Positions 1-64,000 of a stretch of DNA of 64,000 nt are shown in pieces. How positions within the stretch are numbered: the first letter of the stretch is position 1; every line of letters starts with the position of its first letter. Source of the DNA: Tabrizicola sp. (GTDB lineage Bacteria; Pseudomonadota; Alphaproteobacteria; Rhodobacterales; Rhodobacteraceae); contig NZ_JALHQD010000002.1 of the NCBI RefSeq assembly GCF_022842145.1, positions 248,001 through 312,000 of the forward strand, given 5' to 3'. The notes beneath the pieces are model-generated. The model ran no database searches. It saw only the letters and a list, made by a program, of their open reading frames with translations, and was not told the DNA's origin. Position numbers and translations under genes: made by a program.

Positions 1-548
1 CGCCCTGGCCGTTCACGCCGCTGTTCCAGGAAATCCGGGATCAGGTGGAGGTGTTCGACTATTCGAAATACAATTTCGTCACGCCGATCATGAAGCCCGC
101 CGCGATGACGCGGGGGGCATTGCTGGAGGGCGTGTTGAAGAATTACCGCCGCTTCTACATGAAGAAGGCGCTTTTCCATTACCTCTGGCGCGGGACGGGG
201 TTCCGGCGGAAATACCTTTTGGGTTGCCTGAAGGCGTTCCTGAAGGCCGGGGTGCAGCGGAGCTTCTATGACCTTGGAAAGCATGGTTATTTCAAGCCAG
301 TGAAGCGGGACAACTTGGACTTCGGCTTTGACGGGACCCGCACCATCGCCGAGGCGCAGATGGCGGATTGGGAGGCTTCGGCGGACAAGGCGGCGCGGGC
401 GGCGGAGCGGCGGGCGGCGGTGAAGGCGCAGATGAAGGAACGCGCGGACGACCGTGCGGCGGACCGCGTCCCCGACCTTGGACCGCCAGATCTTCAGATG
501 CGGGCTTGCGGCGGCGGACGCGAGCAGATGCAGGAGCCGGCCGAGTAA
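1..548 (+). CDS. bchE: Mg-protoporphyrin IX monomethyl ester oxidative cyclase, anaerobic type (3' end only)
   Basis: This is the C-terminal ~181 residues of BchE, the radical-SAM/B12-dependent, oxygen-independent cyclase that forms the isocyclic ring of bacteriochlorophyll. The reading frame is open from base 3, so the gene continues off the left edge and the radical-SAM CxxxCxxC part is not visible. The visible part is the BchE tail, with the segment [11 protein letters not shown] and a basic region around [16 protein letters not shown]. It ends in a poorly conserved Ala/Arg-rich charged tail. Its TAA overlaps the bchJ ATG (TAATG), so the two are co-translated. Identification rests on this tail plus the bchE-bchJ-bchG order typical of Rhodobacter. 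Confidence 0.88.
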
Positions 549-1120
549 TGCAGGCGGGCCGGATCGGGCCGAACGCGATTCTGCAGCTTATCGATGTGCT
601 GGAGCGGCTCGGGGAGGGAGATCTGTGCCGCGCGGTGCTTGTGGAGGCGGGCGTGGCTCGTCCTTCACCCGGTGCCGGGATGTTGCCGGAAGTGGACTGC
701 GCGGCGGTGCATCAGACCTTGCGGCGGTTGACCCCGATGGCGGAGGTCGTGCTGGCGGAAGCCGGGCGCGCGACGGGGGATTACATCCTGGCAAACCGGA
801 TTCCCAAGGCTGCGCAAGGTCTGTTGCGGCTGCTGCCAAGGGCTGTGGCGGCGCAGGTCCTGACCAAGGCAATCGCGCGACATTCATGGACCTTTGCGGG
901 AACGGGAGAGTTCCGGGTCGAGAGCGCGCGGCCCCTGGTCCTGTCGGTGGCGCGGAACCCACTGGTGGCGGGGTGGCGGGCGGAGCGGCCGCAGTGCATT
1001 TGGCATGTCTCGGTGTTCCAGCGGCTCTATGGGCGGCTGGTCTGGCCTGCGGTGCAGGTCCGCGAGGTCGCCTGCTGTGCCTGCGGCGACCCGGCCTGCC
1101 GGTTTGAGGTGTCAGGCTGA
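548..1120 (+). CDS. bchJ: BchJ, V4R-domain bacteriochlorophyll biosynthesis protein
   Basis: 190 residues, ATG overlapping the bchE stop. It belongs to the V4R (4-vinyl reductase) small-ligand-binding family. BchJ was first taken for the 8-vinyl reductase, but later work favours an accessory role in handing porphyrin intermediates along the pathway. The C-terminus carries the family's cysteine cluster, CCACGDPAC (C176, C177, C179, C184), with the closing RFEV. The central part is Ala/Arg-rich, as usual in this family. It lies between bchE and bchG, and bchG starts 57 bases downstream behind its own PpsR-like sites, so bchJ is probably the last gene of the upstream transcript. Confidence 0.88.
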   Translation: MQAGRIGPNAILQLIDVLERLGEGDLCRAVLVEAGVARPSPGAGMLPEVDCAAVHQTLRRLTPMAEVVLAEAGRATGDYILANRIPKAAQGLLRLLPRAVAAQVLTKAIARHSWTFAGTGEFRVESARPLVLSVARNPLVAGWRAERPQCIWHVSVFQRLYGRLVWPAVQVREVACCACGDPACRFEVSG

Positions 1121-1132
1121 CGCCTGTGGCAA

Positions 1133-1150
1133 TGTAAGCCTTGCCAGACT
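1133..1150. promoter_or_regulatory. degenerate PpsR/CrtJ half of a tandem site before bchG
   Basis: TGT-N12-ACT, one mismatch from TGT-N12-ACA. It stands 6 bases before the exact site at 1157-1174, the tandem spacing expected for cooperative PpsR (CrtJ) binding. Confidence 0.4.
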
Positions 1151-1156
1151 CGGATG

Positions 1157-1174
1157 TGTCAGGTTTAATTGACA
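1157..1174. promoter_or_regulatory. PpsR/CrtJ-type operator abutting the bchG start
   Basis: An exact TGT-N12-ACA palindrome ends 2 bases before the bchG ATG. PpsR (CrtJ in R. capsulatus) is the aerobic repressor of bch, crt and puc genes and recognises this motif. Because the site overlaps the ribosome-binding region, it may block an internal promoter or transcription running through from bchEJ. Confidence 0.7.
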
Positions 1175-1176
1175 CC

Positions 1177-2076
1177 ATGAGCGACGCACTCATCCAACCC
1201 CCGCAAAGCTGGCCGGAACCCCGTGCCATGCTGACATTGATCAAGCCGATCACCTGGTTCCCACCGGTCTGGGCCTACCTGTGTGGCGCGGTCTCATCTG
1301 GCGTGCCTTTGGGCGCGAACTGGACGACGGTGCTGTTGGGGATGGTGCTGGCCGGGCCCATCGTCTGCGGGATGAGCCAGGCGGCGAACGACTGGTGCGA
1401 CCGGCATGTGGATGCGGTGAATGAGCCGCACCGGCCGATCCCCTCGGGGAAGATCCCGGGGCGCTGGGGCTTGTGGATCGCGCTGGCGATGACGGTGCTT
1501 TCTCTGGCGGTGGGCTGGCTTCTGGGACCCTGGGGCTTTGGCGCGACGGTGGTCGGCGTGATCGCGGCCTGGGCCTATTCGGCAGAACCGATCCGGCTGA
1601 AGCGGTCGGGCTGGTGGGGGCCGGGGCTGGTGGGACTGTCCTATGAGGGATTGCCCTGGTTCACCGGGGCGGCGGTGCTGCTGGGCAGCGCGCCACGGTT
1701 CGAGAATATCGCGATTGCCGGGCTGTACGCCTTTGGCGCGCACGGGATCATGACGCTGAACGATTTCAAGGCGCTGGAGGGTGACCGGCAGCATGGCGTG
1801 CGGTCCTTGCCCGTGACCCTGGGGCCTGAAGTGGCCGCAAAGATTGCCTGCACGGTGATGGGCATGGCGCAGTTGCTGGTCGTGGCACTGCTTGTGATCT
1901 GGGGCGCGCCCTGGCACGCATTGGCCGTCGCGGCGCTGCTGTTGGCTCAGGTCGCCGCGATGCGGGTGCTGTTCCGTGATCCGAAGGGCAAGGCGCCTTG
2001 GTACAACGGGACGGGCGTGGTGCTGTACGTCACCGGCATGATGATTTCCGCCTTTGCGATCCGGGGGATGGTATGA
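1177..2076 (+). CDS. bchG: bacteriochlorophyll a synthase (geranylgeranyl-bacteriochlorophyllide esterase)
   Basis: 299 residues. It esterifies bacteriochlorophyllide a with geranylgeranyl diphosphate (later reduced by BchP) and is an integral membrane prenyltransferase of the UbiA family. The first Asp-rich motif is NDWCDRHVDAVNEPHRPIP (from N71) and the second is NDFKALEGDR (from N195), both Mg-diphosphate ligands. About eight hydrophobic membrane segments are visible. I chose the ATG at 1177. A longer TTG reading from 1141 would run through the regulatory palindromes and lacks homology. The stop overlaps the next ATG (ATGA). Confidence 0.95.
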   Translation: MSDALIQPPQSWPEPRAMLTLIKPITWFPPVWAYLCGAVSSGVPLGANWTTVLLGMVLAGPIVCGMSQAANDWCDRHVDAVNEPHRPIPSGKIPGRWGLWIALAMTVLSLAVGWLLGPWGFGATVVGVIAAWAYSAEPIRLKRSGWWGPGLVGLSYEGLPWFTGAAVLLGSAPRFENIAIAGLYAFGAHGIMTLNDFKALEGDRQHGVRSLPVTLGPEVAAKIACTVMGMAQLLVVALLVIWGAPWHALAVAALLLAQVAAMRVLFRDPKGKAPWYNGTGVVLYVTGMMISAFAIRGMV

Positions 2077-3359
2077 CCCTCAGCTGGCTCCAGATCGCGC
2101 GACTTGGGTTGGTGCAGCTGTGCCTGGGCGCGGTGGTGGTGCTGACGACCTCGACCCTGAACCGGCTGATGGTGGTGGAGCTGGCGCTGCCCGCGATGCT
2201 TTCGGGGGCGCTGGTGGCGCTGCATTCCTTTGTGCAGATCACCCGGCCAAGCTGGGGCTTCATGTCCGACGCGCAGGGCAACCGGACGCGGTTCATCATC
2301 GGCGGGATGGCGGTGCTGTCCGCGGGGGCGGCGCTGGCCTCTCTCATGGTGGCGATGGGGATTGCGGGGCAGGGCGTCGGGCTGGCGGTTTCGGTGCTGG
2401 CCTATGTGCTGATCGGGATGGGCGCGGGGGCCTCGGGCACCTCGCTGCTGGCGCTGTTGGCAAGCGGTTGCGCGCCAGAGCGGCGGGCGGCGGCGGCGAC
2501 GATCACCTGGCTGATGATGATCTTCGGGATTGCGGTCAGCAGTGGTGTGATCGGGGCGATGCTGGACCCCTACTCGCCCGCGCGGCTGATGGCGATTGTC
2601 GGCGTGGTGACGGTTGGCGCGGTGGTGCTGACGACGCTGGCGATCTGGGGCATCGAGCGGCGGGTGATCCCGGCGCGGTTGCCGGATGAGACTCCGCTGC
2701 GGCAGGGGTTGGCCGAGGTTTGGGCGGAAAAGCGGACGCGGGTCTTCACGCTGTTCATCTTCCTGTCGATGACCGCATTCTTCCTGCAGGAACTGATCCT
2801 GGAGCCCTATGCGGGGCTGGTCTTCGCCTATTCGCCTGGGGAATCCACCAGCCTGTCGGGCGCGCAGCACGGGGGCATGTTCATCGGCATGCTGGCCGTG
2901 GGGATCGCGGTCAGCGGGCTGAAGATCGGCTCCTTGCGGGGCTGGGTGACGACCGGGTGTCTTGGGTCGGCGGTGATGCTGGCGGTGATCGCGACGCTGG
3001 GGCAGGTGCAGATCGGGCTTCTGACCCCGGCCGTGGCGGTGCTGGGCGTCTTTACCGGCATGTTTGCCATCGCCTCGATCGGGGCGATGATGCAGTTGGC
3101 CGGGCAGGGCCGCGCGGGCCGTGAGGGCACCCGGATGGGCGTCTGGGGCGCGTCGCAGGCGATTGCTCAGGGCCTTGGTGGGTTCGCGGGGGCGGCGCTG
3201 GTTGATGCGCTGCGGCTGTCGGGATCAACAGCTGACGCCTTTGGAATGGTCTTCGCGTTTGAAGCGCTTTTGTTTGTCGCTGCCGGGCTGATGGCCTGGC
3301 GGATCATCGACGGGGGGCGTCTGCGGGCGCCCGCGCCGCAACTGGTTCCGGGAGAATGA
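2073..3359 (+). CDS. PucC/LhaA/Bch2-family major facilitator (ORF428-type BChl delivery protein)
   Basis: 428 residues, the same length as the R. capsulatus ORF428 found at this position. It is a twelve-helix MFS protein of the bacteriochlorophyll-delivery (PucC/LhaA) family, thought to bring pigment to assembling antenna or reaction-centre complexes in the inner membrane. The hydrophobic helices alternate with short Arg-rich loops (for example IWGIERRVIPARLP), and the conserved loop FMSDAQGNRTRFI lies between early helices. It is translationally coupled at both ends, with ATGA overlaps to bchG and bchP. The exact substrate of this paralogue is inferred from the family, not proven. Confidence 0.88.
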   Translation: MTLSWLQIARLGLVQLCLGAVVVLTTSTLNRLMVVELALPAMLSGALVALHSFVQITRPSWGFMSDAQGNRTRFIIGGMAVLSAGAALASLMVAMGIAGQGVGLAVSVLAYVLIGMGAGASGTSLLALLASGCAPERRAAAATITWLMMIFGIAVSSGVIGAMLDPYSPARLMAIVGVVTVGAVVLTTLAIWGIERRVIPARLPDETPLRQGLAEVWAEKRTRVFTLFIFLSMTAFFLQELILEPYAGLVFAYSPGESTSLSGAQHGGMFIGMLAVGIAVSGLKIGSLRGWVTTGCLGSAVMLAVIATLGQVQIGLLTPAVAVLGVFTGMFAIASIGAMMQLAGQGRAGREGTRMGVWGASQAIAQGLGGFAGAALVDALRLSGSTADAFGMVFAFEALLFVAAGLMAWRIIDGGRLRAPAPQLVPGE

Positions 3360-4540
3360 GCATGTATGACGCATTCGTGGTGGGCGGCGGGCCGTCGGGG
3401 GCAACGGCGGCGGAGGATCTGGCGCGGGCTGGGTATCGCGTGGCGCTCTTGGACCGGGATGGCAGGATCAAGCCCTGCGGCGGGGCGATCCCGCCGCGGC
3501 TGATCAAGGATTTCGACATCCCGGACCATCTGGTGGTGGCCAAGATCAAGACGGCGCGGATGATCTCTCCCACGGGGCGGGCGGTCGATATCCACATCGA
3601 GGGCGGCTATGTCGGCATGGTCCAGCGGCTGGATTTCGACGAATTCCTGCGCGACCGTGCGCGGATGGTCGGGGCGGAACGGCTGACCGGGACCTTCCTG
3701 CGGGTGGAGCGGGATGCGAAGGGCACGCACGTCGTCTGGCGCGAGAAGGCCTCGGGGCAGGAGCGGCGGTCTGTCTGTCGCGTGGTGATCGGCGCGGATG
3801 GGGCGAAATCGGGCGTGGCCCGGGCCGAAGTACCCGGCGGGGACAAGATTCCCTACGTCATCGCCTACCACGAGATCATCAAGGCCCCGGCGGCGAACAG
3901 CGGTTATGACCCGGTGCGCTGCGATGTGATCTATGACGGCCAGATTTCGCCTGACTTCTACGGCTGGGTCTTCCCGCATGGGGACACGGCGTCAGTGGGC
4001 ATGGGCACCGAAGACGGGGCGGTGGACCTTAAAAAGGCGACGGCGGACTTGCGGGCGATGGCCGGGTTGACCGACTGCGAGACGATCCGGCGCGAGGGTG
4101 CGCCGATCCCGTTGAAGCCCTTGGACCGTTGGGACAATGGCCGCGACGTAGTGCTGGCCGGGGATGCGGCGGGAGTTGTGGCGCCGTCTTCCGGTGAGGG
4201 GATATTCTACGCGATGGCTGGGGGGCGGGCGGCGGCGACGGCGGCGCAGGCCTTCCTGACCTCGGGCAAGGTCGCGGAGCTGAAGCTGGCGCGGAAGCTG
4301 TTTCTGAAGGAGCATGGCACCGTCTTCAAGGTCTTGCGGTCGATGCAGAACGCGTATTATCGCAGCGACGACCGGCGCGAGCGGTTCGTGAGCTTGTGTC
4401 ACGACATCGACGTGCAGCGCCTGACCTTTGAGGCCTACATGAACAAGAAGCTTGTCGCGGCGCGTCCGCTTGCCCATCTGAAGATCGGCGTGAAGAATGT
4501 GATGCACCTGATGGGAATAGTCAGTCCAAAATGGTCGTGA
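3356..4540 (+). CDS. bchP: geranylgeranyl reductase, bacteriochlorophyll type
   Basis: 394 residues. BchP uses NADPH and FAD to reduce the geranylgeranyl tail of bacteriochlorophyll to phytyl. The N-terminal dinucleotide fold is clear (FVVGGGPSGATAAEDLARAG, about residues 8-27), followed by the family's PCGGAIPPRL near residue 42. The second flavin motif is GDAAGVVAPSSGEGIFYA, with G269-D270. The start overlaps the ORF428 stop. A second in-frame ATG two codons later is possible and would change nothing important. The end overlaps idi. Confidence 0.96.
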   Translation: MSMYDAFVVGGGPSGATAAEDLARAGYRVALLDRDGRIKPCGGAIPPRLIKDFDIPDHLVVAKIKTARMISPTGRAVDIHIEGGYVGMVQRLDFDEFLRDRARMVGAERLTGTFLRVERDAKGTHVVWREKASGQERRSVCRVVIGADGAKSGVARAEVPGGDKIPYVIAYHEIIKAPAANSGYDPVRCDVIYDGQISPDFYGWVFPHGDTASVGMGTEDGAVDLKKATADLRAMAGLTDCETIRREGAPIPLKPLDRWDNGRDVVLAGDAAGVVAPSSGEGIFYAMAGGRAAATAAQAFLTSGKVAELKLARKLFLKEHGTVFKVLRSMQNAYYRSDDRRERFVSLCHDIDVQRLTFEAYMNKKLVAARPLAHLKIGVKNVMHLMGIVSPKWS

Positions 4541-5112
4541 TGGAAAAGGTAGACCTGCCGATCCCGGCCTGGGATGCCACCGGCGCGCTGGTGCCGGTCG
4601 GCAAGCTGGCCGTGCACCGGCAGGGTCTGCGGCACCCGGCGGTGTCGGTCTTTGTCCTGCGCGGGTCCGAGATCCTGATCCAGCAGCGCGCGGCGGGAAA
4701 GTATCACACGCCCGGGCTTTGGGCGAACACCTGCTGCACGCATCCGAATTGGGGTGAAGCGGCGGCGGTCTGTGCCGAGCGGCGGTTGGGGCAGGAATTG
4801 GGGATCGACGGGCTGGCGCTGCGGCACGTGGGTCAGGTGGAGTATCGGGCCGCCGTCCCGGGCGTGCGCGAGCCGCTGATCGAGCACGAGGTGGTCGAGG
4901 TCTTCGTGGGCGAGGCCGGGTGGCCCTTGGACCTGGAACTGGACCCCGACGAAGTGCAGGCCGTGCGCTGGGTGTCGCTGGACGCATTGCGGGCCGAGAT
5001 TGCGCGGACGCCGGAGGTGTTCACGCCTTGGCTGCGCATTTACCTGGAAAAGCACGCGGCGATGATCTTCGCGGCCTCAAGCCTGGCCGAGGCTGTCCAG
5101 AATCAGGGCTGA
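4540..5112 (+). CDS. idi: isopentenyl-diphosphate delta-isomerase (type 1)
   Basis: 190 residues. It interconverts IPP and DMAPP for carotenoid and phytyl chains. It is a Nudix-fold protein with the catalytic cysteine in NTCCTHP (C66 in this numbering). The acidic metal/catalytic segment is VVEVFVG, and the C-terminal PWLRIYLEKH is typical of Rhodobacter IDI. The ATG at 4540 forms a TGATG overlap with the bchP stop. An ATG at 4531 in the same frame adds three residues and cannot be excluded. It is convergent with bchO, the coding ends overlapping by 36 bases. Confidence 0.94.
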   Translation: MEKVDLPIPAWDATGALVPVGKLAVHRQGLRHPAVSVFVLRGSEILIQQRAAGKYHTPGLWANTCCTHPNWGEAAAVCAERRLGQELGIDGLALRHVGQVEYRAAVPGVREPLIEHEVVEVFVGEAGWPLDLELDPDEVQAVRWVSLDALRAEIARTPEVFTPWLRIYLEKHAAMIFAASSLAEAVQNQG

Positions 5113-5937
5113 GATCCCGTCTTCCGTTTCTTCATGAGCCAGATGGCCGAGCTTCGGCAGAAGGTGCAATTTTGCGCCGGGAAGGCGTTTGGCCGCGTCG
5201 ATGGAGACCTTCGCGGGGACGGCGCGGTCGCCTTCTGACGCGATCAGGGTGACTTTCGTCTTTGTCTCGGGCAGCCGGTTCAGGAGGCCTTGCAGCTTCC
5301 AGTCGGCCATCATGCCGAGGGCTCCGGTGATGTGATCGGGGTCGCGGACGAGCCTCAGGTATTGCGCGCGGCCCTCGGGGTCGAGGGGGGAGCCGGTGCC
5401 GGTCAGGATACGCTCGACGGTGCCGGGGCGACCGAAGAAGGCGGTGATGGCCGAGGAGGCGAAGGGCAGCGTGGCAAGGCCCTTGGCGATGATGGGAAAA
5501 AGGAAGGCGGCGGCGCCGTCGAATTCCCCCAGGGCGGCGTTTAGGCCGATGACCTGCGGCACGGGGCGAAGTTCGGCCATGCGCAGGCCGACGGCGGCCC
5601 CGGCGGAGTGGCCGATGATGGCCTGGGGCTGGATGTGCAGGGTGTCGCACAGGGTCCAGAGGTCCTGCGCCATTGCGTCGAGGCCAAGGCGACCCGCGAA
5701 GCCCTTGGCCGAGCAGCCGTGGCCGGGGAGGTCGGGGGTAATGACCCGGTAGGTTTCGCTGAGGCCCGGGATGGTGCGGCGGAAGCTGTGGTTGGACGCT
5801 CCGGTGCCGTGGAGGAGGAGGAGCGCGGGGGCGTCCTTTGGCCCGGTGTCGGCGACCCAGAAACGGTGGCGGCCTGTGGAGATCAGGCTCGATTGGGCCT
5901 TGAAGGGCCAGTCCGGGGGCAGGGCGGTGGGGGTCAT
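5077..5937 (-). CDS. bchO: BchO, alpha/beta hydrolase-fold Mg-chelatase-associated protein
   Basis: 286 residues of the alpha/beta hydrolase fold. The oxyanion segment is LLLLHGTGAS (H43), the nucleophile elbow GHSAGA (S111), the acid segment EGDRAVP, and the His near GHLAHEE. BchO always accompanies bchID and is required in a still undefined way for efficient Mg insertion. I start at 5937 (MTPTALPP), one base after the bchD stop. The longer upstream reading would run inside bchD. It is last in the crtA-bchI-bchD-bchO operon, and its end overlaps idi on the other strand. Confidence 0.92.
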   Translation of the reverse strand: MTPTALPPDWPFKAQSSLISTGRHRFWVADTGPKDAPALLLLHGTGASNHSFRRTIPGLSETYRVITPDLPGHGCSAKGFAGRLGLDAMAQDLWTLCDTLHIQPQAIIGHSAGAAVGLRMAELRPVPQVIGLNAALGEFDGAAAFLFPIIAKGLATLPFASSAITAFFGRPGTVERILTGTGSPLDPEGRAQYLRLVRDPDHITGALGMMADWKLQGLLNRLPETKTKVTLIASEGDRAVPAKVSIDAAKRLPGAKLHLLPKLGHLAHEETEDGISALILDSLGQA

Positions 5938-5938
5938 G

Positions 5939-7591
5939 TCAGGCCAGGGTTGCTGCAATCGCCCGGGCATCGGCCCGAGGAAGCGGAACATAGCGGCTGT
6001 TCATGATCTGCGAAAGCTGGGCGAGCGCCGGTTGCGGACGGTTGGCGACATCCAGCGTGACGGCGGCGATCCCGGCGGCGCGGATGGCCTGGGCGATCTG
6101 TTCGGCGTCGGCTTGGGCCTGGGCGCGGTCGGGCTGGCCGTTCAGGGCGATATTGGCGCGGCCGTCGGTAAGAAGCGCGAGGCTTGGGGTCATCCCTTGG
6201 CGGCGGGCGCGCAGGGCTGTGTCGAGGGCGGTGGCGAGGCCCGAGGCGAGGGGGGTGCCGCCGCCGCCGGGCAGACCGCGCAGGCGGGCCTTGGTGGTGG
6301 TCAGGCTGCGGGTGGGCGCAAGGATCAACTCGGCCTTTTGCCCGCGCAGGACGACCAGGGCCACGTGGTCGCGGCGGCTGTAGGCCTGGGCGAGCATCAG
6401 TTCGACAGCGCCCTTGGCTTCGCCGAGGCGGGCCATCGCCGAGGAGCCGGAGGCGTCGACGATGAAGATCAGGACCCGGTCGGAGACTTCCTTGTAGCGC
6501 TTCAGGCGGAAGTCGGAGCGGTGGACGATCAGGGCGCGGTTTTGCGTGTCGGCCTGTTTGCGGAGGACCTGCCAGGGGGCGGCTTGGCGTAGCGTTGCGA
6601 CGAGGTCGATGCGGGAGCGGCCGTCGGGGCGTCCGGGGCGGGAGGGGAGCGGGCGGCCACGGCGGTTGCCGGCTTTGGAGGAGCCGGTGCCGGAAGCCCC
6701 CCGTGCGGCGCGGTTGGCGCGGTCGGCCTGGAGTTTGGCGAGGATGTCTGGCGGGAGGGCGGCTTGCGCGGCCTCGATCAGGAGGTCGGCGAGGGATTGG
6801 AGGTCTTGTTCTTCGGGTTGGGAGTCGGGGGTATCGGGCTGGTCGGGGGGTGGCGGCTCGGGCGGCTGGTCGGGTTGGGCCTCGGTCTCTGGCAAGGCGC
6901 GGTGGGCGAGGCCGAGTTCGGCGGCTTGGATGAGGTCGTCTTCGGTGACGGTCAGGCGGCCATCCAGTGCCGCGATGGCGCGGGCGGCGCGGCGGGTGGT
7001 GAGGAGGGCGCGGGTGGACGAGATGCCAAGGCGGGCGGCGAGGGTGGCCAGGGCCTGGGTCAATTCGTCCGGCATGGCGACGAGGGGATAAAGGGCGCGG
7101 GCGCGGCGGAGGGCGGTGAGCGAGATGGGTTTCGGCAGCGGCTTTGTGGCGCGCTCGCCGTCGAGGCTTAGGAACAGGCCGAGGCGGTCGGAGAGGGCGG
7201 AGGGGAGGCCCTCGCCATCCTCGGCGGCCTCGTCGAGGGCGATGAGGGTGTGGTGGCCGCGGTCGAGGGCCTGCGCGAGGCGGGCGGTCAGGGCGGCGGG
7301 GGCGGACTCGGCCATCGGGAGGAACAGGAGGGCGGGTGTCGCCAGTAGGCCGGGCCGGTGGACGGGGCGGCCTTGGGCGAGGGTGGCCACGGGGTCGGGG
7401 CCTCCCAGCAGGGCGAGGTCGTCGATGGAGGTCGAGAGGCGGCGCTGGGGGCGGTCGAAGGGGGTCTGCGCGAGGGCGGTGGTGGCGATGTCGCGGACCG
7501 GACCGGCGCGGGACCTTAGCCAGAGGCCGCCAAGGCCGACGGGATCGACCGCAAGGACGCGCAAGCTAAGCTCAAGGCGCGCCCAGGTCAT
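5939..7591 (-). CDS. bchD: magnesium chelatase subunit D
   Basis: 550 residues. BchD forms the platform ring with BchI that drives Mg insertion into protoporphyrin IX by BchH (not in this window). It has an N-terminal degenerate AAA+ module without a proper Walker A. A Pro/Glu/Gln-rich acidic linker follows at about residues 240-275, with runs such as PPEPPPPDQPD. A basic stretch comes next, then a C-terminal von Willebrand A domain whose MIDAS is DASGS (D379-S383), with LLTDGRAN further on. The ATG overlaps the bchI stop (ATGA). Confidence 0.96.
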   Translation of the reverse strand: MTWARLELSLRVLAVDPVGLGGLWLRSRAGPVRDIATTALAQTPFDRPQRRLSTSIDDLALLGGPDPVATLAQGRPVHRPGLLATPALLFLPMAESAPAALTARLAQALDRGHHTLIALDEAAEDGEGLPSALSDRLGLFLSLDGERATKPLPKPISLTALRRARALYPLVAMPDELTQALATLAARLGISSTRALLTTRRAARAIAALDGRLTVTEDDLIQAAELGLAHRALPETEAQPDQPPEPPPPDQPDTPDSQPEEQDLQSLADLLIEAAQAALPPDILAKLQADRANRAARGASGTGSSKAGNRRGRPLPSRPGRPDGRSRIDLVATLRQAAPWQVLRKQADTQNRALIVHRSDFRLKRYKEVSDRVLIFIVDASGSSAMARLGEAKGAVELMLAQAYSRRDHVALVVLRGQKAELILAPTRSLTTTKARLRGLPGGGGTPLASGLATALDTALRARRQGMTPSLALLTDGRANIALNGQPDRAQAQADAEQIAQAIRAAGIAAVTLDVANRPQPALAQLSQIMNSRYVPLPRADARAIAATLA

Positions 7592-8646
7592 CAGGCCAGC
7601 GTTTCGGATATGGCGCGGGCAACGCGGTCTGAGGCTCCGGCTTCGTCCAGCGGATCGCGGCGCAGGCGGTGACCGAGGGACATGGCGGCGATGCGGCGAA
7701 GGTGGTCGCGGGTGACTTTCGGCGCGGCCTCGCTGGCGGCAAGGGCACGGGCGGCGCGGAGGAGGGTGAGCTCGCCCCGGACGCCGTCAGAGCCGAGCGC
7801 GATGCAGAGGGCGGCGCAGTCTTCCAGGACCGTGCGCAGGGTTTTCACCTTGGGGAGCGCGGCGCGGGCGGAAAGGATGGTGGCGCGCAGGGCGGCCTCG
7901 GCCTCGCCGTAGCTGGCGGCGAAGGCGTAGGGGTCGGCCTCATAGGCCTCACGCCGCAGGACGACTTCGACACGGGTGGCGATGTCGCGCGGGGAGCGGA
8001 CTTCGACCGACAGGCCGAAGCGGTCAAGGAGCTGGGGGCGGAGGTCGCCTTCCTCGGGGTTGCCGGAGCCGACGAGGACGAAGCGGGCGGCGTGGCGGAT
8101 CGAGAGGCCGTCACGTTCCACCACGTTCTCGCCGGACTGGGCGACGTCGAGGAGGAGGTCGACGATGTGGTCTTCAAGGAGATTCACTTCGTCGATGTAG
8201 AGATAGCCCCGGTTGGCGCGGGCGAGGAGGCCGGGTTCGAAGGCCTTGACCCCTTGGGCGATGGCGCGTTCGACGTCGAGGGCGCCGGTCACACGGTCTT
8301 CCGACACCCCGAGGGGGAGGTCGACGACGGGGGTGGGTTTTTCCACAATGGTGGGGTCGGTGATCCCGGCCCAGTCGGGGCAGTGTGCGGGGTCGGCGCT
8401 GTTCACCGGGCAGGCCCGCACGGCGCGGATCGGCGGCAGGAGGGCGGCAAGGCCCCGGACAGCGGTGGATTTGCCGGTGCCGCGGTCGCCGAAGACAAGG
8501 ACGCCGCCGATCAGCGGGTCGATGGCGGTGAGGGTCATCGCCAGCCGCATGTCGTCCTGGCCGACGATGGCGGTGAAGGGGAAGGGTGGCTTGGTGCCGG
8601 TGGCCGGCTGCGGGCGCGTGGCCTGATTGCGGTGAAGCGCGGTCAT
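7591..8646 (-). CDS. bchI: magnesium chelatase ATPase subunit I
   Basis: 351 residues, an AAA+ ATPase of Mg chelatase, working with BchD and BchH at the first committed step of bacteriochlorophyll synthesis. Walker A is GDRGTGKST (residues 53-61) and Walker B is YLYIDEVNLL (148-157, D152). Sensor and arginine-finger segments are visible as LVGSGNPEEGDLRPQLLDRF. The ATG at 8646 overlaps the crtA stop by ATGA, and the stop overlaps bchD. Expression therefore follows the crtA promoter, which carries a PpsR-type site. Confidence 0.97.
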   Translation of the reverse strand: MTALHRNQATRPQPATGTKPPFPFTAIVGQDDMRLAMTLTAIDPLIGGVLVFGDRGTGKSTAVRGLAALLPPIRAVRACPVNSADPAHCPDWAGITDPTIVEKPTPVVDLPLGVSEDRVTGALDVERAIAQGVKAFEPGLLARANRGYLYIDEVNLLEDHIVDLLLDVAQSGENVVERDGLSIRHAARFVLVGSGNPEEGDLRPQLLDRFGLSVEVRSPRDIATRVEVVLRREAYEADPYAFAASYGEAEAALRATILSARAALPKVKTLRTVLEDCAALCIALGSDGVRGELTLLRAARALAASEAAPKVTRDHLRRIAAMSLGHRLRRDPLDEAGASDRVARAISETLA

Positions 8647-9365
8647 GCGGCGTGCCTTTCTGTATCCCAGGCCCCGGCAAGGGGGTCCGCCCCGTTCCAC
8701 TTTCCTTGGGTGCCAAGAACGTGGAAGCGGGCGTAAAGTTCTTCGGCGAACCAGCCGTTGTCGCGCGCGGCCTGCATGGCGGCGGCGTGGGGGCCCATGT
8801 GGCGGGCGAACTCGGCCATGCGGGCTGCGTCGGGCCAGATCGAGAAGGTGATCTGGTGCAGAAGCGGGACCTCGCCGATGCCGATCTTGAAAAGCACGTT
8901 CGGGTCCGCACCGATGCGGGCCGAGATGTCGGGCACGCGTTTCCAGAACGCCGGGGCGTGCTGCGGCTTGACCGTGGCACGGGTCAGGGCGGCGATGGGG
9001 CCGTGGTGAGCCTGTGGGTCGGTGGTGTCGGTCAGCGGATTGACCCCGGCCCAGCTGCCGCGGGCGGAAAAGGGGGCGAGGAAGACTGTCCAGCTTTCCG
9101 CCGCATGGGCGCGCCAGCGGGTGATGACGGGGTGCGCCGCGATGTGCTCGCGCGCGCGGGCCTCGTCCGGCCAGACGGCGAAGATCGCCCAGACCGACCA
9201 GTTTGGCCGGGGCGTGAAGCCGACGCCGGTGCCCGAGCCGCAGAGCTTGACGAAGCGCGCCCCGGACCAAAGCCGCCGCGGCCGCGCAAGCGCCATCTGT
9301 GCGATCACCCAAAGCCGGCTGGCGGGGGTCGCAAAGCGGAAGAGACTAAGCGTGGCGACGGAAAT
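8643..9365 (-). CDS. crtA: spheroidene monooxygenase, starting at ATT
   Basis: 240 residues. CrtA adds the 2-keto group to spheroidene, giving spheroidenone under oxic conditions. The signature KLCGSGTGVGFTPRPNWSVW is present, as is the heme-type monooxygenase C-terminal part (FSIWPDAARMAEFARHMGPH). The first ATG/GTG/TTG in frame is a GTG at 9308, but the conserved N-terminus (TLSLFRFATPASRLW) continues in frame upstream. The only plausible initiator is ATT at 9365, with GGAGG eight bases before it, giving the usual CrtA length. Starting at 9308 would cut off 19 family-conserved residues. It is first in the crtA-bchI-bchD-bchO operon. Confidence 0.92.
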   Translation of the reverse strand: MSVATLSLFRFATPASRLWVIAQMALARPRRLWSGARFVKLCGSGTGVGFTPRPNWSVWAIFAVWPDEARAREHIAAHPVITRWRAHAAESWTVFLAPFSARGSWAGVNPLTDTTDPQAHHGPIAALTRATVKPQHAPAFWKRVPDISARIGADPNVLFKIGIGEVPLLHQITFSIWPDAARMAEFARHMGPHAAAMQAARDNGWFAEELYARFHVLGTQGKWNGADPLAGAWDTERHAA

Positions 9366-9373
9366 GAGTCGAT

Positions 9374-9378
9374 CCTCC
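9374..9378 (-). promoter_or_regulatory. Shine-Dalgarno GGAGG that fixes the crtA ATT start
   Basis: On the minus strand GGAGG is followed by eight bases and then ATT at 9365, ideal spacing. No canonical start codon lies in this frame between here and 9308. Confidence 0.7.
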
Positions 9379-9398
9379 GGCCCATGACTCGGGGCGTG

Positions 9399-9416
9399 TG
9401 TCAGGATAGGATTACA
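9399..9416. promoter_or_regulatory. PpsR/CrtJ operator, crtA-proximal
   Basis: An exact TGT-N12-ACA, 33 bases upstream of the crtA start. It is paired with a second exact site 58 bases away near crtI. Such a distal pair between divergent promoters fits looping or cooperative repression of both crtA and crtI. Confidence 0.75.
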
Positions 9417-9474
9417 CTTAAAGAAGCTGCTGGGAAGTCAAATCGGCCTGTTTTGCGGCGTCAAAAAGCAAAGT

Positions 9475-9492
9475 TGTAAATCTAGGTGGACA
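9475..9492. promoter_or_regulatory. PpsR/CrtJ operator, crtI-proximal
   Basis: An exact TGT-N12-ACA ending 15 bases before the crtI ATG, the second member of the crtA/crtI pair. Confidence 0.75.
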
Positions 9493-9507
9493 CTATACAC
9501 TGACTGA

Positions 9508-11088
9508 ATGACACATCCTCCACGGTCCGGGCAGGTCGATATGCTGCCCTCTGCACTGGATGGCCGCGGTAGGGCCGTCGTGATTGGCGCGGGGCTGGGG
9601 GGACTTGCCTCGGCCATGCGGCTGGGCGCCAAAGGCTGGCAGGTGACGGTCGTGGACCGGCTGGACCGGCCCGGCGGGCGGGGGTCCTCGATCACGCAAG
9701 GCGGGCATCGCTTCGACCTGGGGCCGACCATCGTCACGGTGCCGCAAAGCCTGCGCGCGCTTTGGGCGGACTGTGGACAGGACTTCGACCGGGATGTGCA
9801 ACTGGTGCCGATGGACCCGTTCTACAAGATCCTGTGGGAAGACGGCTCAAGCTTTACCGCGCGGTCAGGCGATGCGGCGATGGAGGCCGAGGTGGCCCGC
9901 CTGTCGCCGGGCGATCTTCCGGGCTTTCGCAAGTTTCTGAAGGATGCCGAGGCGCGCTACTGGTTCGGGTTCGAGGACCTTGGTCGCCGGTCGATGCACA
10001 AGCTTCTTGATCTGGTGAAGGTGCTGCCGAAGTTCGCGATGATGCGGGCGGACCGGTCGGTCCATGCCCATGCGGCGCGGCGGGTGAGGGACCCCAGGCT
10101 GCGGTTCGCGCTGTCGTTCCATCCCTTGTTCATCGGCGGTGATCCGTTCCACGTGACATCGATGTACGCGCTGGTCAGCCATCTGGAGCGGGCCTTCGGG
10201 GTTCACTATGCGATGGGCGGGGTGCAGGCGATTGCCGAGGCGATGAGCCGCGTCGTCAAGGACCAAGGCGGCCGCGTCGTGCAGGACGCCGAGGTGGACG
10301 AGATCCTGGTCGCCAAGGGCCGTGCTTCAGGTGTGCGGCTGGCGGACGGGCGGGTGCTGGCCGCCGATGTCGTGGTGTCGAACGCCGATCCGGGGACGAC
10401 CTACACGCGGCTTTTGCGCAATCAGCCGGTCAAGCGCTGGACCGCGCCGAAGCTGATGCGCTCGCGCTGGTCTATGAGCCTGTTCGTCTGGTATTTCGGG
10501 ACCAAGGGGACGAAGGGGATGTGGCCCGAGGTCGGGCATCATTCGATCGTCGTGGGTCCCCGCTACCGCGAGCATATCCGCGAGATATTCCAGACCGGCA
10601 AGCTGTCCGAGGACGTGAGCCTTTATGTCCACCGGCCTTCGGTCACCGATCCGTCGGTCGCGCCGGACGGGGATGACACGTTCTATGTCCTGTCGCCGGT
10701 GCCGCACCTGGGTCACAAGGACCCGGTGGACTGGAAGGCGATGGAGGAGACCTATCGGCAGAAGATGCTGAAAGTGCTGGAGGATCGTCTGCTGCCAGGC
10801 CTGACGGGGCGGGTCACGGAAAGTCTGGTCTTCACGCCCGATACCTTCCGCGACCGCTATCTGTCGCCGCACGGGGCGGGGTTCTCGCTGGAGCCGCGCA
10901 TCCTGCAATCGGCCTGGTTCCGTCCGCACAATGTGTCCGAGGAACTACCTGGCCTGTATCTGGCCGGAGCGGGCACGCATCCGGGTGCCGGGGTGCCTGG
11001 TGTGATCGCGACGGCAGAGGTGCTGGCGACATTGGTGCCGGACGCTCCACTGCCCGCCGGGGTTCCGATGCGGATGGCGGCGGAATGA
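9508..11088 (+). CDS. crtI: phytoene desaturase (neurosporene-forming)
   Basis: 526 residues. CrtI uses FAD to desaturate phytoene; in Rhodobacter three steps give neurosporene, which feeds CrtC/D/F/A. The N-terminal Rossmann motif is VVIGAGLGGLASAMRLGAKG (about residues 24-43), followed by RPGGRGSS and HRFDLGPTIVTVP. The C-terminal motif AGAGTHPGAGVPGV starts near G487. The ATG at 9508 has no strong Shine-Dalgarno. A second in-frame ATG at 9541 is an alternative but less likely. It is coupled to crtB by an ATGA overlap, and PpsR-type sites lie upstream. Confidence 0.96.
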   Translation: MTHPPRSGQVDMLPSALDGRGRAVVIGAGLGGLASAMRLGAKGWQVTVVDRLDRPGGRGSSITQGGHRFDLGPTIVTVPQSLRALWADCGQDFDRDVQLVPMDPFYKILWEDGSSFTARSGDAAMEAEVARLSPGDLPGFRKFLKDAEARYWFGFEDLGRRSMHKLLDLVKVLPKFAMMRADRSVHAHAARRVRDPRLRFALSFHPLFIGGDPFHVTSMYALVSHLERAFGVHYAMGGVQAIAEAMSRVVKDQGGRVVQDAEVDEILVAKGRASGVRLADGRVLAADVVVSNADPGTTYTRLLRNQPVKRWTAPKLMRSRWSMSLFVWYFGTKGTKGMWPEVGHHSIVVGPRYREHIREIFQTGKLSEDVSLYVHRPSVTDPSVAPDGDDTFYVLSPVPHLGHKDPVDWKAMEETYRQKMLKVLEDRLLPGLTGRVTESLVFTPDTFRDRYLSPHGAGFSLEPRILQSAWFRPHNVSEELPGLYLAGAGTHPGAGVPGVIATAEVLATLVPDAPLPAGVPMRMAAE

Positions 11089-12095
11089 TCGGGGCCGAGG
11101 ATATGGAGGCCTGCCGTGCGATGATCCGCACGGGGAGCCTGTCGTTTCATGCCGCCTCGCGGTTGCTGCCGGCACGGGTGCGCGATCCGGCGCTCGCCTT
11201 GTACGCCTTCTGCCGGGTGGCCGACGACGATGTCGACGAAGTGCAGGACAAGGCCCACGCCGTCCTGCGGCTGCGCGAAAGGCTGGACCTGATCTATGCC
11301 GGCAGACCCGAGGCGCGGGCGTCGGACCGGGCCTTCGCGGCCGTCGTGCAGGATTTCGACATGCCGCGTGCCTTGCCGGATGCGCTTCTGGAGGGGCTGG
11401 CCTGGGATGCGATGGGGCAGCGCTATCGCTCGTTGGCCGAGTTGCATGGCTATAGTGCCCGCGTCGCCTCGTCGGTGGGCGTGATGATGTGCGTGCTGAT
11501 GCGGGTGCGCGACCCCGATGCGCTGGCGCGGGCGGCGGACCTGGGCCTGGCGATGCAGTTGACGAACATTGCGCGCGACGTGGGCGAGGATGCCCGGGCC
11601 GGGCGGTTGTTCCTGCCGCTGGACTGGCTGGAGGAGGCGGGGATCGACGTCGAGGCGTTCCTGGCGGACCCCCGGCCGTCGCCTGCGCTGGCGCGGGTCA
11701 CGGCGCGGCTTCTGCGGGTGGCGGATGATCTTTACCACCGGGCCGGGGCAGGGGTCTACCGACTGCCCTCGGACTGCCGGGTCGGGATCGCAGCGGCGCG
11801 CCACATCTATGCGGCCATCGGCACTCAGGTCGCGCGGGCGGGGCACGACAGCGTGACGCAGCGGGCGCGGACCAGCCGGGGGCAGAAACTTGCGCTGATG
11901 GCGCAGGCGGTGCTGGGGGCGGGACTGACCCATGTGATGCCGCGCCCGGCGCTGTTGCACGCGCGTCCGGTGCCTGAGGTTGCCTTCCTGATCGACGCCG
12001 CCGGACAAAGGTCAGCCAAGCCGCAACGGTCCGAGACCCTCCTTGCGATCCTGGAGCAGCTGGAAGCCCGCGACAGGCGCGGCGCGGCAGGTTAA
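11085..12095 (+). CDS. crtB: 15-cis-phytoene synthase
   Basis: 336 residues. It condenses two geranylgeranyl diphosphates (made by CrtE) to phytoene. It is an all-helical squalene/phytoene synthase with the first Asp-rich motif DDDVDE (residues 47-52) and the second in NIARDVGEDARAGRLFLP, both binding Mg-diphosphate. YAFCRVAD just before the first motif is diagnostic. The start overlaps the crtI stop (ATGA), and tspO follows after 56 bases. Confidence 0.96.
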   Translation: MIGAEDMEACRAMIRTGSLSFHAASRLLPARVRDPALALYAFCRVADDDVDEVQDKAHAVLRLRERLDLIYAGRPEARASDRAFAAVVQDFDMPRALPDALLEGLAWDAMGQRYRSLAELHGYSARVASSVGVMMCVLMRVRDPDALARAADLGLAMQLTNIARDVGEDARAGRLFLPLDWLEEAGIDVEAFLADPRPSPALARVTARLLRVADDLYHRAGAGVYRLPSDCRVGIAAARHIYAAIGTQVARAGHDSVTQRARTSRGQKLALMAQAVLGAGLTHVMPRPALLHARPVPEVAFLIDAAGQRSAKPQRSETLLAILEQLEARDRRGAAG

Positions 12096-12151
12096 GGAAC
12101 CATGGCGCGAGTGCTGGCGTTTCCCGGCACAATCTTCAACGGATCGGCGTC

Positions 12152-12646
12152 ATGGATATCTGGGTGTTTCTTGTTTTCCTTCTGACCTGCGGACCTTCGG
12201 CCGCGACGGGCGCAATGTTTTCGCCCGGCGCCTGGTACGAGAGTCTGGCGAAACCGTCCTGGACTCCGCCGAACTGGCTGTTCCCGGTGGCCTGGACCAC
12301 GCTGTACATCTGCATCGCGCTGGCCGGTGAGCGGGTGGCGCGGCAGGCCGGGGTGAACCCCGCCGTGGGAATGGCGCTGGCATTGTTTGCCTTGCAGATG
12401 GGGCTGAACATCCTGTGGACGCCGGTCTTCTTCGGGCTGAGGCGGCTGCGCGGCGGGATGGTGGTGCTGGCGATGCTGTGGCTGGCCGTGGCCGCGACGC
12501 TGGTGGCGTTCTGGCGGGTCGACTGGGTCGCCGGAGCATTGTTCGTGCCGTATCTGACCTGGGTCAGCATCGCCGGGGCGCTGAACTGGTCGGTCATGAC
12601 GCTGAACCCGGACGCGGCGAAGAACCCGGACGCGGCGCGCGTCTAG
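12152..12646 (+). CDS. tspO: TspO/CrtK outer-membrane tryptophan-rich sensory protein
   Basis: 164 residues, the TspO/MBR family (formerly CrtK). It is a five-helix porphyrin/cholesterol-binding protein that in R. sphaeroides negatively modulates photosynthesis genes in oxygen, probably by porphyrin export. Family marks are KPSWTPPNWLFPVAWTTLY in the first loop and helix 2, NILWTPVFFG in helix 3, and NWSVMTLNP at the end of helix 5. The first helix can double as an export/insertion signal. Its TAG overlaps the crtC TAG on the opposite strand through the palindrome CTAG. Confidence 0.94.
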   Translation: MDIWVFLVFLLTCGPSAATGAMFSPGAWYESLAKPSWTPPNWLFPVAWTTLYICIALAGERVARQAGVNPAVGMALALFALQMGLNILWTPVFFGLRRLRGGMVVLAMLWLAVAATLVAFWRVDWVAGALFVPYLTWVSIAGALNWSVMTLNPDAAKNPDAARV

Positions 12647-13476
12647 GGCCAGTTTGCCCGACGCGGGACGCGGACGGCGAGCATCGGTTTCAAAAGCGGC
12701 TGGCGGAAGCGGGTGAGGTCAAGCGCCTCGTGCATTCCGATGGTCTTTTCGCCGTCGATCTGGGTTTCCACCAGCGCGCGGGAATAGAAGGGCGCCTCCA
12801 GCAGCGAGAGGTGCGGGCGGGGCTTTATCCCGGGGTCGGCGCGGGTTTCGCGGCGGACGGCCCAAGGGTTGCGCGCAAAGCGGGTACGGGGAGGGGCGGT
12901 GGTCTCGACGACCTGGCCGTCCGGGGTGATTTGTACCGCCAGGTCAAAGTGGGTGCCGTCGCGCAATTCGGCGTCGTAGAAGCACAGGGTCCGGTCCTTC
13001 AGCGGGTAGCGGCCCCAGGTCCAGAAGGCGAAGTCGGCCTCAAGCGCGCGGGTGCCGAAGTTGGCGTCGAAATAGCCGTGGCCGCGCCAGCTGTGGCCCT
13101 GGCTGAGTTGCACCTCGATATCGGCGATGGGCGCGAAGGGGCGCCAGAGATGGGCGCCGTCGGGGGTGAGGAGAACCTCGGTCTGCGTCACCGCGCGCGG
13201 GGTCAGGATGACGCGGCCCGTCACGGGCGTGACCATCGGAGGCGCACCCCATTCGTTCACCTCGATCACCAGTTCCTGCCCGGTCCAGGTGACCGAGGAA
13301 GGGCCGATCTCCAGCCGGTCGGGCGATTGTTTCAGCGCGGAACGCCCCCGGTCGGTCATGGTGAAGCGGCCGTTCAGGCCCGAGGTCACGACGTTCAGGC
13401 AGCAATGGTTCTGCGGCTCACGCCTGCCAGACCATTTGTACCAGGGTGAGAAGACCGACCCGATAAAGGCGATCAG
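12643..13476 (-). CDS. crtC: acyclic carotenoid 1,2-hydratase (hydroxyneurosporene synthase); start uncertain
   Basis: At least 277 residues. CrtC adds water to the terminal double bond of neurosporene/spheroidene precursors. Recognisable segments are AFIGSVFSPWYKWSGR, HCCLNV, HGYFDANFGTRALEADF, FWTWGRYP and KPMLAVRVPRR. No ATG, GTG or TTG exists in this frame near the expected start. The coordinates use a CTG at 13476 that overlaps the crtD stop as CTGA, where R. capsulatus CrtC begins MIAFIG. However, family-like coding (GYAWWYVDGISDDG) continues in frame to about 13563, so the true start may be an unusual codon further up. The gene is coupled to crtD. Confidence 0.88.
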   Translation of the reverse strand: MIAFIGSVFSPWYKWSGRREPQNHCCLNVVTSGLNGRFTMTDRGRSALKQSPDRLEIGPSSVTWTGQELVIEVNEWGAPPMVTPVTGRVILTPRAVTQTEVLLTPDGAHLWRPFAPIADIEVQLSQGHSWRGHGYFDANFGTRALEADFAFWTWGRYPLKDRTLCFYDAELRDGTHFDLAVQITPDGQVVETTAPPRTRFARNPWAVRRETRADPGIKPRPHLSLLEAPFYSRALVETQIDGEKTIGMHEALDLTRFRQPLLKPMLAVRVPRRANWP

Positions 13477-15038
13477 CGAGACGGCTTTCGTTCCGTCGTC
13501 GGAGATGCCATCGACATACCACCAGGCATAGCCGTCCGGCCCGACGTCGAGGCTGAAGTCAGGTCGGTCAGCGCCTGTAAGGCGGCCTGCTTGCCGGAGA
13601 TAAGCGCCATCGGGACCCCCGCCCCCGGATGCACTCCGCCCCCCGCGAGGTAGAGCCCCGGCAGCCCGGTCCGCGCCACCGGACGCTGAAAGGCCGCCAG
13701 CGCCCCCTCGGGCGAGGCGCCGTAGATCGAGCCCAGCGAGGCCGGAAAGCGCGCCGCGAGGTCCCTGGGCCGGGTCAAGGCCGAGGGCTCCGGCGGGGGC
13801 GAGAAGGTCAGACCCATCTGTGCCAGGGGCGGGAAGGTGCGGTCGTGGCATGTCTGGTCCTCGTCGGTGTGGTCCGGTCGGTTGGCCGGGGCGTTCATGA
13901 TGATCTGGAAGCGTTCGTCCGTGGGGGTGGTTCCCAACTCGCGGTCCTGGGCATTGACGTAAAGCGTGGGGCTTTGCGGCATGTGGCCCTGGCCGATGGG
14001 ACCGAATTCGTCCTGCGGGTCGGCGGTGAAGAAGAGGTTGTGCTGGATCAGGTCTTCCGCGCGGGGGCCGGAGAGCGTGGCCGCGAAGGACCAGACCCAG
14101 GCGGACAGGCTGGGTTTGCCGGGGGGCTTCAGCGCGGATTGCGCGGCCTCGCCCAGGTGGCCATCGGTCAGGGCGCGGGGATCGCCGTTGAAGACGACGA
14201 TGTCGGCGGGGTGGTGGCCCTGGTCGGTCTCCACCTGGCTGACACGGCCGGACTGGCGGGTGATGCGGCGGGCGCTGGTGGCGTAGTGGAAGCGGACGCC
14301 CAGGGTTTCTGCAGTGCGCGCAAGGGCATGGGCAAGGGCCTGGATGCCATCGGTCACCGCCCAGACGCCTTGCGCTTCGGCCTGCCAGACAAGCGACAGC
14401 ACGGCGGGGGTATGGGCGGGGCGACCACCGACATAGGTGGCGTAGCGGCCGAAAAGCTGGCGGAGGCGCGGGTCGCGGAAGAACTGTCCGAGCCAGCGGT
14501 CGAGAGTCATGCCGGGCAGAAGCGCGGGCCAGAGCCCGGGCTGGCGCAGGGTGGTGCGGGCGATGGCGGGCAGGTCAGGCTTCGGGGCTTGCATCACCGG
14601 GGTTTCGAAGGCCCGGTAAAGGGCACCGGCGCGGGCGTCGAACCGGGCGAAACCGTCGGCCTCGCGGTCCCCGGCAAAGGCGCGGATCGCCTCGATGTTC
14701 GCCTCGCGGTCGGGGAAAAGGTCCAGCGGGCCGGAGCCGGGCCACCAGTGGCGGGCAAGGCGGGGCAGCCGGGTGATCTGCACCTCGGCTTGCGTTGTGG
14801 TGCCGGCGAGGGCGAACAGGGCGTCGACCTCGGCCTTGAGGGTCAGGACGGTGGGGCCCATCGCGGCGGGTCCAGCTTGGGTGGCGCGGGCGCGGGCCTT
14901 GCCCCCCGGTGCGTCAGCGGCCTCGACCACGGTGACGCGACATCCCGCGGCTGCCAGCCGGATCGCGGCGGCGAGACCTCCCATCCCTGCACCGATCACC
15001 ACGGCGCGGGGCTGGCCTGAACTGTGGGTGGACGGCAT
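13473..15038 (-). CDS. crtD: 1-hydroxycarotenoid 3,4-desaturase (methoxyneurosporene dehydrogenase)
   Basis: 521 residues. CrtD introduces the 3,4 double bond into hydroxy/methoxy-neurosporene. It is a CrtI-family FAD enzyme with AVVIGAGMGGLAAAIRL (G16-x-G18-x-x-G21) and the C-terminal LYLAGGGVHPGAGVPMALISGKQAA. About 25 residues after ALTDLTSA look like run-on into crtC coding rather than conserved CrtD. The ATG at 15038 is close to the divergent PpsR-type tandem sites shared with crtE. Confidence 0.94.
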   Translation of the reverse strand: MPSTHSSGQPRAVVIGAGMGGLAAAIRLAAAGCRVTVVEAADAPGGKARARATQAGPAAMGPTVLTLKAEVDALFALAGTTTQAEVQITRLPRLARHWWPGSGPLDLFPDREANIEAIRAFAGDREADGFARFDARAGALYRAFETPVMQAPKPDLPAIARTTLRQPGLWPALLPGMTLDRWLGQFFRDPRLRQLFGRYATYVGGRPAHTPAVLSLVWQAEAQGVWAVTDGIQALAHALARTAETLGVRFHYATSARRITRQSGRVSQVETDQGHHPADIVVFNGDPRALTDGHLGEAAQSALKPPGKPSLSAWVWSFAATLSGPRAEDLIQHNLFFTADPQDEFGPIGQGHMPQSPTLYVNAQDRELGTTPTDERFQIIMNAPANRPDHTDEDQTCHDRTFPPLAQMGLTFSPPPEPSALTRPRDLAARFPASLGSIYGASPEGALAAFQRPVARTGLPGLYLAGGGVHPGAGVPMALISGKQAALQALTDLTSASTSGRTAMPGGMSMASPTTERKPSR

Positions 15039-15053
15039 CCGGTCGCGGGTCCT

Positions 15054-15071
15054 TGTCAACTTGATATGACA
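15054..15071. promoter_or_regulatory. PpsR/CrtJ operator, crtD side of the crtD-crtE intergenic
   Basis: An exact TGT-N12-ACA, 15 bases upstream of the crtD ATG. It is the first of a tandem pair separated by 6 bases. Confidence 0.78.
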
Positions 15072-15077
15072 GCAAAG

Positions 15078-15095
15078 TGTAAATTCAGATTTACA
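15078..15095. promoter_or_regulatory. PpsR/CrtJ operator, crtE side
   Basis: An exact TGT-N12-ACA, also a near-perfect inverted repeat (GTGTAAAT...ATTTACAC). It is the second of the tandem pair and sits 57 bases before the crtE GTG. Confidence 0.8.
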
Positions 15096-15152
15096 CATGG
15101 CGGCTGCGATGCCAAACTGAATCAACATCCCGGACGCGAAGGAGTCTCCCAG

Positions 15153-16019
15153 GTGCCGTTCGCTGACCGCATAGAGCAGGCTTTGACCGCAGCTCTTATC
15201 CCCTTGAACCGCAAGGATGCGCCCCCGAAGCTGTCCGCCGCCATTCCCTATGCGGTCTTTCCCGGCGGCGCGCGAATCCGCCCGACGATCCTGCTTGCGG
15301 TGGCGGCTGCCTGTGGCGACGACCGACCCGAGGTCAGCACCTCCGCCGCCGTCGCATTGGAGTTGATCCATTGCGCAAGCCTGGTGCATGACGACCTGCC
15401 TGCCTTTGATGACGCGGACCTGCGCCGGGGCAAGCCGACGCTCCACCGCGCCTTCAGCGAGCCGTTGGCGGTTCTGTCGGGCGACAGTCTGATCATCCTG
15501 GCCTTCGAGGTTCTGGCGAAGGCTGGCACCCTGGCGCCGCATCGCGCGCTGGCGCTGACGGCCACGTTGGCACGGCATGCAGGTGCGCCCTTCGGCATCT
15601 GTGCGGGGCAGGCGTGGGAGAGCGAATCCAAGGTGGATCTGCTGGCCTACCACCGCGCCAAGACGGCAGCGCTGTTCGTTGCGGCGACCCAGATGGGCGC
15701 ACTGGCGGCGGGGCAGGAGGCCGAGCCCTGGGCTGATCTTGGCGACCGGATCGGCGCCGCCTTCCAGGTGGCGGACGATCTGAAGGACGCGCTTTTGACG
15801 TCGGACCAGACCGGCAAGCCCGCGGGACAGGACGCAGTGCATCTGCGACCCAACGCCGTGGCCTCGATGGGGGTCGATGGCGCAATGGCGCATATGAAGG
15901 ACATTCTGGGCGGGGCGATCGCCTCGATCCCGGCCTGCCCGGGTGAGGCGATGCTGGCCAACCTGGTCACCGCCTATGCCCGCAAGATGACCGTCCTGCC
16001 GGAGGCGGCCACCAGATGA
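15153..16019 (+). CDS. crtE: geranylgeranyl diphosphate synthase
   Basis: 288 residues. It makes GGPP for both carotenoid and bacteriochlorophyll tails. It is a trans-prenyltransferase with the first Asp-rich motif HDDLPAFDDADLRRGKPT (D80, D81) and the second FQVADDLKD (D208, D209, D212). ICAGQAWESESKVDL is typical of Rhodobacter CrtE. I take the GTG at 15153 with AAGGAG upstream, matching the length and start (PFADRIEQAL) of known CrtE. The longer reading from 15024 would cover the operators. Coupled to crtF by ATGA, it heads the crtEF-bchCXYZ-puf superoperon. Confidence 0.95.
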   Translation: MPFADRIEQALTAALIPLNRKDAPPKLSAAIPYAVFPGGARIRPTILLAVAAACGDDRPEVSTSAAVALELIHCASLVHDDLPAFDDADLRRGKPTLHRAFSEPLAVLSGDSLIILAFEVLAKAGTLAPHRALALTATLARHAGAPFGICAGQAWESESKVDLLAYHRAKTAALFVAATQMGALAAGQEAEPWADLGDRIGAAFQVADDLKDALLTSDQTGKPAGQDAVHLRPNAVASMGVDGAMAHMKDILGGAIASIPACPGEAMLANLVTAYARKMTVLPEAATR

Positions 16020-17128
16020 ACGCCGAACCGCGCCCGCCGCCCGCGCGGCCCGAGGCGCTGGGATTTCTGACCCGATTGGCCCTGTCGCCACGCTTTCACA
16101 AGCTTGCGGCGCGGGTGCCCGGCTTGCGTTGGAAGGCCCGACGCGAGGGCGAGGAGTTGTTCAGCATCCTGTCCGGCTTCGTGCAAAGCCAGGCGCTGGT
16201 GGCTCTGGTCGAGGCGCGGGCGCTGCATTTCCTGGCCTCGGGTCCGATGGAGACCGAGGACCTTTCCCGCCGCTGCGCCATTCAGCCTGCGCCGCTGGTC
16301 GTCCTGCTGAAAGCGGGTGCGGCCCTGAAGCTTCTGTCGCAGGATCGCAAGGGCATGTGGCATCTGGCACCGCGCGGGGCGGCCTTCCTGGCGGTTCCGG
16401 GGCTGGAGCCGATGGTGCGGCACCATCATGTGCTTTACCGCGACCTTTCGGATCCCCTTGCTTTCTTTCGTGGCCAGACCGAGACGGAACTGGCGGGCTT
16501 CTGGCCCTATGTCTTTGGCCCCCTGGCGCAAGAGGATGCGGGGCTGGCCGCGCGCTACAGCCGGTTGATGGCGGAAAGCCAGGTGCTGGTGGCCGAAGAC
16601 ACGATGCGTCTCGTCAGCCTGACACATTGCCAACATCTGTTGGACGTCGGCGGCGGGACCGGGGCCTTCCTGGCCGAGGTCGCCCGTGTGTATCCGCGTC
16701 TGACCTTGTCCTTGTTCGACATGCCGGCTGTGCTTGCGGCTGTCCCCTCTGCCTTGCAGGACAGGCTGCAACTCTGCCCCGGTGATTTCCGCGCCGACCC
16801 CTTTCCGCAAGGGGCCGACACCATCAGCCTGATCCGGGTGCTTTACGATCATTCGGACGTCAGTGTGGGCGCGTTGATCGCCAAGGTTTTCAACAGCTTG
16901 CCGAGCGGCGGCCGCATTCTGATCTCCGAGCCGATGTCCGGCGGCGACCAGCCCGATCCCGCCACGGACGTCTACTTCGCGATCTACACATTGGCGATGC
17001 GGACCGGGCGAACCCGCTCGGCTACCGAGATTGGCCGCATTCTGGGATCTGCCGGCTTCACGGATATCCGCCCGCGCCGGGGTGATCGGCCCTATGTGAC
17101 CTCGGTCGTCACGGCGAAGAAACCGTGA
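16016..17128 (+). CDS. crtF: hydroxyneurosporene O-methyltransferase
   Basis: 370 residues. It methylates the 1-hydroxyl of demethylspheroidene with SAM. The N-terminal half is a winged-helix dimerisation domain and the C-terminal half a Rossmann methyltransferase. The SAM loop is LLDVGGGTGAFLAEV (D210), with the later acidic/aromatic segment SLFDMPAVL and catalytic-region DHSDVSVGALI. The stop is followed by the bchC promoter region with two PpsR sites, so bchC also has its own promoter inside the superoperon. Confidence 0.94.
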   Translation: MNAEPRPPPARPEALGFLTRLALSPRFHKLAARVPGLRWKARREGEELFSILSGFVQSQALVALVEARALHFLASGPMETEDLSRRCAIQPAPLVVLLKAGAALKLLSQDRKGMWHLAPRGAAFLAVPGLEPMVRHHHVLYRDLSDPLAFFRGQTETELAGFWPYVFGPLAQEDAGLAARYSRLMAESQVLVAEDTMRLVSLTHCQHLLDVGGGTGAFLAEVARVYPRLTLSLFDMPAVLAAVPSALQDRLQLCPGDFRADPFPQGADTISLIRVLYDHSDVSVGALIAKVFNSLPSGGRILISEPMSGGDQPDPATDVYFAIYTLAMRTGRTRSATEIGRILGSAGFTDIRPRRGDRPYVTSVVTAKKP

Positions 17129-17172
17129 ACAACCACCGTACTTTCGGTTTGTTCCGCGTTCTGCCGAAAAAG

Positions 17173-17190
17173 TGTCCAATTAGTTTGACA
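17173..17190. promoter_or_regulatory. PpsR/CrtJ operator 1 of the bchC promoter
   Basis: An exact TGT-N12-ACA whose right arm is the last three bases of the -35 box TTGACA (17185-17190). Confidence 0.82.
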
Positions 17191-17212
17191 TCCCAAACTG
17201 TCAGTCTAAACT
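17185..17212 (+). promoter_or_regulatory. sigma70-type bchC promoter
   Basis: TTGACA, a 16-base spacer, then TAAACT, ending 46 bases before the bchC GTG. Both elements are covered by the two PpsR-type palindromes, the classic bchC arrangement of a strong constitutive-looking promoter shut off aerobically. Confidence 0.72.
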
Positions 17213-17216
17213 TACA
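17199..17216. promoter_or_regulatory. PpsR/CrtJ operator 2 of the bchC promoter
   Basis: An exact TGT-N12-ACA, 8 bases after operator 1, covering the -10 box. Confidence 0.82.
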
Positions 17217-17258
17217 CTAAGTGCAAAACCGCACCCGATTCAGGAAAGCCGCAAATAC

Positions 17259-18197
17259 GTGGAAACCCAAGCCGTCATCCTTTCCGGCCCCCGCTCCCTG
17301 CATCTTGGGCAGGTCGGGCTGAAGGCGCCGGTTGATGGCGACGTCGTGGTCCGGGTTCGGCACTCTGGTATTTCCACCGGCACCGAGAAGCTGTTCTGGC
17401 AGGGCACGATGCCGCCGTTCCCGGGCATGGGCTATCCGCTGGTCCCGGGCTACGAAAGCTTCGGCGAAGTGGTGGAGACTTGTGGCGCAACGGGTCTGCG
17501 GGCCGGCGACCATGTCTTCGTCCCGGGCGCGAACTGCTTTCAGGACGGGGTGCGCGGCTTGTTCGGCGGGGCCTCGGGGGTCCTGGTGACGCCCGCCGCA
17601 CGTGTGGCGAAACTGGATGCCGCCCACGGCGAGAAGGGCGCGCTGCTGGCGCTGGCCGCGACGGCTTATCATGCTCTGGCAGGCGGTTCGCTGCCCGACC
17701 TCATCATCGGACACGGCACGCTGGGCCGGCTTCTGGCGCGGATCACCCTTGCGATGGGCGGCCCGGCCCCCACGGTCTGGGAGATCGACGCGGCCCGCCG
17801 CAGTGGTGCAGAGGGTTATCAGGTCATTGCCGCAGAAGACGATTCGCGCCGCGACTACCGGGTCATCCTGGATGCCTCGGGCGCGGCGGGTCTGCTGGAC
17901 ACGCTGGTGCCGCGACTTGCGAAGGGTGGCGAGGTCGTGCTGTGCGGCTTTTACACCGCACCCATCAGTTTCGCCTTCCCGCCCGCCTTCATGAAAGAGC
18001 TGCGGCTGCGCATCGCCAGCGAATGGCAGCCCGCCGATCTGGAGGCGACGCGCCGTCTGATGGACGAGGGTCGTCTGTCGCTGGACGGCCTGATCACCCA
18101 CCGCGCTGACGCCTCGGACGCCGGGGCTGCCTATGAGCGCGCCTTCACCGACTCGACCTGCCTGAAAATGATCCTCGACTGGAGTGCAGAAGCATGA
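17259..18197 (+). CDS. bchC: 2-desacetyl-2-hydroxyethyl bacteriochlorophyllide a dehydrogenase
   Basis: 312 residues, GTG start with AGGAAA upstream. BchC oxidises the C3 hydroxyethyl group to the acetyl of bacteriochlorophyllide a. It belongs to the medium-chain dehydrogenase superfamily: the GroES-like N-terminus reads [31 protein letters not shown] in pieces, and the cofactor domain is [15 protein letters not shown]. No in-frame ATG exists before residue 51, which would remove the conserved N-terminus, so GTG is preferred. The stop overlaps bchX by ATGA. Confidence 0.95.
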
Positions 18198-19198
18198 CGC
18201 TTGATATCCCGAACCTGAAGGATTTCGACGCCCGCCTGCGCGCCGAAGCGCAGGAAGAACCCTCGCTGGAAGTGCCTCAGGACCCGCCATCGAAGAAGAC
18301 GCAGATCATCGCAATCTACGGCAAGGGCGGCATCGGCAAGTCGTTCACGCTGGCCAACCTGAGCCACATGATGGCCGAGATGGGCAAGCGCGTGCTGCTC
18401 ATCGGCTGCGATCCGAAGTCGGACACGACCAGCCTTCTGTTCGGTGGGAAAGCCTGCCCGACAATCATCGAGACCTCCACCCGCAAGAAGCTTGCCGGTG
18501 AAGAGGTGAAGATCGGTGACGTCTGCTTCAAGCGCGGCGGCGTCTTCGCGATGGAACTGGGTGGCCCGGAGGTCGGTCGCGGTTGCGGCGGGCGCGGGAT
18601 CATCCACGGGTTTGAACTGCTGGAGAAGCTGGGGTTCCATGACTGGGACTTCGATTATGTGCTGCTGGACTTCCTCGGCGACGTGGTCTGCGGTGGTTTC
18701 GGCCTGCCGATTGCCCGCGACATGGCGCAGAAGGTGATCGTGGTCGGCTCGAACGACCTGCAGTCGCTGTATGTGGCGAACAACGTCTGCTCGGCGGTGG
18801 AATACTTCCGCAAGCTGGGTGGGAACGTCGGTGTGGCAGGGCTGGTCATCAACAAGGATGACGGAACCGGCGAGGCTGCGGCCTTTGCCAAGGCGGTCAA
18901 CATTCCGGTGCTGGCCTCGATCCCCGCAGATGATGACCTGCGGCGGAAATCGGCGAATTATCAGATCGTTGGGACCAACGCGACGCAATGGGGTGCCTTG
19001 TTCGAGGTGCTGGCCTGTGCCGTCGCAGACGCCCCGCCGCTGCGCCCGAAGCCTTTGACCCAGGATGGACTGCTGGGGTTGTTCGATGCCGAAACGACCG
19101 GCTCGAACTTCGTCCTTGATCCTGCGACGGACGCCGACATGCGCGGGTCGTTCGCGGCCGTGAAACCCAGCCTGGAAGTGGTTTACGACAATGTTTGA
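18194..19198 (+). CDS. bchX: chlorophyllide a reductase iron protein
   Basis: 334 residues, the nitrogenase NifH-like ATPase that passes electrons to BchYZ for reducing ring B. The P-loop GKGGIGKS is at residues 43-50. The [4Fe-4S] cysteines are in GRGCGGRGI and [10 protein letters not shown], with switch motif [15 protein letters not shown]. An acidic N-terminal extension of ~35 residues precedes the ATPase core, as in other BchX. Its TGA lies inside the start of a 22-codon mini-ORF that links it to bchY. Confidence 0.96.
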
Positions 19199-19259
19199 TC
19201 TGGAAGCCCTGGCGATCATCGAACAGGCGCTGAAGGCGCTGGCGGAGGCTCGCAAGTGA
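19191..19259 (+). CDS. possible 22-residue coupling ORF between bchX and bchY
   Basis: ATG at 19191 overlaps the bchX stop (19196-19198), and the TGA at 19257-19259 overlaps the bchY GTG (19256). The peptide [20 protein letters not shown] is amphipathic-helix-like and Ala/Leu/Glu-rich, with codon use like the neighbours. It fills the otherwise unexplained 57-base gap exactly, so it may be a translational coupler or a small protein. I do not recognise a family, and chance occurrence is possible. Confidence 0.4.
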   Translation: MFDLEALAIIEQALKALAEARK

Positions 19260-20761
19260 GCGACCTCGCCGCCACTCCTCCGGTCGACGGGATGGGCTGC
19301 CACGCGGGTGCGGGGCAGATGGCGGAGTCTGCGCGGGCGGCGGGCAATTCGGAAATCCTGGACCGTTACGCGGCGGACTATCCGCAGGGGCCGCATGACA
19401 AGCCGCAGTCGATGTGCCCGGCTTTCGGCAGCTTGCGCGTAGGACTGCGGATGCGTCGGGTGGCGACGGTGCTGTCTGGCTCGGCTTGCTGCGTCTATGG
19501 CCTGACCTTCGTGTCGCATTTCTACGGTGCCCGCCGGTCAGTCGGTTATGTGCCCTTCAACTCGGAGTCGCTGGTGACCGGCAAGCTCTTCGAGGACATC
19601 CGCGACGCGGTGCATGAGCTGGCGGACCCGGACCGTTATGACGCGGTGGTGGTGACGAACCTCTGCGTGCCGACGGCTTCCGGCGTGCCGCTGCGGTTGC
19701 TGCCCAACGAGATCAACGGCGTGCGGATCATCGGCATCGACGTGCCGGGGTTCGGGGTGCCGACCCATGCCGAGGCGAAGGACGTGCTGGCCGGTGCCAT
19801 GCTGGCCTATGCCCGTTCCGAGATTCAGGCGGGTCCCGTGGCGGCCCCGGCCCAAGGACGCAGTGACCGCCCGACGGTCACGCTTCTGGGCGAGATGTTC
19901 CCCGCCGACCCGATGATGATCGGCGCGATGCTGGCCCCGATGGGACTGGCTGCGGGTCCCGTGGTGCCGTGCCGCGAGTGGCGTGAGTTGTACGCGGCGC
20001 TGGATTCCGGCGTCGTGGCGGCGATCCATCCGTTCTACACCGCCTCGATCCGTGAGTTCCAAGCGGCGGGTCGGACTGTCGTCGGCTCGGCCCCGGTGGG
20101 GCATGACGGGACGATGGACTGGCTGGCGGCGATTGGCGCGGCTTACAACGTGGCACCCGACCTGATTGCGGCGGCACAGAATGCCTTTGGACCGGCGATC
20201 AAGGGGGCCTTGGCCGCGAACCCGATCACCGGACGGATCACACTGTCGGGCTATGAAGGGTCCGAACTTCTGGTCGCCCGACTGCTGATCGAAAGCGGAG
20301 CGGATGTGCCTTACGTCGGCACCGCCTGCCCGAAGAACGAATGGTCGGCCGCTGACCGCGCCTGGCTGGAGGCCAAGGGCTGCGTGGTGAAATACCGCGC
20401 CAGCCTTGAGGATGACCTGGCCGCGATGGAGGCGTTCAAGCCGGATCTGGCGGTCGGGACGACTCCGGTCGTGCAGAAGGCCAAGGAGCGGGGGGTTCCG
20501 TCCCTGTACTTCACCAACCTGATTTCCGCGCGGCCCCTGATGGGACCGGCGGGCGCAGGATCGCTGGCGCAGGTCGTCAATGCCGCGATGGGCAACAAGA
20601 CCCGGATGGAGGGCATGAAGGCCTTCTTCGAAGGGGTTGGCCGGGACGATACGGCGGGCATCTGGGAAGGTGCTCCGAACCTGCGGCCGGACTTCCGCGC
20701 GATCCACCAGAAGAAACTCGACAAGGCGGCCAAGGCTGCACGCGCCGAGGAGATGATCTGA
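19256..20761 (+). CDS. bchY: chlorophyllide a reductase subunit Y
   Basis: 501 residues, GTG start. This NifD-like subunit forms the BchYZ heterotetramer holding the catalytic Fe-S cluster that reduces chlorophyllide a. Candidate cluster cysteines are C54 in SMCPAFG, C78/C79 in SGSACCVYG and C137 in [10 protein letters not shown]. Other blocks are [13 protein letters not shown] and [14 protein letters not shown]. It is coupled to bchZ by TGATG. Reduction of C7=C8 by BchXYZ converts the chlorin to a bacteriochlorin, giving the near-infrared absorption. Confidence 0.96.
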
Positions 20762-22239
20762 TGCTGGTGCAGGATCATGACCGGGCGGGCGGCTACTGGG
20801 GGGCGATCTATGCCTTCTGCGCCGTGAAGGGCCTGCAGGTCGTCATCGACGGACCGGTGGGGTGTGAGAACCTGCCGGTGACGTCCGTGCTGCACTATAC
20901 CGATGCCTTGCCGCCGCATGAGTTGCCCATCGTGGTGACGGGTCTGGGCGAAGGCGAGATGACCTCGGGGACCGAAGCCTCGATGGCGCGGGCCTGGAAG
21001 ACTTTGGACCCGGCGCTGCCTGCGGTGGTGGTGACGGGAAGCATTGCCGAGATGATCGGCGGGGGCGTGACGCCTGCCGGGACGAACATCCAGCGCTTCC
21101 TGCCGCGGACGATCGACGAGGATCAGTGGCAGTGCGCCGACCGCGCGATGACCTGGATCTTCACCGAGTTCGGGATGACCAAGGGCCGGATGCCTCCCGA
21201 AACTACCCGCGATCCGGGGCAACGCCCGCGCGTCAATATCCTGGGGCCAATGTACGGCACCTTCAACATGGCGTCGGACCTCCATGAGATCCGCCGTCTG
21301 GTCGAAGGCATCGGGGCTGACATCAACATGGTGATGCCGCTGGGCGCGCATCTGGCCGAGATGCGGAACCTGGTCAACGCCGACGCCAACGTGGTGATGT
21401 ACCGCGAGTTTGGCCGGGGCTTGGCCGAATGTCTGGGCAAGCCCTACCTGCAGGCACCGATGGGGCTGGAGTCGACGACGCTGTTCCTGCGCACTTTGGG
21501 CGAGATGCTGGGGCTGGACCCTGAACCGTTCATCGAGCGGGAGAAGCATTCGACGTTGAAGCCCCTGTGGGACCTCTGGCGGTCGGTGACGCAGGATTTC
21601 TTTGCGACGGCCAGCTTCGCCATCGTCGCGAACGAGACCTACACGCGCGGCATCCGCAAGTATCTGGAAGACGACCTTGGCCTGCCTTGCGCCTTCGCGG
21701 TGCCGCGGCTGGCGGGGCAGAAGACCAACAACGAGGGCGTGCGCGCGCTGCTGAAGCAGCACCGGCCGCTGATCGTGATGGGGTCGATCAACGAGAAGAT
21801 GTACCTGGCCGAGCTGAAAGGTGGACATGGACCCGCGCCAAGTTTCATTCCGGCCAGCTTCCCGGGCGCCGCGATCCGTCGCGCCACGGGGACGCCGTTC
21901 ATGGGCTACGCCGGTGCAGTCTATCTGTTGCAGGAAGTCTGCAACGGCCTTTTCGACGCGCTGTTCCACATCCTGCCCCTGGGCAGCGAAATGGACAGCG
22001 CGGCGGCCACACCGACCACCCTGCGCCGCGACATGCCCTGGGACACCGACGCCCAGCTGGCGCTGGACCGTATCCTGCAGCAGCACCCGGTGCTGACCCG
22101 CATTTCCGCTGCCCGCACCTTGCGGGACGCGGCTGAAAAGACCGCGCTCGACCACGGGGCCGAGCGGGTCATCCTGGAATTTGTCGAACCCCTGGCAGGC
22201 GGAAGCCCGGCAGCGGTTGATAGGGGAGAGAGAACATGA
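20761..22239 (+). CDS. bchZ: chlorophyllide a reductase subunit Z
   Basis: 492 residues, NifK-like partner of BchY. The cluster-region Cys is in [20 protein letters not shown] (C35), with later blocks [16 protein letters not shown] and [20 protein letters not shown]. The C-terminal ~100 residues ([19 protein letters not shown]) form the helical BchZ/ChlB-type tail. Its final codons overlap the pufQ start. In Rhodobacter the puf promoters lie inside this 3' part, but I could not pick them out by eye. Confidence 0.96.
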
Positions 22240-22466
22240 GTGACCAGAGCTACATCAGCCACGTCCATCTCAAGTCGCCGCCAAAGCGCACGCCGAAGGC
22301 GGAATACGCCACCTACTTCGGGCTGATCCTGATGCTGGCGCTGCCGGTGCAGTGCCTGGTCTGGCTCGGCTCGGCTCTCCGCCACATGCACCTTCCGGCG
22401 CAAGGTCCCCTGGCGCGCGCGCTGCGCGACGCCGAGGAGATCACGCCCTCGATCTTCCGCCCCTGA
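22236..22466 (+). CDS. pufQ: PufQ, bacteriochlorophyll-precursor-binding assembly protein
   Basis: 76 residues, ATG overlapping the bchZ stop. It has one membrane helix ([21 protein letters not shown], about residues 27-47) flanked by a basic N-terminal side ([11 protein letters not shown]) and a C-terminal amphipathic tail ending ITPSIFRP. PufQ is required for normal bacteriochlorophyll levels in R. capsulatus and is thought to carry pigment precursors. Position and topology are diagnostic. Confidence 0.9.
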
Positions 22467-22506
22467 ACAGGCGGGGAACTCACGGCCTGACGCGGTGCGC
22501 CCGCCC

Positions 22507-22558
22507 GTCCGGTGAAGCCTTCGGGAGGGGCGAGGGGAAACCCTCGGCCCTGCCGGAC
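22507..22558 (+). promoter_or_regulatory. structured leader between pufQ and pufB
   Basis: The outer stem GTCCGG/CCGGAC (22507-22512 with 22553-22558) encloses the GAAA-tetraloop hairpin CGAGGG-GAAA-CCCTCG (22531-22546). Such 5' structures precede pufB in Rhodobacter and affect processing of the highly expressed pufBA mRNA segment. Confidence 0.5.
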
Positions 22559-22584
22559 CAGACGGAGCAGCAGTCCGCTGTCCC

Positions 22585-22635
22585 GTGAACCCAGCCGCAG
22601 GGTATGCGGCGTCAGTCACCCCTTTCGGAGGATAA
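22585..22635 (+). CDS. pufK: PufK-like leader ORF (16 residues)
   Basis: A GTG ORF reading [16 protein letters not shown] and ending TAA one base before the pufB ATG, so that its last codons contain the pufB Shine-Dalgarno (CGGAGG). R. sphaeroides has a short pufK ORF in the same place, whose translation gates pufB. This one has a weak ribosome site and a non-ATG start, so it is a candidate only. Confidence 0.45.
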
Positions 22636-22636
22636 C

Positions 22637-22786
22637 ATGGCTGATAAATCCGACCTGAGTTTCACAGGTCTCACCGACGAGCAGGCGCAAGAACTGCACT
22701 CCGTCTACATGAGCGGGCTTTGGCTGTTCACAGCCATCGCCGTGGTTGCTCACCTGGCGGTCTACATCTGGCGTCCGTGGTTCTGA
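22637..22786 (+). CDS. pufB: light-harvesting 1 beta polypeptide
   Basis: 49 residues. It has one membrane helix; the bacteriochlorophyll-ligating His is H39 in [13 protein letters not shown], with the conserved second His H21 at the N-terminal side ([10 protein letters not shown]). The N-terminus [19 protein letters not shown] is typical of Rhodobacter LH1 beta. It has a strong Shine-Dalgarno CGGAGG and is followed after 13 bases by pufA. Each LH1 alpha/beta pair binds two BChl a and carotenoid around the reaction centre. Confidence 0.97.
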
Positions 22787-22799
22787 GGAGGAACGAGAA

Positions 22800-22982
22800 A
22801 TGTCCAAGTTCTACAAAATCTGGCTGATCTTCGATCCTCGTCGCGTCTTCGTGGCACAGGGCGTGTTCCTGTTCCTCTTGGCGGCAATGATCCACCTCGT
22901 GCTGCTCAGCACGCCGGCCTACAACTGGTTCGACATCGCGAATGCCAAGTACGGCTACGCGGCTGCTCCTGTCAGCGAATAA
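22800..22982 (+). CDS. pufA: light-harvesting 1 alpha polypeptide
   Basis: 60 residues with the N-terminal [17 protein letters not shown]. Its membrane helix carries the BChl-ligating H32 ([13 protein letters not shown]) and the downstream W43, used for hydrogen bonding and spectral tuning. Shine-Dalgarno GAGGAACGAG. The stop is followed by a strong hairpin that protects pufBA mRNA. It pairs with PufB in the LH1 ring. Confidence 0.97.
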
Positions 22983-23000
22983 GGTCCTACGCATCGTCGG

Positions 23001-23030
23001 GGGCGGCGCAGCCTTGTGCCCGCCGCCCCT
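23001..23030 (+). terminator. pufBA-pufLM intercistronic stem-loop
   Basis: A perfect 9-bp GC stem, GGGGCGGCG (23001-23009) with CGCCGCCCC (23022-23030), and a 12-base loop; no T-run. In Rhodobacter this hairpin blocks 3' exonuclease decay, raising pufBA over pufLMX mRNA and so setting the antenna to reaction-centre ratio. A weaker second stem (CCGCC...GGCGG, 23066-23085) follows. Confidence 0.75.
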
Positions 23031-23116
23031 GGCAACCTGACGGCTGACACACATCCGGTCCGCCACCGCCTGCGCCCGACGGCGGCACGACCCGATAAAA
23101 AAAGCGAGAGGGAAGC

Positions 23117-23965
23117 ATGGCACTGCTCAGCTTCGAACGAAAATACCGCGTGCCGGGGGGCACGCTGATCGGGGGCAATCTATTCGACTTTTGGGTCGGC
23201 CCCTTCTATGTCGGGTTCTTCGGGGTCCTGACCTTCTTCTTCGCCGCGCTTGGCACCATGCTGATCCTGTATGGCGCCGTGCTGCAAGGCACCTGGAACC
23301 CCTGGCTTATCTCGATCAACCCGCCACCCGTGGAAATGGGCTTGGCGATGGCGCCGCTTCGCGAGGGCGGGCTTTGGCAGATCATCACGATCTGCGCCAC
23401 CGGAGCCTTCGTGGCCTGGGCCCTGCGTGAGGTCGAAATCTGCCGCAAGCTTGGCATCGGCTACCACGTGCCCTTCGCCTTCGGTGTCGCGATCTTCGCC
23501 TATGTCACCCTGGTGGTGATCCGCCCGGTTCTGATGGGCTCCTGGGGCTATGCCTTTCCCTACGGGATCTGGACGCACCTCGATTGGGTGTCGAACACGG
23601 GCTACACCTACGGCAACTTCCACTACAATCCGGCGCACATGATCGCGGTGAGCTTCTTCTTCACCACGGCCCTGGCCCTGTCGCTGCATGGCGCGCTGAT
23701 CCTGTCGGCGGCAAACCCTGAAAAGGGCAAGGAAATGCGGACGCCCGACCACGAGGACACCTATTTCCGTGACCTGATCGGCTATTCGGTCGGCACGCTG
23801 GGCATCCACCGCGTCGGCCTGTTGCTGGCTCTGAACGCCGGGTTCTGGTCGGCGGTCTGCATCGTGATCTCGGGCACGATCTGGTTCGACCAGTGGGTCG
23901 TCTGGTGGGACTGGTGGCTGCAGCTGCCCTGGTGGGCTGGCATCGAGGGAGGCGTAAATGGCTGA
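23117..23965 (+). CDS. pufL: photosynthetic reaction centre L subunit
   Basis: 282 residues, five membrane helices. Pigment and iron ligands are at the standard sites (numbering with Met1): H154 and H174 for bacteriochlorophylls, H191 and H231 for the non-haem iron, and E213 and the DHED region for proton delivery to QB. The N-terminus [19 protein letters not shown] is typical. It overlaps pufM by 8 bases. With PufM and PuhA (outside this window) it carries out light-driven quinone reduction. Confidence 0.98.
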
Positions 23966-24881
23966 GTATCAGAACATCTTCACCCAGGTGCAGGTGCGTG
24001 GCGCCCCCGAAATGGGAATGACCGAAAACGTCGAGTTGTCCAACCGGACCCGGGGGGCCACCTTCTCGAACCTGGCCGGCTGGATTGGCAACGCCCAGCT
24101 TGGACCCGTGTACCTTGGCACGATGGGAGTGATCTCGCTGGCCGCCGGTGTGGCGTGGTTCGTCACTGTCGGGCTTTGGTACTGGCATCTTGCGGGCTTC
24201 AACCCGGCCGTGTTCCTGCGCGACCTCTTCTGGTTCAGCCTGGAACCCCCGGCTGAAGAATACGGCCTGGGCTTCGCGCCTCTGGCCGAAGGAGGGGTCT
24301 GGATCATCGCCAGCTTCTTCCTTCTGATCAGCGTCTGTGCCTGGTGGGTCCGCACCTACCTGCGGGCGCAGGCCCTGGGGATGGGCAAGCACGTCAGCTG
24401 GGCCTTCGCCTCGGCGATCTGGCTTTTCCTGGTGCTGGGCCTGTTCCGTCCGATCCTGATGGGCAGCTGGAGCCACGCCGTGCCTTACGGCATCTTCAGC
24501 CACCTCGACTGGACCAACAACTTCTCGCTGCAATACGGCAACCTGTTCTACAACCCCTTCCACGCGCTGAGCATCGTCTTCCTTTACGGATCGGCACTGC
24601 TCTTTGCGATGCACGGGGCGACGATCCTGGCCGTCAGCCGCTTTGGCGGCGACCGGGAGCTTGAGCAGATCGCCGACCGCGGCACGGCGTCCGAACGGGC
24701 GGCTCTCTTCTGGCGCTGGACCATGGGGTTCAACGCGACGATGGAAGGGATCCACCGCTGGGCCTGGTGGTTTGCCGTGCTGGTCACTCTGACCGGCGGT
24801 ATCGGCATCCTGCTGACGGGCACGGTCGTCGACAACTGGTACGTCTGGGCACAAGAGCACGGCTACGCGCCGCTCGACTAA
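23958..24881 (+). CDS. pufM: photosynthetic reaction centre M subunit
   Basis: 307 residues. H182 and H202 (bacteriochlorophylls), H219, H266 and E234 (non-haem iron) fall at exactly the R. sphaeroides numbers. Five helices are visible, and the C-terminus ends HGYAPLD without an extension for a tetrahaem cytochrome. The next gene is pufX, not pufC. The start overlaps pufL, favouring equimolar synthesis. Confidence 0.98.
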
Positions 24882-24891
24882 GGAGGTCGAA

Positions 24892-25122
24892 ATGCCGAAC
24901 GACTATTTCAACGAGACCAAGCAGACCAACCTGGTATTCTGGAGCCTTGGTCAGATGCTGAAGGGGGCGGGTTACGCCGCCGCCTTCGTCATCGCCATCT
25001 CGCTGTTCGTCTGGGCGATCTACCTGGTCGGGCTCTTGCTGCCCGAGGAAAGCCGTCAGACGCCTTCGCCTTACGGTTCGCTTGAGACGCCGCTGGTGGC
25101 CGAGGGTCACGACCTGGCCTGA
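24892..25122 (+). CDS. pufX: PufX, LH1-reaction centre core organising protein
   Basis: 76 residues with a perfect Shine-Dalgarno AAGGAGGTCGAA. It has one membrane helix (about residues 25-50, GAGYAAAFVIAISLFVWAIY) preceded by the Gly-containing segment GQMLKGAG and followed by a flexible tail. PufX opens the LH1 ring for quinone exchange and, in some species, dimerises cores. It occurs only in the Rhodobacter group, so it is the best taxonomic marker here. Confidence 0.94.
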   Translation: MPNDYFNETKQTNLVFWSLGQMLKGAGYAAAFVIAISLFVWAIYLVGLLLPEESRQTPSPYGSLETPLVAEGHDLA

Positions 25123-25126
25123 AACC

Positions 25127-25157
25127 GTCGGGTCCGGAGCCAGTCTCCGGACCCGAC
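25127..25157 (+). terminator. puf operon 3' hairpin
   Basis: A perfect 13-bp stem, GTCGGGTCCGGAG (25127-25139) and CTCCGGACCCGAC (25145-25157), loop CCAGT, starting 4 bases after the pufX stop. There is no T-tract, so it is likely an mRNA 3' stabiliser or a leaky terminator that lets some transcripts reach dxs. Confidence 0.75.
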
Positions 25158-25238
25158 AAGCCGATCCTGACCCTCCCACGGGTCCGGATGTCGGGACCTC
25201 CGGGCCCCGGTTCCCTTCCTGTCGGACGACAGGCACTT

Positions 25239-25267
25239 GTGCCGTGTGGCATCAACCCACACGGCAC
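25239..25267 (+). promoter_or_regulatory. hairpin in the dxs leader
   Basis: A perfect 11-bp stem, GTGCCGTGTGG (25239-25249) and CCACACGGCAC (25257-25267), loop CATCAAC, followed by CCTTT. It ends 23 bases before the dxs ATG. It could terminate puf transcripts or gate dxs translation. Confidence 0.55.
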
Positions 25268-25290
25268 CCTTTGCCCGAAAGGAGCAAACC

Positions 25291-27231
25291 ATGACTGCGC
25301 CCGGTGCCAATCCCGCCTTTGCCGAAAAACCGATGCTAGACCGTGTCGCCAGCCCCGCTGATCTCCGGGCGCTTGCGGACCACGACTTGCCCCAGCTGGC
25401 CGACGAACTCCGCCGCGAGGTGATCGAGGTGGTCAGCCAGACCGGTGGACACCTGGGATCATCGCTGGGTGTGGTCGAACTGACCGTGGCGTTGCATGCG
25501 GTCTTCGATACCCCGCGCGACAAGCTGATCTGGGACGTGGGGCACCAGTGCTATCCGCACAAGATCCTGACCGGGCGCCGCCACCGGATGCTGACGCTGC
25601 GCCAGGCCGATGGCCTCAGCGGTTTCACCAAGCGGTCGGAAAGCGACTATGACCCCTTCGGCGCGGCGCATTCCTCCACCTCGATTTCCGCGGCCCTTGG
25701 TTTCGCAATGGCGCGCGAGATGGGACAGCCCGTGGGCGATACTGTCGCGGTGATCGGCGATGGCGCGATCACGGCGGGCATGGCCTATGAGGCGATGAAC
25801 CACGCGGGCCATCTGGGCAAGCGGCTGTTCGTAATCCTGAACGACAACGACATGTCCATCGCCCCGCCCGTCGGCGCGATGCAGACCTATCTGAATTCCA
25901 TCGCCGGCAAGGGACCTCTGGCCACCTTGAAGGCGATTGCCGAGGGGCTGGAGGATCACCTTCCCGGCCCCCTGCGCGAAGGTGCACGGCGGGCGCGTGA
26001 ACTGGTCAGCGACCGGCCCGGTGGCGTGACCCTGTTCGAGAAGCTGGGCTTTTCCTACTTCGGCCCGGTGAACGGCCATGATGTGCCGATGCTCTTGCAT
26101 GCGCTGCGGTCGATGCGGGCCCATGCCGACGGCCCGGTCCTGTTGCATGTGGTGACGAAGAAGGGCAACGGCTATGGCCCGGCGGAAGGCGCGGACGACA
26201 AGTATCATGGCGTCGCGAAGTTCGACATCGCCACCGGCAAGCAGCACAAGACGCCTGCGAATGCTCCGAACTACACGGCAGTCTTCGGCCAGACCCTGAC
26301 GGATGAGGCCGCACGCGATCCGCGCATCGTGGCGATCACCGCGGCGATGCCGGGGGGGACCGGCCTTGACGTGATGCAGAAACGCTTTCCGGCGCGGGTG
26401 TTCGACGTCGGCATCGCCGAGCAGCATGGGGTGACCTTCGCCGCCGGTCTGGCGGCAGGGGGGATGCGGCCCTTCTGCGCGATCTACTCCAGCTTCCTGC
26501 AACGCGGCTACGACCAGATCATCCACGATGTCGCCCTGCAGAACCTGCCGGTGCGCTTTGCCATCGACCGGGCGGGCCTGGTCGGACAGGACGGCGCGAC
26601 CCATGCCGGGGCCTTCGACGTGATGTTCCTGGCGAACCTGCCGAACATGACGGTCATGGCGGCGGGGGACGAAGCGGACCTTGTGCACATGATCGCGACC
26701 GCTGCTGTCCACGACCACGGCCCCATCGCCCTGCGCTATCCGCGCGGCGAGGGGATGGGTGTAGCGATGCCCGACCGCGGCGTCCCGCTGGAGATCGGCA
26801 AGGGCCGCGTGCTGCGCGAGGGCACCGATGTCGCGATCCTGTCTTTCGGCGCGCAACTTTCCGAGGCACTGGCGGCCGCGACGATCCTGGAAGCGGAAGG
26901 CATCTCGGCCACCGTGGCCGATGCCCGGTTTGCCAAGCCCCTGGATGTGGCGCTGATCGACCGGCTTTACCGCGAGCACCGCTGCCTCATCACCGTCGAG
27001 CAGGGATCGACCGGCGGCTTCGGCGCGATGGTCCTGCATCATCTGGCGATGAGCGGTCAGCTGGACCGTGGCGCGCCGGTCCGGACCATGACGCTGCCGG
27101 ACCGCTTCATTGATCAGGCCAGCCCGACTCAGATGTATGCCTGGGCGGGACTGGCCGCTGCGGATATCGCCGCAATGGTCCGGTCCGCAGTTGCACCCGC
27201 CCTTGGTGCGCAGGTTGTCAGGTTGCGCTGA
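25291..27231 (+). CDS. dxs: 1-deoxy-D-xylulose-5-phosphate synthase
   Basis: 646 residues. This TPP enzyme joins pyruvate and glyceraldehyde 3-phosphate in the first step of the MEP isoprenoid pathway, feeding IPP to idi/crtE. The TPP/Mg motif [18 protein letters not shown] begins at G156 and continues to NDNDMSI. The transketolase pyrimidine domain contains [15 protein letters not shown] (D426), with a C-terminal transketolase domain. The ATG at 25291 has GAAAGGAG upstream; the longer reading from 25237 would include the leader hairpin. Placement after pufX matches Rhodobacter dxsA. Confidence 0.96.
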
Positions 27232-27233
27232 CA
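27216..27233. promoter_or_regulatory. PpsR/CrtJ-type palindrome over the dxs stop
   Basis: An exact TGT-N12-ACA lying across the last dxs codons. It is in coding sequence, so chance is possible. A second copy at 27269-27286 has a single mismatch (TGT-N12-CCA), and together they precede the gene at 27345. Confidence 0.45.
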
Positions 27234-27344
27234 GTCAATTCGCCGCGGGTTCAAAAAAGCTGCAGAAGTGTAAACTTCTAGCACCATTCCGTGCAGACCG
27301 TGCTATGGTCACGCTCGGAAGGCGCTCGGGGGAGGACTGCAGCA

Positions 27345-27953
27345 GTGAAGTTCCAGCAGGTCTACGCCGTTGTAGACAGCGAGTTCCGGCTGCTCTGGGT
27401 GGGCGGAGAGTGGGATGAATTCGCTCTGCAGAATGCAGCGCAACACGCCCTTGCGAACCACGTCCTGTCCACGTCCTTGCTGGCGCACATCGCCGGCGAA
27501 GAGACGCGCGAGCTGATCGCAAGCATGGTGGGGACCGTTCTGAAGACCAAGCGGCCGCTTCGCATGGAGTATCGCTGCGATTCGCCCAATATGGCGCGGG
27601 CCTATCTTTTGACCATCCAGCCGATGAAGGATGACCGTGCGCTGATGGTCCACGACCTGAAGGATGCGTGGCATTTCTCGCCGCCGCTGAACCGGTGGAA
27701 CTACGATCCCCAAGCCCGCGACTGCAAGTGCAGCTTCTGCGGCGACATCCGCTTCGGCGTGACGCAAGAGTGGACCAGTTGCGACGATATCGGCGATCGT
27801 CATCCGGCTCTTGTATACTACGAGGTCTGCAACAGCTGTCGGGAAGCCGCGACCAAGGTGGTGGAAGACGTGCTGCGCGGCGATGAAGTCAGCCTGGCAC
27901 TGGACGACGACCGCCTTTCAGAGGTCCGTCAGGCCAGAGACCACAGCGAGTAA
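27345..27953 (+). CDS. uncharacterised PAS-like protein with a C-terminal zinc-ribbon-like domain
   Basis: 202 residues, GTG start with GGAGG nine bases upstream. Residues 1-105 look like a PAS-family sensory fold, with EFRLLWVGGEWDEFALQN, LAHIAGEETR, then YRCDSP (77-81). Residues 125-170 carry CxxC pairs C129/C132 and C162/C165 plus C127 and C146, arranged like a zinc ribbon or a redox/iron site. There is no DNA-binding or enzymatic domain I recognise, and no membrane segment. It sits just outside dxs behind PpsR-like palindromes, so a light/oxygen-linked regulatory role is possible but inferred. The end overlaps ribD by 25 bases, convergent. Confidence 0.8.
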   Translation: MKFQQVYAVVDSEFRLLWVGGEWDEFALQNAAQHALANHVLSTSLLAHIAGEETRELIASMVGTVLKTKRPLRMEYRCDSPNMARAYLLTIQPMKDDRALMVHDLKDAWHFSPPLNRWNYDPQARDCKCSFCGDIRFGVTQEWTSCDDIGDRHPALVYYEVCNSCREAATKVVEDVLRGDEVSLALDDDRLSEVRQARDHSE

Positions 27954-29029
27954 AGGTCCGGCCCCAGCACCTGGGACTGGCGCAGGACGGGGCGCGGCGC
28001 CGCTGACAGCGCGCCAATCCCCATCGCGCCGAGGGCCGCCTGACCCTCTGACCCGATCAGCAGACCAGCCGAGAAAAGCGCAAGTTCGTCCACCAGACCG
28101 TCCCTGACGAGGCTGGCGGCCAGGGTGCCCCCCCCTTCGCTGAGGACGCGGGTGATCCCGCGAGCGGCCAGGGCAGCAAGAGCGGCGCGAAGATCCAGCT
28201 TGCCGCCCGTTTCGGGAACCTCGATCAGGGTAGCGCCCGTGGCCAGCCAGGCAACGCGCGCCGTGTCCGGGGCATCGGGGCCATGCACAAGCCAGACCGG
28301 ATGGGCGGCCGCGGATCGGCCCAGCCGACTGTCGGCCGCATGGCGCAAGCGGCGGTCCATCACGATGCGCACCGGTTGGCGTGGCGCGCCCAGGTCCCGC
28401 ACCGTCAGGTCGGGATCATCGGCAAGTGCCGTGCCCGAGCCGACCATCACGGCATCATGGCTCATCCGCAGGGCATGGACCTTGCGCCGGGCTTCGGGGC
28501 CGGTGATCCAGCGCGACTCTCCGGTTGCCGTGGCGATGCGTCCGTCAAGGGTGGCGGCCAGTTTCAGCGTGACTAAAGGGAGGCCCTGCGTCACGCGCTT
28601 CAGGAAACCTGCGTTCAGGCGGGCTGCCTCGGGCTTCAGGACCCCTTCGGTCACCGAGGTCCCTGCCGCGCGCAGCATCTGATGCCCCTTGCCGGACACG
28701 CGCGGGTCGGGGTCGGTCAGCGCAGTGACGACCCTTGCGACCCCCGCCGCGATCAGCGCCTCGGCGCAGGGTGGGGTGTGGCCGTGGTGCGCGCAAGGTT
28801 CGAGCGTGAGGTAAGCCGTCGCCCCGGCTGCGGCCGGTCCGGCCTGTTGCAGGGCGCGCACTTCGGCATGCGGGCGGCCACCGGGTTGCGTCCAGCCGCG
28901 ACCGACGACCAGCCCGCCCCGGATCAGCACGCAGCCTACCGCAGGATTGGGCCAGACATTGCCAAGGCCCCGCGCCGCAAGGCGCAGGGCATGGGCCATA
29001 TGGTCCCGGTCTATCGGGGTCTCGGTCAC
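27929..29029 (-). CDS. ribD: bifunctional riboflavin deaminase/reductase
   Basis: 366 residues. It performs the second and third steps of riboflavin synthesis. The N-terminal cytidine-deaminase-like zinc domain has H54-A-E56 and [11 protein letters not shown] (C79, C88). The C-terminal NADPH reductase domain starts near residue 145 ([15 protein letters not shown]) with [14 protein letters not shown]. Coupled to nrdR upstream by ATGA, the usual nrdR-ribD arrangement in alphaproteobacteria. Confidence 0.95.
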
Positions 29030-29493
29030 TCTTCCTGGGCGGCGCCGGGCCGAAGCTCGGAGACGAAACCGTCGAAATCGTCCGCGGTCTGGAAGTTCTT
29101 GTAGACGCTGGCAAAGCGCACGTAGGCCACGGTGTCGATCCGCGCCAGGCTTTCCATCACGATCTCGCCGATGGTCTTGGACGGGATGTCGGTGTCGCCA
29201 AGGCTTTCCAGCCGCCGCACGATGCCGCTGATCATCTGGTCGATCCGTTCCGGGTCGATCGGACGCTTCTGCATCGCGATGCGGATCGAGCGTTCCAGCT
29301 TGGCGCGGTCGAAATCCTCACGCTTGCCAGAGGATTTTATGACGACCAGATCGCGCAACTGCACCCGTTCATAGGTGGTGAACCGGCCGCCGCAGGCCGG
29401 GCAGAAGCGACGGCGGCGGATCGAGACATGATCCTCCGCGGGCCGCGAATCCTTCACTTGCGTGTCGATGTTGCCGCAGAATGGGCAGCGCAT
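29026..29493 (-). CDS. nrdR: transcriptional repressor NrdR
   Basis: 155 residues. NrdR represses ribonucleotide reductase operons in response to ATP/dATP. The N-terminal zinc ribbon has C3, C6, C31, C34 (MRCPFCGN and [10 protein letters not shown]), and the ATP-cone domain follows ([17 protein letters not shown] through VYKNF). A short acidic tail ends GAAQEE. It heads the nrdR-ribD pair; no clear NrdR box was seen in its upstream region. Confidence 0.97.
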
Positions 29494-29674
29494 CGGCCCC
29501 CTCCTTGCTTTATGGTTATACCTGCCTCAAGGTCCGGGTGTTTCCCACGGTTCCACCACAGACTATAGGGGAAGGACTTGTATCTGGGGAAGTCCCAACT
29601 TTCCGGCCCAGAATATGGGGGAGCAACTGTGGCGAGAGAGACTCAGGCCGCTCAGGGGGCAGGGGCCGGTCTGG

Positions 29675-30547
29675 ATGGGTGAACCCAGCATCGCGCTTTG
29701 CGGGATCGTGAAGAACGAGGTCCGGTCCGTCGTCGAATGGCTGGCGCATTACAAGGCGCTGGGGTTCACCGATTTCGTCATCTACGACAACGAAAGCACC
29801 GACGGGACCGGCGAGATTCTGCAGGCGCTTGACGATGCGGGAGAGTTGATCCGGATCGAATGGCCGCATGAGGTGGGCCTGCATCCGCAGCGCCTTGCTT
29901 ACGAACACATGCGGAAGGGCTCGGTCGTGGATTGGATCGCCTATTTCGATGTCGACGAATTCCTGCTGCTGCGGCAGGACCAGACCATCACCGACTTCCT
30001 GCGGCGGTTCGGTGACGACGTGAACGCCGTCGCGGTCAACTGGGTCGCGTTCAACAGCGGCGGGCAAGATCGTTACCGGGCTTTGCCGGTCATCGAACGC
30101 TTCACCGAATGTCTGCCGCGCCGGGCCCGGTACAATCGCAGCATGAAGGCCATCGGCCGTCGGGAAAAGCTTTCGGGAACTGGCATCCACCGCGTGGCCG
30201 TCAGCGAGGGGCGCTATGTGACGCCCTCGGGACAGGAGGCCCAGTTCGTCACGGGCCAGATCATGCGGGCGCATGACGTCGAGGTCGCGGCGCTGCACCA
30301 CTACCTGGTCAAGTCGATGGAAGAGTTCGAGGAAAAGCGCAATCGCGGCCACGCGAATTCGCAGGACCCCCAGCGCAAACGGACCAAGCTGGACACCCGG
30401 CTGGCCGAGGCGAATGCGCCCGGCCGCCGCAACACCGACATGCTGGCCTTTGCGGGCCGGATGCGGACCGAGGCGATGCGTCTGCGCGCAATCCTGCTTG
30501 AAGCGGGGCTCAGCTACCCGGTCTGGCCCTTCGTCGAAGACCCCTAG
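29675..30547 (+). CDS. glycosyltransferase family 2-like protein (Glyco_tranf_2_4 type)
   Basis: About 290 residues. The N-terminal GT-A-like motif is ALCGIVKNEVRSVVEWLAHYKALG with VIYDNESTDGTGEIL, then the metal-binding FDVDEFLLL (D92, D94). The C-terminal half is basic and lacks membrane helices. Such proteins act on capsular or cell-surface glycans, but the acceptor is unknown. I favour the ATG at 29675, where homology-like sequence begins; an in-frame ATG at 29615 would add 20 residues. The TAG overlaps the next gene's TAG through CTAG. Confidence 0.78.
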   Translation: MGEPSIALCGIVKNEVRSVVEWLAHYKALGFTDFVIYDNESTDGTGEILQALDDAGELIRIEWPHEVGLHPQRLAYEHMRKGSVVDWIAYFDVDEFLLLRQDQTITDFLRRFGDDVNAVAVNWVAFNSGGQDRYRALPVIERFTECLPRRARYNRSMKAIGRREKLSGTGIHRVAVSEGRYVTPSGQEAQFVTGQIMRAHDVEVAALHHYLVKSMEEFEEKRNRGHANSQDPQRKRTKLDTRLAEANAPGRRNTDMLAFAGRMRTEAMRLRAILLEAGLSYPVWPFVEDP

Positions 30548-31023
30548 CCGCAGCTGCCCCAGGCGTGGGCGTCCATGTCCCAGCACTGGCCGATGCCATC
30601 CTTCAGGTCATAAAGTCCATCCATCGACGTGGCGGTGCCGCCGTCGCATTCCAGTTCGGCGACGGTCTGGTCGCCCTGCAGCACCCTGACGCCCCCCGCA
30701 CGCGGTTCGGTCGCTTCGGGGTCACGTTCCACGCTGGTCCAGACTTCGTAGGTGTATCCGGCGTTTTCGAAGGCCACCGTCTCCCACAGGCTGCTGCCGA
30801 TGCCGGGCCAGGGGGTGAAGGCGACGGTTTCCAGGCGTTCGTTGAGGAAGATCTCCGGATCGTCTTCGGGCCCGTAGGCATAGGTCAGCATGCCCTTCCA
30901 GTAACAGACCTCCAGCGTCTTGGTGCCAATCTGGCAGGAGAAGGCCTCATCGCCCTGGCAGGCGGCCAAGGTCGGCCCGGCCAAGGGGGCCGCGAGAAGA
31001 GCGAGCAGAAGAGCGGTGCGCAT
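30544..31023 (-). CDS. small exported or lipoprotein of unknown function
   Basis: 159 residues. A short signal sequence (MRTALLLALLAAPLAGPTLA) ends in LAAC, which fits a lipobox with C22. The mature part has six further Cys and is acidic and rich in Trp/Tyr (AFTPWPGIGSSLWETVAFEN), suggesting a disulfide-stabilised periplasmic protein. The Shine-Dalgarno GGAGG before ATG 31023 decides the start. I do not recognise the family. It is convergent with the glycosyltransferase. Confidence 0.72.
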   Translation of the reverse strand: MRTALLLALLAAPLAGPTLAACQGDEAFSCQIGTKTLEVCYWKGMLTYAYGPEDDPEIFLNERLETVAFTPWPGIGSSLWETVAFENAGYTYEVWTSVERDPEATEPRAGGVRVLQGDQTVAELECDGGTATSMDGLYDLKDGIGQCWDMDAHAWGSCG

Positions 31024-31154
31024 GGTGGCCTCCAATGTTGGATCGCACTTTGGGGCGGAGGAGGGACCGGCACAAGGTCAGGATTCCGGCCTGCCTGGGC
31101 TCTGGGGTGTAGGGTCAGCGGCGCAGGGAGTGCTGCGCCGGGAAAGGGTCCAGA

Positions 31155-31170
31155 AAGCCGGACCTACGCC
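31155..31170. repeat. dispersed repeat fragment (AAGCCGGACCTACGCC)
   Basis: 15 of 16 bases match 48207-48222. It lies at the 3' end of the minus-strand gene at 31164. Confidence 0.3.
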
Positions 31171-31549
31171 TTTTCGCTGCTTTCGGTCGACCGGACCAGG
31201 TCCAGCCAGCGTAGGGCTGTCCCGGCATCCGATATCCGCAAGGTGATTTCGCCACTGCTGGTCACGCGGGCATCCGGGAAGGCCGCCATCACCATTTCCG
31301 GCGTGATCTTTCCCCGCCGCAGTTCGGGCTTGCGAATATAGGTCAGCACCCACTCGTCCGCGGGAACTGCGGCAAAGCAGAACTCCTCGTCCCGCTTGAT
31401 CCGCAGACTGTTGAGAAAGCCCTGCTCGTGGGTGGCGACAGAGAACTCCCCCGACGTCGAAAACCCCTCGACGATCACGTCAAAGGCGGCCTTCGCGTCA
31501 GCGGTCGCGATTTCGTCCCGCAGGTCGGCTATGTCCAAGGTCTGGTTAC

Positions 31550-31553
<4 letters not shown>
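31164..31553 (-). CDS. conserved-looking hypothetical protein downstream of rpoD
   Basis: 129 residues, GTG start overlapping the rpoD stop (GTGA), so co-translated with the housekeeping sigma factor. It is acidic, with no signal or membrane segment; the sequence reads as a small alpha/beta protein ([26 protein letters not shown]). I do not recognise a family. Coding use matches neighbours, so it is likely real. Confidence 0.7.
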
Positions 31554-33547
<1,994 letters not shown>

Positions 33548-33621
33548 GAGATCTCCGTTAGGCGAATCGGGTCGAGGCTGATCGAATCAATAACGCGAAT
33601 CAGGCCGGGGGAAAGGCCGAA

Positions 33622-35556
33622 TCAGCGGTTTTTCTTGACCCAGACCTGGCTATCGATCAGGGATTGCAGATGTCTTGACAGAGCGGCACGGTCCTCGCCG
33701 AGATCCGAACTGTCGCTAAGGCCGCTTTTGTCCGAGCGGTGACGGGCTTCGGCGGCCTGGGAAAGCCGCCAGGTCAGGCCCTCATCGGGCAGGCCGTCCA
33801 TATCCTCCATAGCATCTTCGATCTCCCGGCGGGCACCACGGCGGGCCTCCAGCTTGGCCAATTCCTCGGCCAGGCAAAGCGCGGCCAGCGCGTCGTCCTC
33901 GCGGTTGCGCACGGGGGGGGCGATGGCGACATGGGGACGCGACAGAAGCGCGTCAAGGGCAGCGGGCGCCGATTGTGCGATGCGATGATGAAGATCGGGC
34001 ATGTCTGCCCCGGCCAGGATCATCTGGCGCAGGGTGTCGTGATCCTCGCCGGTCAGGTCCAGCCGTTCCAGCGCGGATTCAAACCGATGGATCAGCGCGG
34101 GGTGCAGGATACAGATCGCCAGGATCACCGCCTCGCGCAGGACCTCTTCGACCGGGCCCGACCCCTGAGCCAGAAGCGAGGACCGGGTCGAGGCCAGTGC
34201 GCCTCCGGGCGGAGCAAACTTGCCGCGACCGCGGAAGGGTCCGGGCTGGAAGGGGCGGGCGGGGCCGTCGAGGGTGCCGAAAAGCTCGCGCCGCAGACGC
34301 TTCATTTCTTCGGCATAATGGCTGCGGATCGAGGGGTCGGCGATCCGGGCAAGATGGCCGCGAAGGATCTTGTCCAGACCGGCGCGGCGTTCGGGGCTGT
34401 CGAAGACCCGGCCTTCGGTCTCGCGTTGCCACAGAAGCTGGACCATCGGCCTCGCCTGTTCGACCACGGCCTGCATCGCCGGCGCGCCTTGCGCTTTCAG
34501 CAGATCGTCCGGGTCCATGCCTCCGGGCAGGATGGCAAAGCGGAGCGCCTTTCCGGCCTCGAGCATGGGCAGGGCAAGGTCGATGACCCGCTGTGCGGCC
34601 TTGATGCCCGCATTGTCACCGTCCAGCGCCACGATGGGTTCGTCCGCAATGCGCCAGATCATGCGCAACTGCTCTTCCGTGACCGCGGTACCGAGGGGCG
34701 CGATGGCGGCAGTGAACCCGGCTTCGGACAGCGCGATCACGTCCATGTAGCCTTCTGCGACGATCAGCGTCTTGCCCTTGCCCGCCGCCTCGCGGGCGGG
34801 GGAGTGGTTGAAAAGGCTGCGCCCCTTGTCGAAGAGCTCGGTCTCGGGGCCGTTGAGGTATTTGGCTTGCGCATTGGGGTCCAGACTGCGGCCCCCAAGG
34901 CTGATCGGGCGACCGCGGGGGTCGTTGATCGGGAAGATGATGCGCGCACGGAAGCGGTCATAAAGGCTGCCGTCATCGCCCTTGGCGATAAGGCCCGAGG
35001 CGACCATCAGGTCGGGCGAGACGCCCTTCGCCGTCAAGGCATCCTTCAGAGCGTTGCGGCTGTTCGGTGCCCAGCCGATATCCCACCGGTCCAAGGCTGG
35101 TTCGGTCAGGCGGCGTTTCTGGGACAGGTAGGCCCGCGCCTCGGCCCCGGCACTGGTCTTCAGTTGGAGGCGGTAGAACTTCACCGCCTCGTCCATCACC
35201 TGTTGCAGCTGGGTCCGCCGGTCCGCGCGCTCGGCGGCCTTCGGGTCGCGGGCTGGCAGGGCCATCCCGGCTTCGCGCGCCAGAACCTCTACCGCCTCCA
35301 TGAAGCCGAGGTTTTCGGATTCCTTGACGAAGGTGACCGCGTCGCCCTTCGCGTGACAGCCGAAGCAGTAGTAAAAGCCCTTGCGGTCATCGACGTGGAA
35401 GCTTGCCGATTTTTCCTGATGGAAGGGGCAGGGCGCCCAGAAATCGCCCTTGGCCATGTTCGACTTGCGCATGTCCCAGGTGACCTTCCTTCCGACAATG
35501 GAAGAAAGCGTGACGCGGGTGCGAAGTTCGTCGAGGAATCCGTTCGGCAGGGACAT
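33622..35556 (-). CDS. dnaG: DNA primase
   Basis: 644 residues. The N-terminal CHC2 zinc finger is C43, H46, C64, C67 (CPFHQEKSASF, YYCFGCHAKGD). The TOPRIM domain has IVAEGYMDVIAL and ALDGDNAG, and the C-terminal helicase-binding part is alpha-helical. I start at MSLPNGFLDEL (35556); the longer reading begins in Pro/Gly-rich non-conserved sequence. It synthesises RNA primers for replication. Confidence 0.97.
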   Translation of the reverse strand: MSLPNGFLDELRTRVTLSSIVGRKVTWDMRKSNMAKGDFWAPCPFHQEKSASFHVDDRKGFYYCFGCHAKGDAVTFVKESENLGFMEAVEVLAREAGMALPARDPKAAERADRRTQLQQVMDEAVKFYRLQLKTSAGAEARAYLSQKRRLTEPALDRWDIGWAPNSRNALKDALTAKGVSPDLMVASGLIAKGDDGSLYDRFRARIIFPINDPRGRPISLGGRSLDPNAQAKYLNGPETELFDKGRSLFNHSPAREAAGKGKTLIVAEGYMDVIALSEAGFTAAIAPLGTAVTEEQLRMIWRIADEPIVALDGDNAGIKAAQRVIDLALPMLEAGKALRFAILPGGMDPDDLLKAQGAPAMQAVVEQARPMVQLLWQRETEGRVFDSPERRAGLDKILRGHLARIADPSIRSHYAEEMKRLRRELFGTLDGPARPFQPGPFRGRGKFAPPGGALASTRSSLLAQGSGPVEEVLREAVILAICILHPALIHRFESALERLDLTGEDHDTLRQMILAGADMPDLHHRIAQSAPAALDALLSRPHVAIAPPVRNREDDALAALCLAEELAKLEARRGARREIEDAMEDMDGLPDEGLTWRLSQAAEARHRSDKSGLSDSSDLGEDRAALSRHLQSLIDSQVWVKKNR

Positions 35557-35594
35557 GGCTCCGCTTATACCAGATCCAGCGCCCTGTGCAGCCC

Positions 35595-35615
35595 CCGGGG
35601 GTTTCACACCCCCGG
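35595..35615 (-). terminator. hairpin downstream of the PuuB-like gene
   Basis: An 8-bp stem, CCGGGGGT/ACCCCCGG, with loop TTCAC, followed on neither strand by a clear T-run. Together with the adjacent repeat element it forms the 3' end of the gene at 35653. Confidence 0.45.
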
Positions 35616-35621
35616 ACCCCC

Positions 35622-35648
35622 GTGGGATATTTGGACAAAGATGAATGG
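35622..35648. repeat. degenerate copy of the 3'-end repeat
   Basis: GATATTTGGACAAAGATGAA resembles the core GATATTTGGGCAAATGTGAA of the two 36-base copies at 51305 and 58644. Like them it lies within a few bases of the stop of a minus-strand gene. Confidence 0.5.
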
Positions 35649-35652
35649 TGGA

Positions 35653-36954
35653 TCAGAGACCCAGCCGATCCCGCATCGCGTACCAGGTCATTGCCGATAC
35701 CAGAAGGGGCCAGCGCAGCGCAGCCCCGCCGGGGAAGCGGTGCTGGGGCAGGCTGGCCATCAGGTCGAAGCGTTCAAGCTGCCCCGCCGCCGCCTCGGCC
35801 ATCAGCTTGCCCGCAAGGGTTGCCATCGCGACGCCGTGGCCGGAATAGCCTGACGCGGAGAGGACGTTCTGCCCCGGTCTGGTGAAGCAGGGCATCCGGT
35901 TGACGGTGATCGCGAGCGTCCCGCCCCAGGCATAGTCGATGCGGGTCTTGGCCAGTTGCGGGTAGACCTGGAGCATCGGTTTCGACACGGTCTTGATGAT
36001 GTCGGGGAAGCGGTAGCCGTAGGATTCACCGCCGCCGAAGAGAAGGCGGTTGTCCTCGGAGAGCCGCCAGTAGTTCACGACGAAACGGGTGTCGGCGACG
36101 GCGACGGGTTCGGACAGAAGATCCTTCGCCGCTTCGCTCAAAGGCTCTGTGGCGACGATGAAATTGTTGATCGGCATGACTTTTGCCGAAACCTTTGGGG
36201 AAAGCTGGCCGAGGTAGCCGTTGCCGGCAAGAATTACCGTCGCGCAATCGACATGTCCCGAGGGCGTGCGGACGACGGGCCTTGGCCCCGGTTCGACGCG
36301 GTGAACCTCGCTCAGTTCATGGATGCGGACGCCCGCTTTCGCCGCCGCTTGCGCGAGGCCGATGGCGTAGTTCAGCGGGTGCAGGTGGCCCGCGTCGCGG
36401 TCGATCTCGCCGCCGACATATTCGGTGGATCCGATCAGGCGGCGGATGCCCGCGCGGTCGAGAGAGTCGAGGTGGGTATAGCCGTAGTCCCGCCGCAGCT
36501 TCTCGGCGTAGCCGTGGGTATCGCGGACCTCGGCCTCGGACCGGCAGGCATGGGCGATGCCGGGGTGGAAGGTGACAGGCATGGCGTGGTCGCGGACAAG
36601 GGATTTGACCAACCCCTTGGCCTCTTCGGCAAGGTCCCAGAGACGGTGGGCATTTTCCTTTCCCACGGCCTTTTCGATCCAGACCTGATCCTGCCGCTGG
36701 CCGCTGCCGACCTGGCCTCCATTGCGCCCCGAGGCACCAAAGCCGACGCGGTGGGCTTCCAGAAGGACCACGTCGTAACCGCTTTGCTGCAGGTGCAGCG
36801 CGGCAGACAGGCCGGTGTAGCCGCCACCCACGATGCAGACATCGGCCCTGGTGGCGCCCTTGAGGATCGGAAAGCGGTCGAGCGGGGCCGCAGTCGCGGC
36901 ATAGTAACTGGCGGGGTATTCCCCCCGCCGGTCGTTGACGTGCAACAGGTTCAT
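35653..36954 (-). CDS. FAD-dependent oxidoreductase, PuuB-like (gamma-glutamylputrescine oxidase family)
   Basis: 433 residues of the DAO family. The FAD motif VCIVGGGYTGLSAALHL (G43-x-G45-x-x-G48) is followed by GASGRNGGQVGSGQRQDQ, typical of PuuB/OrdL-like oxidases with covalent or tight FAD. The C-terminus has SGYSGHGVAMATLAGKLMAEA. The PuuA-like ligase starts at once upstream (5 bases between coding ends), so the likely role is oxidation of a gamma-glutamylated amine. The substrate is inferred from context. Confidence 0.85.
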   Translation of the reverse strand: MNLLHVNDRRGEYPASYYAATAAPLDRFPILKGATRADVCIVGGGYTGLSAALHLQQSGYDVVLLEAHRVGFGASGRNGGQVGSGQRQDQVWIEKAVGKENAHRLWDLAEEAKGLVKSLVRDHAMPVTFHPGIAHACRSEAEVRDTHGYAEKLRRDYGYTHLDSLDRAGIRRLIGSTEYVGGEIDRDAGHLHPLNYAIGLAQAAAKAGVRIHELSEVHRVEPGPRPVVRTPSGHVDCATVILAGNGYLGQLSPKVSAKVMPINNFIVATEPLSEAAKDLLSEPVAVADTRFVVNYWRLSEDNRLLFGGGESYGYRFPDIIKTVSKPMLQVYPQLAKTRIDYAWGGTLAITVNRMPCFTRPGQNVLSASGYSGHGVAMATLAGKLMAEAAAGQLERFDLMASLPQHRFPGGAALRWPLLVSAMTWYAMRDRLGL

Positions 36955-36958
36955 CGCA

Positions 36959-38314
36959 TCACACGTTCAGAAGAAGGTGTTCCCGCTCCCACGGGCTGAT
37001 GACCTGCAGGAACTCCTTGTATTCGTTCCGCTTCACGCTGTCGTAAACCCGGACGAAGTCCTGCCCCATCACCTCTTTCAAGGCCGCGTCCTCGTCCAGA
37101 AGGTCCAGCGCATCGCCCAGGTTGACCGGGATATCCTCGCTGTCGATGTAGGCGGAGCCGGCGAATTCCGGCCGTGGCTGGGTCTTGTTCATCAACCCGA
37201 GATAGCCGCAGGCCAGAGTCGATGCGATGCCGAGGTAGGGGTTGCAGTCCATTCCCGGAAGGCGGTTTTCGACCCGGCGTCCGGCCGAGGACGAGATCGG
37301 GATCCGCAGGCCGGTGGTCCGGTTGTCGCGGCCCCATTCCAGGTTGATCGGTGCGGCGAAGTCCGGAACGTAACGGCGGTAGCTGTTCACGTAAGGTGCG
37401 AACAAGGCCACCGCGCCCGAGAGATGCTTCTGCAATCCGCCGATGAAATGCAGGAAGGCGTCCGTTTCCACGCCCTTCGGGCCAGAGAAGATGTTCTTGC
37501 CCGTGCGGGTGTCGACGACCGAGGTGTGGATGTGCATCGCCGACCCGGGCTCGCCCGCGATGGGCTTGGCCATGAAGGTGGCAAAGCAGTCGTGGCGCAG
37601 CGCCGCCTCGCGGATCATGCGCTTGAAGAAGAAGACCTCGTCCGCCAGTCGGATCGGGTCGCCGTGGGCCAGGTTCAGCTCGATCTGGCCTGCGCCGCCT
37701 TCCTGTAGGATCCCGTCGATCTCCAGACCCTGGGCTTCGGCGAAGTCGTAGATGTCGTCGATCACCTTGCCGTATTCGTCGACCGCCGACATCGAATACG
37801 CCTGCTTTCCCGCCGCCCTGCGGCCCGAGCGGCCCATTGGCGGCATGATCGGCATGTTGGGGTCGATGTTGCGGGCGGTCAGGAAGAATTCCATCTCGGG
37901 TGCGACCACGGGACGCCAGCCCTGTGCTGCGTAAAGATCCATGATCCGGCGCAGCACGTTGCGGGGCGAAAAGGCGATCAGGTTGCCCTGTTGGTCCTTC
38001 GCGTCATGGATCACCTGCAGCGTGGTGTCGGCCGTCCAGGGCGCGGCCGTGGCCGTGGACCAGTCCGGCTCCAGGATCATGTCGGGTTCGGTGAAGGCAT
38101 CGAAGGGGTTGTCGGCCCATTCCCCGGTGATGGTCTGCAGGAAGATCGAGTTCGGCAGGAAGTAGCTCGTCTGCTTGCCGAATTTCGCGGCCGGCATCGC
38201 CTTGCCGCGTGCCACCCCGGCGATGTCGCCGATGATGCATTCCACTTCGTCTACCCGGCGGTTGCCAATGTAGTCACGCGCTGCCTCGGGCAGCTGGTCG
38301 GTCCATTTGGACAT
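36959..38314 (-). CDS. glutamine synthetase-family ligase, PuuA-like (copy 1)
   Basis: 451 residues. Glutamine-synthetase beta-grasp N-terminus (IGDIAGVARGKAMP) and catalytic domain with PEMEFFL, QIELNLAHGDP, SAMHIHTSV and NRTTGLRIP. It lacks the adenylylation-loop features of GlnA and resembles gamma-glutamylputrescine/polyamine synthetases (PuuA). With the adjacent PuuB-like oxidase this makes a gamma-glutamyl amine pathway likely. Another ligase copy lies 2.2 kb upstream. Confidence 0.86.
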   Translation of the reverse strand: MSKWTDQLPEAARDYIGNRRVDEVECIIGDIAGVARGKAMPAAKFGKQTSYFLPNSIFLQTITGEWADNPFDAFTEPDMILEPDWSTATAAPWTADTTLQVIHDAKDQQGNLIAFSPRNVLRRIMDLYAAQGWRPVVAPEMEFFLTARNIDPNMPIMPPMGRSGRRAAGKQAYSMSAVDEYGKVIDDIYDFAEAQGLEIDGILQEGGAGQIELNLAHGDPIRLADEVFFFKRMIREAALRHDCFATFMAKPIAGEPGSAMHIHTSVVDTRTGKNIFSGPKGVETDAFLHFIGGLQKHLSGAVALFAPYVNSYRRYVPDFAAPINLEWGRDNRTTGLRIPISSSAGRRVENRLPGMDCNPYLGIASTLACGYLGLMNKTQPRPEFAGSAYIDSEDIPVNLGDALDLLDEDAALKEVMGQDFVRVYDSVKRNEYKEFLQVISPWEREHLLLNV

Positions 38315-38350
38315 TAGGTCACACGTCTTTGGGGGGTGGCCCCCGCACCA

Positions 38351-39055
38351 TCAGGCGCGGAGCTTCTCGGCCCCAGTTTTCGCTTGGTGGGTCAGGAAGA
38401 AGTCCGCGATCCTGTCGGCCATTGACGGGCTGTCGAGGGTCTTGTCGAGCCGATCCGTGGCGTCGGCAAGAAGCGCGTCGGGGACCAGACCGGGTCCCCG
38501 GTACTTGATCAGCCCCGCCATGAACTCCTTGCGGAACTCGGGGTGGGGCTGGACGGTAAACATGCGGTCGTCGTAAAGCAGCGCCGCATTTTCGCACAGC
38601 GCCGTGGAGGCAAGGACCTTCGCCATTTCCGGCTTCCGGACCACCTGGTCCTGGTGCCAGGCGTTCAGCGTGTAGGTCTGATCGCCGAAGTCGTATTCGA
38701 TCGGCCCCACCGACCAGCCGCCCGCGAACTTCTCGACCTTGCCGCCCATCGCCTGGGCGATGATCTGGTGGCCGAAACAGATGCCCACAACCGGCACATG
38801 CTGGGCGAAGGCGCGGCGGATGAAGTCTTCCAGCGGCGGAATCCAGTCGTGCGGCTCATACGCGCCAAACCGCGAGCCGGTGATCAGCCAGCCGTCGCAC
38901 TCGTGCACGTCCTGCGGGAAGTCGTTGCGCAGCACCGCCCAGCGACGGAAGGTCAGGCCGCGGTCCGCCAGCAGTGTCTCGAAGAAATCCGGGTAGTCGC
39001 CCTGATCGCGCAGCGCGTCGGGGCTTTCGCCGGTCTGGAGGATGCCGATCTGCAT
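38351..39055 (-). CDS. class I glutamine amidotransferase-like protein
   Basis: 234 residues. Catalytic triad: C93 in VGICFGHQ, and H171 and E173 in VQPHPEF. I start at 39055 (MQIGILQTGESPD); the earlier reading adds 32 unconserved residues. It lies between the two PuuA-like ligases, so it may hydrolyse a gamma-glutamyl product (a PuuD-like job), although its family is GATase class I rather than the PuuD peptidase C26 form. Confidence 0.82.
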   Translation of the reverse strand: MQIGILQTGESPDALRDQGDYPDFFETLLADRGLTFRRWAVLRNDFPQDVHECDGWLITGSRFGAYEPHDWIPPLEDFIRRAFAQHVPVVGICFGHQIIAQAMGGKVEKFAGGWSVGPIEYDFGDQTYTLNAWHQDQVVRKPEMAKVLASTALCENAALLYDDRMFTVQPHPEFRKEFMAGLIKYRGPGLVPDALLADATDRLDKTLDSPSMADRIADFFLTHQAKTGAEKLRA

Positions 39056-39175
39056 CTTGGTCCCTCTGGTTTTTCTCAAGGTGGAAGCGAAGCGTGGGCC
39101 GGTCAAGGGCTCGTCGTGCGCCTTAGGCTGCTCATCGCGGGTCAGCGACAAGGGCCGAAGGCATCCGACAATCGG

Positions 39176-40516
39176 TCAGACCGTATCCAGGTACAGCTCT
39201 ACCCGCTCTTCCGGAGTCAGCTCCGCCAGGTAGTGCAGTTCCTGCCGCTTGGTCTGCACCAGGTTGCGGATCAGTTCCTTCGGCAGGAAGCGATAAAGGT
39301 GGTCCGAATGTTCGAACGCCTCGATCGCGGCCTCCCAGCTGGAGGGGATCTGCGGCAGATCCATCGCATAAGCGTTGCCGGTGACGGGCGGCGCAGGTTC
39401 GATCTCGTCCTCGATCCCGCTCAGCGCGGCGCCCAGGATGGCGGCCAGCATCAGGTAGGGGTTCACGTCGCCGCCTGCCACGCGATGCTCGATCCGCCGG
39501 GCCGAGGGATTGCCAGCCGGGATGCGGATCGCGGCGGTGCGGTTCTCGTAGCCCCAGCTGATTGCGGTGGGCGCGTGCTTGTCGGGGACAAGGCGTTCGT
39601 AACTGTTGAAGTGCGGTGCGAACAGGAGCGTCGAGTCGTGCATCGCCGAAAGGCACCCGGCCACGGCATGGCGCAGTTGCGCGGTGCCCTTGGGGCCGCC
39701 CGAGTCGAAGATGTTGTCGCCCTTCGAATCCAGCACCGAGAAATGCGTGTGCAGGCCCGAGCCGGAGTATTCCGCATAAGGCTTGGCCATGAAGCTGGCG
39801 GCAAAGCCGTGGCGGCGGGCCAGGCCCTTGACCAGCATCTTGAAGAGCCAGGCATCGTCAGCGGCGCGCAGCGGGTCGTCGCAGTGCATCAGGTTGACTT
39901 CGAACTGGCCCAGCCCGGTTTCCGACGTGGTGGTGTCGGCCGGAATGTCCATCGCCTCGCAGGCGTCGTAAAGGTCGGTGAAGAAGGTGTCGAAAGCGTC
40001 CAGCGCGCGGATCGACAGCGTCTCGGCCGCCTTGCGGCGCTTGCCGGATCGGGGCGAGGCGGGGACCTGCATGGTCTTGCCCGAGTCGTCGATCAGGAAG
40101 AATTCCAGCTCCATCGCGCAGACCGGGGTCAGGCCCTTGGCCTTGTAGCGCTGGACGACGGCGTTCAGCGCGTGGCGCGGGTCGCCCTCGTACGGAGTGC
40201 CGTTCTCGCGGAACATCCAGATCGGCAGCAGCGCGGTCGGTGCCTCCAGCCAGGGCATCGGCATGAAGCCACGCTCGGTCGGTTTCAAAAGGCCGTCGGC
40301 GTCGCCCTGCTCAAAGACGAGCGGGCTGTCGTCGATATCTTCGCCCCAGATGTCCAGGTTCAGGACGGAAAACGGGAAACGCGTGCCGTTCTTGACCACG
40401 TTGTCGGCAAAGCGGGCAGGCACACGCTTGCCACGGGCCTGACCGTTCAGATCGACGGCAGCCACGCGGATGGTCCGCACGTCCGGGTGCTTTCGCAGGT
40501 AATCTTTCATCGTCAT
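39176..40516 (-). CDS. glutamine synthetase-family ligase, PuuA-like (copy 2)
   Basis: 446 residues, homologous to copy 1 but clearly diverged. It shares VDLNGQARGKRVP, AMELEFFL, GQFEVNLMHCDDP, SGLHTHFSV and NRTAAIRIPAGN. Two non-identical ligases in one cluster suggest two substrates or a heteromer. It begins 189 bases downstream of the transporter genes, with an upstream palindrome TTTGATCAAA. Confidence 0.86.
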   Translation of the reverse strand: MTMKDYLRKHPDVRTIRVAAVDLNGQARGKRVPARFADNVVKNGTRFPFSVLNLDIWGEDIDDSPLVFEQGDADGLLKPTERGFMPMPWLEAPTALLPIWMFRENGTPYEGDPRHALNAVVQRYKAKGLTPVCAMELEFFLIDDSGKTMQVPASPRSGKRRKAAETLSIRALDAFDTFFTDLYDACEAMDIPADTTTSETGLGQFEVNLMHCDDPLRAADDAWLFKMLVKGLARRHGFAASFMAKPYAEYSGSGLHTHFSVLDSKGDNIFDSGGPKGTAQLRHAVAGCLSAMHDSTLLFAPHFNSYERLVPDKHAPTAISWGYENRTAAIRIPAGNPSARRIEHRVAGGDVNPYLMLAAILGAALSGIEDEIEPAPPVTGNAYAMDLPQIPSSWEAAIEAFEHSDHLYRFLPKELIRNLVQTKRQELHYLAELTPEERVELYLDTV

Positions 40517-40686
40517 GTCGTTATGCGGTCAGGGCACGGCCCCCGCGCGCGCAGCCGCCGAACCTGTCGGCAAGACCGCCCCATGCGAAGGTTCGGACCA
40601 TGCCCTTGGCCCTTCCCCTGTTTCGATCTCCTCTCCCCGCAGGCCAATTCCGGCGCTGCACGGGGTCCGGGCGGGTGCCCGAATAA

Positions 40687-40696
40687 TTTGATCAAA
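40687..40696. promoter_or_regulatory. candidate operator palindrome TTTGATCAAA
   Basis: A perfect 10-base palindrome in the 189-base gap between the ligase (40516) and the permease stop (40706). The protein that would bind it is unknown, and one copy only was seen. Confidence 0.25.
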
Positions 40697-40705
40697 AGTA
40701 GCCTA

Positions 40706-41533
40706 CTACCGGATCAACTGCGGACGCAAGCGAATTTTGCTGCGGATGTTCGACGGCAAGTGCCGGTTCAGGTGCCTGTTCACCCGCCCGTAGAAGAAGG
40801 TGACGGCCAGGGTCAGAAGGATGAAGTAGAAAGCCACGATGGGGTAGGGGACGAAGGGGTTGAAGGTCTTGTCGGCGAAATAGTTCGCGTAATAGAGCGC
40901 GTCGCCCTTCTGCGCGAAGGCTGGAAAGCCGCTGAAGAAGACCAGCGTTGTCGCGTGGAAAAGGAAGATCGCCTCGTTGGTATAGGCGGGCCATCCCAGC
41001 CGCAGCATCGTCGGCCATTCGATCCGGATGAACTTTTTCCAGCCGGTGAGGCCGTAGGCCTCGGCGGCCTCAAGATCACCCTTCGGGATCGACTTCAGCG
41101 CGCCGTGGAAGATCTCGGCCGAATAGGCGGCGGTGTTCAGGAACAGGACCAGAAGCGCGCCGGCCCAGGCCCGTGTGGTCCAGGCGGTGTTGAGGTGGAT
41201 GCCCAGGATGTCCACGCCGCCCTTGGGCAGCATGACCAGCGCCTCGTAGGCCAGAAAGAACTGGATGAAAAGTGGCGAGCCACGGAAGATGAAGACGTAC
41301 CAGTCGGCGGGCTTGCGGATCAGCGGGTTGCGGGCATTCCGGGCCAGCGCGATGGCATTGGCCAGAAAGAAGCCCGCCACCAGCGCCAGCACCCCGAAGT
41401 AGATGTTCCACAGCATCCCCGACCCGATCAGGGTGAACTGCTGGCAAAGCGTGAAATCGGAACGCGGTAAAAGGTTTTCGCCGATCCCGATGGAACGAAG
41501 GCCGTAGGCCTGGATGGTTTCCCAGCAGGTCAT
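40706..41533 (-). CDS. polar amino acid/amine ABC transporter permease (HisM type)
   Basis: 275 residues with about six membrane helices. The EAA-loop is EAAEAYGLTGWKKFIRIEWP. The start at 41533 overlaps the partner permease stop (ATGA). The long periplasmic/cytoplasmic loop (HLNTAWTTRAWAG) and the FPAFAQKGDALYYANYF segment fit opine/histidine-type permeases. It forms a heterodimer with the next gene. Confidence 0.86.
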   Translation of the reverse strand: MTCWETIQAYGLRSIGIGENLLPRSDFTLCQQFTLIGSGMLWNIYFGVLALVAGFFLANAIALARNARNPLIRKPADWYVFIFRGSPLFIQFFLAYEALVMLPKGGVDILGIHLNTAWTTRAWAGALLVLFLNTAAYSAEIFHGALKSIPKGDLEAAEAYGLTGWKKFIRIEWPTMLRLGWPAYTNEAIFLFHATTLVFFSGFPAFAQKGDALYYANYFADKTFNPFVPYPIVAFYFILLTLAVTFFYGRVNRHLNRHLPSNIRSKIRLRPQLIR

Positions 41534-42408
41534 GCGCCCGCCCTCCGCAGGGCTTCGCCGCCTGCCGTGGCCTGGCCGTGGCTCAGCTTGCGCGTCAGCT
41601 TCGATATGCCGATCTCGGAGACGCGGGTGAAGGTCAGGTAGAAGACCATAAGCCCCAGGAAATACCACAGCCGCCAGTCGCCATGCGGGTACTCATAGGC
41701 CTGGGTTTTCGACCCGCCCAATTCGCGGGCGTAGTAGACGATGTCCTTGAGGCCCAGCAGGAACAGCAAGGGCGTGGCCTTGATCAGGATCATCCACAGG
41801 TTCCCAAGCCCCGGCAGCGCATAGACCCACATCTGCGGGATCAGGATGCGGCGGAAGACCTGGCGGCGGCTCATGCCGTAAGCCTCGGCCGTTTCCAGCT
41901 GGGCGCGGGGCACGGCGTTCATCGCCCCGAAGATCACGTTGGCCACGAAGGCGCCGAAGACGATGGCGAAAGTCACGACGGCCAGCATGAAGCCGTAAGC
42001 CTGGTGCCAGAAGGGCGAGGATTTCGACAGCGGGACCTTCGCCTCGGGACAAACCCGGAACTCCAGCCCCTGCCAGGGCCAGGCATGGTCGGCACAGACC
42101 GCCAGGCTTTTCGAGTATTCGATGACCTGGTCCAGTGCGATGACGAAGAACAGAAAGAAGATGATGTCAGGCACCCCGCGCACCATCCAGATGTAGACCT
42201 TCCCCAGCCAGCTTACGGGCGCGACATGGGATCGGGCTGCGGTGGCGCCAAGGAAACCCATCCCAAGCGCGGCGGGGGCGGTGATCGCCAGCAGCAGGAG
42301 GACGGTCAGGAAAGACCAGTAGAAGTCGACATGCTTTGCCGATGTCAGATAGCAGGCGGCCCAGGTCAGGCCCTCGATGGCTTTCGGATCGGCGCAGGCT
42401 TCGAACAT
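41530..42408 (-). CDS. polar amino acid/amine ABC transporter permease (HisQ type)
   Basis: 292 residues. EAA-loop AEAYGMSRRQVFRRILIPQ. N-terminal part has a ~25-residue soluble stretch before the first helix, then five or six helices. An unusual hydrophilic insert of about 45 residues, rich in charged and aromatic residues (CADHAWPWQGLEFRVCPEAK, C-x14-C), sits between helices, probably in the periplasm. Coupled to the other permease. Confidence 0.86.
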   Translation of the reverse strand: MFEACADPKAIEGLTWAACYLTSAKHVDFYWSFLTVLLLLAITAPAALGMGFLGATAARSHVAPVSWLGKVYIWMVRGVPDIIFFLFFVIALDQVIEYSKSLAVCADHAWPWQGLEFRVCPEAKVPLSKSSPFWHQAYGFMLAVVTFAIVFGAFVANVIFGAMNAVPRAQLETAEAYGMSRRQVFRRILIPQMWVYALPGLGNLWMILIKATPLLFLLGLKDIVYYARELGGSKTQAYEYPHGDWRLWYFLGLMVFYLTFTRVSEIGISKLTRKLSHGQATAGGEALRRAGA

Positions 42409-42459
42409 TCGCGGGTCCCGTTATGGAAGGGGCGGGCCCGAAGGCCCGCCCGGTCAGGC

Positions 42460-43212
42460 TTAGCAGCCTTCCTTGCCCGCGTCGCCCCAGGTCTTGGACT
42501 CGGGTCCGAAGTATTCGGCCTTGGTGATCATCGTGTCCAATGTGCCGTCGCACTTCATCGACTTGATCGCCGCGTCGAACTTTTCGCGCAGCGCGTCGTC
42601 GCTGTCGCGGAAGCCCAGGCCCACGCCGCCACCGATGGATTCTTCACGCGCCAAGAGCACCAGCTCGCCACCCGACTCGTTGGCCATCGGCACGAGGTAG
42701 TCCTTGTCGGCCAGCACAGCCACCGCCTCACCGTTCTTCACGGCGGCGACGGTTTCCTCGGGGGTCGCGTATTCGACCAGCTGCATCCCGTTCTCGGCGA
42801 TGAACGAGGCCTGGATCGTGCCGGTCTGCGCCGCCACCGGGCCGGACATCAGGTCGGTTTCGGCCGACAGCGCCAGATAGGACGACGACGCCGGCGGCAG
42901 ATAGCCCGCGCTGAAGTCGATCACTTCCTCACGCTCGTCGGTGATGCTCATCCCCGCGATGATCACATCGTAGTTGCCCGACTGCAGGTTCGGGATGATC
43001 GAATCCCACTCGTTCGTCACCCACTCGCAGGTGAGGCTTGCCCGCTTGCACAGCTCGTCGCCGAACTCGCGCTCGAAGCCGGCGACTTCGCCGGCGTCAT
43101 TGATGAAGTTGTAGGGCGGGTAGGCGCCCTCGGTTCCCAGGCGGACGATGTCCTGGGCAGAAGCCGCGCCGGCGATGGTGGCCAGGGCGGTCGCGATCAG
43201 CAGTTTTTTCAT
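42460..43212 (-). CDS. periplasmic amino acid/amine-binding protein (HisJ/ArgT-like)
   Basis: 250 residues with a signal peptide MKKLLIATALATIAGAASA cleaved before Q20. Family 3 solute-binding protein: GTEGAYPPYNFINDAGEVAGFE and DVIIAGMSITDEREEVIDFS are the usual cationic amino-acid-binding signatures. It feeds the two permeases next door. The presence of a second binding protein in the operon widens the possible substrate range. Confidence 0.9.
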   Translation of the reverse strand: MKKLLIATALATIAGAASAQDIVRLGTEGAYPPYNFINDAGEVAGFEREFGDELCKRASLTCEWVTNEWDSIIPNLQSGNYDVIIAGMSITDEREEVIDFSAGYLPPASSSYLALSAETDLMSGPVAAQTGTIQASFIAENGMQLVEYATPEETVAAVKNGEAVAVLADKDYLVPMANESGGELVLLAREESIGGGVGLGFRDSDDALREKFDAAIKSMKCDGTLDTMITKAEYFGPESKTWGDAGKEGC

Positions 43213-43247
43213 CCTGTGTCTCCCTTAACGTCGGATGGGTTGGTGGT

Positions 43248-43955
43248 TCATTCGAACCAGCGTGCTTCCAGGCTTGCAAGCGTTCCGTCGCGACGCATCG
43301 CGTCCAGAGCGCCATTCAGCGTGTCCAGAAGGTCGGTGTTGCCCTTGCAGACGGCCATGGCCACGCCGTCATCCGGGATCATTTCGGCATATAGATAGTC
43401 CAGACCTTGTTCCGCCACGAAGGCCTGGATGTCGGACCGGGTCCGGAACGGCCCCAGCGCAAGGTCCACTTTTCCCTGCGCCAAAGACTCCAGCACCTGC
43501 GGCTCGGTCGGATAGGCGATGAAGCGGTAGCCCATGTGGCGCAGATGCGCTTCATGCACCGTGCCCGATTGCACCCCGACCAGCGCGACCGACGGCCCGG
43601 GCGCGCCCGGCGGGCCGATGTACCATTCCTCGGGGTCGGTGCCGTGGTAGGACTGGGTGAAATCCACCAGGGCCCGGCGTTCCTCCGTGACCGCCATCCC
43701 GCCCAGCACCACGTCGAACTGGCCTGCCATGACGCCGGGGATCAGCTGGTCGAAGTTCACGCGTTCCCAATCGCAGCGCAGCATGGCCCGCAAGCAGACC
43801 TCGTCCATCAGGTCCCGCTCATAGCCGGTGATGATGCCCGCAGCATCGACGTAGGTGTATTCCGGAAACGGCGCGTCGGTGCCGATGGTGATCGGTTCGG
43901 ACGAAATCAGGACCAGCCCGGTTACGGCCGCAGCGATCGCACCGAGACAGGGCAT
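43248..43955 (-). CDS. second family-3 solute-binding protein
   Basis: 235 residues. The N-terminal hydrophobic segment (CLGAIAAAVTGLVLISS) serves as signal or anchor, with no classic cleavage site. Ligand-domain blocks are GTDAPFPEYTYVDAAGIITGYE and DVVLGGMAVTEERRALVDFT. The shorter length and altered N-terminus suggest a diverged copy of the 42460 gene. It overlaps the ATPase gene by one base. Confidence 0.83.
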   Translation of the reverse strand: MPCLGAIAAAVTGLVLISSEPITIGTDAPFPEYTYVDAAGIITGYERDLMDEVCLRAMLRCDWERVNFDQLIPGVMAGQFDVVLGGMAVTEERRALVDFTQSYHGTDPEEWYIGPPGAPGPSVALVGVQSGTVHEAHLRHMGYRFIAYPTEPQVLESLAQGKVDLALGPFRTRSDIQAFVAEQGLDYLYAEMIPDDGVAMAVCKGNTDLLDTLNGALDAMRRDGTLASLEARWFE

Positions 43956-44737
43956 CAGGCAACCGTCGCCGAGAGGAACCCGCGCAGACGGTCGCTGCGT
44001 GGATTGCCGAACAGGCTTTCGGGCGGGCCCTGCTCCTCGATCTTGCCCTTGTGCAGGAAGATCACGTGATCAGAGGTGTCCGCGGCCAGCTTCATGTCAT
44101 GCGTGACCAGAAGCATGGTCCGTCCCTCGTCGGCCAGCGCCTTGATCACGCGGACGACCTCCTGCTCCAGTTCGGGGTCCAGCGCACTGGTCGGCTCGTC
44201 GAACAGAAGCGCCCGCGGCTCCATGCACAAGGCCCGCGCGATGGCGGCCCGCTGCTGCTGGCCGCCCGACAGCTGCGCCGGCCAGGCATCGGCCTTGTCG
44301 CCGATCCCGACCTTGTCCAGGTAGTGACGGGCCTTCTCCTCGACCTCTTTCGGGTCGCGCTTCAGGACGGTGACGGGCGCTTCCATCACGTTCTGCAGGA
44401 TCGTCAGGTGGGACCACAGGTTGAACTGCTGGAACACCATCGACAGGTTCGTCCGGATCCGCGTGACCTGATCCCGGTCAGCCGGGTGGCGGTTGTGCCC
44501 CTCGCCCTTCCAGCGCACAGCCTCGCCCTCGAAGCGGATATCGCCCTGCTGGCTTTCCTCAAGCAGGTTGCAGCAGCGCAAAAGCGTCGATTTCCCCGAT
44601 CCCGATGAGCCGATCAGCGAGACCACATGCCCGCGCGGCGCGACCAGATCGACACCTTTCAGCACCTCCAGCGGACCGTAACTCTTGTGGAGATCACGGA
44701 TCTCGATGACCGGAGTGTCGGTGGCTGGATCGGGCAT
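43955..44737 (-). CDS. ABC transporter ATP-binding protein (HisP/GlnQ type)
   Basis: 260 residues. Walker A GSSGSGKST (43-51), Q-loop VFQQFNLWSH, signature LSGGQ (156-160), Walker B ALLFDEPTSALD (D180), and switch His in VTHDMKLA. First gene of the transporter operon. ATPases of this type energise uptake through the adjacent permease pair. Confidence 0.95.
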   Translation of the reverse strand: MPDPATDTPVIEIRDLHKSYGPLEVLKGVDLVAPRGHVVSLIGSSGSGKSTLLRCCNLLEESQQGDIRFEGEAVRWKGEGHNRHPADRDQVTRIRTNLSMVFQQFNLWSHLTILQNVMEAPVTVLKRDPKEVEEKARHYLDKVGIGDKADAWPAQLSGGQQQRAAIARALCMEPRALLFDEPTSALDPELEQEVVRVIKALADEGRTMLLVTHDMKLAADTSDHVIFLHKGKIEEQGPPESLFGNPRSDRLRGFLSATVA

Positions 44738-44841
44738 GGGTTTTCACGTCTGGAAGCGGTTTGGACAGGGAGTAGGACGCAGATTGTGCAGCAATGCAAC
44801 GGCGATTTGGGCAGTTCAGGCGTACATCTTCGGCGTTATGG

Positions 44842-45609
44842 TCAGGCTGATGCTGCAATCTGCTCTGGTGGCAAGGGATTTGGCACGGCCAGGTAATCCG
44901 GCACCGGCAGGCGGACAAAGCCCCGCAGCCGAAGGATATCCCGGTCGGCGGCCGAAAGCGCCGAGATCGCCTCGCTCACCGCGTCAAAAACCGGCGCGGG
45001 GTCGCGTCCAGCCGCCGTGATGAAAGGCAGTCCGGGCGTCGGATCGGTCAAGGCGATCACCTTCAGCGTCGACTCGGGTTCGCCGGCCTGCATCAGTGCA
45101 TGGGTCACCGCATCCAGCGAGGCGATGTCGGCCCGGCCTTCGGCGACCGCCTGGGCCGACAGGCGATGCCCTCCGGTCTGCACGGCAGGGGGAAGACGAA
45201 CCCCCATTCTGGCCGCATGGGTCTGCGGGGCCGCCCAGCCGGATTGCGACAGGGGTTCGTTGAAGGCAAAGCGCGCACCGTCAAAGTCGGCCAGCGTTTT
45301 GCGCCGATCATCGGCACGGGCGACGAAGACCGATCGGTAGTAGCCCGGCGCGCACCCCTCAACCCCGTAGTCCGGAGTACCGACATAAGTCACCTGCCCA
45401 TGCAGCCGCGCCCGGAACGGATAGCCGCAGGTCTGGGACAGGATCAGGTCCGGCGACTGCCAGGCATCCCAATAGGCATGCTCGCCGCGCGTCAAAGCTT
45501 CCGGAGCTTCCAGTCCCCGACCGCGTAACCCGGTGCGGATCAGCGCCCACAGCCGGTCATTCGCGCCCTCGGCGGGCCCGAAGTCGTACATCCCAAGGCT
45601 GGCGATCAT
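44842..45609 (-). CDS. PhnD-like phosphate/phosphonate-binding-family protein without signal peptide
   Basis: 255 residues. Contains the binding-protein core segments LILSQTCGYPFRARL, GYYRSVFVARADDRRKTLADF, ARFAFNEPLSQSGW and PGLPFITAAGRD, as in PhnD-family solute-binding proteins. There is no N-terminal signal sequence, and no transporter partner nearby. A cytoplasmic sensor or enzyme-like role is possible. Its start overlaps the TerB-like gene by ATGA. Confidence 0.75.
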   Translation of the reverse strand: MIASLGMYDFGPAEGANDRLWALIRTGLRGRGLEAPEALTRGEHAYWDAWQSPDLILSQTCGYPFRARLHGQVTYVGTPDYGVEGCAPGYYRSVFVARADDRRKTLADFDGARFAFNEPLSQSGWAAPQTHAARMGVRLPPAVQTGGHRLSAQAVAEGRADIASLDAVTHALMQAGEPESTLKVIALTDPTPGLPFITAAGRDPAPVFDAVSEAISALSAADRDILRLRGFVRLPVPDYLAVPNPLPPEQIAASA

Positions 45610-46040
45610 TCCTCTTCGGCCTTCTGACGCGCCAGGGCCGATTCCACGTCCGTAAGACCCAGAAGGTTCGCCACCAGCCGCATCAGCCGGTCCTCATGCG
45701 CCTCGCGAAGACCATCGACCAGAGCCACCGACCAGAGCGCGGTCATCAGCTCGGCCCGGTCCTCCAGCGGCACAGCCTCTTTCAGCGCGCGGGTGAAGCG
45801 CACCGTGTCGGGCGCCTCGCGTTCGATGTCCTCGGCCTCGGCGCGCAACTTTGCCGTCGCAAAGGGGTCCAACCCATAGCGGAGCGACAGCACACGGTCG
45901 ATCCGCTCCACCTCCTCGGCGGCATAAAGCCCGTCGGTGCGGGCGATGCGCACAAGCAGCGTCGCCAGCGCCAACTGGGCGTCGGGCTCGGGCAGGCGGG
46001 CGGGTTCGGGGGCCAACAGGCGGCGGAGAAGATCGATCAT
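45606..46040 (-). CDS. TerB-like (tellurite resistance TerB family) helical protein
   Basis: 144 residues, all-helical and acidic, with the TerB-type segments LALATLLVRIARTDGLYAAEE and LMTALWSVALVDGLREAHED. Such proteins have unknown general functions, often with metal-binding acidic clusters. Coupled to the PhnD-like gene downstream, and 9 bases after rlmJ. Confidence 0.75.
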   Translation of the reverse strand: MIDLLRRLLAPEPARLPEPDAQLALATLLVRIARTDGLYAAEEVERIDRVLSLRYGLDPFATAKLRAEAEDIEREAPDTVRFTRALKEAVPLEDRAELMTALWSVALVDGLREAHEDRLMRLVANLLGLTDVESALARQKAEEE

Positions 46041-46049
46041 GGCGTGAAC

Positions 46050-46847
46050 CTAGGGCTTCGGGCCGGGCTTGGAAAGCCGGGCGAACCGCGATGTTATCGC
46101 CTTCAGCTCGGCGTCCAGCCCGTAGGGCGGGTTGACGATGAAAAGGCCGGACCCCTCCATCCGGTGCCCGTCGCGCACCGGCGGGAATCGGATCTCGTGG
46201 CGCAGGCCCTCTGGAAAAGCGGTCTCCAGCGCGCGCAGCATCGGACCGTGCGGGGCGCCCTTCAGCACCGGATACCAAAGGATCAGGATGCCCACATTCC
46301 ACTTGCGGTGAATGCTGGCCATGTGGCGCGGGATCGCCTCGTAATCGGCCTTCACCTCATAGGAGGGGTCGATCAGCATCAGTCCGCGACGTGGCGTCGG
46401 CGGCGTCAGCGCCAGCGCCATCTCGAACCCGTCCTGCTGGTGGACATGAGCGCCCCAGTCCTTCGCCTCGACCTTGAGGTGCGCGACTTCCTGCGGGTGC
46501 AATTCGGCCAGGTGAAGGCTGTCCGTCTCGCGCAGACCGAGGGCCGCGATCAGCGGCGACCCCGGGTAGGCCATCGGCCCATAGGCGGCCCGCGCTTCCT
46601 CCAGCCGCTGCCGGTAGGGGTGGTCGGGCGGAAACAGCGCCTCGGCCAGCGCGATCCCCGCCGCTGCTTCGCCGGTCTTCACTGCCTCGTCGGCCCCAAG
46701 ATCATAGACCCCGCGGCCGGCGTGGGTCTCGATATAGGTCAGCGGCTTGTCCTTGCGGGTCAGGTAATCCAGCACCCAGGCGAGCGTCGCGTGCTTCTGC
46801 ACGTCGGCCAGATTCCCGGCGTGGTAGAGGTGTTGATAGGACAGCAT
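46050..46847 (-). CDS. rlmJ: 23S rRNA (adenine2030-N6)-methyltransferase
   Basis: 265 residues. The N-terminus MLSYQHLYHAGNLADVQKHA is diagnostic. THAGRGVYDL forms the SAM-side motif, and the N6-adenine catalytic motif DPSYE starts at D160. A second NPPYG near the C-terminus is also seen. It methylates A2030 in 23S rRNA. Confidence 0.95.
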   Translation of the reverse strand: MLSYQHLYHAGNLADVQKHATLAWVLDYLTRKDKPLTYIETHAGRGVYDLGADEAVKTGEAAAGIALAEALFPPDHPYRQRLEEARAAYGPMAYPGSPLIAALGLRETDSLHLAELHPQEVAHLKVEAKDWGAHVHQQDGFEMALALTPPTPRRGLMLIDPSYEVKADYEAIPRHMASIHRKWNVGILILWYPVLKGAPHGPMLRALETAFPEGLRHEIRFPPVRDGHRMEGSGLFIVNPPYGLDAELKAITSRFARLSKPGPKP

Positions 46848-46939
46848 GAGTCTGACTACCCGCCCCGCCGCCGGGCTGCAACCGGGTTGAAGCTTCCGCG
46901 TTGTGGGCGTAGGACCGGCAAAAAGGGACTAGGACAGTC

Positions 46940-47602
46940 ATGGAAATCTTCACCTACGAGGGGTTCATCGCCCTGATGCAGGTCATTGGCATCGACCTGG
47001 TGCTGGCCGGTGACAACGCCATCGTGATCGGCCTTGCCGCCGCCGGTCTTGCGAAAGAGCAGCGGGCCAAGGCGATCCTGGTCGGCATCGCGGCCGCCAC
47101 CGTCATGCGGATCGGCTTCGCGCTGGTCACGACCCAACTTCTGGCGATCGTCGGCCTGCTGCTTGCTGGTGGTATCCTGCTTCTGTGGGTCTGCTGGAAG
47201 ATGTGGCAGGAACTGCGCGCCGGGGCGCACGAGCATGACATCGAGGCGGTCGAGGCGCTGACGAACGTCGACATCGACAAGGACGGCGCCATCGCCGACA
47301 ACGCGCCGAGGAAGACCTTCCGGCAGGCGGCGACGCAGATCGTGGTCGCGGACGTGTCGATGAGCCTCGACAACGTCCTGGCCGTGGCGGGCGCCGCGAA
47401 GGACCACCCGACCGTGCTGGTCATCGGTCTGGTCCTGTCGATCGCGATGATGGGCCTCGCTGCCAGCTACATCGCGAACCTGCTGAACAAGCACCGCTGG
47501 ATTGCCTATATCGGTCTGCTGATCATCTTCTACGTCGCGCTGAAGATGATGTGGGAAGGCTGGCACGAGGTGGAGCCGGTGCTGCTGGGCTACCTCGGCT
47601 GA
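46940..47602 (+). CDS. TerC/YjbE-family integral membrane protein
   Basis: 220 residues, about seven helices. Family intramembrane acidic motifs are D19-LVLAGDNA and D138-VSMSLDNV (D144, N145). TerC-family proteins are implicated in metal (for example Mn) export and membrane insertion; which holds here is unknown. Only 92 bases lie upstream, and no Mn riboswitch was recognised. A cytoplasmic acidic loop (NVDIDKDGAIAD) lies between helices 3 and 4. Confidence 0.87.
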   Translation: MEIFTYEGFIALMQVIGIDLVLAGDNAIVIGLAAAGLAKEQRAKAILVGIAAATVMRIGFALVTTQLLAIVGLLLAGGILLLWVCWKMWQELRAGAHEHDIEAVEALTNVDIDKDGAIADNAPRKTFRQAATQIVVADVSMSLDNVLAVAGAAKDHPTVLVIGLVLSIAMMGLAASYIANLLNKHRWIAYIGLLIIFYVALKMMWEGWHEVEPVLLGYLG

Positions 47603-47859
47603 CCACGCGCGGGCGGGTTGGCGGGCCTTTGGAAATCAAGGGCTTGGCTGCGGGCGTTCAGGATCGCTTAACCAAGGGGCCGGGGCCGTAGAGGCCTCGG
47701 TCCTTTGCTTTTCGGGGTGGGGAAGGCTGCCTTAGAATGTCGCGGACCCTGTCAAGATTGCCCGCGACCTGGAAATCCAAGATGCGCCTGTTGCACCTTG
47801 TGCCATCACGCTCGCTCTGCACCCCACACTTGCGGCGTCCTGCGGACCGAGGGCGCGGG

Positions 47860-48120
47860 GCTATCGCTGTCGGTCAGCTTTGAAGGGAAGTCGAGGGGAC
47901 CACGGGCTGCAACCGGTTTACCGGAACGGCGGAGATGGACGCCGAAACTTTTATCCTCGGGCCGCTGGCGGTTACCGAGATGGCCTGCGTGGAGCCGGAG
48001 AAGATGGACCGGGAGGCCGCCTGGCTGAAGGCGCTGGGCGAGGTGCGGGGGTTCGTCGCCTCGCCCGAGGGGCTGTGGCTGCGGCGGGAGGACGGGTCGG
48101 TGGCGGTGTGTTTGTGGTGA
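47860..48120 (+). pseudogene. frameshifted remnant of a META-domain (HslJ-like) gene
   Basis: Plus-strand frame from 47881 reads, after a TGA, VEGTTGCNRFTGTAEMDAE, then LGPLAVTEMACVEPEKMDRE, and ends LWLRREDGSVAVCLW. These are the GCN, TxMAC and dG-L-L features of META-domain lipoproteins. The immediately preceding strand (LSVSFEG) is in another frame, so a frameshift lies near 47885, and the rest of the N-terminal domain and signal peptide is absent. An ATG at 47935 could still make a 61-residue piece, which would not fold as META. Best read as a decayed gene. Confidence 0.6.
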
Positions 48121-48350
48121 GGGGAGTCGGATCGGAGAACAGTCCAGTAAATCGTTCTTCCGTCGAACGCCCGAGCAAACCTGCGAGGGCTGGGAGAGTC
48201 GGCCTGAAGCCCGACCTACGCCACGCCGGGGTCAAAGCTGACCGCGACAGGCACGCGGGGGTGGGGCGACCCTGTCGCGCCCGCCCCCGGGGGGCGGGTC
48301 GGGCGCAGTCGGATTTTCTTTGGGCAAATCTGACGGGGTCCAAGAATCCC
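48121..48350. other. non-coding stretch before the AT-rich island
   Basis: No gene seen. It contains a hairpin-like element GTCGGCCTGAAGCCCGAC (48199-48216) with the flanking repeat AAGCCCGACCTACGCC (48207-48222). Base composition shifts from GC-rich to AT-rich near 48310-48350. Confidence 0.5.
48207..48222. repeat. dispersed repeat (AAGCCCGACCTACGCC)
   Basis: 15 of 16 bases match the element at 31155-31170. Its left neighbour GTCGGCCTGAAGC makes an imperfect hairpin. Confidence 0.3.
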
Positions 48351-48929
48351 CTATCGATCCAGAGCCCACTTCCCCTCTCCGCTCGTTATTTCTTTCGAAG
48401 TTCCTATGTCACCATTGTCGATAGCGATAACAATTCCTGTCAGAATTCTAAGAATTCGATCAGCGTCATTAAGAATGCTTATCACTAACTCTCGGTCGAT
48501 CTTGGATTCCTCTGGAATGTATTCGAAGTTGCCTCCATTCTTCTTCTTGTGCGTGTATAGAACCCGTAGTTTTCCAGCTTCTTCCGAGTTAAAGAATGCA
48601 CCGTGGACCGCAATATGCCTATTTGCTGAATATCGGTCAATCCAGTCTACAAGCTCTCTGAACTGCGACGGCAACGGATCAGGCAGACTCTCAGAGCATT
48701 TCCGCAGAATCGGGAGCAAATCAGAAGTCTTAACTTTCCTCAGCTTATGAAACCGATCTCTCCACTCGATCGACGGGGGCCGAAAGCCTTCAATTGCACA
48801 AATGAAGTCGCATGCCGTGAGCTCAATATGCGCGCAAGTTTGAAGGTAGGCACCAAGATCGTATAGGAATTGATCGGGCAACGTCTCATTGATAAGAAGC
48901 TTATTCTTCAAGTTGCCTTCTGGCTCCAT
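48351..48929 (-). CDS. HEPN-like protein of unknown function on an AT-rich island
   Basis: 192 residues. Helical, Lys/Asn/Ile-rich, with no signal or membrane segment. NRHIAVHG (R104 to H109) fits the RxxxxH motif of HEPN-domain ribonucleases, in a helical context (FRELVDWIDRYSANRHIAVH). The codon and base use is far more AT-rich than flanking genes, pointing to recent transfer. Possible roles are stress or phage-defence RNA cleavage, but no partner (such as a nucleotidyltransferase antitoxin) is seen. Shine-Dalgarno GAGAGG lies before the ATG. Confidence 0.7.
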   Translation of the reverse strand: MEPEGNLKNKLLINETLPDQFLYDLGAYLQTCAHIELTACDFICAIEGFRPPSIEWRDRFHKLRKVKTSDLLPILRKCSESLPDPLPSQFRELVDWIDRYSANRHIAVHGAFFNSEEAGKLRVLYTHKKKNGGNFEYIPEESKIDRELVISILNDADRILRILTGIVIAIDNGDIGTSKEITSGEGKWALDR

Positions 48930-48949
48930 GTTGGCCTCTCACCATTGGA

Positions 48950-50593
48950 TCAAACCAACCTACTCACCTCTACCGCCGCCCGCACAAAATCGGCGAACAG
49001 CGGGTGCGGGGCGAAGGGTTTCGATTTCAGCTCGGGGTGGAACTGGACGCCGATGAACCAGGGGTGGTCCTTGACCTCGACGATCTCGGGCAGCTTGCCG
49101 TCGGGGGACATGCCGGAGAAGATCAGGCCGCATTTTTCCAGCTGGTCGCGGTACTGGATGTCGACCTCGTAGCGGTGGCGGTGGCGTTCCTCGATCACGT
49201 TGGAGCCGTAGATCCGGGCCACGGCGGAGCCTTCCTTCAGGTTCGCGGTATAGGCCCCGAGGCGCATCGTGCCGCCCTTGGCGTCGGTCGATTTGCGGGT
49301 GACGGTGTGGTTGCCCTGGACCCATTCCTTGAGGTGGTAGACGACGGGCGTGAAGCGCTTTTCACCGGCTTCGTGGTCGAACTCCTCGGACCCGGCATCC
49401 TTGAGACCGACAAGGTTGCGGCTGGCTTCAATCACGGCCATCTGCATGCCGAGGCAGATGCCAAGGTAGGGGATCTTCTTTTCGCGGGCGAAGGTCGCGG
49501 CGCGGATCTTGCCTTCGGTGCCACGTTCGCCAAAGCCACCGGGGACGAGGATGGCGTGGAAGTTTTCAAGGTAGGGCGCGGGGTCTTCGCGTTCGAAGAT
49601 CTCGGCGTCGATCCATTCGGCGCGGACTTTCGTCCGGTTCGCCATGCCGCCGTGGGTCAGCGCCTCGGCGATGGATTTGTAGGCATCTTCCAGCTGGGTG
49701 TACTTGCCGACGATGGCGACGCGGACTTCGCCTTCGGGGTGCGTCATGCGGTCCATGACGTCTTCCCAGCGGGCGAGGTTGGGCTTCGGCGCAGGCGTGA
49801 TGCCGAAGGCGTCGAGGACCGCCTGATCGAGGCCTGCGTGGTGGTAGGCCAAGGGCGCCTGGTAGATCGTCTTCAGGTCATAGGCCGGGATGACGTGCTC
49901 TTTGCGGACGTTGCAGAAGAGGGCGATCTTTTCCCGCTCACGGTCCGGGATCGGGTGTTCTGACCGGCAGACGAGGACGTCGGGGGCAAGGCCGATCGAC
50001 TGGAGTTCCTTGACGGAGTGCTGGGTGGGTTTGGTCTTCAACTCGCCCGAGGCCGCGAGGTAGGGAAGCAGCGTCAGGTGCATCAGGATGGACTGCCCAC
50101 GCGGGCGTTCGTGGATGAACTGGCGGATGGCTTCGAAGAAGGGCAGGCCCTCGATGTCGCCGACGGTGCCGCCGATCTCGCAGAGCATGAAGTCGACCTC
50201 GGCGTCGCCGATGCGGAGGAAGTCCTTGATCTCGTTGGTGACGTGGGGGATCACCTGGATGGTCTTGCCGAGGTAGTCGCCACGGCGTTCCTTTTCCAGC
50301 ACGTTGGAATAGATCCGGCCGGAGGAGATGCTGTCGGTGGTCCGCGCATGGACGCCGGTGAAGCGTTCGTAGTGGCCGAGGTCGAGGTCGGTCTCGGCCC
50401 CGTCGTCGGTGACGAAAACCTCACCATGCTCGAAAGGCGACATCGTGCCGGGGTCGACGTTCAGGTAGGGGTCAAGCTTGCGCAGGCGGACCGTGTAGCC
50501 GCGGGCCTGCAGAAGCGCGCCCAGAGCGGCCGAGGCAAGGCCCTTGCCGAGGGAGGAAACCACGCCGCCGGTGATGAAAATGTAACGCGCCAA
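48950..50593 (-). CDS. pyrG: CTP synthase
   Basis: 547 residues. The N-terminus [19 protein letters not shown] is the amidoligase P-loop region, with [12 protein letters not shown] following. The C-terminal glutaminase has GICLGMQ (C380) and HPELKSKP. The start is TTG at 50593, with GGGAG upstream and no ATG in the right place. It converts UTP to CTP with glutamine. Confidence 0.97.
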
Positions 50594-50743
50594 GGCGGGA
50601 CTCCCGTGTTTACTTGCGCGATTCGGGCAGGGTGGAATCGCGGCACCACGGGAGTCGAGGTATAGCGACTACCGCAAGGGTTAGCAACGCCCGAACGCTA
50701 GATCATGCGGGCGCTTCGATGGATAAAAGCAATCTGTTGTGGA

Positions 50744-51148
50744 TCAGGGATTGGTGGCCGGCGCCGGCTCATCCGCGCGGGGCGGAGTTGCGGGGGCGTC
50801 GGTAGCCGTGCCGGGCAGCGTGAGGTCGGTTCCCGCAAGGCCGCCGCCGGTGGCGGGCGCATCGGTCGCCGGAGCTTCGGTCGCCGTGTCGCTGGCGGCG
50901 CTGTCGACCACGGAGCCGCCTTCGCCACCACGGGTCGCAAGGATGGTCAGCGTGATCGAGGTGATGATGAAGCCGATCGCGAACAGCCAGGTCAGCTTGG
51001 TCAGCGCCGTGGCCGCGCCGCGGGCCGACATCGTGCCGCCGCCGCCCCCGCCAATGCCAAGCCCGCCGCCTTCGGAGCGCTGCATGAGCACGACGCCGAT
51101 CAGGAGGAGCGCGAGGATCAGGTGGATGGTGAGGATGACGTTTTCCAT
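50744..51148 (-). CDS. secG: preprotein translocase subunit SecG
   Basis: 134 residues. Two membrane helices (ILTIHLILALLLIGVVLM and LTWLFAIGFIITSITLTIL) flank the Gly-rich loop GGGLGIGGGGGGTMSARG, which is diagnostic. The C-terminal ~50 residues are a Pro/Ala/Thr-rich tail, longer than in enterobacterial SecG but common in Rhodobacterales. Precedes pyrG on the same strand, as in many alphaproteobacteria. Confidence 0.95.
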   Translation of the reverse strand: MENVILTIHLILALLLIGVVLMQRSEGGGLGIGGGGGGTMSARGAATALTKLTWLFAIGFIITSITLTILATRGGEGGSVVDSAASDTATEAPATDAPATGGGLAGTDLTLPGTATDAPATPPRADEPAPATNP

Positions 51149-51304
51149 GGGACTTCCTGAACGCTGACGCGCCTATCTAGGCGGAAGGGGCACGGGGCGC
51201 AAGGGTCTCGTCCCGGAACGGGGGAGCCTTCCTTGGGGCATCGAGCCCCGCGGACGGCGCTGCCGCGGCTGGAGGGTGCGCCGGGGCGCTTGCGGGACGC
51301 TTCG

Positions 51305-51340
51305 GAGCCTCCGGCGGGGATATTTGGGCAAATGTGAAAG
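51305..51340. repeat. 36-base 3'-end repeat, copy A
   Basis: Identical over 36 bases to 58644-58679. It contains the imperfect palindrome ATTTGGGCAAAT and ends 6 bases before the stop of the minus-strand glyoxalase-type gene. A degenerate copy is at 35622. Confidence 0.85.
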
Positions 51341-51346
51341 CGGGGA

Positions 51347-51733
51347 TCAGCTTTCGTGCACGGCGGAAAGCTTGTTGCCGTCGGGGTCGCGGACATAGGC
51401 GGCGAAGAAGGCGGGGCCGTAGGGACGCAGGCCGGGGGCGCCCTCGTCGCTGCCGCCCTGGGCGATGGCGGCGGCGTGGAAGTCGCGCACGGCCTGCTGG
51501 CTGGGGGCAACCAGCGCGGGCATCGAGCCGTTGCCGGTGGTGGCGGGCTTTTCGTCGAACGGCAGGGTGATCCAGAGCCGCGTGCGGTGGTCGTCGGGCA
51601 GGCCGTAGCCGATCTCGGTCGCCTCGGTGGCGCGGCGGACGAGGCCAAGGGGCGCGAGCGCCGCGTCGTAGAAGCGCGCGGCGCGGGCGAGATCATTGGT
51701 GCCGAGGGTCAGGTAGAGGAAAGTATCAGCCAT
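51347..51733 (-). CDS. glyoxalase/bleomycin resistance-fold (VOC) protein
   Basis: 128 residues from MADTFLYLTLG. The VOC-fold paired beta-alpha-beta units include TNDLARAARFYDAALAPLGL and the closing AAYVRDPDGNKLSAV with its conserved metal-site-like DPDGN. I start at 51733, where family sequence begins; its first bases overlap the end of the upstream membrane gene. Substrate unknown. Confidence 0.85.
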   Translation of the reverse strand: MADTFLYLTLGTNDLARAARFYDAALAPLGLVRRATEATEIGYGLPDDHRTRLWITLPFDEKPATTGNGSMPALVAPSQQAVRDFHAAAIAQGGSDEGAPGLRPYGPAFFAAYVRDPDGNKLSAVHES

Positions 51734-52124
51734 TGACCTCGTCCGTGGTCTGCTGTCCCGAGAGACGCTGGCGCAGGATCGACCAGGACATGCCGATGCC
51801 AAGGATCAGCGACAGCACGAGGATCGCCAGCCAGGTGTTCAGCGCCGAGTTGTCGAGGCCGAGGAGGCCCCAGTCGGTCAGCACCCAGAGACCGGCGCCG
51901 AAGATCGCGGCGATGACGATGGCCCCGAGGATGCCGATCGAGCGCATGGTGGCGACAAGATAGACCATCGCGATGACGCCGAGGATCAGCCCGAGAAACA
52001 CCGTCAGCGGCATCTGGTCGGCCCAGTTGTCCTGCGCCCAGGTGGCGAAGTTCCACGGCGTCGGGTTGAAGATCGCCGAGAGCAGCAGGAAGGCGCCAAG
52101 CCAGCGCAGGAGGATGCCCATCAT
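51726..52124 (-). CDS. small integral membrane protein (DUF6524-like)
   Basis: 132 residues. Four hydrophobic helices, with the N-terminal region LLLSAIFNPTPWNFATW and DNWADQMPLTVFLGLILG. I believe this resembles the DUF6524 family found across Rhodobacterales, function unknown. The tail is short and polar, overlapping the downstream glyoxalase-type gene, which suggests one operon. Confidence 0.68.
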   Translation of the reverse strand: MMGILLRWLGAFLLLSAIFNPTPWNFATWAQDNWADQMPLTVFLGLILGVIAMVYLVATMRSIGILGAIVIAAIFGAGLWVLTDWGLLGLDNSALNTWLAILVLSLILGIGMSWSILRQRLSGQQTTDEVNG

Positions 52125-52328
52125 GGTGCCCTTTGGACGTTGTGGTTGCCGCCATGCTAGCCTTGAAGCGATTGGAAGGCCAAGGGGCAGTGTGGACTAC
52201 CCGGTTTCACCGCTTCGGTGTTAGCCGCGGATTGGTCGCGCCGTCGGGCTGGAGCCGCACGAGGCGCGAAGAGCGAGCCCAGACCAGAGCGCCTGCAAGC
52301 GCCCCAACGGTTCGATGTGGCAATGAAA

Positions 52329-52716
52329 GGTCCAAGACCTTGCCGTCTTCCTTGGTGAAGCAGCCGGTCACCGGGGGCAGAAGGTCCAGCACCTCCTCGG
52401 AGGGCGGCAGAGGCGGGAGCCTTTCGGCGTGATCACGCTGGGCCGGTTCAGCAGGATCGAGTGCGCCCCGATTGTATCCAGAAGCTGGGCGTCGGTCAGG
52501 TGGGGTCGGCACGGCCGAGTTCTGCACAGTGCCTGCCCTTTTCACGGATCAGCGCGCAGGCGCTGTCCCGTCGCCTAGGCCAGCGCGCGGATCGCGGGCG
52601 GGACGGTGGGGTTTTCAGATAGTGGATCAACGATGGCTCGATCCCGGCGGCGCGGATCAGGCCAGTGTACTGCGCGAGGTGGCGCAGGCGGTTCTGTGGT
52701 GGATCTTCGTATCCAT
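52329..52716 (-). pseudogene. arsC: broken arsenate reductase (arsC, glutaredoxin-type)
   Basis: Minus strand pieces from different frames line up with ArsC. The ATG at 52716 gives MDTKIHHRTACATSRSTLA, corresponding to the HNPRCSKSRxTL active-site region, then hits a stop. The next frame gives GLIRAAGIEPSLIHYLKTPP. After a further stop come ALIREKGRHCAELGRADPT and, in yet another frame, SEEVLDLLPPVTGCFTKEDGK, which is the ArsC C-terminal end. At least two frameshifts and in-frame stops are needed to join them. The order and spacing fit a full-length gene, now dead. It also explains the otherwise gene-free 52125-52839. Confidence 0.8.
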
Positions 52717-52839
52717 GGGAGGGTTCCGAAGGCGGGTCCATAACAGGTCCATCTCAGCCACCCGCGCATTTGCAGGGTTTCCCCGGCGGCGAGGCGTGGC
52801 TATACCCCGCGTGGTTTGACACGTGACTCGGGGGAATGA

Positions 52840-54132
52840 ATGGCCAACGTCGTCGTGGTGGGTGCCCAGTGGGGCGATGAGGGCAAGGGCAAGCTGGTTG
52901 ACTGGCTCTCCGAACGCGCCGATGTGATCGCGCGGTTCCAGGGCGGGCACAACGCGGGCCATACGCTGGTGATCGGCAACACGGTCTACAAGCTGTCGCT
53001 CTTGCCCTCGGGCATCGTGCGCGGCGGCAAGCTTTCCGTCATCGGCAACGGCGTCGTGGTGGACCCCTGGCACCTGGTGGCCGAGATCGAGAAGCTGCGC
53101 GGGCAGGGGGTGGCGATTTCCCCCGAGAACCTGATGCTGGCCGAGAATGCCAGCCTGATCCTGCCGATCCACGGCGAGCTGGACCGCGGCCGCGAGGCCC
53201 AGACCACGGTGGCAAAGATCGGCACCACGGGGCGCGGGATCGGCCCGGCCTATGAGGACAAGGTCGGTCGCCGGGCAATCCGGGTGGCGGACCTCTTCGA
53301 TGCGGCGACGCTGGACACGCGGATCGGCCGGCTTCTGACGCACCACAACGCGCTGCGGTCGGGGCTGGGGCTGGACCCGGTGGATGCGGCGGCTCTGAAG
53401 GCGAGCTTGCTAGAGATCGCACCGAAGATCAGGCCCTATGCCGGTCCGGTCTGGAAGGTGCTGAACGAGGCACGGCGGGCGGGCAAGCGCATCCTCTTCG
53501 AAGGCGCGCAGGGGTCGCTCCTGGACATCGACTATGGGACCTACCCTTACGTCACCTCGTCGAACACCATCGCGGGGCAGGCGGCGACCGGGACCGGGGT
53601 GGGGCCGACGGCCATCGACTTCGTGCTGGGGATCGTCAAGGCCTACACGACCCGCGTGGGTGAAGGCCCGTTCCCGGCGGAGCTGTTTGATGCGGACGGC
53701 GAGCGGCTGGGCGAGCGCGGGCATGAATTCGGCACCGTCACCGGGCGCAAGCGGCGCTGCGGCTGGTTCGATGCGGTGCTGGTGCGGCAGACCTGCGCCA
53801 CTTCGGGCGTGTCGGGGATCGCGCTGACCAAACTGGATGTGCTGGACGGGTTCAAGACGCTGAAGATCTGCGTGGCCTATGACCTGGGCGGCAAGCGGAT
53901 GGACTATTTGCCGATCGCGGCGGATGAACAGGCGCGTTGCACGCCGATCTACGAAGAGCTGGAAGGCTGGTCCGAGACCACCGCCGGTGCGCGCAGCTGG
54001 GCAGAGCTTCCCGGTGCGGCGATCAAGTATGTGCGGCGGATCGAGGAGTTGATCCAGTGCCCGGTCGCTCTACTCTCCACCTCTCCCGAACGGGACGACA
54101 CGATCCTGGTGACCGACCCCTTCGCGGACTGA
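52840..54132 (+). CDS. purA: adenylosuccinate synthetase
   Basis: 430 residues. The P-loop-like GDEGKGK (12-18) with D13 as base and the conserved H41 (GGHNAGH) are present. [32 protein letters not shown] and [11 protein letters not shown]-type [15 protein letters not shown] are present. It commits IMP to AMP synthesis with aspartate and GTP. The start is the ATG at 52840, with a GGGGGA ribosome site close upstream. Confidence 0.97.
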
Positions 54133-54172
54133 CCGCAAGGCTCCTTTCGGGGGGCGCTGGAAAGGATGGACG

Positions 54173-54418
54173 ATGGCTCTCAGCTACAAGGCCCGCAGGC
54201 GCTGGGCGCTGGTGATCCTGCTTGTCGGGATGCCGCTTTACGTGGTGGCGGCGGTCAATGTGGTCGACCTGTTCGAACGGCCATCGGTGCTGGTGGAACT
54301 GGCGGTCTATGTGGCCCTGGGCTTCCTTTGGATACTGCCGTTCCGCTTCGTGTTCCGGGGGATCGGTCAGGCTGATCCCGATGCGAATAAGACGGACGGG
54401 CAGGACCCATCCGTCTGA
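54173..54418 (+). CDS. DUF2842 family membrane protein
   Basis: 81 residues. Two helices (WALVILLVGMPLYVVAAV and LVELAVYVALGFLWILPF) and the FRFVFRGIGQADPDA tail match the small DUF2842 family of alphaproteobacteria, function unknown. It lies after purA in the same direction. The end runs into a terminator-like hairpin. Confidence 0.85.
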   Translation: MALSYKARRRWALVILLVGMPLYVVAAVNVVDLFERPSVLVELAVYVALGFLWILPFRFVFRGIGQADPDANKTDGQDPSV

Positions 54419-54422
54419 TCTT
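54391..54422. terminator. terminator-like hairpin between convergent genes
   Basis: GACGGACGGG / CCCATCCGTC with loop CAGGA, one mismatch in ten, followed by TGATCTTTCT. It overlaps the DUF2842 stop and faces the gene ending at 54443, so it may act in both directions. Confidence 0.45.
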
Positions 54423-54442
54423 TCTCAAATTACTTGGTTAAT

Positions 54443-56785
54443 TCAGTTCAGGCGGCGCGCCTCGGCCAGGTAGGGCGAGTTTTCGGCCAGGCTGTAGTGG
54501 CCGCGGGTGACCTTCTCGATCCGGCCGGTCCGAAGAAGCGTGCCAAAGCTGCGCAACCCATCCTCGCGGCTGACCGACTTGCCGCCGGCCGAGGCCATCA
54601 TCCGCCGCATCAGTTGCGGACGGGTGAAGTGGCTGCGGTTTTCGACGCAGGTGGCGTAGGCGGCAGCGGCTTCCAGCATCTCGGCCATCGAGCGCGCGCC
54701 GACCATCTCGGCGAAGGAGGCAAGACCGGCCTCGTTGATTTCGCGCGAGTCCTCGCCCAGGTCATCGTCTTCCTCGGTCTCGGCGGCAGTGCCGTAAGAG
54801 GGCTTTTCCAGGACCAGGTTGCGGGCCGGCAGGTTTGAGGCGGCGACGGCGGCCCCGGCTCCGATGGCACCGGACAGACGACCGGTGCGCATCGCGACCA
54901 TTGGTTGCCCTTCCGACGTGCCGATCCCCGGAGCGGACGGCGACATCTGGGGTGCCGGGGCCGGAGCCGGTGCTGGAGCAGGGGCGGGAGCGGCCGAGGC
55001 GGCTGGGGCCAGGCGGTCGATGCGCTGTTCGGAGACCAGAACCAGCGGCGGCGGGCTGATCATGCCGGGGCGGATCGTTCCGGGGCGCGGTTCGGCGGGA
55101 CGGATCGTCACGGACTTCCGGCGCGGTTTGACTTCGGCAGCCGGAGCAGGCTCGGGCTCGCGGACGGGAAGGATCGCCTCGGCCAGGTCGTCCCGGTAGG
55201 GATTGAGGTTGGCTTCGGCCTTCGGTGCCTCGTAGTCGATGTCGGCACGATCCGCCTCGGTTGCCGCGACGGCGGCTTTCAGGCGCGACAGGGCCTCATG
55301 ACGACGGCGGTTTTCCGCGTCGGCCATGACTTCGTCGGTCTGCTGCATGAGCCGCGCGACTTCGCTGGCCTCTTCGCCGGTGTCGAGAACCCGGGTGGCG
55401 CTGGCGTCACGGGCATCCTCGCTGGGATGGATGCGAACGATGCGCGAGTTGACCCGACGCGTGCGTGCCCCGGATTTTCCGGTGTCGACCTCGACCTCGG
55501 CCTCGACCCTGGGCGCTTCGGCTGCGGGGACCGCGGCAAAGGCGGTGTCGGCGTACAGGTCTTCGGGCAGGGTTTCTTCCGAGGCGAAAGCATCGACAGC
55601 CTCGGGAGGCGGGTCCTGCAGGGCGGCTTCCGCCAGGTCGATCGCCATCGGGCGGTCTTCCGGCAGGGTGTCATCAAGCGCCGCACCCAGGCTGGTTTCG
55701 TCGAAGACGGTTCCATCGAGCTGCGCCAGAAGCGCCACGTCCTCGTCGGTGAAGTCGGTTTCGGCAGGGTGGTCGACGAATGCCACGGCATCGTCGAGGT
55801 CATCCGTGATCGACAGGGCGGCAGCCTCTGTCCCGATCTCTGCGTCGGCGGCTGCCGATACGAGTGCGTCGTCGCTTTCGACCGGAACCGGCAGCTCGTC
55901 GGTCCAGATGTCGTCAGCCGGCGCGTCGTCAGCCGTCAGGACCGTGACCGGAGCCGCTTCCGTCTCGGCGTCGACGTCGATGAAGGCAGCCTCGGCATGC
56001 GTGGCGTTGGCCTCGGTCAGGTCGCTGGACCAGGTCGGGGCGAGATCGTCCGACAGATCTTCGGCAGCCAGATCTTCCGCCTCTGCGGTCGGGTCCGCAG
56101 CCGCGACATCCAGCCCCGCGTCGCGCGGGTGGGATGAAATCAGCTCGCCAAGGCGCGCGGCGACATCGCCGGCGTCGTTGCCGGGATCGTCGGTGGCCAG
56201 CGCGGAATGGGCATCGACCTCGTCGGTCGCGTCATCTGCCAGAGCCTGGAACTCGGCTTCGACCAAGTCTGGGGCCAAGTCCGCGACCAAGTCCGCGACG
56301 GGGGCGGACAGCTCGGGATCGGCAGCAAAAGGTGCTTCGGCCAGCGGGACCGAGGGGTTCACGGCGCGGCGGATGCGGGCAAGCTTTGCCGCGACGCCGT
56401 CCGGGATAACGTCGGTCAGCGACGGTTCCGCGACCAGCGGAGTTTCGGTCTTCGGCAGCTCGGGCTCGGCCGTCGGGGCAGCGCGGCGCAGTACCGGATT
56501 GATCTGGATGCGCGGGGCCGGACCCTCGGCCGGATCGGCGGAGGTGAAGCGCGCGGCATCGTCCCGCCTGCCGGTGGCCAGGCGCGACACCTCACGCTCG
56601 GCCAGCCGGTGCAGCATGGCGGCGTCCGGCGGCGGCGGCTCGGCACCGAAGTGGCGGTCCTGCGCGGCAAGGTCGCGGAAGTATTCGGCAATCGCCTTCA
56701 TCGTGTCGAAAGGATTGTCGAACCCCTCCAGCGTGCAGCTGAAGGTCCCGTATGAAACGGTCAGGATCTTGCTTTCACTGGTCAT
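54443..56785 (-). CDS. large low-complexity acidic protein, conserved ends, unknown function
   Basis: 780 residues. The first ~60 residues (ILTVSYGTFSCTLEGFDNPF, then DTMKAIAEYFRDLAAQDRHFG) and the last ~110 (GLASFAEMVGARSMAEMLEA, MRRMMASAGGKSVSREDGL, RIEKVTRGHYSLAENSPY) look ordered and conserved. The middle ~600 are Ala/Asp/Glu/Pro-rich, likely disordered, with a Pro-Ala run (APAPAPAPAPAP). No membrane helix or signal. The C-terminal part reads like a small winged-helix-type DNA-binding domain. I do not recognise a named family. ATG at 56785. Confidence 0.78.
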   Translation of the reverse strand: MTSESKILTVSYGTFSCTLEGFDNPFDTMKAIAEYFRDLAAQDRHFGAEPPPPDAAMLHRLAEREVSRLATGRRDDAARFTSADPAEGPAPRIQINPVLRRAAPTAEPELPKTETPLVAEPSLTDVIPDGVAAKLARIRRAVNPSVPLAEAPFAADPELSAPVADLVADLAPDLVEAEFQALADDATDEVDAHSALATDDPGNDAGDVAARLGELISSHPRDAGLDVAAADPTAEAEDLAAEDLSDDLAPTWSSDLTEANATHAEAAFIDVDAETEAAPVTVLTADDAPADDIWTDELPVPVESDDALVSAAADAEIGTEAAALSITDDLDDAVAFVDHPAETDFTDEDVALLAQLDGTVFDETSLGAALDDTLPEDRPMAIDLAEAALQDPPPEAVDAFASEETLPEDLYADTAFAAVPAAEAPRVEAEVEVDTGKSGARTRRVNSRIVRIHPSEDARDASATRVLDTGEEASEVARLMQQTDEVMADAENRRRHEALSRLKAAVAATEADRADIDYEAPKAEANLNPYRDDLAEAILPVREPEPAPAAEVKPRRKSVTIRPAEPRPGTIRPGMISPPPLVLVSEQRIDRLAPAASAAPAPAPAPAPAPAPQMSPSAPGIGTSEGQPMVAMRTGRLSGAIGAGAAVAASNLPARNLVLEKPSYGTAAETEEDDDLGEDSREINEAGLASFAEMVGARSMAEMLEAAAAYATCVENRSHFTRPQLMRRMMASAGGKSVSREDGLRSFGTLLRTGRIEKVTRGHYSLAENSPYLAEARRLN

Positions 56786-56922
56786 TGTCGGACAGCCTTT
56801 CGCCTTGCTCGTTAACACATACTACGCCGAGACAGTCCTAATGCATGGACATACAGGGGTAATTTGATGGATTGATTGTGGCCGGACCCCCGGAATCCTG
56901 CCTTAATTGGATACAGTCTTAC

Positions 56923-57591
56923 ATGAATTCGCCAATTGTCCAGTCAACCCACGGTGTAACACTGGCCGGTGGGGGTCCGTTTACGGGCCGGGACCTGAAG
57001 CTTGCACTGGCCCGCGCGCCGGTGGCCGTGGCAGCCGACAGCGGGGCCGACCGGCTATTGCGGCTGGGGGTGGTCCCCGAGGCGGTGATCGGCGACATGG
57101 ATTCGATCTCGGCCCTGGCAAGGTCCCAGATTCCCGTGGAACGTCAACATCTTGTCACCGAACAGGTGACCACCGACTTTGACAAGGCGCTGCGGTCGAT
57201 CGAGGCGCCTTTGGTGCTGGCTTTGGGCTTTGCCGGCGCGCGGCTGGACCACGGGCTTGCGGCTTTTTCCACCCTGATCGCCCGGTCCGAGCGGCGCTGC
57301 ATCCTGATCGGCCCGCAGGACGTGGCTTTCGCGGCCCCGGCGAATCTGGAACTGACCCTGCAACCGGGAGAGCCCCTGTCCCTCTTTCCGATGTCCCGGG
57401 TGACGGGGCGGAGCGCGGGGCTGGAATGGCCCATCGAGGGAATCACGTTTGCGCCTGACGGGATGATCGGCACGTCGAACCGGGTGGTGGAGCGGCGGGT
57501 GGTGCTGAGCTTTGACCGGCGGGGGATGCTGGTGATCCTGCCGCGCCGGAGGCTGGACGCGGCGATCAGAGCGCTTCGGGAAGCACCGTGA
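56923..57591 (+). CDS. thiamine pyrophosphokinase
   Basis: 222 residues. Motifs VAADSGADRLLRLGV (D39, D43), AVIGDMDSI and TTDFDKAL, then the C-terminal substrate half with GTSNRVVERRVVLSF, match the TPK family that turns thiamine to TPP. ATG at 56923 is taken since homology begins near GVTLAGGGP. It is convergent with the EamA gene, coding ends overlapping by 26 bases. TPP is the cofactor of Dxs here. Confidence 0.87.
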   Translation: MNSPIVQSTHGVTLAGGGPFTGRDLKLALARAPVAVAADSGADRLLRLGVVPEAVIGDMDSISALARSQIPVERQHLVTEQVTTDFDKALRSIEAPLVLALGFAGARLDHGLAAFSTLIARSERRCILIGPQDVAFAAPANLELTLQPGEPLSLFPMSRVTGRSAGLEWPIEGITFAPDGMIGTSNRVVERRVVLSFDRRGMLVILPRRRLDAAIRALREAP

Positions 57592-58501
57592 CGGGTGCCC
57601 TGCGTTTGGCACGGGCGGCCAGACGCTCGCGGTGGATGATGTAGAGGCCCGACGATACGATGACGGCGATCCCGGCCCAGGTCATCGCGTTGGGGAAATC
57701 GTCGAAGATCAGGTAGCCCAGGATCACGGCGGTCACGATCTCGAAGTAGTGGAGCGGCGCCAGCGTCGCCGAGGGCGCGAACTTCAGCGCGTAGGTCATG
57801 CACATGTGGCTGACCGCCGCCCAGAATCCGACCATGAAGAGCCAGAGCCAATTCCAGCCCTGGGGCCAGATCGGGTCGAGCGACGGGATGCCCGAGCCAT
57901 CGGCCAGGACCATCACCGGCAGGCAGAGAAGAAGCCCGGTCCAGGAGGTGTGGAACTGCATGGTGACCGGGTGCATCCAGCTGGAGATCGACCGCGTGAC
58001 CAGCATGTAAAGCGCGAAGAGGACGGCGGTGGCCAAGGGCCAGAGCGCCACCAGCCCGAAGGCGGCCAGCGAGGGCTGGATCACCAGCAGCGCGCCGCAA
58101 AAGCCGACGACACAGGCGGCGATGCGGCGGGGGCCGACCTGGTCGCCGAAGATGAAACTGCCGAGGATCAGCAGGATGAAGGGTTCGACGAAGACGATGG
58201 CCAGCGCATCGGCGATCGGCATCACCTGGATGCCAGAGACGAAGGCATAGGTGGAGACAAGCAGCAAGAGCGCCCGCAGCGTGGTGTAGCCAAGCGCCTT
58301 GCCGTCCAGCGTGAGCGGCAGACGCATCAGGAGCATGACCGGCAGCATCAGCGCGGCCTGTACCACGAAACGGGCGGTGGTGATCTGGCCCACGGGAACG
58401 CCCGCTTCGGCGGCAAGCTTGGCGCCGACGTCCAGCAAGGGCGCGATCACGCAGAAGGCGAGCATCAGGATGACGCCCTGGAGGGTGGTATCGCGGGTCA
58501 T
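57566..58501 (-). CDS. EamA/DMT-family membrane transporter
   Basis: 311 residues, ten helices in two EamA repeats; the second repeat starts near WAAVSHMCMTYALKFAPSAT. ATLAPLHYFEIVTAVILGYL and DFPNAMTWAGIAVIVSSGLY are typical drug/metabolite transporter segments. Substrate unknown. It lies downstream of sdaA on the same strand, separated by the repeat and a strong hairpin, so probably separately transcribed. Confidence 0.88.
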   Translation of the reverse strand: MTRDTTLQGVILMLAFCVIAPLLDVGAKLAAEAGVPVGQITTARFVVQAALMLPVMLLMRLPLTLDGKALGYTTLRALLLLVSTYAFVSGIQVMPIADALAIVFVEPFILLILGSFIFGDQVGPRRIAACVVGFCGALLVIQPSLAAFGLVALWPLATAVLFALYMLVTRSISSWMHPVTMQFHTSWTGLLLCLPVMVLADGSGIPSLDPIWPQGWNWLWLFMVGFWAAVSHMCMTYALKFAPSATLAPLHYFEIVTAVILGYLIFDDFPNAMTWAGIAVIVSSGLYIIHRERLAARAKRRAPVTVLPEAL

Positions 58502-58607
58502 GGGTCTTGGGTAGCGGGTGGCGGGTTCCGCTGCCTGCCTGAAAGCGACATTGCCCGGGGTGGGGCGGTTTTCAAAAGGAGCGCTCGCGCGCAGGTCTTT
58601 TGTCTCG

Positions 58608-58636
58608 CCCTTTGCGCGTGAAGGACGCGCAAAGGG
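58608..58636 (-). terminator. strong hairpin downstream of sdaA
   Basis: A perfect 12-bp stem, CCCTTTGCGCGT (58608-58619) with ACGCGCAAAGGG (58625-58636), loop GAAGG. No T-run on the sdaA side. Together with repeat copy B it marks the 3' end of the sdaA transcript. Confidence 0.6.
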
Positions 58637-58643
58637 CTCGGGC

Positions 58644-58679
58644 GAGCCTCCGGCGGGGATATTTGGGCAAATGTGAAAG
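58644..58679. repeat. 36-base 3'-end repeat, copy B
   Basis: Identical to 51305-51340, in the same orientation relative to the upstream minus-strand gene, ending 5 bases before the sdaA stop. Confidence 0.85.
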
Positions 58680-58684
58680 GCTGG

Positions 58685-60064
58685 TCAGCAGTTCGGGACG
58701 TTGACCGCCAGGCCGCCGAGGCTGGTTTCCTTGTATTTCTCGTGCATGTCGCGGCCGGTCTGGCGCATCGTCTCGATGCAGACGTCGAGGCTGACGAGGT
58801 GCTGCCCGTCGCCGCGCAAGGAGAGGGAGGCCGCGGAGACCGCCTTGATGGCGCCAAGGCCGTTCCGTTCGATGCAGGGCACCTGCACCAGACCCTTGAC
58901 CGGATCGCAGGTCATGCCGAGGTGGTGTTCCAGCGCGATCTCGGCGGCGTTCTCCACCTGTTCGGGCGTCCCGCCCAGGACCGCGGCCAAACCTGCGGCG
59001 GCCATTGCGGCGGCAGAGCCGACCTCGGCCTGGCAGCCGCATTCCGCGCCCGAGATGCTGGCGTTGTGCTTGCAGAGCCCGCCGATGGCGGCGGCGGTCA
59101 GGAGGAAGTCGCCGATCCTGGTGGTCGAGGCGCCCGGCACGTGGTCGAGGTAGTAGCGCAGGACCGCGGGCACGACACCTGCGGCACCGTTGGTGGGCGC
59201 GGTGACGACCTGGCCGCCCGCGGCGTTCTCCTCGTTCACCGCCATCGCGTAGAGCGACATCCAGTCGTTGATGGTATGGGGGGGCGTCATGTTCAGCCCG
59301 CGTTCGGCCATGAGCGCATCGTGGATGCCCTTGGCCCGCCTGCGCACCTTGAGGCCGCCGGGCAGGATGCCCTCGCCCAACATGCCGCGCGAGATGCAGT
59401 CGTTCATCACCTGCCAGATCCGGTTGATCCCGGCGTCAAGATCGGCGGCAGAGCGGAACTTCAGCTCGTTGGTGCGTTTCATCTGGGCGATGGTCAGCCC
59501 GGACTTCTGCGCCATCTCCAGCATTTCGGCAGCGGTTTCAAACGGGTAGGGCACATCGGCGCGCGCCCTGGATTTGGCGCCACCGGCCTCGGCCATCTCG
59601 GCCCCGGTCAGCACGAAGCCGCCGCCGATGGAATAGTAGGTCTCGGTCAGGATCACGTCGCCCTGGGCGTCGGTGGCTTTCAGGATCATCCCGTTGGCGT
59701 GGCCGGGCAGCGCGGGGCCGTAGTCAAAGAGGAGATCGGCACCCGGATCGAAGGTCAGGGCGCCGATGCCCGGGGCCTCGATCACGCGGGTTTCCCTGAT
59801 CTTTGCCAGCGTCGCCTCGGCCTTTTCGGCGTCGTAGGTGGCAGGTTCGTAACCGGCAAGGCCAAGGATCGTCGCCCGGTCGGTGGCATGACCCACGCCG
59901 GTGAAGGCAAGCGAGCCGTGCAGCGAGGCCCTGAGCCCGTGGAAATGGAAGGGCGAGGCGCGCAGCGCGTCAAGGAAGCGCGCGGCGGCGACCATCGGGC
60001 CCATCGTATGCGAGGACGATGGGCCGATGCCGACCTTGAACATGTCGAAGACAGAAAGGAACAT
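58685..60064 (-). CDS. sdaA: L-serine ammonia-lyase (iron-sulfur type)
   Basis: 459 residues, single-chain form. It deaminates serine to pyruvate. The [4Fe-4S] cysteines are C331 (LCKHNAS) and C342, C344 ([11 protein letters not shown]). The N-terminal [20 protein letters not shown] is diagnostic. Its ATG overlaps the stop of the upstream GST-like gene by one base, so the enzyme is the last gene of a GST-GST-GST-sdaA operon. Confidence 0.96.
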
Positions 60065-60729
60065 CAGGGACCTGGATTGGTGAAAGGGGTGGGGCCGAGC
60101 CCGTCGGACGCCGCGACGCGCTGGGCGGCGGGGCGCGACTGGTGCGCGGCAAGGACAGATTTCAGATGTGGGAACGCGTCGAGGTCAACGCCATAGGGGG
60201 CGGGTGGCAAAAGGATCAGCCAGCGGACCAGGACGCCGATGTAGTAGCCCAGCACGCCGGGATGGTCGGGGGACAGCCAGCGGGGCGACTGGGTGGCGAT
60301 CAGCTGCTCCACCAGTCCAAGCCGTGCTATGATCTGCTCTTGCGCGGCGGCCTGGGCGGCGGTGGAGTTCGCTTCGCCTGCGGGGCGGTGCGGGTAGAAC
60401 ATCGCCAGGGCCGCCTGATGCAGCGCGTTCGAGGTGAAGAAAAGCCAGGACAGGAAGGCGCCGCGGTCGGGGTCGGTCGGACCCGGACCAAGCCGCCCGG
60501 TCCGGTCCACCAGCCACAGCAGGATGGCGGCGGTTTCGAACATCGGCCCGTGGTCGGTCTCGAGCGCCGGGATCAGCCCGATCGGGTTCACCCGGCGGTA
60601 TTCCGGACTGCCAAGCGCGCCGCCGTCGATGTCGACGATGGCGAGGGTATGGGGCAGTTCCAGCTCTTCCAGCGCGAAGCGGATGATGGTCGAGGCGAAG
60701 TCGGGCGCGTGGTGCAGGATCAGGGTCAT
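60064..60729 (-). CDS. glutathione S-transferase-like protein 3
   Basis: 221 residues. Thioredoxin-like N-domain (DFASTIIRFALEELELPHTL, VNPIGLIPALETDHGPMFET with the cis-Pro region) and helical C-domain. It is similar in sequence and length to the two upstream genes, so the three arose by tandem duplication. Substrate unknown. It overlaps its upstream neighbour by ATGA. Confidence 0.86.
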   Translation of the reverse strand: MTLILHHAPDFASTIIRFALEELELPHTLAIVDIDGGALGSPEYRRVNPIGLIPALETDHGPMFETAAILLWLVDRTGRLGPGPTDPDRGAFLSWLFFTSNALHQAALAMFYPHRPAGEANSTAAQAAAQEQIIARLGLVEQLIATQSPRWLSPDHPGVLGYYIGVLVRWLILLPPAPYGVDLDAFPHLKSVLAAHQSRPAAQRVAASDGLGPTPFTNPGP

Positions 60730-61394
60730 GCGGCCTCGGGTGCGGTGTAGGGGTGCGCACCAAGGCCGTCTGCCGCGGCAAGGCTTCGGGCGGCGGGCGT
60801 CGCCTCATGCGCGGCCAGAACCGCCGTCAGCGCGGGGAAAGGGGCCAGGCTGAAGCGCAGGTCGGGGTCTTCGGGCAGGCAGATCGCCCAGCGGAACAGC
60901 ATGCCGAGGTAATGCCCCAGCGCCGGTTGCTCGGGTGTCAGCCAGACCGGCTGGCGCGTGGTGATCAGGGTTTCGAGGAATGCGGCCTGCGTCATCACCC
61001 GTTCCAGCGCAAGGCGGCCCGCTTCTCCGGCCGCCGTCTCGCCAGCGGTCCGGTCTGGATGGATCATGGTCATCACGGTCGGATGAAGCGTGTTCGCCAC
61101 GAAAAGCAGCCAGGACAGGTAGGCCGTCGCCTCGGCCTCGTGCAGTTGCGGACCCAGGCCCCCGTGCCGCGCGTTCAGCCACAGCAGGATTGCCGCCGTC
61201 TCGAACATCGGACCTTCGGGCGTTTCCAGCGCCGGGATCAGGCCCAGCGGATTGACCGCACGAAAGCCGGGTGCGTCGAAATCCCCGGCTTCCCAGTCCA
61301 TTGGGTGCACCTCGTAAGGTAGCGCCAGTTCTTCGAGAGCCAGCCGGATGATCTGCGAGGCCCAGTCCGGGCAATGGTACAGCGTCAGCGTCAC
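60726..61394 (-). CDS. glutathione S-transferase-like protein 2
   Basis: 222 residues. Same architecture: YHCPDWASQIIRLALEELAL, NPLGLIPALETPEGPMFETA and a C-terminal helical domain. A recognisable paralogue of 60064-60729, sharing VNPxGLIPALET and ETAAILLWL. Coupled by ATGA on both sides. Confidence 0.86.
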   Translation of the reverse strand: MTLTLYHCPDWASQIIRLALEELALPYEVHPMDWEAGDFDAPGFRAVNPLGLIPALETPEGPMFETAAILLWLNARHGGLGPQLHEAEATAYLSWLLFVANTLHPTVMTMIHPDRTAGETAAGEAGRLALERVMTQAAFLETLITTRQPVWLTPEQPALGHYLGMLFRWAICLPEDPDLRFSLAPFPALTAVLAAHEATPAARSLAAADGLGAHPYTAPEAA

Positions 61395-62071
61395 AGCACA
61401 CTGCCTTCCGGTGGGTTGGGCTGTTCGGGGCGGGTGAAGGGGTTGGCGCCCAGCCCCTCGGCCCGGGCGATGACGCGGGTTTCGACCCGGGCCTCCTGCG
61501 CGCGGGCCAGCGCCGCCAGCGTCGGGAAATCGGCAAGGTTGAACCAGCGCGGACCGGTCACGGGGTAAAGCGCGGCCCAGCGGGTCAGGACGATGGTGTA
61601 GACGCCCAGCGGTCGACCGGCGGCAAAAAGCTTGGGATGCTGCTCAGCCGCGGCGTCGAGCAGGTCGAAGTGACGTTTCATCCGGGTCGACATGATTTCC
61701 AGATGCGCGCGGTGGGCGTCGGCAGGCACATACTGGTGGGGATAGAAGATCTGCCGCAACTCGGCATGGGCGGTGTTCGACAGGAAGAAGAGCCACTTCA
61801 GAAAAACGGGCCGGTCGGGATCTGCGGGGGAGGGGCCAAGCTGGTGAGTGTCGGCCAGCCACAGAAGGATCGCCCCCGTCTCCGAGATCGGGCCTTGGGG
61901 AGTCTCCAGCGTCGGGATCAGCCCGGTCGGGTTCAACGCCCGGTAGGCCGGGCCGTCCTGTTGGCGCGCCCTGCGGTCGACCAGCGCGGTCCGATAGGGA
62001 AACCCTGCCCCGTCCAGCACCAGCCGGACGATAAGCGACGCATTGTCCGGGGCATAGTGCAGCGTGTACAT
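61391..62071 (-). CDS. glutathione S-transferase-like protein 1
   Basis: 226 residues from MYTLHYAPDN. GST N-domain (SLIVRLVLDGAGFPYRTALV, LNPTGLIPTLETPQGPISET) and C-domain. First of the three tandem genes. I start at 62071, preceded by AGAGGACC, since the earlier reading adds ten non-family residues. Confidence 0.86.
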   Translation of the reverse strand: MYTLHYAPDNASLIVRLVLDGAGFPYRTALVDRRARQQDGPAYRALNPTGLIPTLETPQGPISETGAILLWLADTHQLGPSPADPDRPVFLKWLFFLSNTAHAELRQIFYPHQYVPADAHRAHLEIMSTRMKRHFDLLDAAAEQHPKLFAAGRPLGVYTIVLTRWAALYPVTGPRWFNLADFPTLAALARAQEARVETRVIARAEGLGANPFTRPEQPNPPEGSVL

Positions 62072-62266
62072 CGTCGGTCCTCTGGCGTGAGCCTTGCCCA
62101 AGTCTAGCGTCGCCGCAGGCCGAAAAGCGACCCCTTGTCGACCTAAGGCGGAGGAAATGCGGCCAAGGTCATGCGGCGGTCAAGGCCCGGTGAATTCTAG
62201 GGTTAACCATCCGTCAACCATTTCCCGGCCAGACTTCCGCGCGACCGGTGACGAGGGAGGACCGCT

Positions 62267-62800
62267 GTGACGAAAGCATTGGTGATCGCGGGGCTTGTGA
62301 TGTGGCCCCTGGCGGCGATGGCAGAGGAAACCGCGCTGGACAAGACCATGCGCAAGGACCCCGACAGGTTCGCGGGTCAGGTGACCGATCTGATCGCAGG
62401 TTTCGGCGGGCCCGAGGGACTGACGCTGGCCGGGATCGAAGAGCATATCGCGCTGGAACGTGCCGGTGCCCGGGCGGCTACCCTGCGGCGGTTCTTCGCG
62501 ATGGACCTTGATGCCGACGGCACGGTGGACCGGGCCGAGCTGCAGACAAGCCAGCGTGCCGCGAACGCGAATGCGCGGGGCCGGCTGGAACGGCAGTTCC
62601 GGGCGGCGGACGCGGATGGCAACGGCCGGGCGGATGCGGCCGAACTGGCAGAACAGGGCCGCATTGCGGGCCTGCGCGGGCTTGGCGAGGACGAGGCGGG
62701 CTTTCTGCGGGCGCTGATGACGCTGGATTCCGATGGCAACGGCGCCCTGACCGGGGCCGAGGTCGCGCAGGCCGTGGCGGGGCTGGAAAAGGCGGGCTAA
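62267..62800 (+). CDS. secreted EF-hand calcium-binding protein
   Basis: 177 residues, GTG start with GGGAGG nearby. A signal peptide (ALVIAGLVMWPLAAMA) ends at A19. Three EF-hand loops with the expected D-x-D-x-D/N pattern: DLDADGTVDRAE (80-91), DADGNGRADAAE (115-126) and DSDGNGALTGAE (154-165). Probably a periplasmic Ca-binding protein; partner unknown. No membrane helix after the signal. Confidence 0.85.
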   Translation: MTKALVIAGLVMWPLAAMAEETALDKTMRKDPDRFAGQVTDLIAGFGGPEGLTLAGIEEHIALERAGARAATLRRFFAMDLDADGTVDRAELQTSQRAANANARGRLERQFRAADADGNGRADAAELAEQGRIAGLRGLGEDEAGFLRALMTLDSDGNGALTGAEVAQAVAGLEKAG

Positions 62801-62881
62801 TCGCAACGGTCTGTCGCCATTCAACCCTCTCGCCCTTCGTCGGGGATTGCGGTATTCCGGGTGAAACACAGGGGGACTGTC

Positions 62882-63667
62882 ATGGTTGCTGCGCTTTCAC
62901 CGATCGACCAGGCCAAGTTCGTCGCCGCGCGCCGGTCGGTGGATTTCGTCGAGGACGGGATGAAGCTGGGCCTTGGCACCGGCTCGACAGCGGCCTGGAT
63001 GGTGCGTTGCCTGGCCGAACGCGTGCGGGACGAGGGGCTGCAGGTGACCTGTGTCGCGACATCGGCCCGGACGGCGGACCTGGCGCAGGGCGTCGGGCTG
63101 AAGGTGGTCGGGATCGACGAGGTCAGGTGGCTTGACCTGACCATCGACGGCGCGGACGAGTTCGACGCGAACCTGAACCTGATCAAGGGCGGCGGTGCGG
63201 CGCTTTTGCAGGAAAAGATCGTGGCGACCGCCAGCGACCGGATGATCGTGATTGCCGATGCCGCGAAAGAGGTGGCCCAGCTTGGGGCCTATCCCCTTCC
63301 GGTCGAGGTGATCCCCTTCGGCTGGCAGACCACGAAGGCGCTGATCGAAGAGACCTTGTTCAGCCTGGACGTGATGAGCCGCGAGGTCGCGCTGCGGCTG
63401 GTGAAGGAGGCCCCGCTTATCACCGACGAGGGGCATTACATCCTGGACCTCAGCCTCAAGCGGATCGGCAACCCGCGGCAGTTGGCGCTGGTGCTGAACC
63501 AGATCCCGGGCGTGGTGGAAAACGGGCTGTTCATCGACATTTGCGACGTGGTGGTGATCGGCCACGGCGACGGACGGGTGACGGTGCGCGACATCAACTC
63601 GGGCAAGGTGGAAACCGGGTCGGTCGATGTCACCGAAAGCCGCAACATCTTTGCCGATCTTGACTAA
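62882..63667 (+). CDS. rpiA: ribose-5-phosphate isomerase A
   Basis: 261 residues. It interconverts ribose 5-phosphate and ribulose 5-phosphate, joining the pentose phosphate and Calvin pathways of a phototroph. GLGTGSTAA (30-38) and the DGADEFD region with LIKGGGAALLQEK are the phosphate- and base-binding motifs of RpiA. ATG at 62882 with GGGGG upstream. Confidence 0.96.
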   Translation: MVAALSPIDQAKFVAARRSVDFVEDGMKLGLGTGSTAAWMVRCLAERVRDEGLQVTCVATSARTADLAQGVGLKVVGIDEVRWLDLTIDGADEFDANLNLIKGGGAALLQEKIVATASDRMIVIADAAKEVAQLGAYPLPVEVIPFGWQTTKALIEETLFSLDVMSREVALRLVKEAPLITDEGHYILDLSLKRIGNPRQLALVLNQIPGVVENGLFIDICDVVVIGHGDGRVTVRDINSGKVETGSVDVTESRNIFADLD

Positions 63668-63766
63668 CCGCTGACCGCCCGGTCACGCAAAAGCGCGGCT
63701 GGGGGACTTTCGCACGGCGGCCGGACGGAATAGCTCTGTCGCACGGCAATGGCGGAGGGGCTTCAC

Positions 63767-64000
63767 ATGGCTTTCGACTACGATCTCTTCGTCATCGGTG
63801 GTGGCTCGGGCGGGGTGCGCGCGGCGCGGATCGCGTCGGGCGAATATGGGGCCGGGGTCGGTCTGGCCGAGGAAAGCCGGATGGGCGGCACCTGCGTCAT
63901 CCGGGGCTGCGTGCCGAAAAAGCTGATGGTCTTCGCGTCGGCCTACCCCGAAGCCATCGCAGAGGCGCGGGAATATGGCTGGGATGTCACTGTGGGCGGC
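63767..64000 (+). CDS. gor: glutathione reductase (5' end only)
   Basis: 78 codons before the window ends. The N-terminal FAD motif is [15 protein letters not shown] (G11-x-G13-x-x-G16) and the redox disulfide is C43/C48 in [12 protein letters not shown], typical of glutathione reductase rather than lipoamide dehydrogenase. Supplies reduced glutathione, which fits the GST-like genes nearby. ATG at 63767. Confidence 0.92.

Follow-up and report, generated by a model that had tools for sequence, protein, structure and literature searches.

A PAS and four-cysteine protein encoded behind dxs in phototrophic Rhodobacteraceae: a plausible, overlooked part of photosynthesis control

Introduction

Rhodobacter capsulatus is a model for the control of photosynthesis genes, and CrtJ and AerR are credited with much of this control. 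Members of the PpsR/CrtJ regulon carry TGT-N12-ACA in the promoter region, usually two such sites. PAS folds, of which LOV domains are a subclass, are typical of signalling, and N[CS]RFL is the type of flavin-binding motif seen in LOV proteins. The excerpted text of one source gives TGT-N12-ACA as the CrtJ operator type and places the upper CrtJ site at bchC over the -35 region (PMC5362033); according to the excerpt of another, the distance between paired sites can matter for PpsR binding, as with 8 versus 9 bp in Rubrivivax (PMC4452267). In Dinoroseobacter shibae, the LOV protein LdaP (Dshi_1135) is described as an antirepressor of PpsR, and R. capsulatus is stated, in the excerpt of the same source, to have no AppA homologue (PMC10890935). 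For D. shibae, idi is listed after DXPS (PMC6052148, in excerpt).

Here we describe a gene, referred to as X, in a contig of Tabrizicola sp. (NZ_JALHQD010000002.1); the 64,000 nucleotides analysed (contig positions 248,001 to 312,000) are called the window, and positions are those of the window unless stated otherwise. An earlier note, made from the sequence alone, had drawn attention to X and to PpsR-type sites in front of it, an observation that is confirmed and is stronger than its author thought; the note's reading of X as a possible regulator or assembly factor co-controlled with photopigment synthesis is supported in part. No description of X was found in full-text searches of an open literature library. 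X is a real, conserved gene and probably an overlooked part of photosynthesis control. We propose, with a confidence slightly short of even, that it encodes a sensor specific to phototrophs, itself controlled by PpsR/CrtJ, that adjusts the control of photosystem genes. If this is true, X would fill a gap in the control or maintenance of photosynthesis, placed in a conserved gene order and mostly equipped with its own PpsR-type element.

The Gene and Its Neighbourhood

X is preceded by photosynthesis genes and dxs on the same strand:

23117..24881, + strand: pufL and pufM, 5' of dxs (PF00124 matches at contig positions 271204-271935 and 272108-272866)
25288..27231, + strand: dxs, directly 5' of X (Pfam DXP_synthase_N, E 4.7e-112)
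27331..27335, + strand: GGAGG ribosome site of X, 9 nt before the GTG
27345..27953, + strand: gene X, a PAS and four-cysteine protein of 202 residues with a GTG start (open reading frame, translation and orthologue alignment)

Genes of the bchC/X/Y/Z type and pufL/M lie ahead of dxs in the window, dxs and X are separated by 113 bases, and ribD and nrdR follow on the 3' side of X on the opposite strand. A whole-genome search found X in a single copy in the source genome. Comparison of seven close relatives in 21 pairs over the first 136 codons places 1010 differences on third, 346 on first and 211 on second codon positions, and this excess of third-position differences is the pattern of a protein under selection. 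An alternative in-frame start at 27291 would yield 220 residues, but the start at 27345 is likelier, since the orthologue alignment begins at the corresponding codon, which is GTG in 14 and TTG in 22 rows (together 36/38). It is GTC in the other two rows, where the start must be further upstream, and 9 of the 36 rows have an in-frame ATG 36-120 bases upstream of the aligned start, where the real start may differ. The GTG/TTG starts hint weakly at a protein of low abundance.

The Encoded Protein

The 202-residue frame, its GGAGG site, the PAS-like first half and the CxxC...CxxC second half (C129, C132, C162, C165) are all as the earlier note had described them:

27345..27674, + strand: PAS-fold half, approximately residues 1-110 (AlphaFold2, Foldseek)
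27729..27839, + strand: four-cysteine stretch C129-x2-C132-x29-C162-x2-C165 (orthologue alignment)

With 38 orthologue rows as input, AlphaFold2 gave a model with a mean pLDDT of 88.4 and a pTM of 0.82, in which residues 5-110 follow the strand-helix-strand order of a PAS domain and are succeeded by a knuckle-like tail. Among the 50 Foldseek matches listed, all are PAS-type sensor domains by title (E 0.001-0.015), with 4ghi_A as the best of these (E 1e-3). The N-terminal half is thus confidently predicted to adopt a PAS fold, with an antiparallel sheet and helices between strands 2 and 3. The sequence of the window protein has no Pfam or NCBIfam family above cut-off: PAS_4 reaches E 0.084 and 13.5 bits, below its cut-off of 23.1, and the NCBIfam scan returned only HVO_0649 (E 0.97), the TIGR02040 profile of PpsR not being matched. 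PAS_4 matches at E up to 0.1 are found in 10/38 orthologues, the best at 7.5e-4. Sequence searches against solved structures produced only matches of E 0.1-1, to histone deacetylases and a zinc subunit of RNA polymerase, which we take as chance.

All four cysteines are present in 38/38 orthologue rows, spaced C-x2-C-x27-29-C-x2-C, and the set is complete in all 14 rows of an alignment that includes nine distant relatives. W18, W23, D79, H103, W143, H153 and P154 are invariant in the 38 rows as well, and C78 is kept in 37. The two conserved CxxC knuckles are those expected of a zinc-ribbon or Cys4 metal site, and a spacing of x29 is that of rubredoxins; weak rubredoxin-type matches occur in a few orthologues (RUBY_RBDX in 3/38, Rubredoxin in 4/38, best E 7e-4). 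Zinc would be at least as likely a ligand as rubredoxin-like iron. The motif N[CS]RFL is absent from all 38 rows, so X has no known light cofactor, and a LOV photoreceptor was ruled out on this basis. With a pI of 5.2 the window protein is acidic, and the net charge is zero or negative in 10 of the 12 rows examined, in favour of the sensor reading proposed here; the two proteins of R. capsulatus are net positive (+4 and +1, pI 9.0 and 7.9), which counts against it.

These features also bear on a different role, in which X would be a photosystem biogenesis or repair factor, concerned with pigment-protein assembly or with metal or Fe-S handling, that is co-regulated by PpsR without being a regulator. 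The rubredoxin-type matches would suit such a factor, as would the place of X behind bchXYZ-puf-dxs in an order common to many genera, but a PAS fold is typical of signalling, neither Pfam nor NCBIfam gave an enzyme family match, and distant relatives occur in genomes lacking puf (see below). We regard this role as unlikely, if still a serious contender.

Distribution Among Phototrophs

Orthologues were sought with short peptide patterns in one genome per species (84,980 species), a scan in which members can be missed. Besides the window, 37 orthologues were found, with 39-74% identity to the window protein in a joint alignment; their records belong to Tabrizicola, Rhodobacter (capsulatus, viridis and others), Gemmobacter, Pseudotabrizicola, Cypionkella, Fuscovulum, Stagnihabitans and others. 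One Flavipsychrobacter protein (L055, 27% over 95 residues, genome without puf) was dropped as a non-orthologue. The earlier note had asked whether X co-occurs with puf and adjoins dxs in other phototrophs, and both are borne out: pufL/M were detected in 36/36 orthologue genomes searched (all 37 except L052), and X lies directly 3' of dxs in 22/37 orthologue loci. The puf genes are in view in 20 of these 22, the stretches of L019 and L036 beginning too late, and the order bchXYZ-puf-dxs-X recurs in many genera.

The background frequency of pufL/M in the family is 122/295 genomes, and five close orthologues were found among the 122 genomes with puf and none among the 173 without. In the genus, X is present in 10 of 32 genomes, all ten belonging to the 21 with puf (Fisher p 0.006, which overstates the link, because the X-linked and the X-less dxs genes of the genus form separate clades). 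Confinement of the orthologues to phototrophs among the genomes tested is therefore well supported. PpsR, scored as TIGR02040 above cut-off, was found in 37/37 X-bearing genomes searched; it is also present in 13/15 other genomes given, including G151 and G258, which lack puf, and absent from G004 and G134, so it does not single out the genomes with X. BLUF proteins were found in 26/66 genomes (25 above cut-off), with and without X intermixed (16/37 X-bearing genomes, 3/11 X-less genomes of the genus, 7/18 other puf-bearing genomes); lacking any anti-correlation with BLUF proteins in these 66 genomes, X was rejected as a stand-in for AppA. Likewise rejected was a plasmid-borne or viral gene, with no match in the plasmid collection and no relative in viral contigs.

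Two Chromosomal Sites and Distant Relatives

The remaining 15/37 orthologues lie between tgt and lon. All 14 of these that were searched come from genomes with puf, so the association of X with puf needs no adjacency, although in P. formosa (G135) X at tgt-lon and pufM share one contig at a distance of 66 kb. The possibility that X tunes isoprenoid supply through the neighbouring DXS enzyme draws on the 22 loci in which dxs is the immediate neighbour, and is made very unlikely by the 15 orthologues away from it, at tgt-lon, and by the conserved upstream element that X has of its own.

In a tree with 16 distant relatives, whose rows form long branches according to a program warning, the orthologues are one clade (97/97) of 39 rows, one of which duplicates L038. 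The tgt-lon pair L039/L052 is the first to branch within it and the remaining 13 orthologues at tgt-lon group together, which suggests that tgt-lon is the older site and that the dxs site was reached by a later move. Apparently, X was relocated from tgt-lon to the photosynthesis cluster, with a full operator arising at the end of dxs. In the dxs tree, from which L053 (dxs in two pieces) was left out, the window and 21 of the 22 linked loci form one clade (96/92) and ten X-less members of the genus another (100/99), so that the genus appears to hold two photosynthesis-cluster lineages. None of 28 X-less dxs genes falls inside the X-linked clade, whose loci were chosen for having X; loss of X is therefore not seen. 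The dxs-X linkage probably arose once, and with the X-linked dxs genes in one clade the counts of linkage and of the palindrome described below are not independent.

Distant relatives (approximately 20-30% identity) are rare. Beyond the five family genomes with orthologues, they were found in 10/295, among which the match in G238 is confined to the PAS part of a longer protein and the copy in G279 is interrupted; in a sample of the class they occur in 7/289 genomes besides the window's own match, four of them covering the cysteine part too. The protein of G238 and a second match in G252 were dropped as PAS parts of long proteins. With G238 left out, five relatives stem from genomes with puf (G001, G190, G250, G252, G279) and four from genomes without (G004, G134, G151, G258), so the PAS-Cys4 build is not specific to photosynthesis. 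The wide occurrence in non-phototrophs that the earlier note had named as contrary evidence is hence not seen for the orthologues, whereas distant relatives of the same architecture do live in genomes without puf. As far as read by eye, the distant relatives are not near photosynthesis genes, and their 17 loci have no shared neighbour, which counts against the proposed role in photosystem control; exceptions are murA/hisD-like neighbours in three loci and one near-identical pair.

Relatives such as that of G258 (L125), which is flanked by murA- and hisD-like genes in a genome that lacks puf, would fit a general stress or metal sensor kept in one phototrophic lineage, its association with puf being inherited and not functional. 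The single clade of the X-linked dxs genes agrees with this, but X occupies two separate chromosomal sites and all genomes searched nevertheless contain puf, and at the dxs site it is preceded by a PpsR-type palindrome at fixed spacing that is missing from all 28 X-less dxs ends. A general sensor is accordingly judged quite unlikely.

A PpsR-Type Element Upstream of X

Upstream of X, the following elements were noted:

27216..27233, + strand: distal PpsR-type palindrome TGTCAGGTTGCGCTGACA, an exact TGT-N12-ACA that overlaps the dxs stop codon
27268..27286, + strand: proximal block GTGTAAACTTC, containing the one-mismatch site TGTAAACTTCTAGCACCA (27269-27286) with a degenerate second half, TGT-N12-CCA (from conservation)
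27304..27309, + strand: candidate -10 element TATGGT, inferred by eye from the distance to the conserved block

The exact site and the one-mismatch site are where the earlier note had placed them, and the exact form is above chance in the window, with 14 occurrences against 4.5 expected. For the strict form TGTMA-N8-TKACA, 6 occurrences compare with 0.03 expected, a count that is partly circular, since this form was written after viewing the window sites, including the palindrome at the dxs stop. In the 4.33-Mb genome there are 16 strict sites, whereas the reversed control pattern matches once. Of the 16, 8 are clustered within 31 kb, with ppsR near one end and the dxs-stop site at the other. 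Sites with up to one mismatch (exact ones included) number 140 in the window against 120 expected, and 3 of 100 shuffles reach 140. As this is barely above expectation, the second site at X rests on cross-species conservation and not on the motif match.

The exact palindrome is present in 18/23 dxs-linked loci (the window and 17 of 22). It is missed in L020 (one mismatch), L028, both R. capsulatus loci and R. viridis, in all of which X is still beside dxs, a point against the proposed control. By contrast, it is found in none of 28 readable dxs ends without X, which comprise 10 of 11 from the genus and 18 of 20 stretches from other puf-bearing genera, the 20 being part of the 117 family genomes with puf and without a close orthologue; L091 (cut inside dxs) and L102 and L107 (stretches without dxs) were left out. 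Eight X-bearing loci of the genus that also appeared in this survey, seven with the exact site, had already been counted and were not added twice. The palindrome and the TGTAAACTTC block are 53 bp apart in 11, 54 bp in five and 52 bp in two of the 18 loci, which corresponds to approximately five helical turns. The block itself is matched at at least 9 of its 11 letters in 18/23 dxs-linked loci and at at least 8 in 13/15 tgt-lon loci; shuffled upstream regions reach at least 8 letters in approximately 5% and at least 9 in 0.5% of cases. No full palindrome was found at the matching place of the 15 tgt-lon loci, which likewise speaks against the proposed control.

The earlier note had allowed that the site inside dxs may be coincidental, a reservation that does not withstand the comparison of 18/23 linked loci with 0/28 X-less ends and the constant spacing in 18/18. 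A palindrome that overlaps coding sequence, and whose arms could form a stem of 5-6 bp in many copies, might in principle have arisen by chance in dxs codons or act at the RNA level, as a hairpin or terminator in the puf-dxs transcript. The former is countered by the X-less ends and by the encoded dxs tail, which varies while TGT and ACA, and also the CA past the stop codon, are kept. As for the latter, arm pairing is broken at position 4 in 5/18 and at position 5 in 3/18 copies with the outer TGT/ACA intact, which argues for a protein-binding site and not an RNA hairpin, and the scan found no terminator-like site. Both origins were rejected as highly improbable.

A binding site for PpsR/CrtJ is the reading that we prefer. 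The locus has what regulon members usually have, an exact site together with a second, conserved but degenerate half-site, and X would quite likely be repressed by PpsR/CrtJ in air in those species that carry the element. If TATGGT is the -10 element, the proximal half-site would cover the -35 region. The scan detected no sigma-70 consensus promoter, which counts against the proposed control of X. The gap between the two 18-bp sites is 35 bp, compared with 8 and 9 bp in the Rubrivivax pairs and with 6 and 8 bp in the pairs at window positions 15054 and 17173; if both sites bind PpsR, this would be a different arrangement from the closer-spaced pairs.

A Proposed Role for X

Taken as a regulator, which is plausible, X would be a small sensor of the cytoplasm that occurs in a single group of phototrophic Rhodobacteraceae. 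Sensing or docking would fall to the PAS half, and a metal bound by the four cysteines, either zinc or iron of the kind found in rubredoxin-like knuckles, would play a structural or redox part. Transcription of X would start at a separate promoter in the interval behind dxs; PpsR/CrtJ would bind the palindrome at the dxs stop and the half-site over the -35 region, some five helical turns apart, and thereby repress X in air along with the rest of the photosynthesis cluster. Once made, X would most likely modulate photosystem gene control by protein-protein contact, in the manner of LdaP and AppA/AerR towards PpsR, and not by DNA binding of its own. Contact with PpsR itself is a real prospect, albeit on the doubtful side. 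A bolder and more doubtful proposal is that X represents a third type of PpsR/CrtJ partner, next to the B12 type (AerR/PpaA) and the flavin type (AppA, LdaP): a PAS-Cys4 protein whose knuckle reads redox state or metal in a PpsR-controlled feedback loop acting on the photosynthesis cluster in R. capsulatus and its relatives. The metal, the signal, the promoter, PpsR as the binder and the action on photosynthesis control are what we infer for X.

Comparison With Known Systems

With PpsR/CrtJ, X shares the PAS fold, the PpsR structure 4hh2_A being rank 37 of the 50 Foldseek matches listed (E 9.1e-3), and its locus carries TGT-N12-ACA, the CrtJ operator type in the excerpted source (PMC5362033). 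However, PpsR open frames span approximately 470 residues or more, whereas X, at 202 residues, has a single PAS fold and matches no DNA-binding family. The zinc-ribbon and rubredoxin-type knuckles resemble X in their C-x2-C-x27-29-C-x2-C pattern, but none of their Pfam or NCBIfam models matches the window protein above cut-off. AppA and AerR/PpaA are described as sensors that act through PpsR (PMC10890935, in excerpt), a role that is putative for X. X matches neither the BLUF type of AppA nor the B12-binding type of AerR/PpaA. The nearest working analogue is LdaP: both are small proteins of the wider PAS class in a phototroph of the Rhodobacteraceae, LdaP being a sensor that acts on photosynthesis gene control and X a putative one. 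LdaP binds FMN and needs Cys61, according to the excerpt of its source (PMC10890935), whereas X, in all 38 rows, has no LOV motif and carries a four-cysteine tail instead.

Two lineages of puf-dxs in Tabrizicola

The puf-dxs region of the genus (window positions 23117-27231 together with the genus loci L082-L100) falls into two lineages, one linked to gene X (27345-27953, plus strand; a predicted PAS-fold protein with four cysteines, directly behind dxs) and one without it. The X-linked dxs genes share 89-96% identity with the dxs of the window and the X-less ones 76-80%, and in the dxs tree the two form separate clades. The PpsR scores divide along the same line, with 393-412 bits in 10 genomes that carry X and 515-532 bits in those that lack it but contain puf, of which 6 out of 11 were searched. 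The two lineages look like the outcome of a swapping of entire photosynthesis clusters.

Start codon and C-terminal end of X

Across the window and the orthologues L018-L054, the codon aligned with the window start at 27345 is GTG in 14 rows and TTG in 22, while ATG occurs at this position in none of these 36; two further rows have GTC. An in-frame ATG lies upstream of the aligned start in nine of the 36 GTG/TTG rows. At the other end of the protein, a GGFGP-like motif is found at or near the terminus of the dxs-linked orthologues L028, L029, L030, L034, L035, L043, L048 and L053, and is absent from the Tabrizicola copies.

Distant relatives of X

Distant relatives with the same PAS and four-cysteine build (about 20-30% identity, outside the orthologue clade) are present in genomes G151 and G258 (loci L125-L127). 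In both, PpsR scores above the cut-off and pufL/M gave no match; PpsR with no reaction centre alongside it is an odd combination. The relatives at L125, L128, L129, L127 and L134 are solitary, with housekeeping genes on either side; judged by sequence, we take the neighbours among these loci to include murA- and hisD-like genes, genes resembling ftsZ/ftsA and, ahead of secY, an operon for ribosomal proteins. The relative at L010 (G279) is broken by one TAG and is possibly a pseudogene.

Further PpsR-type sites

A further strong PpsR-type palindrome (TGTMA-N8-TKACA) lies close to the left end of the window (1157-1174). Away from the photosynthesis cluster, two strong sites stand close together in the same genome (G000:C10:73567-73610), and this pair could be a puc-type promoter.
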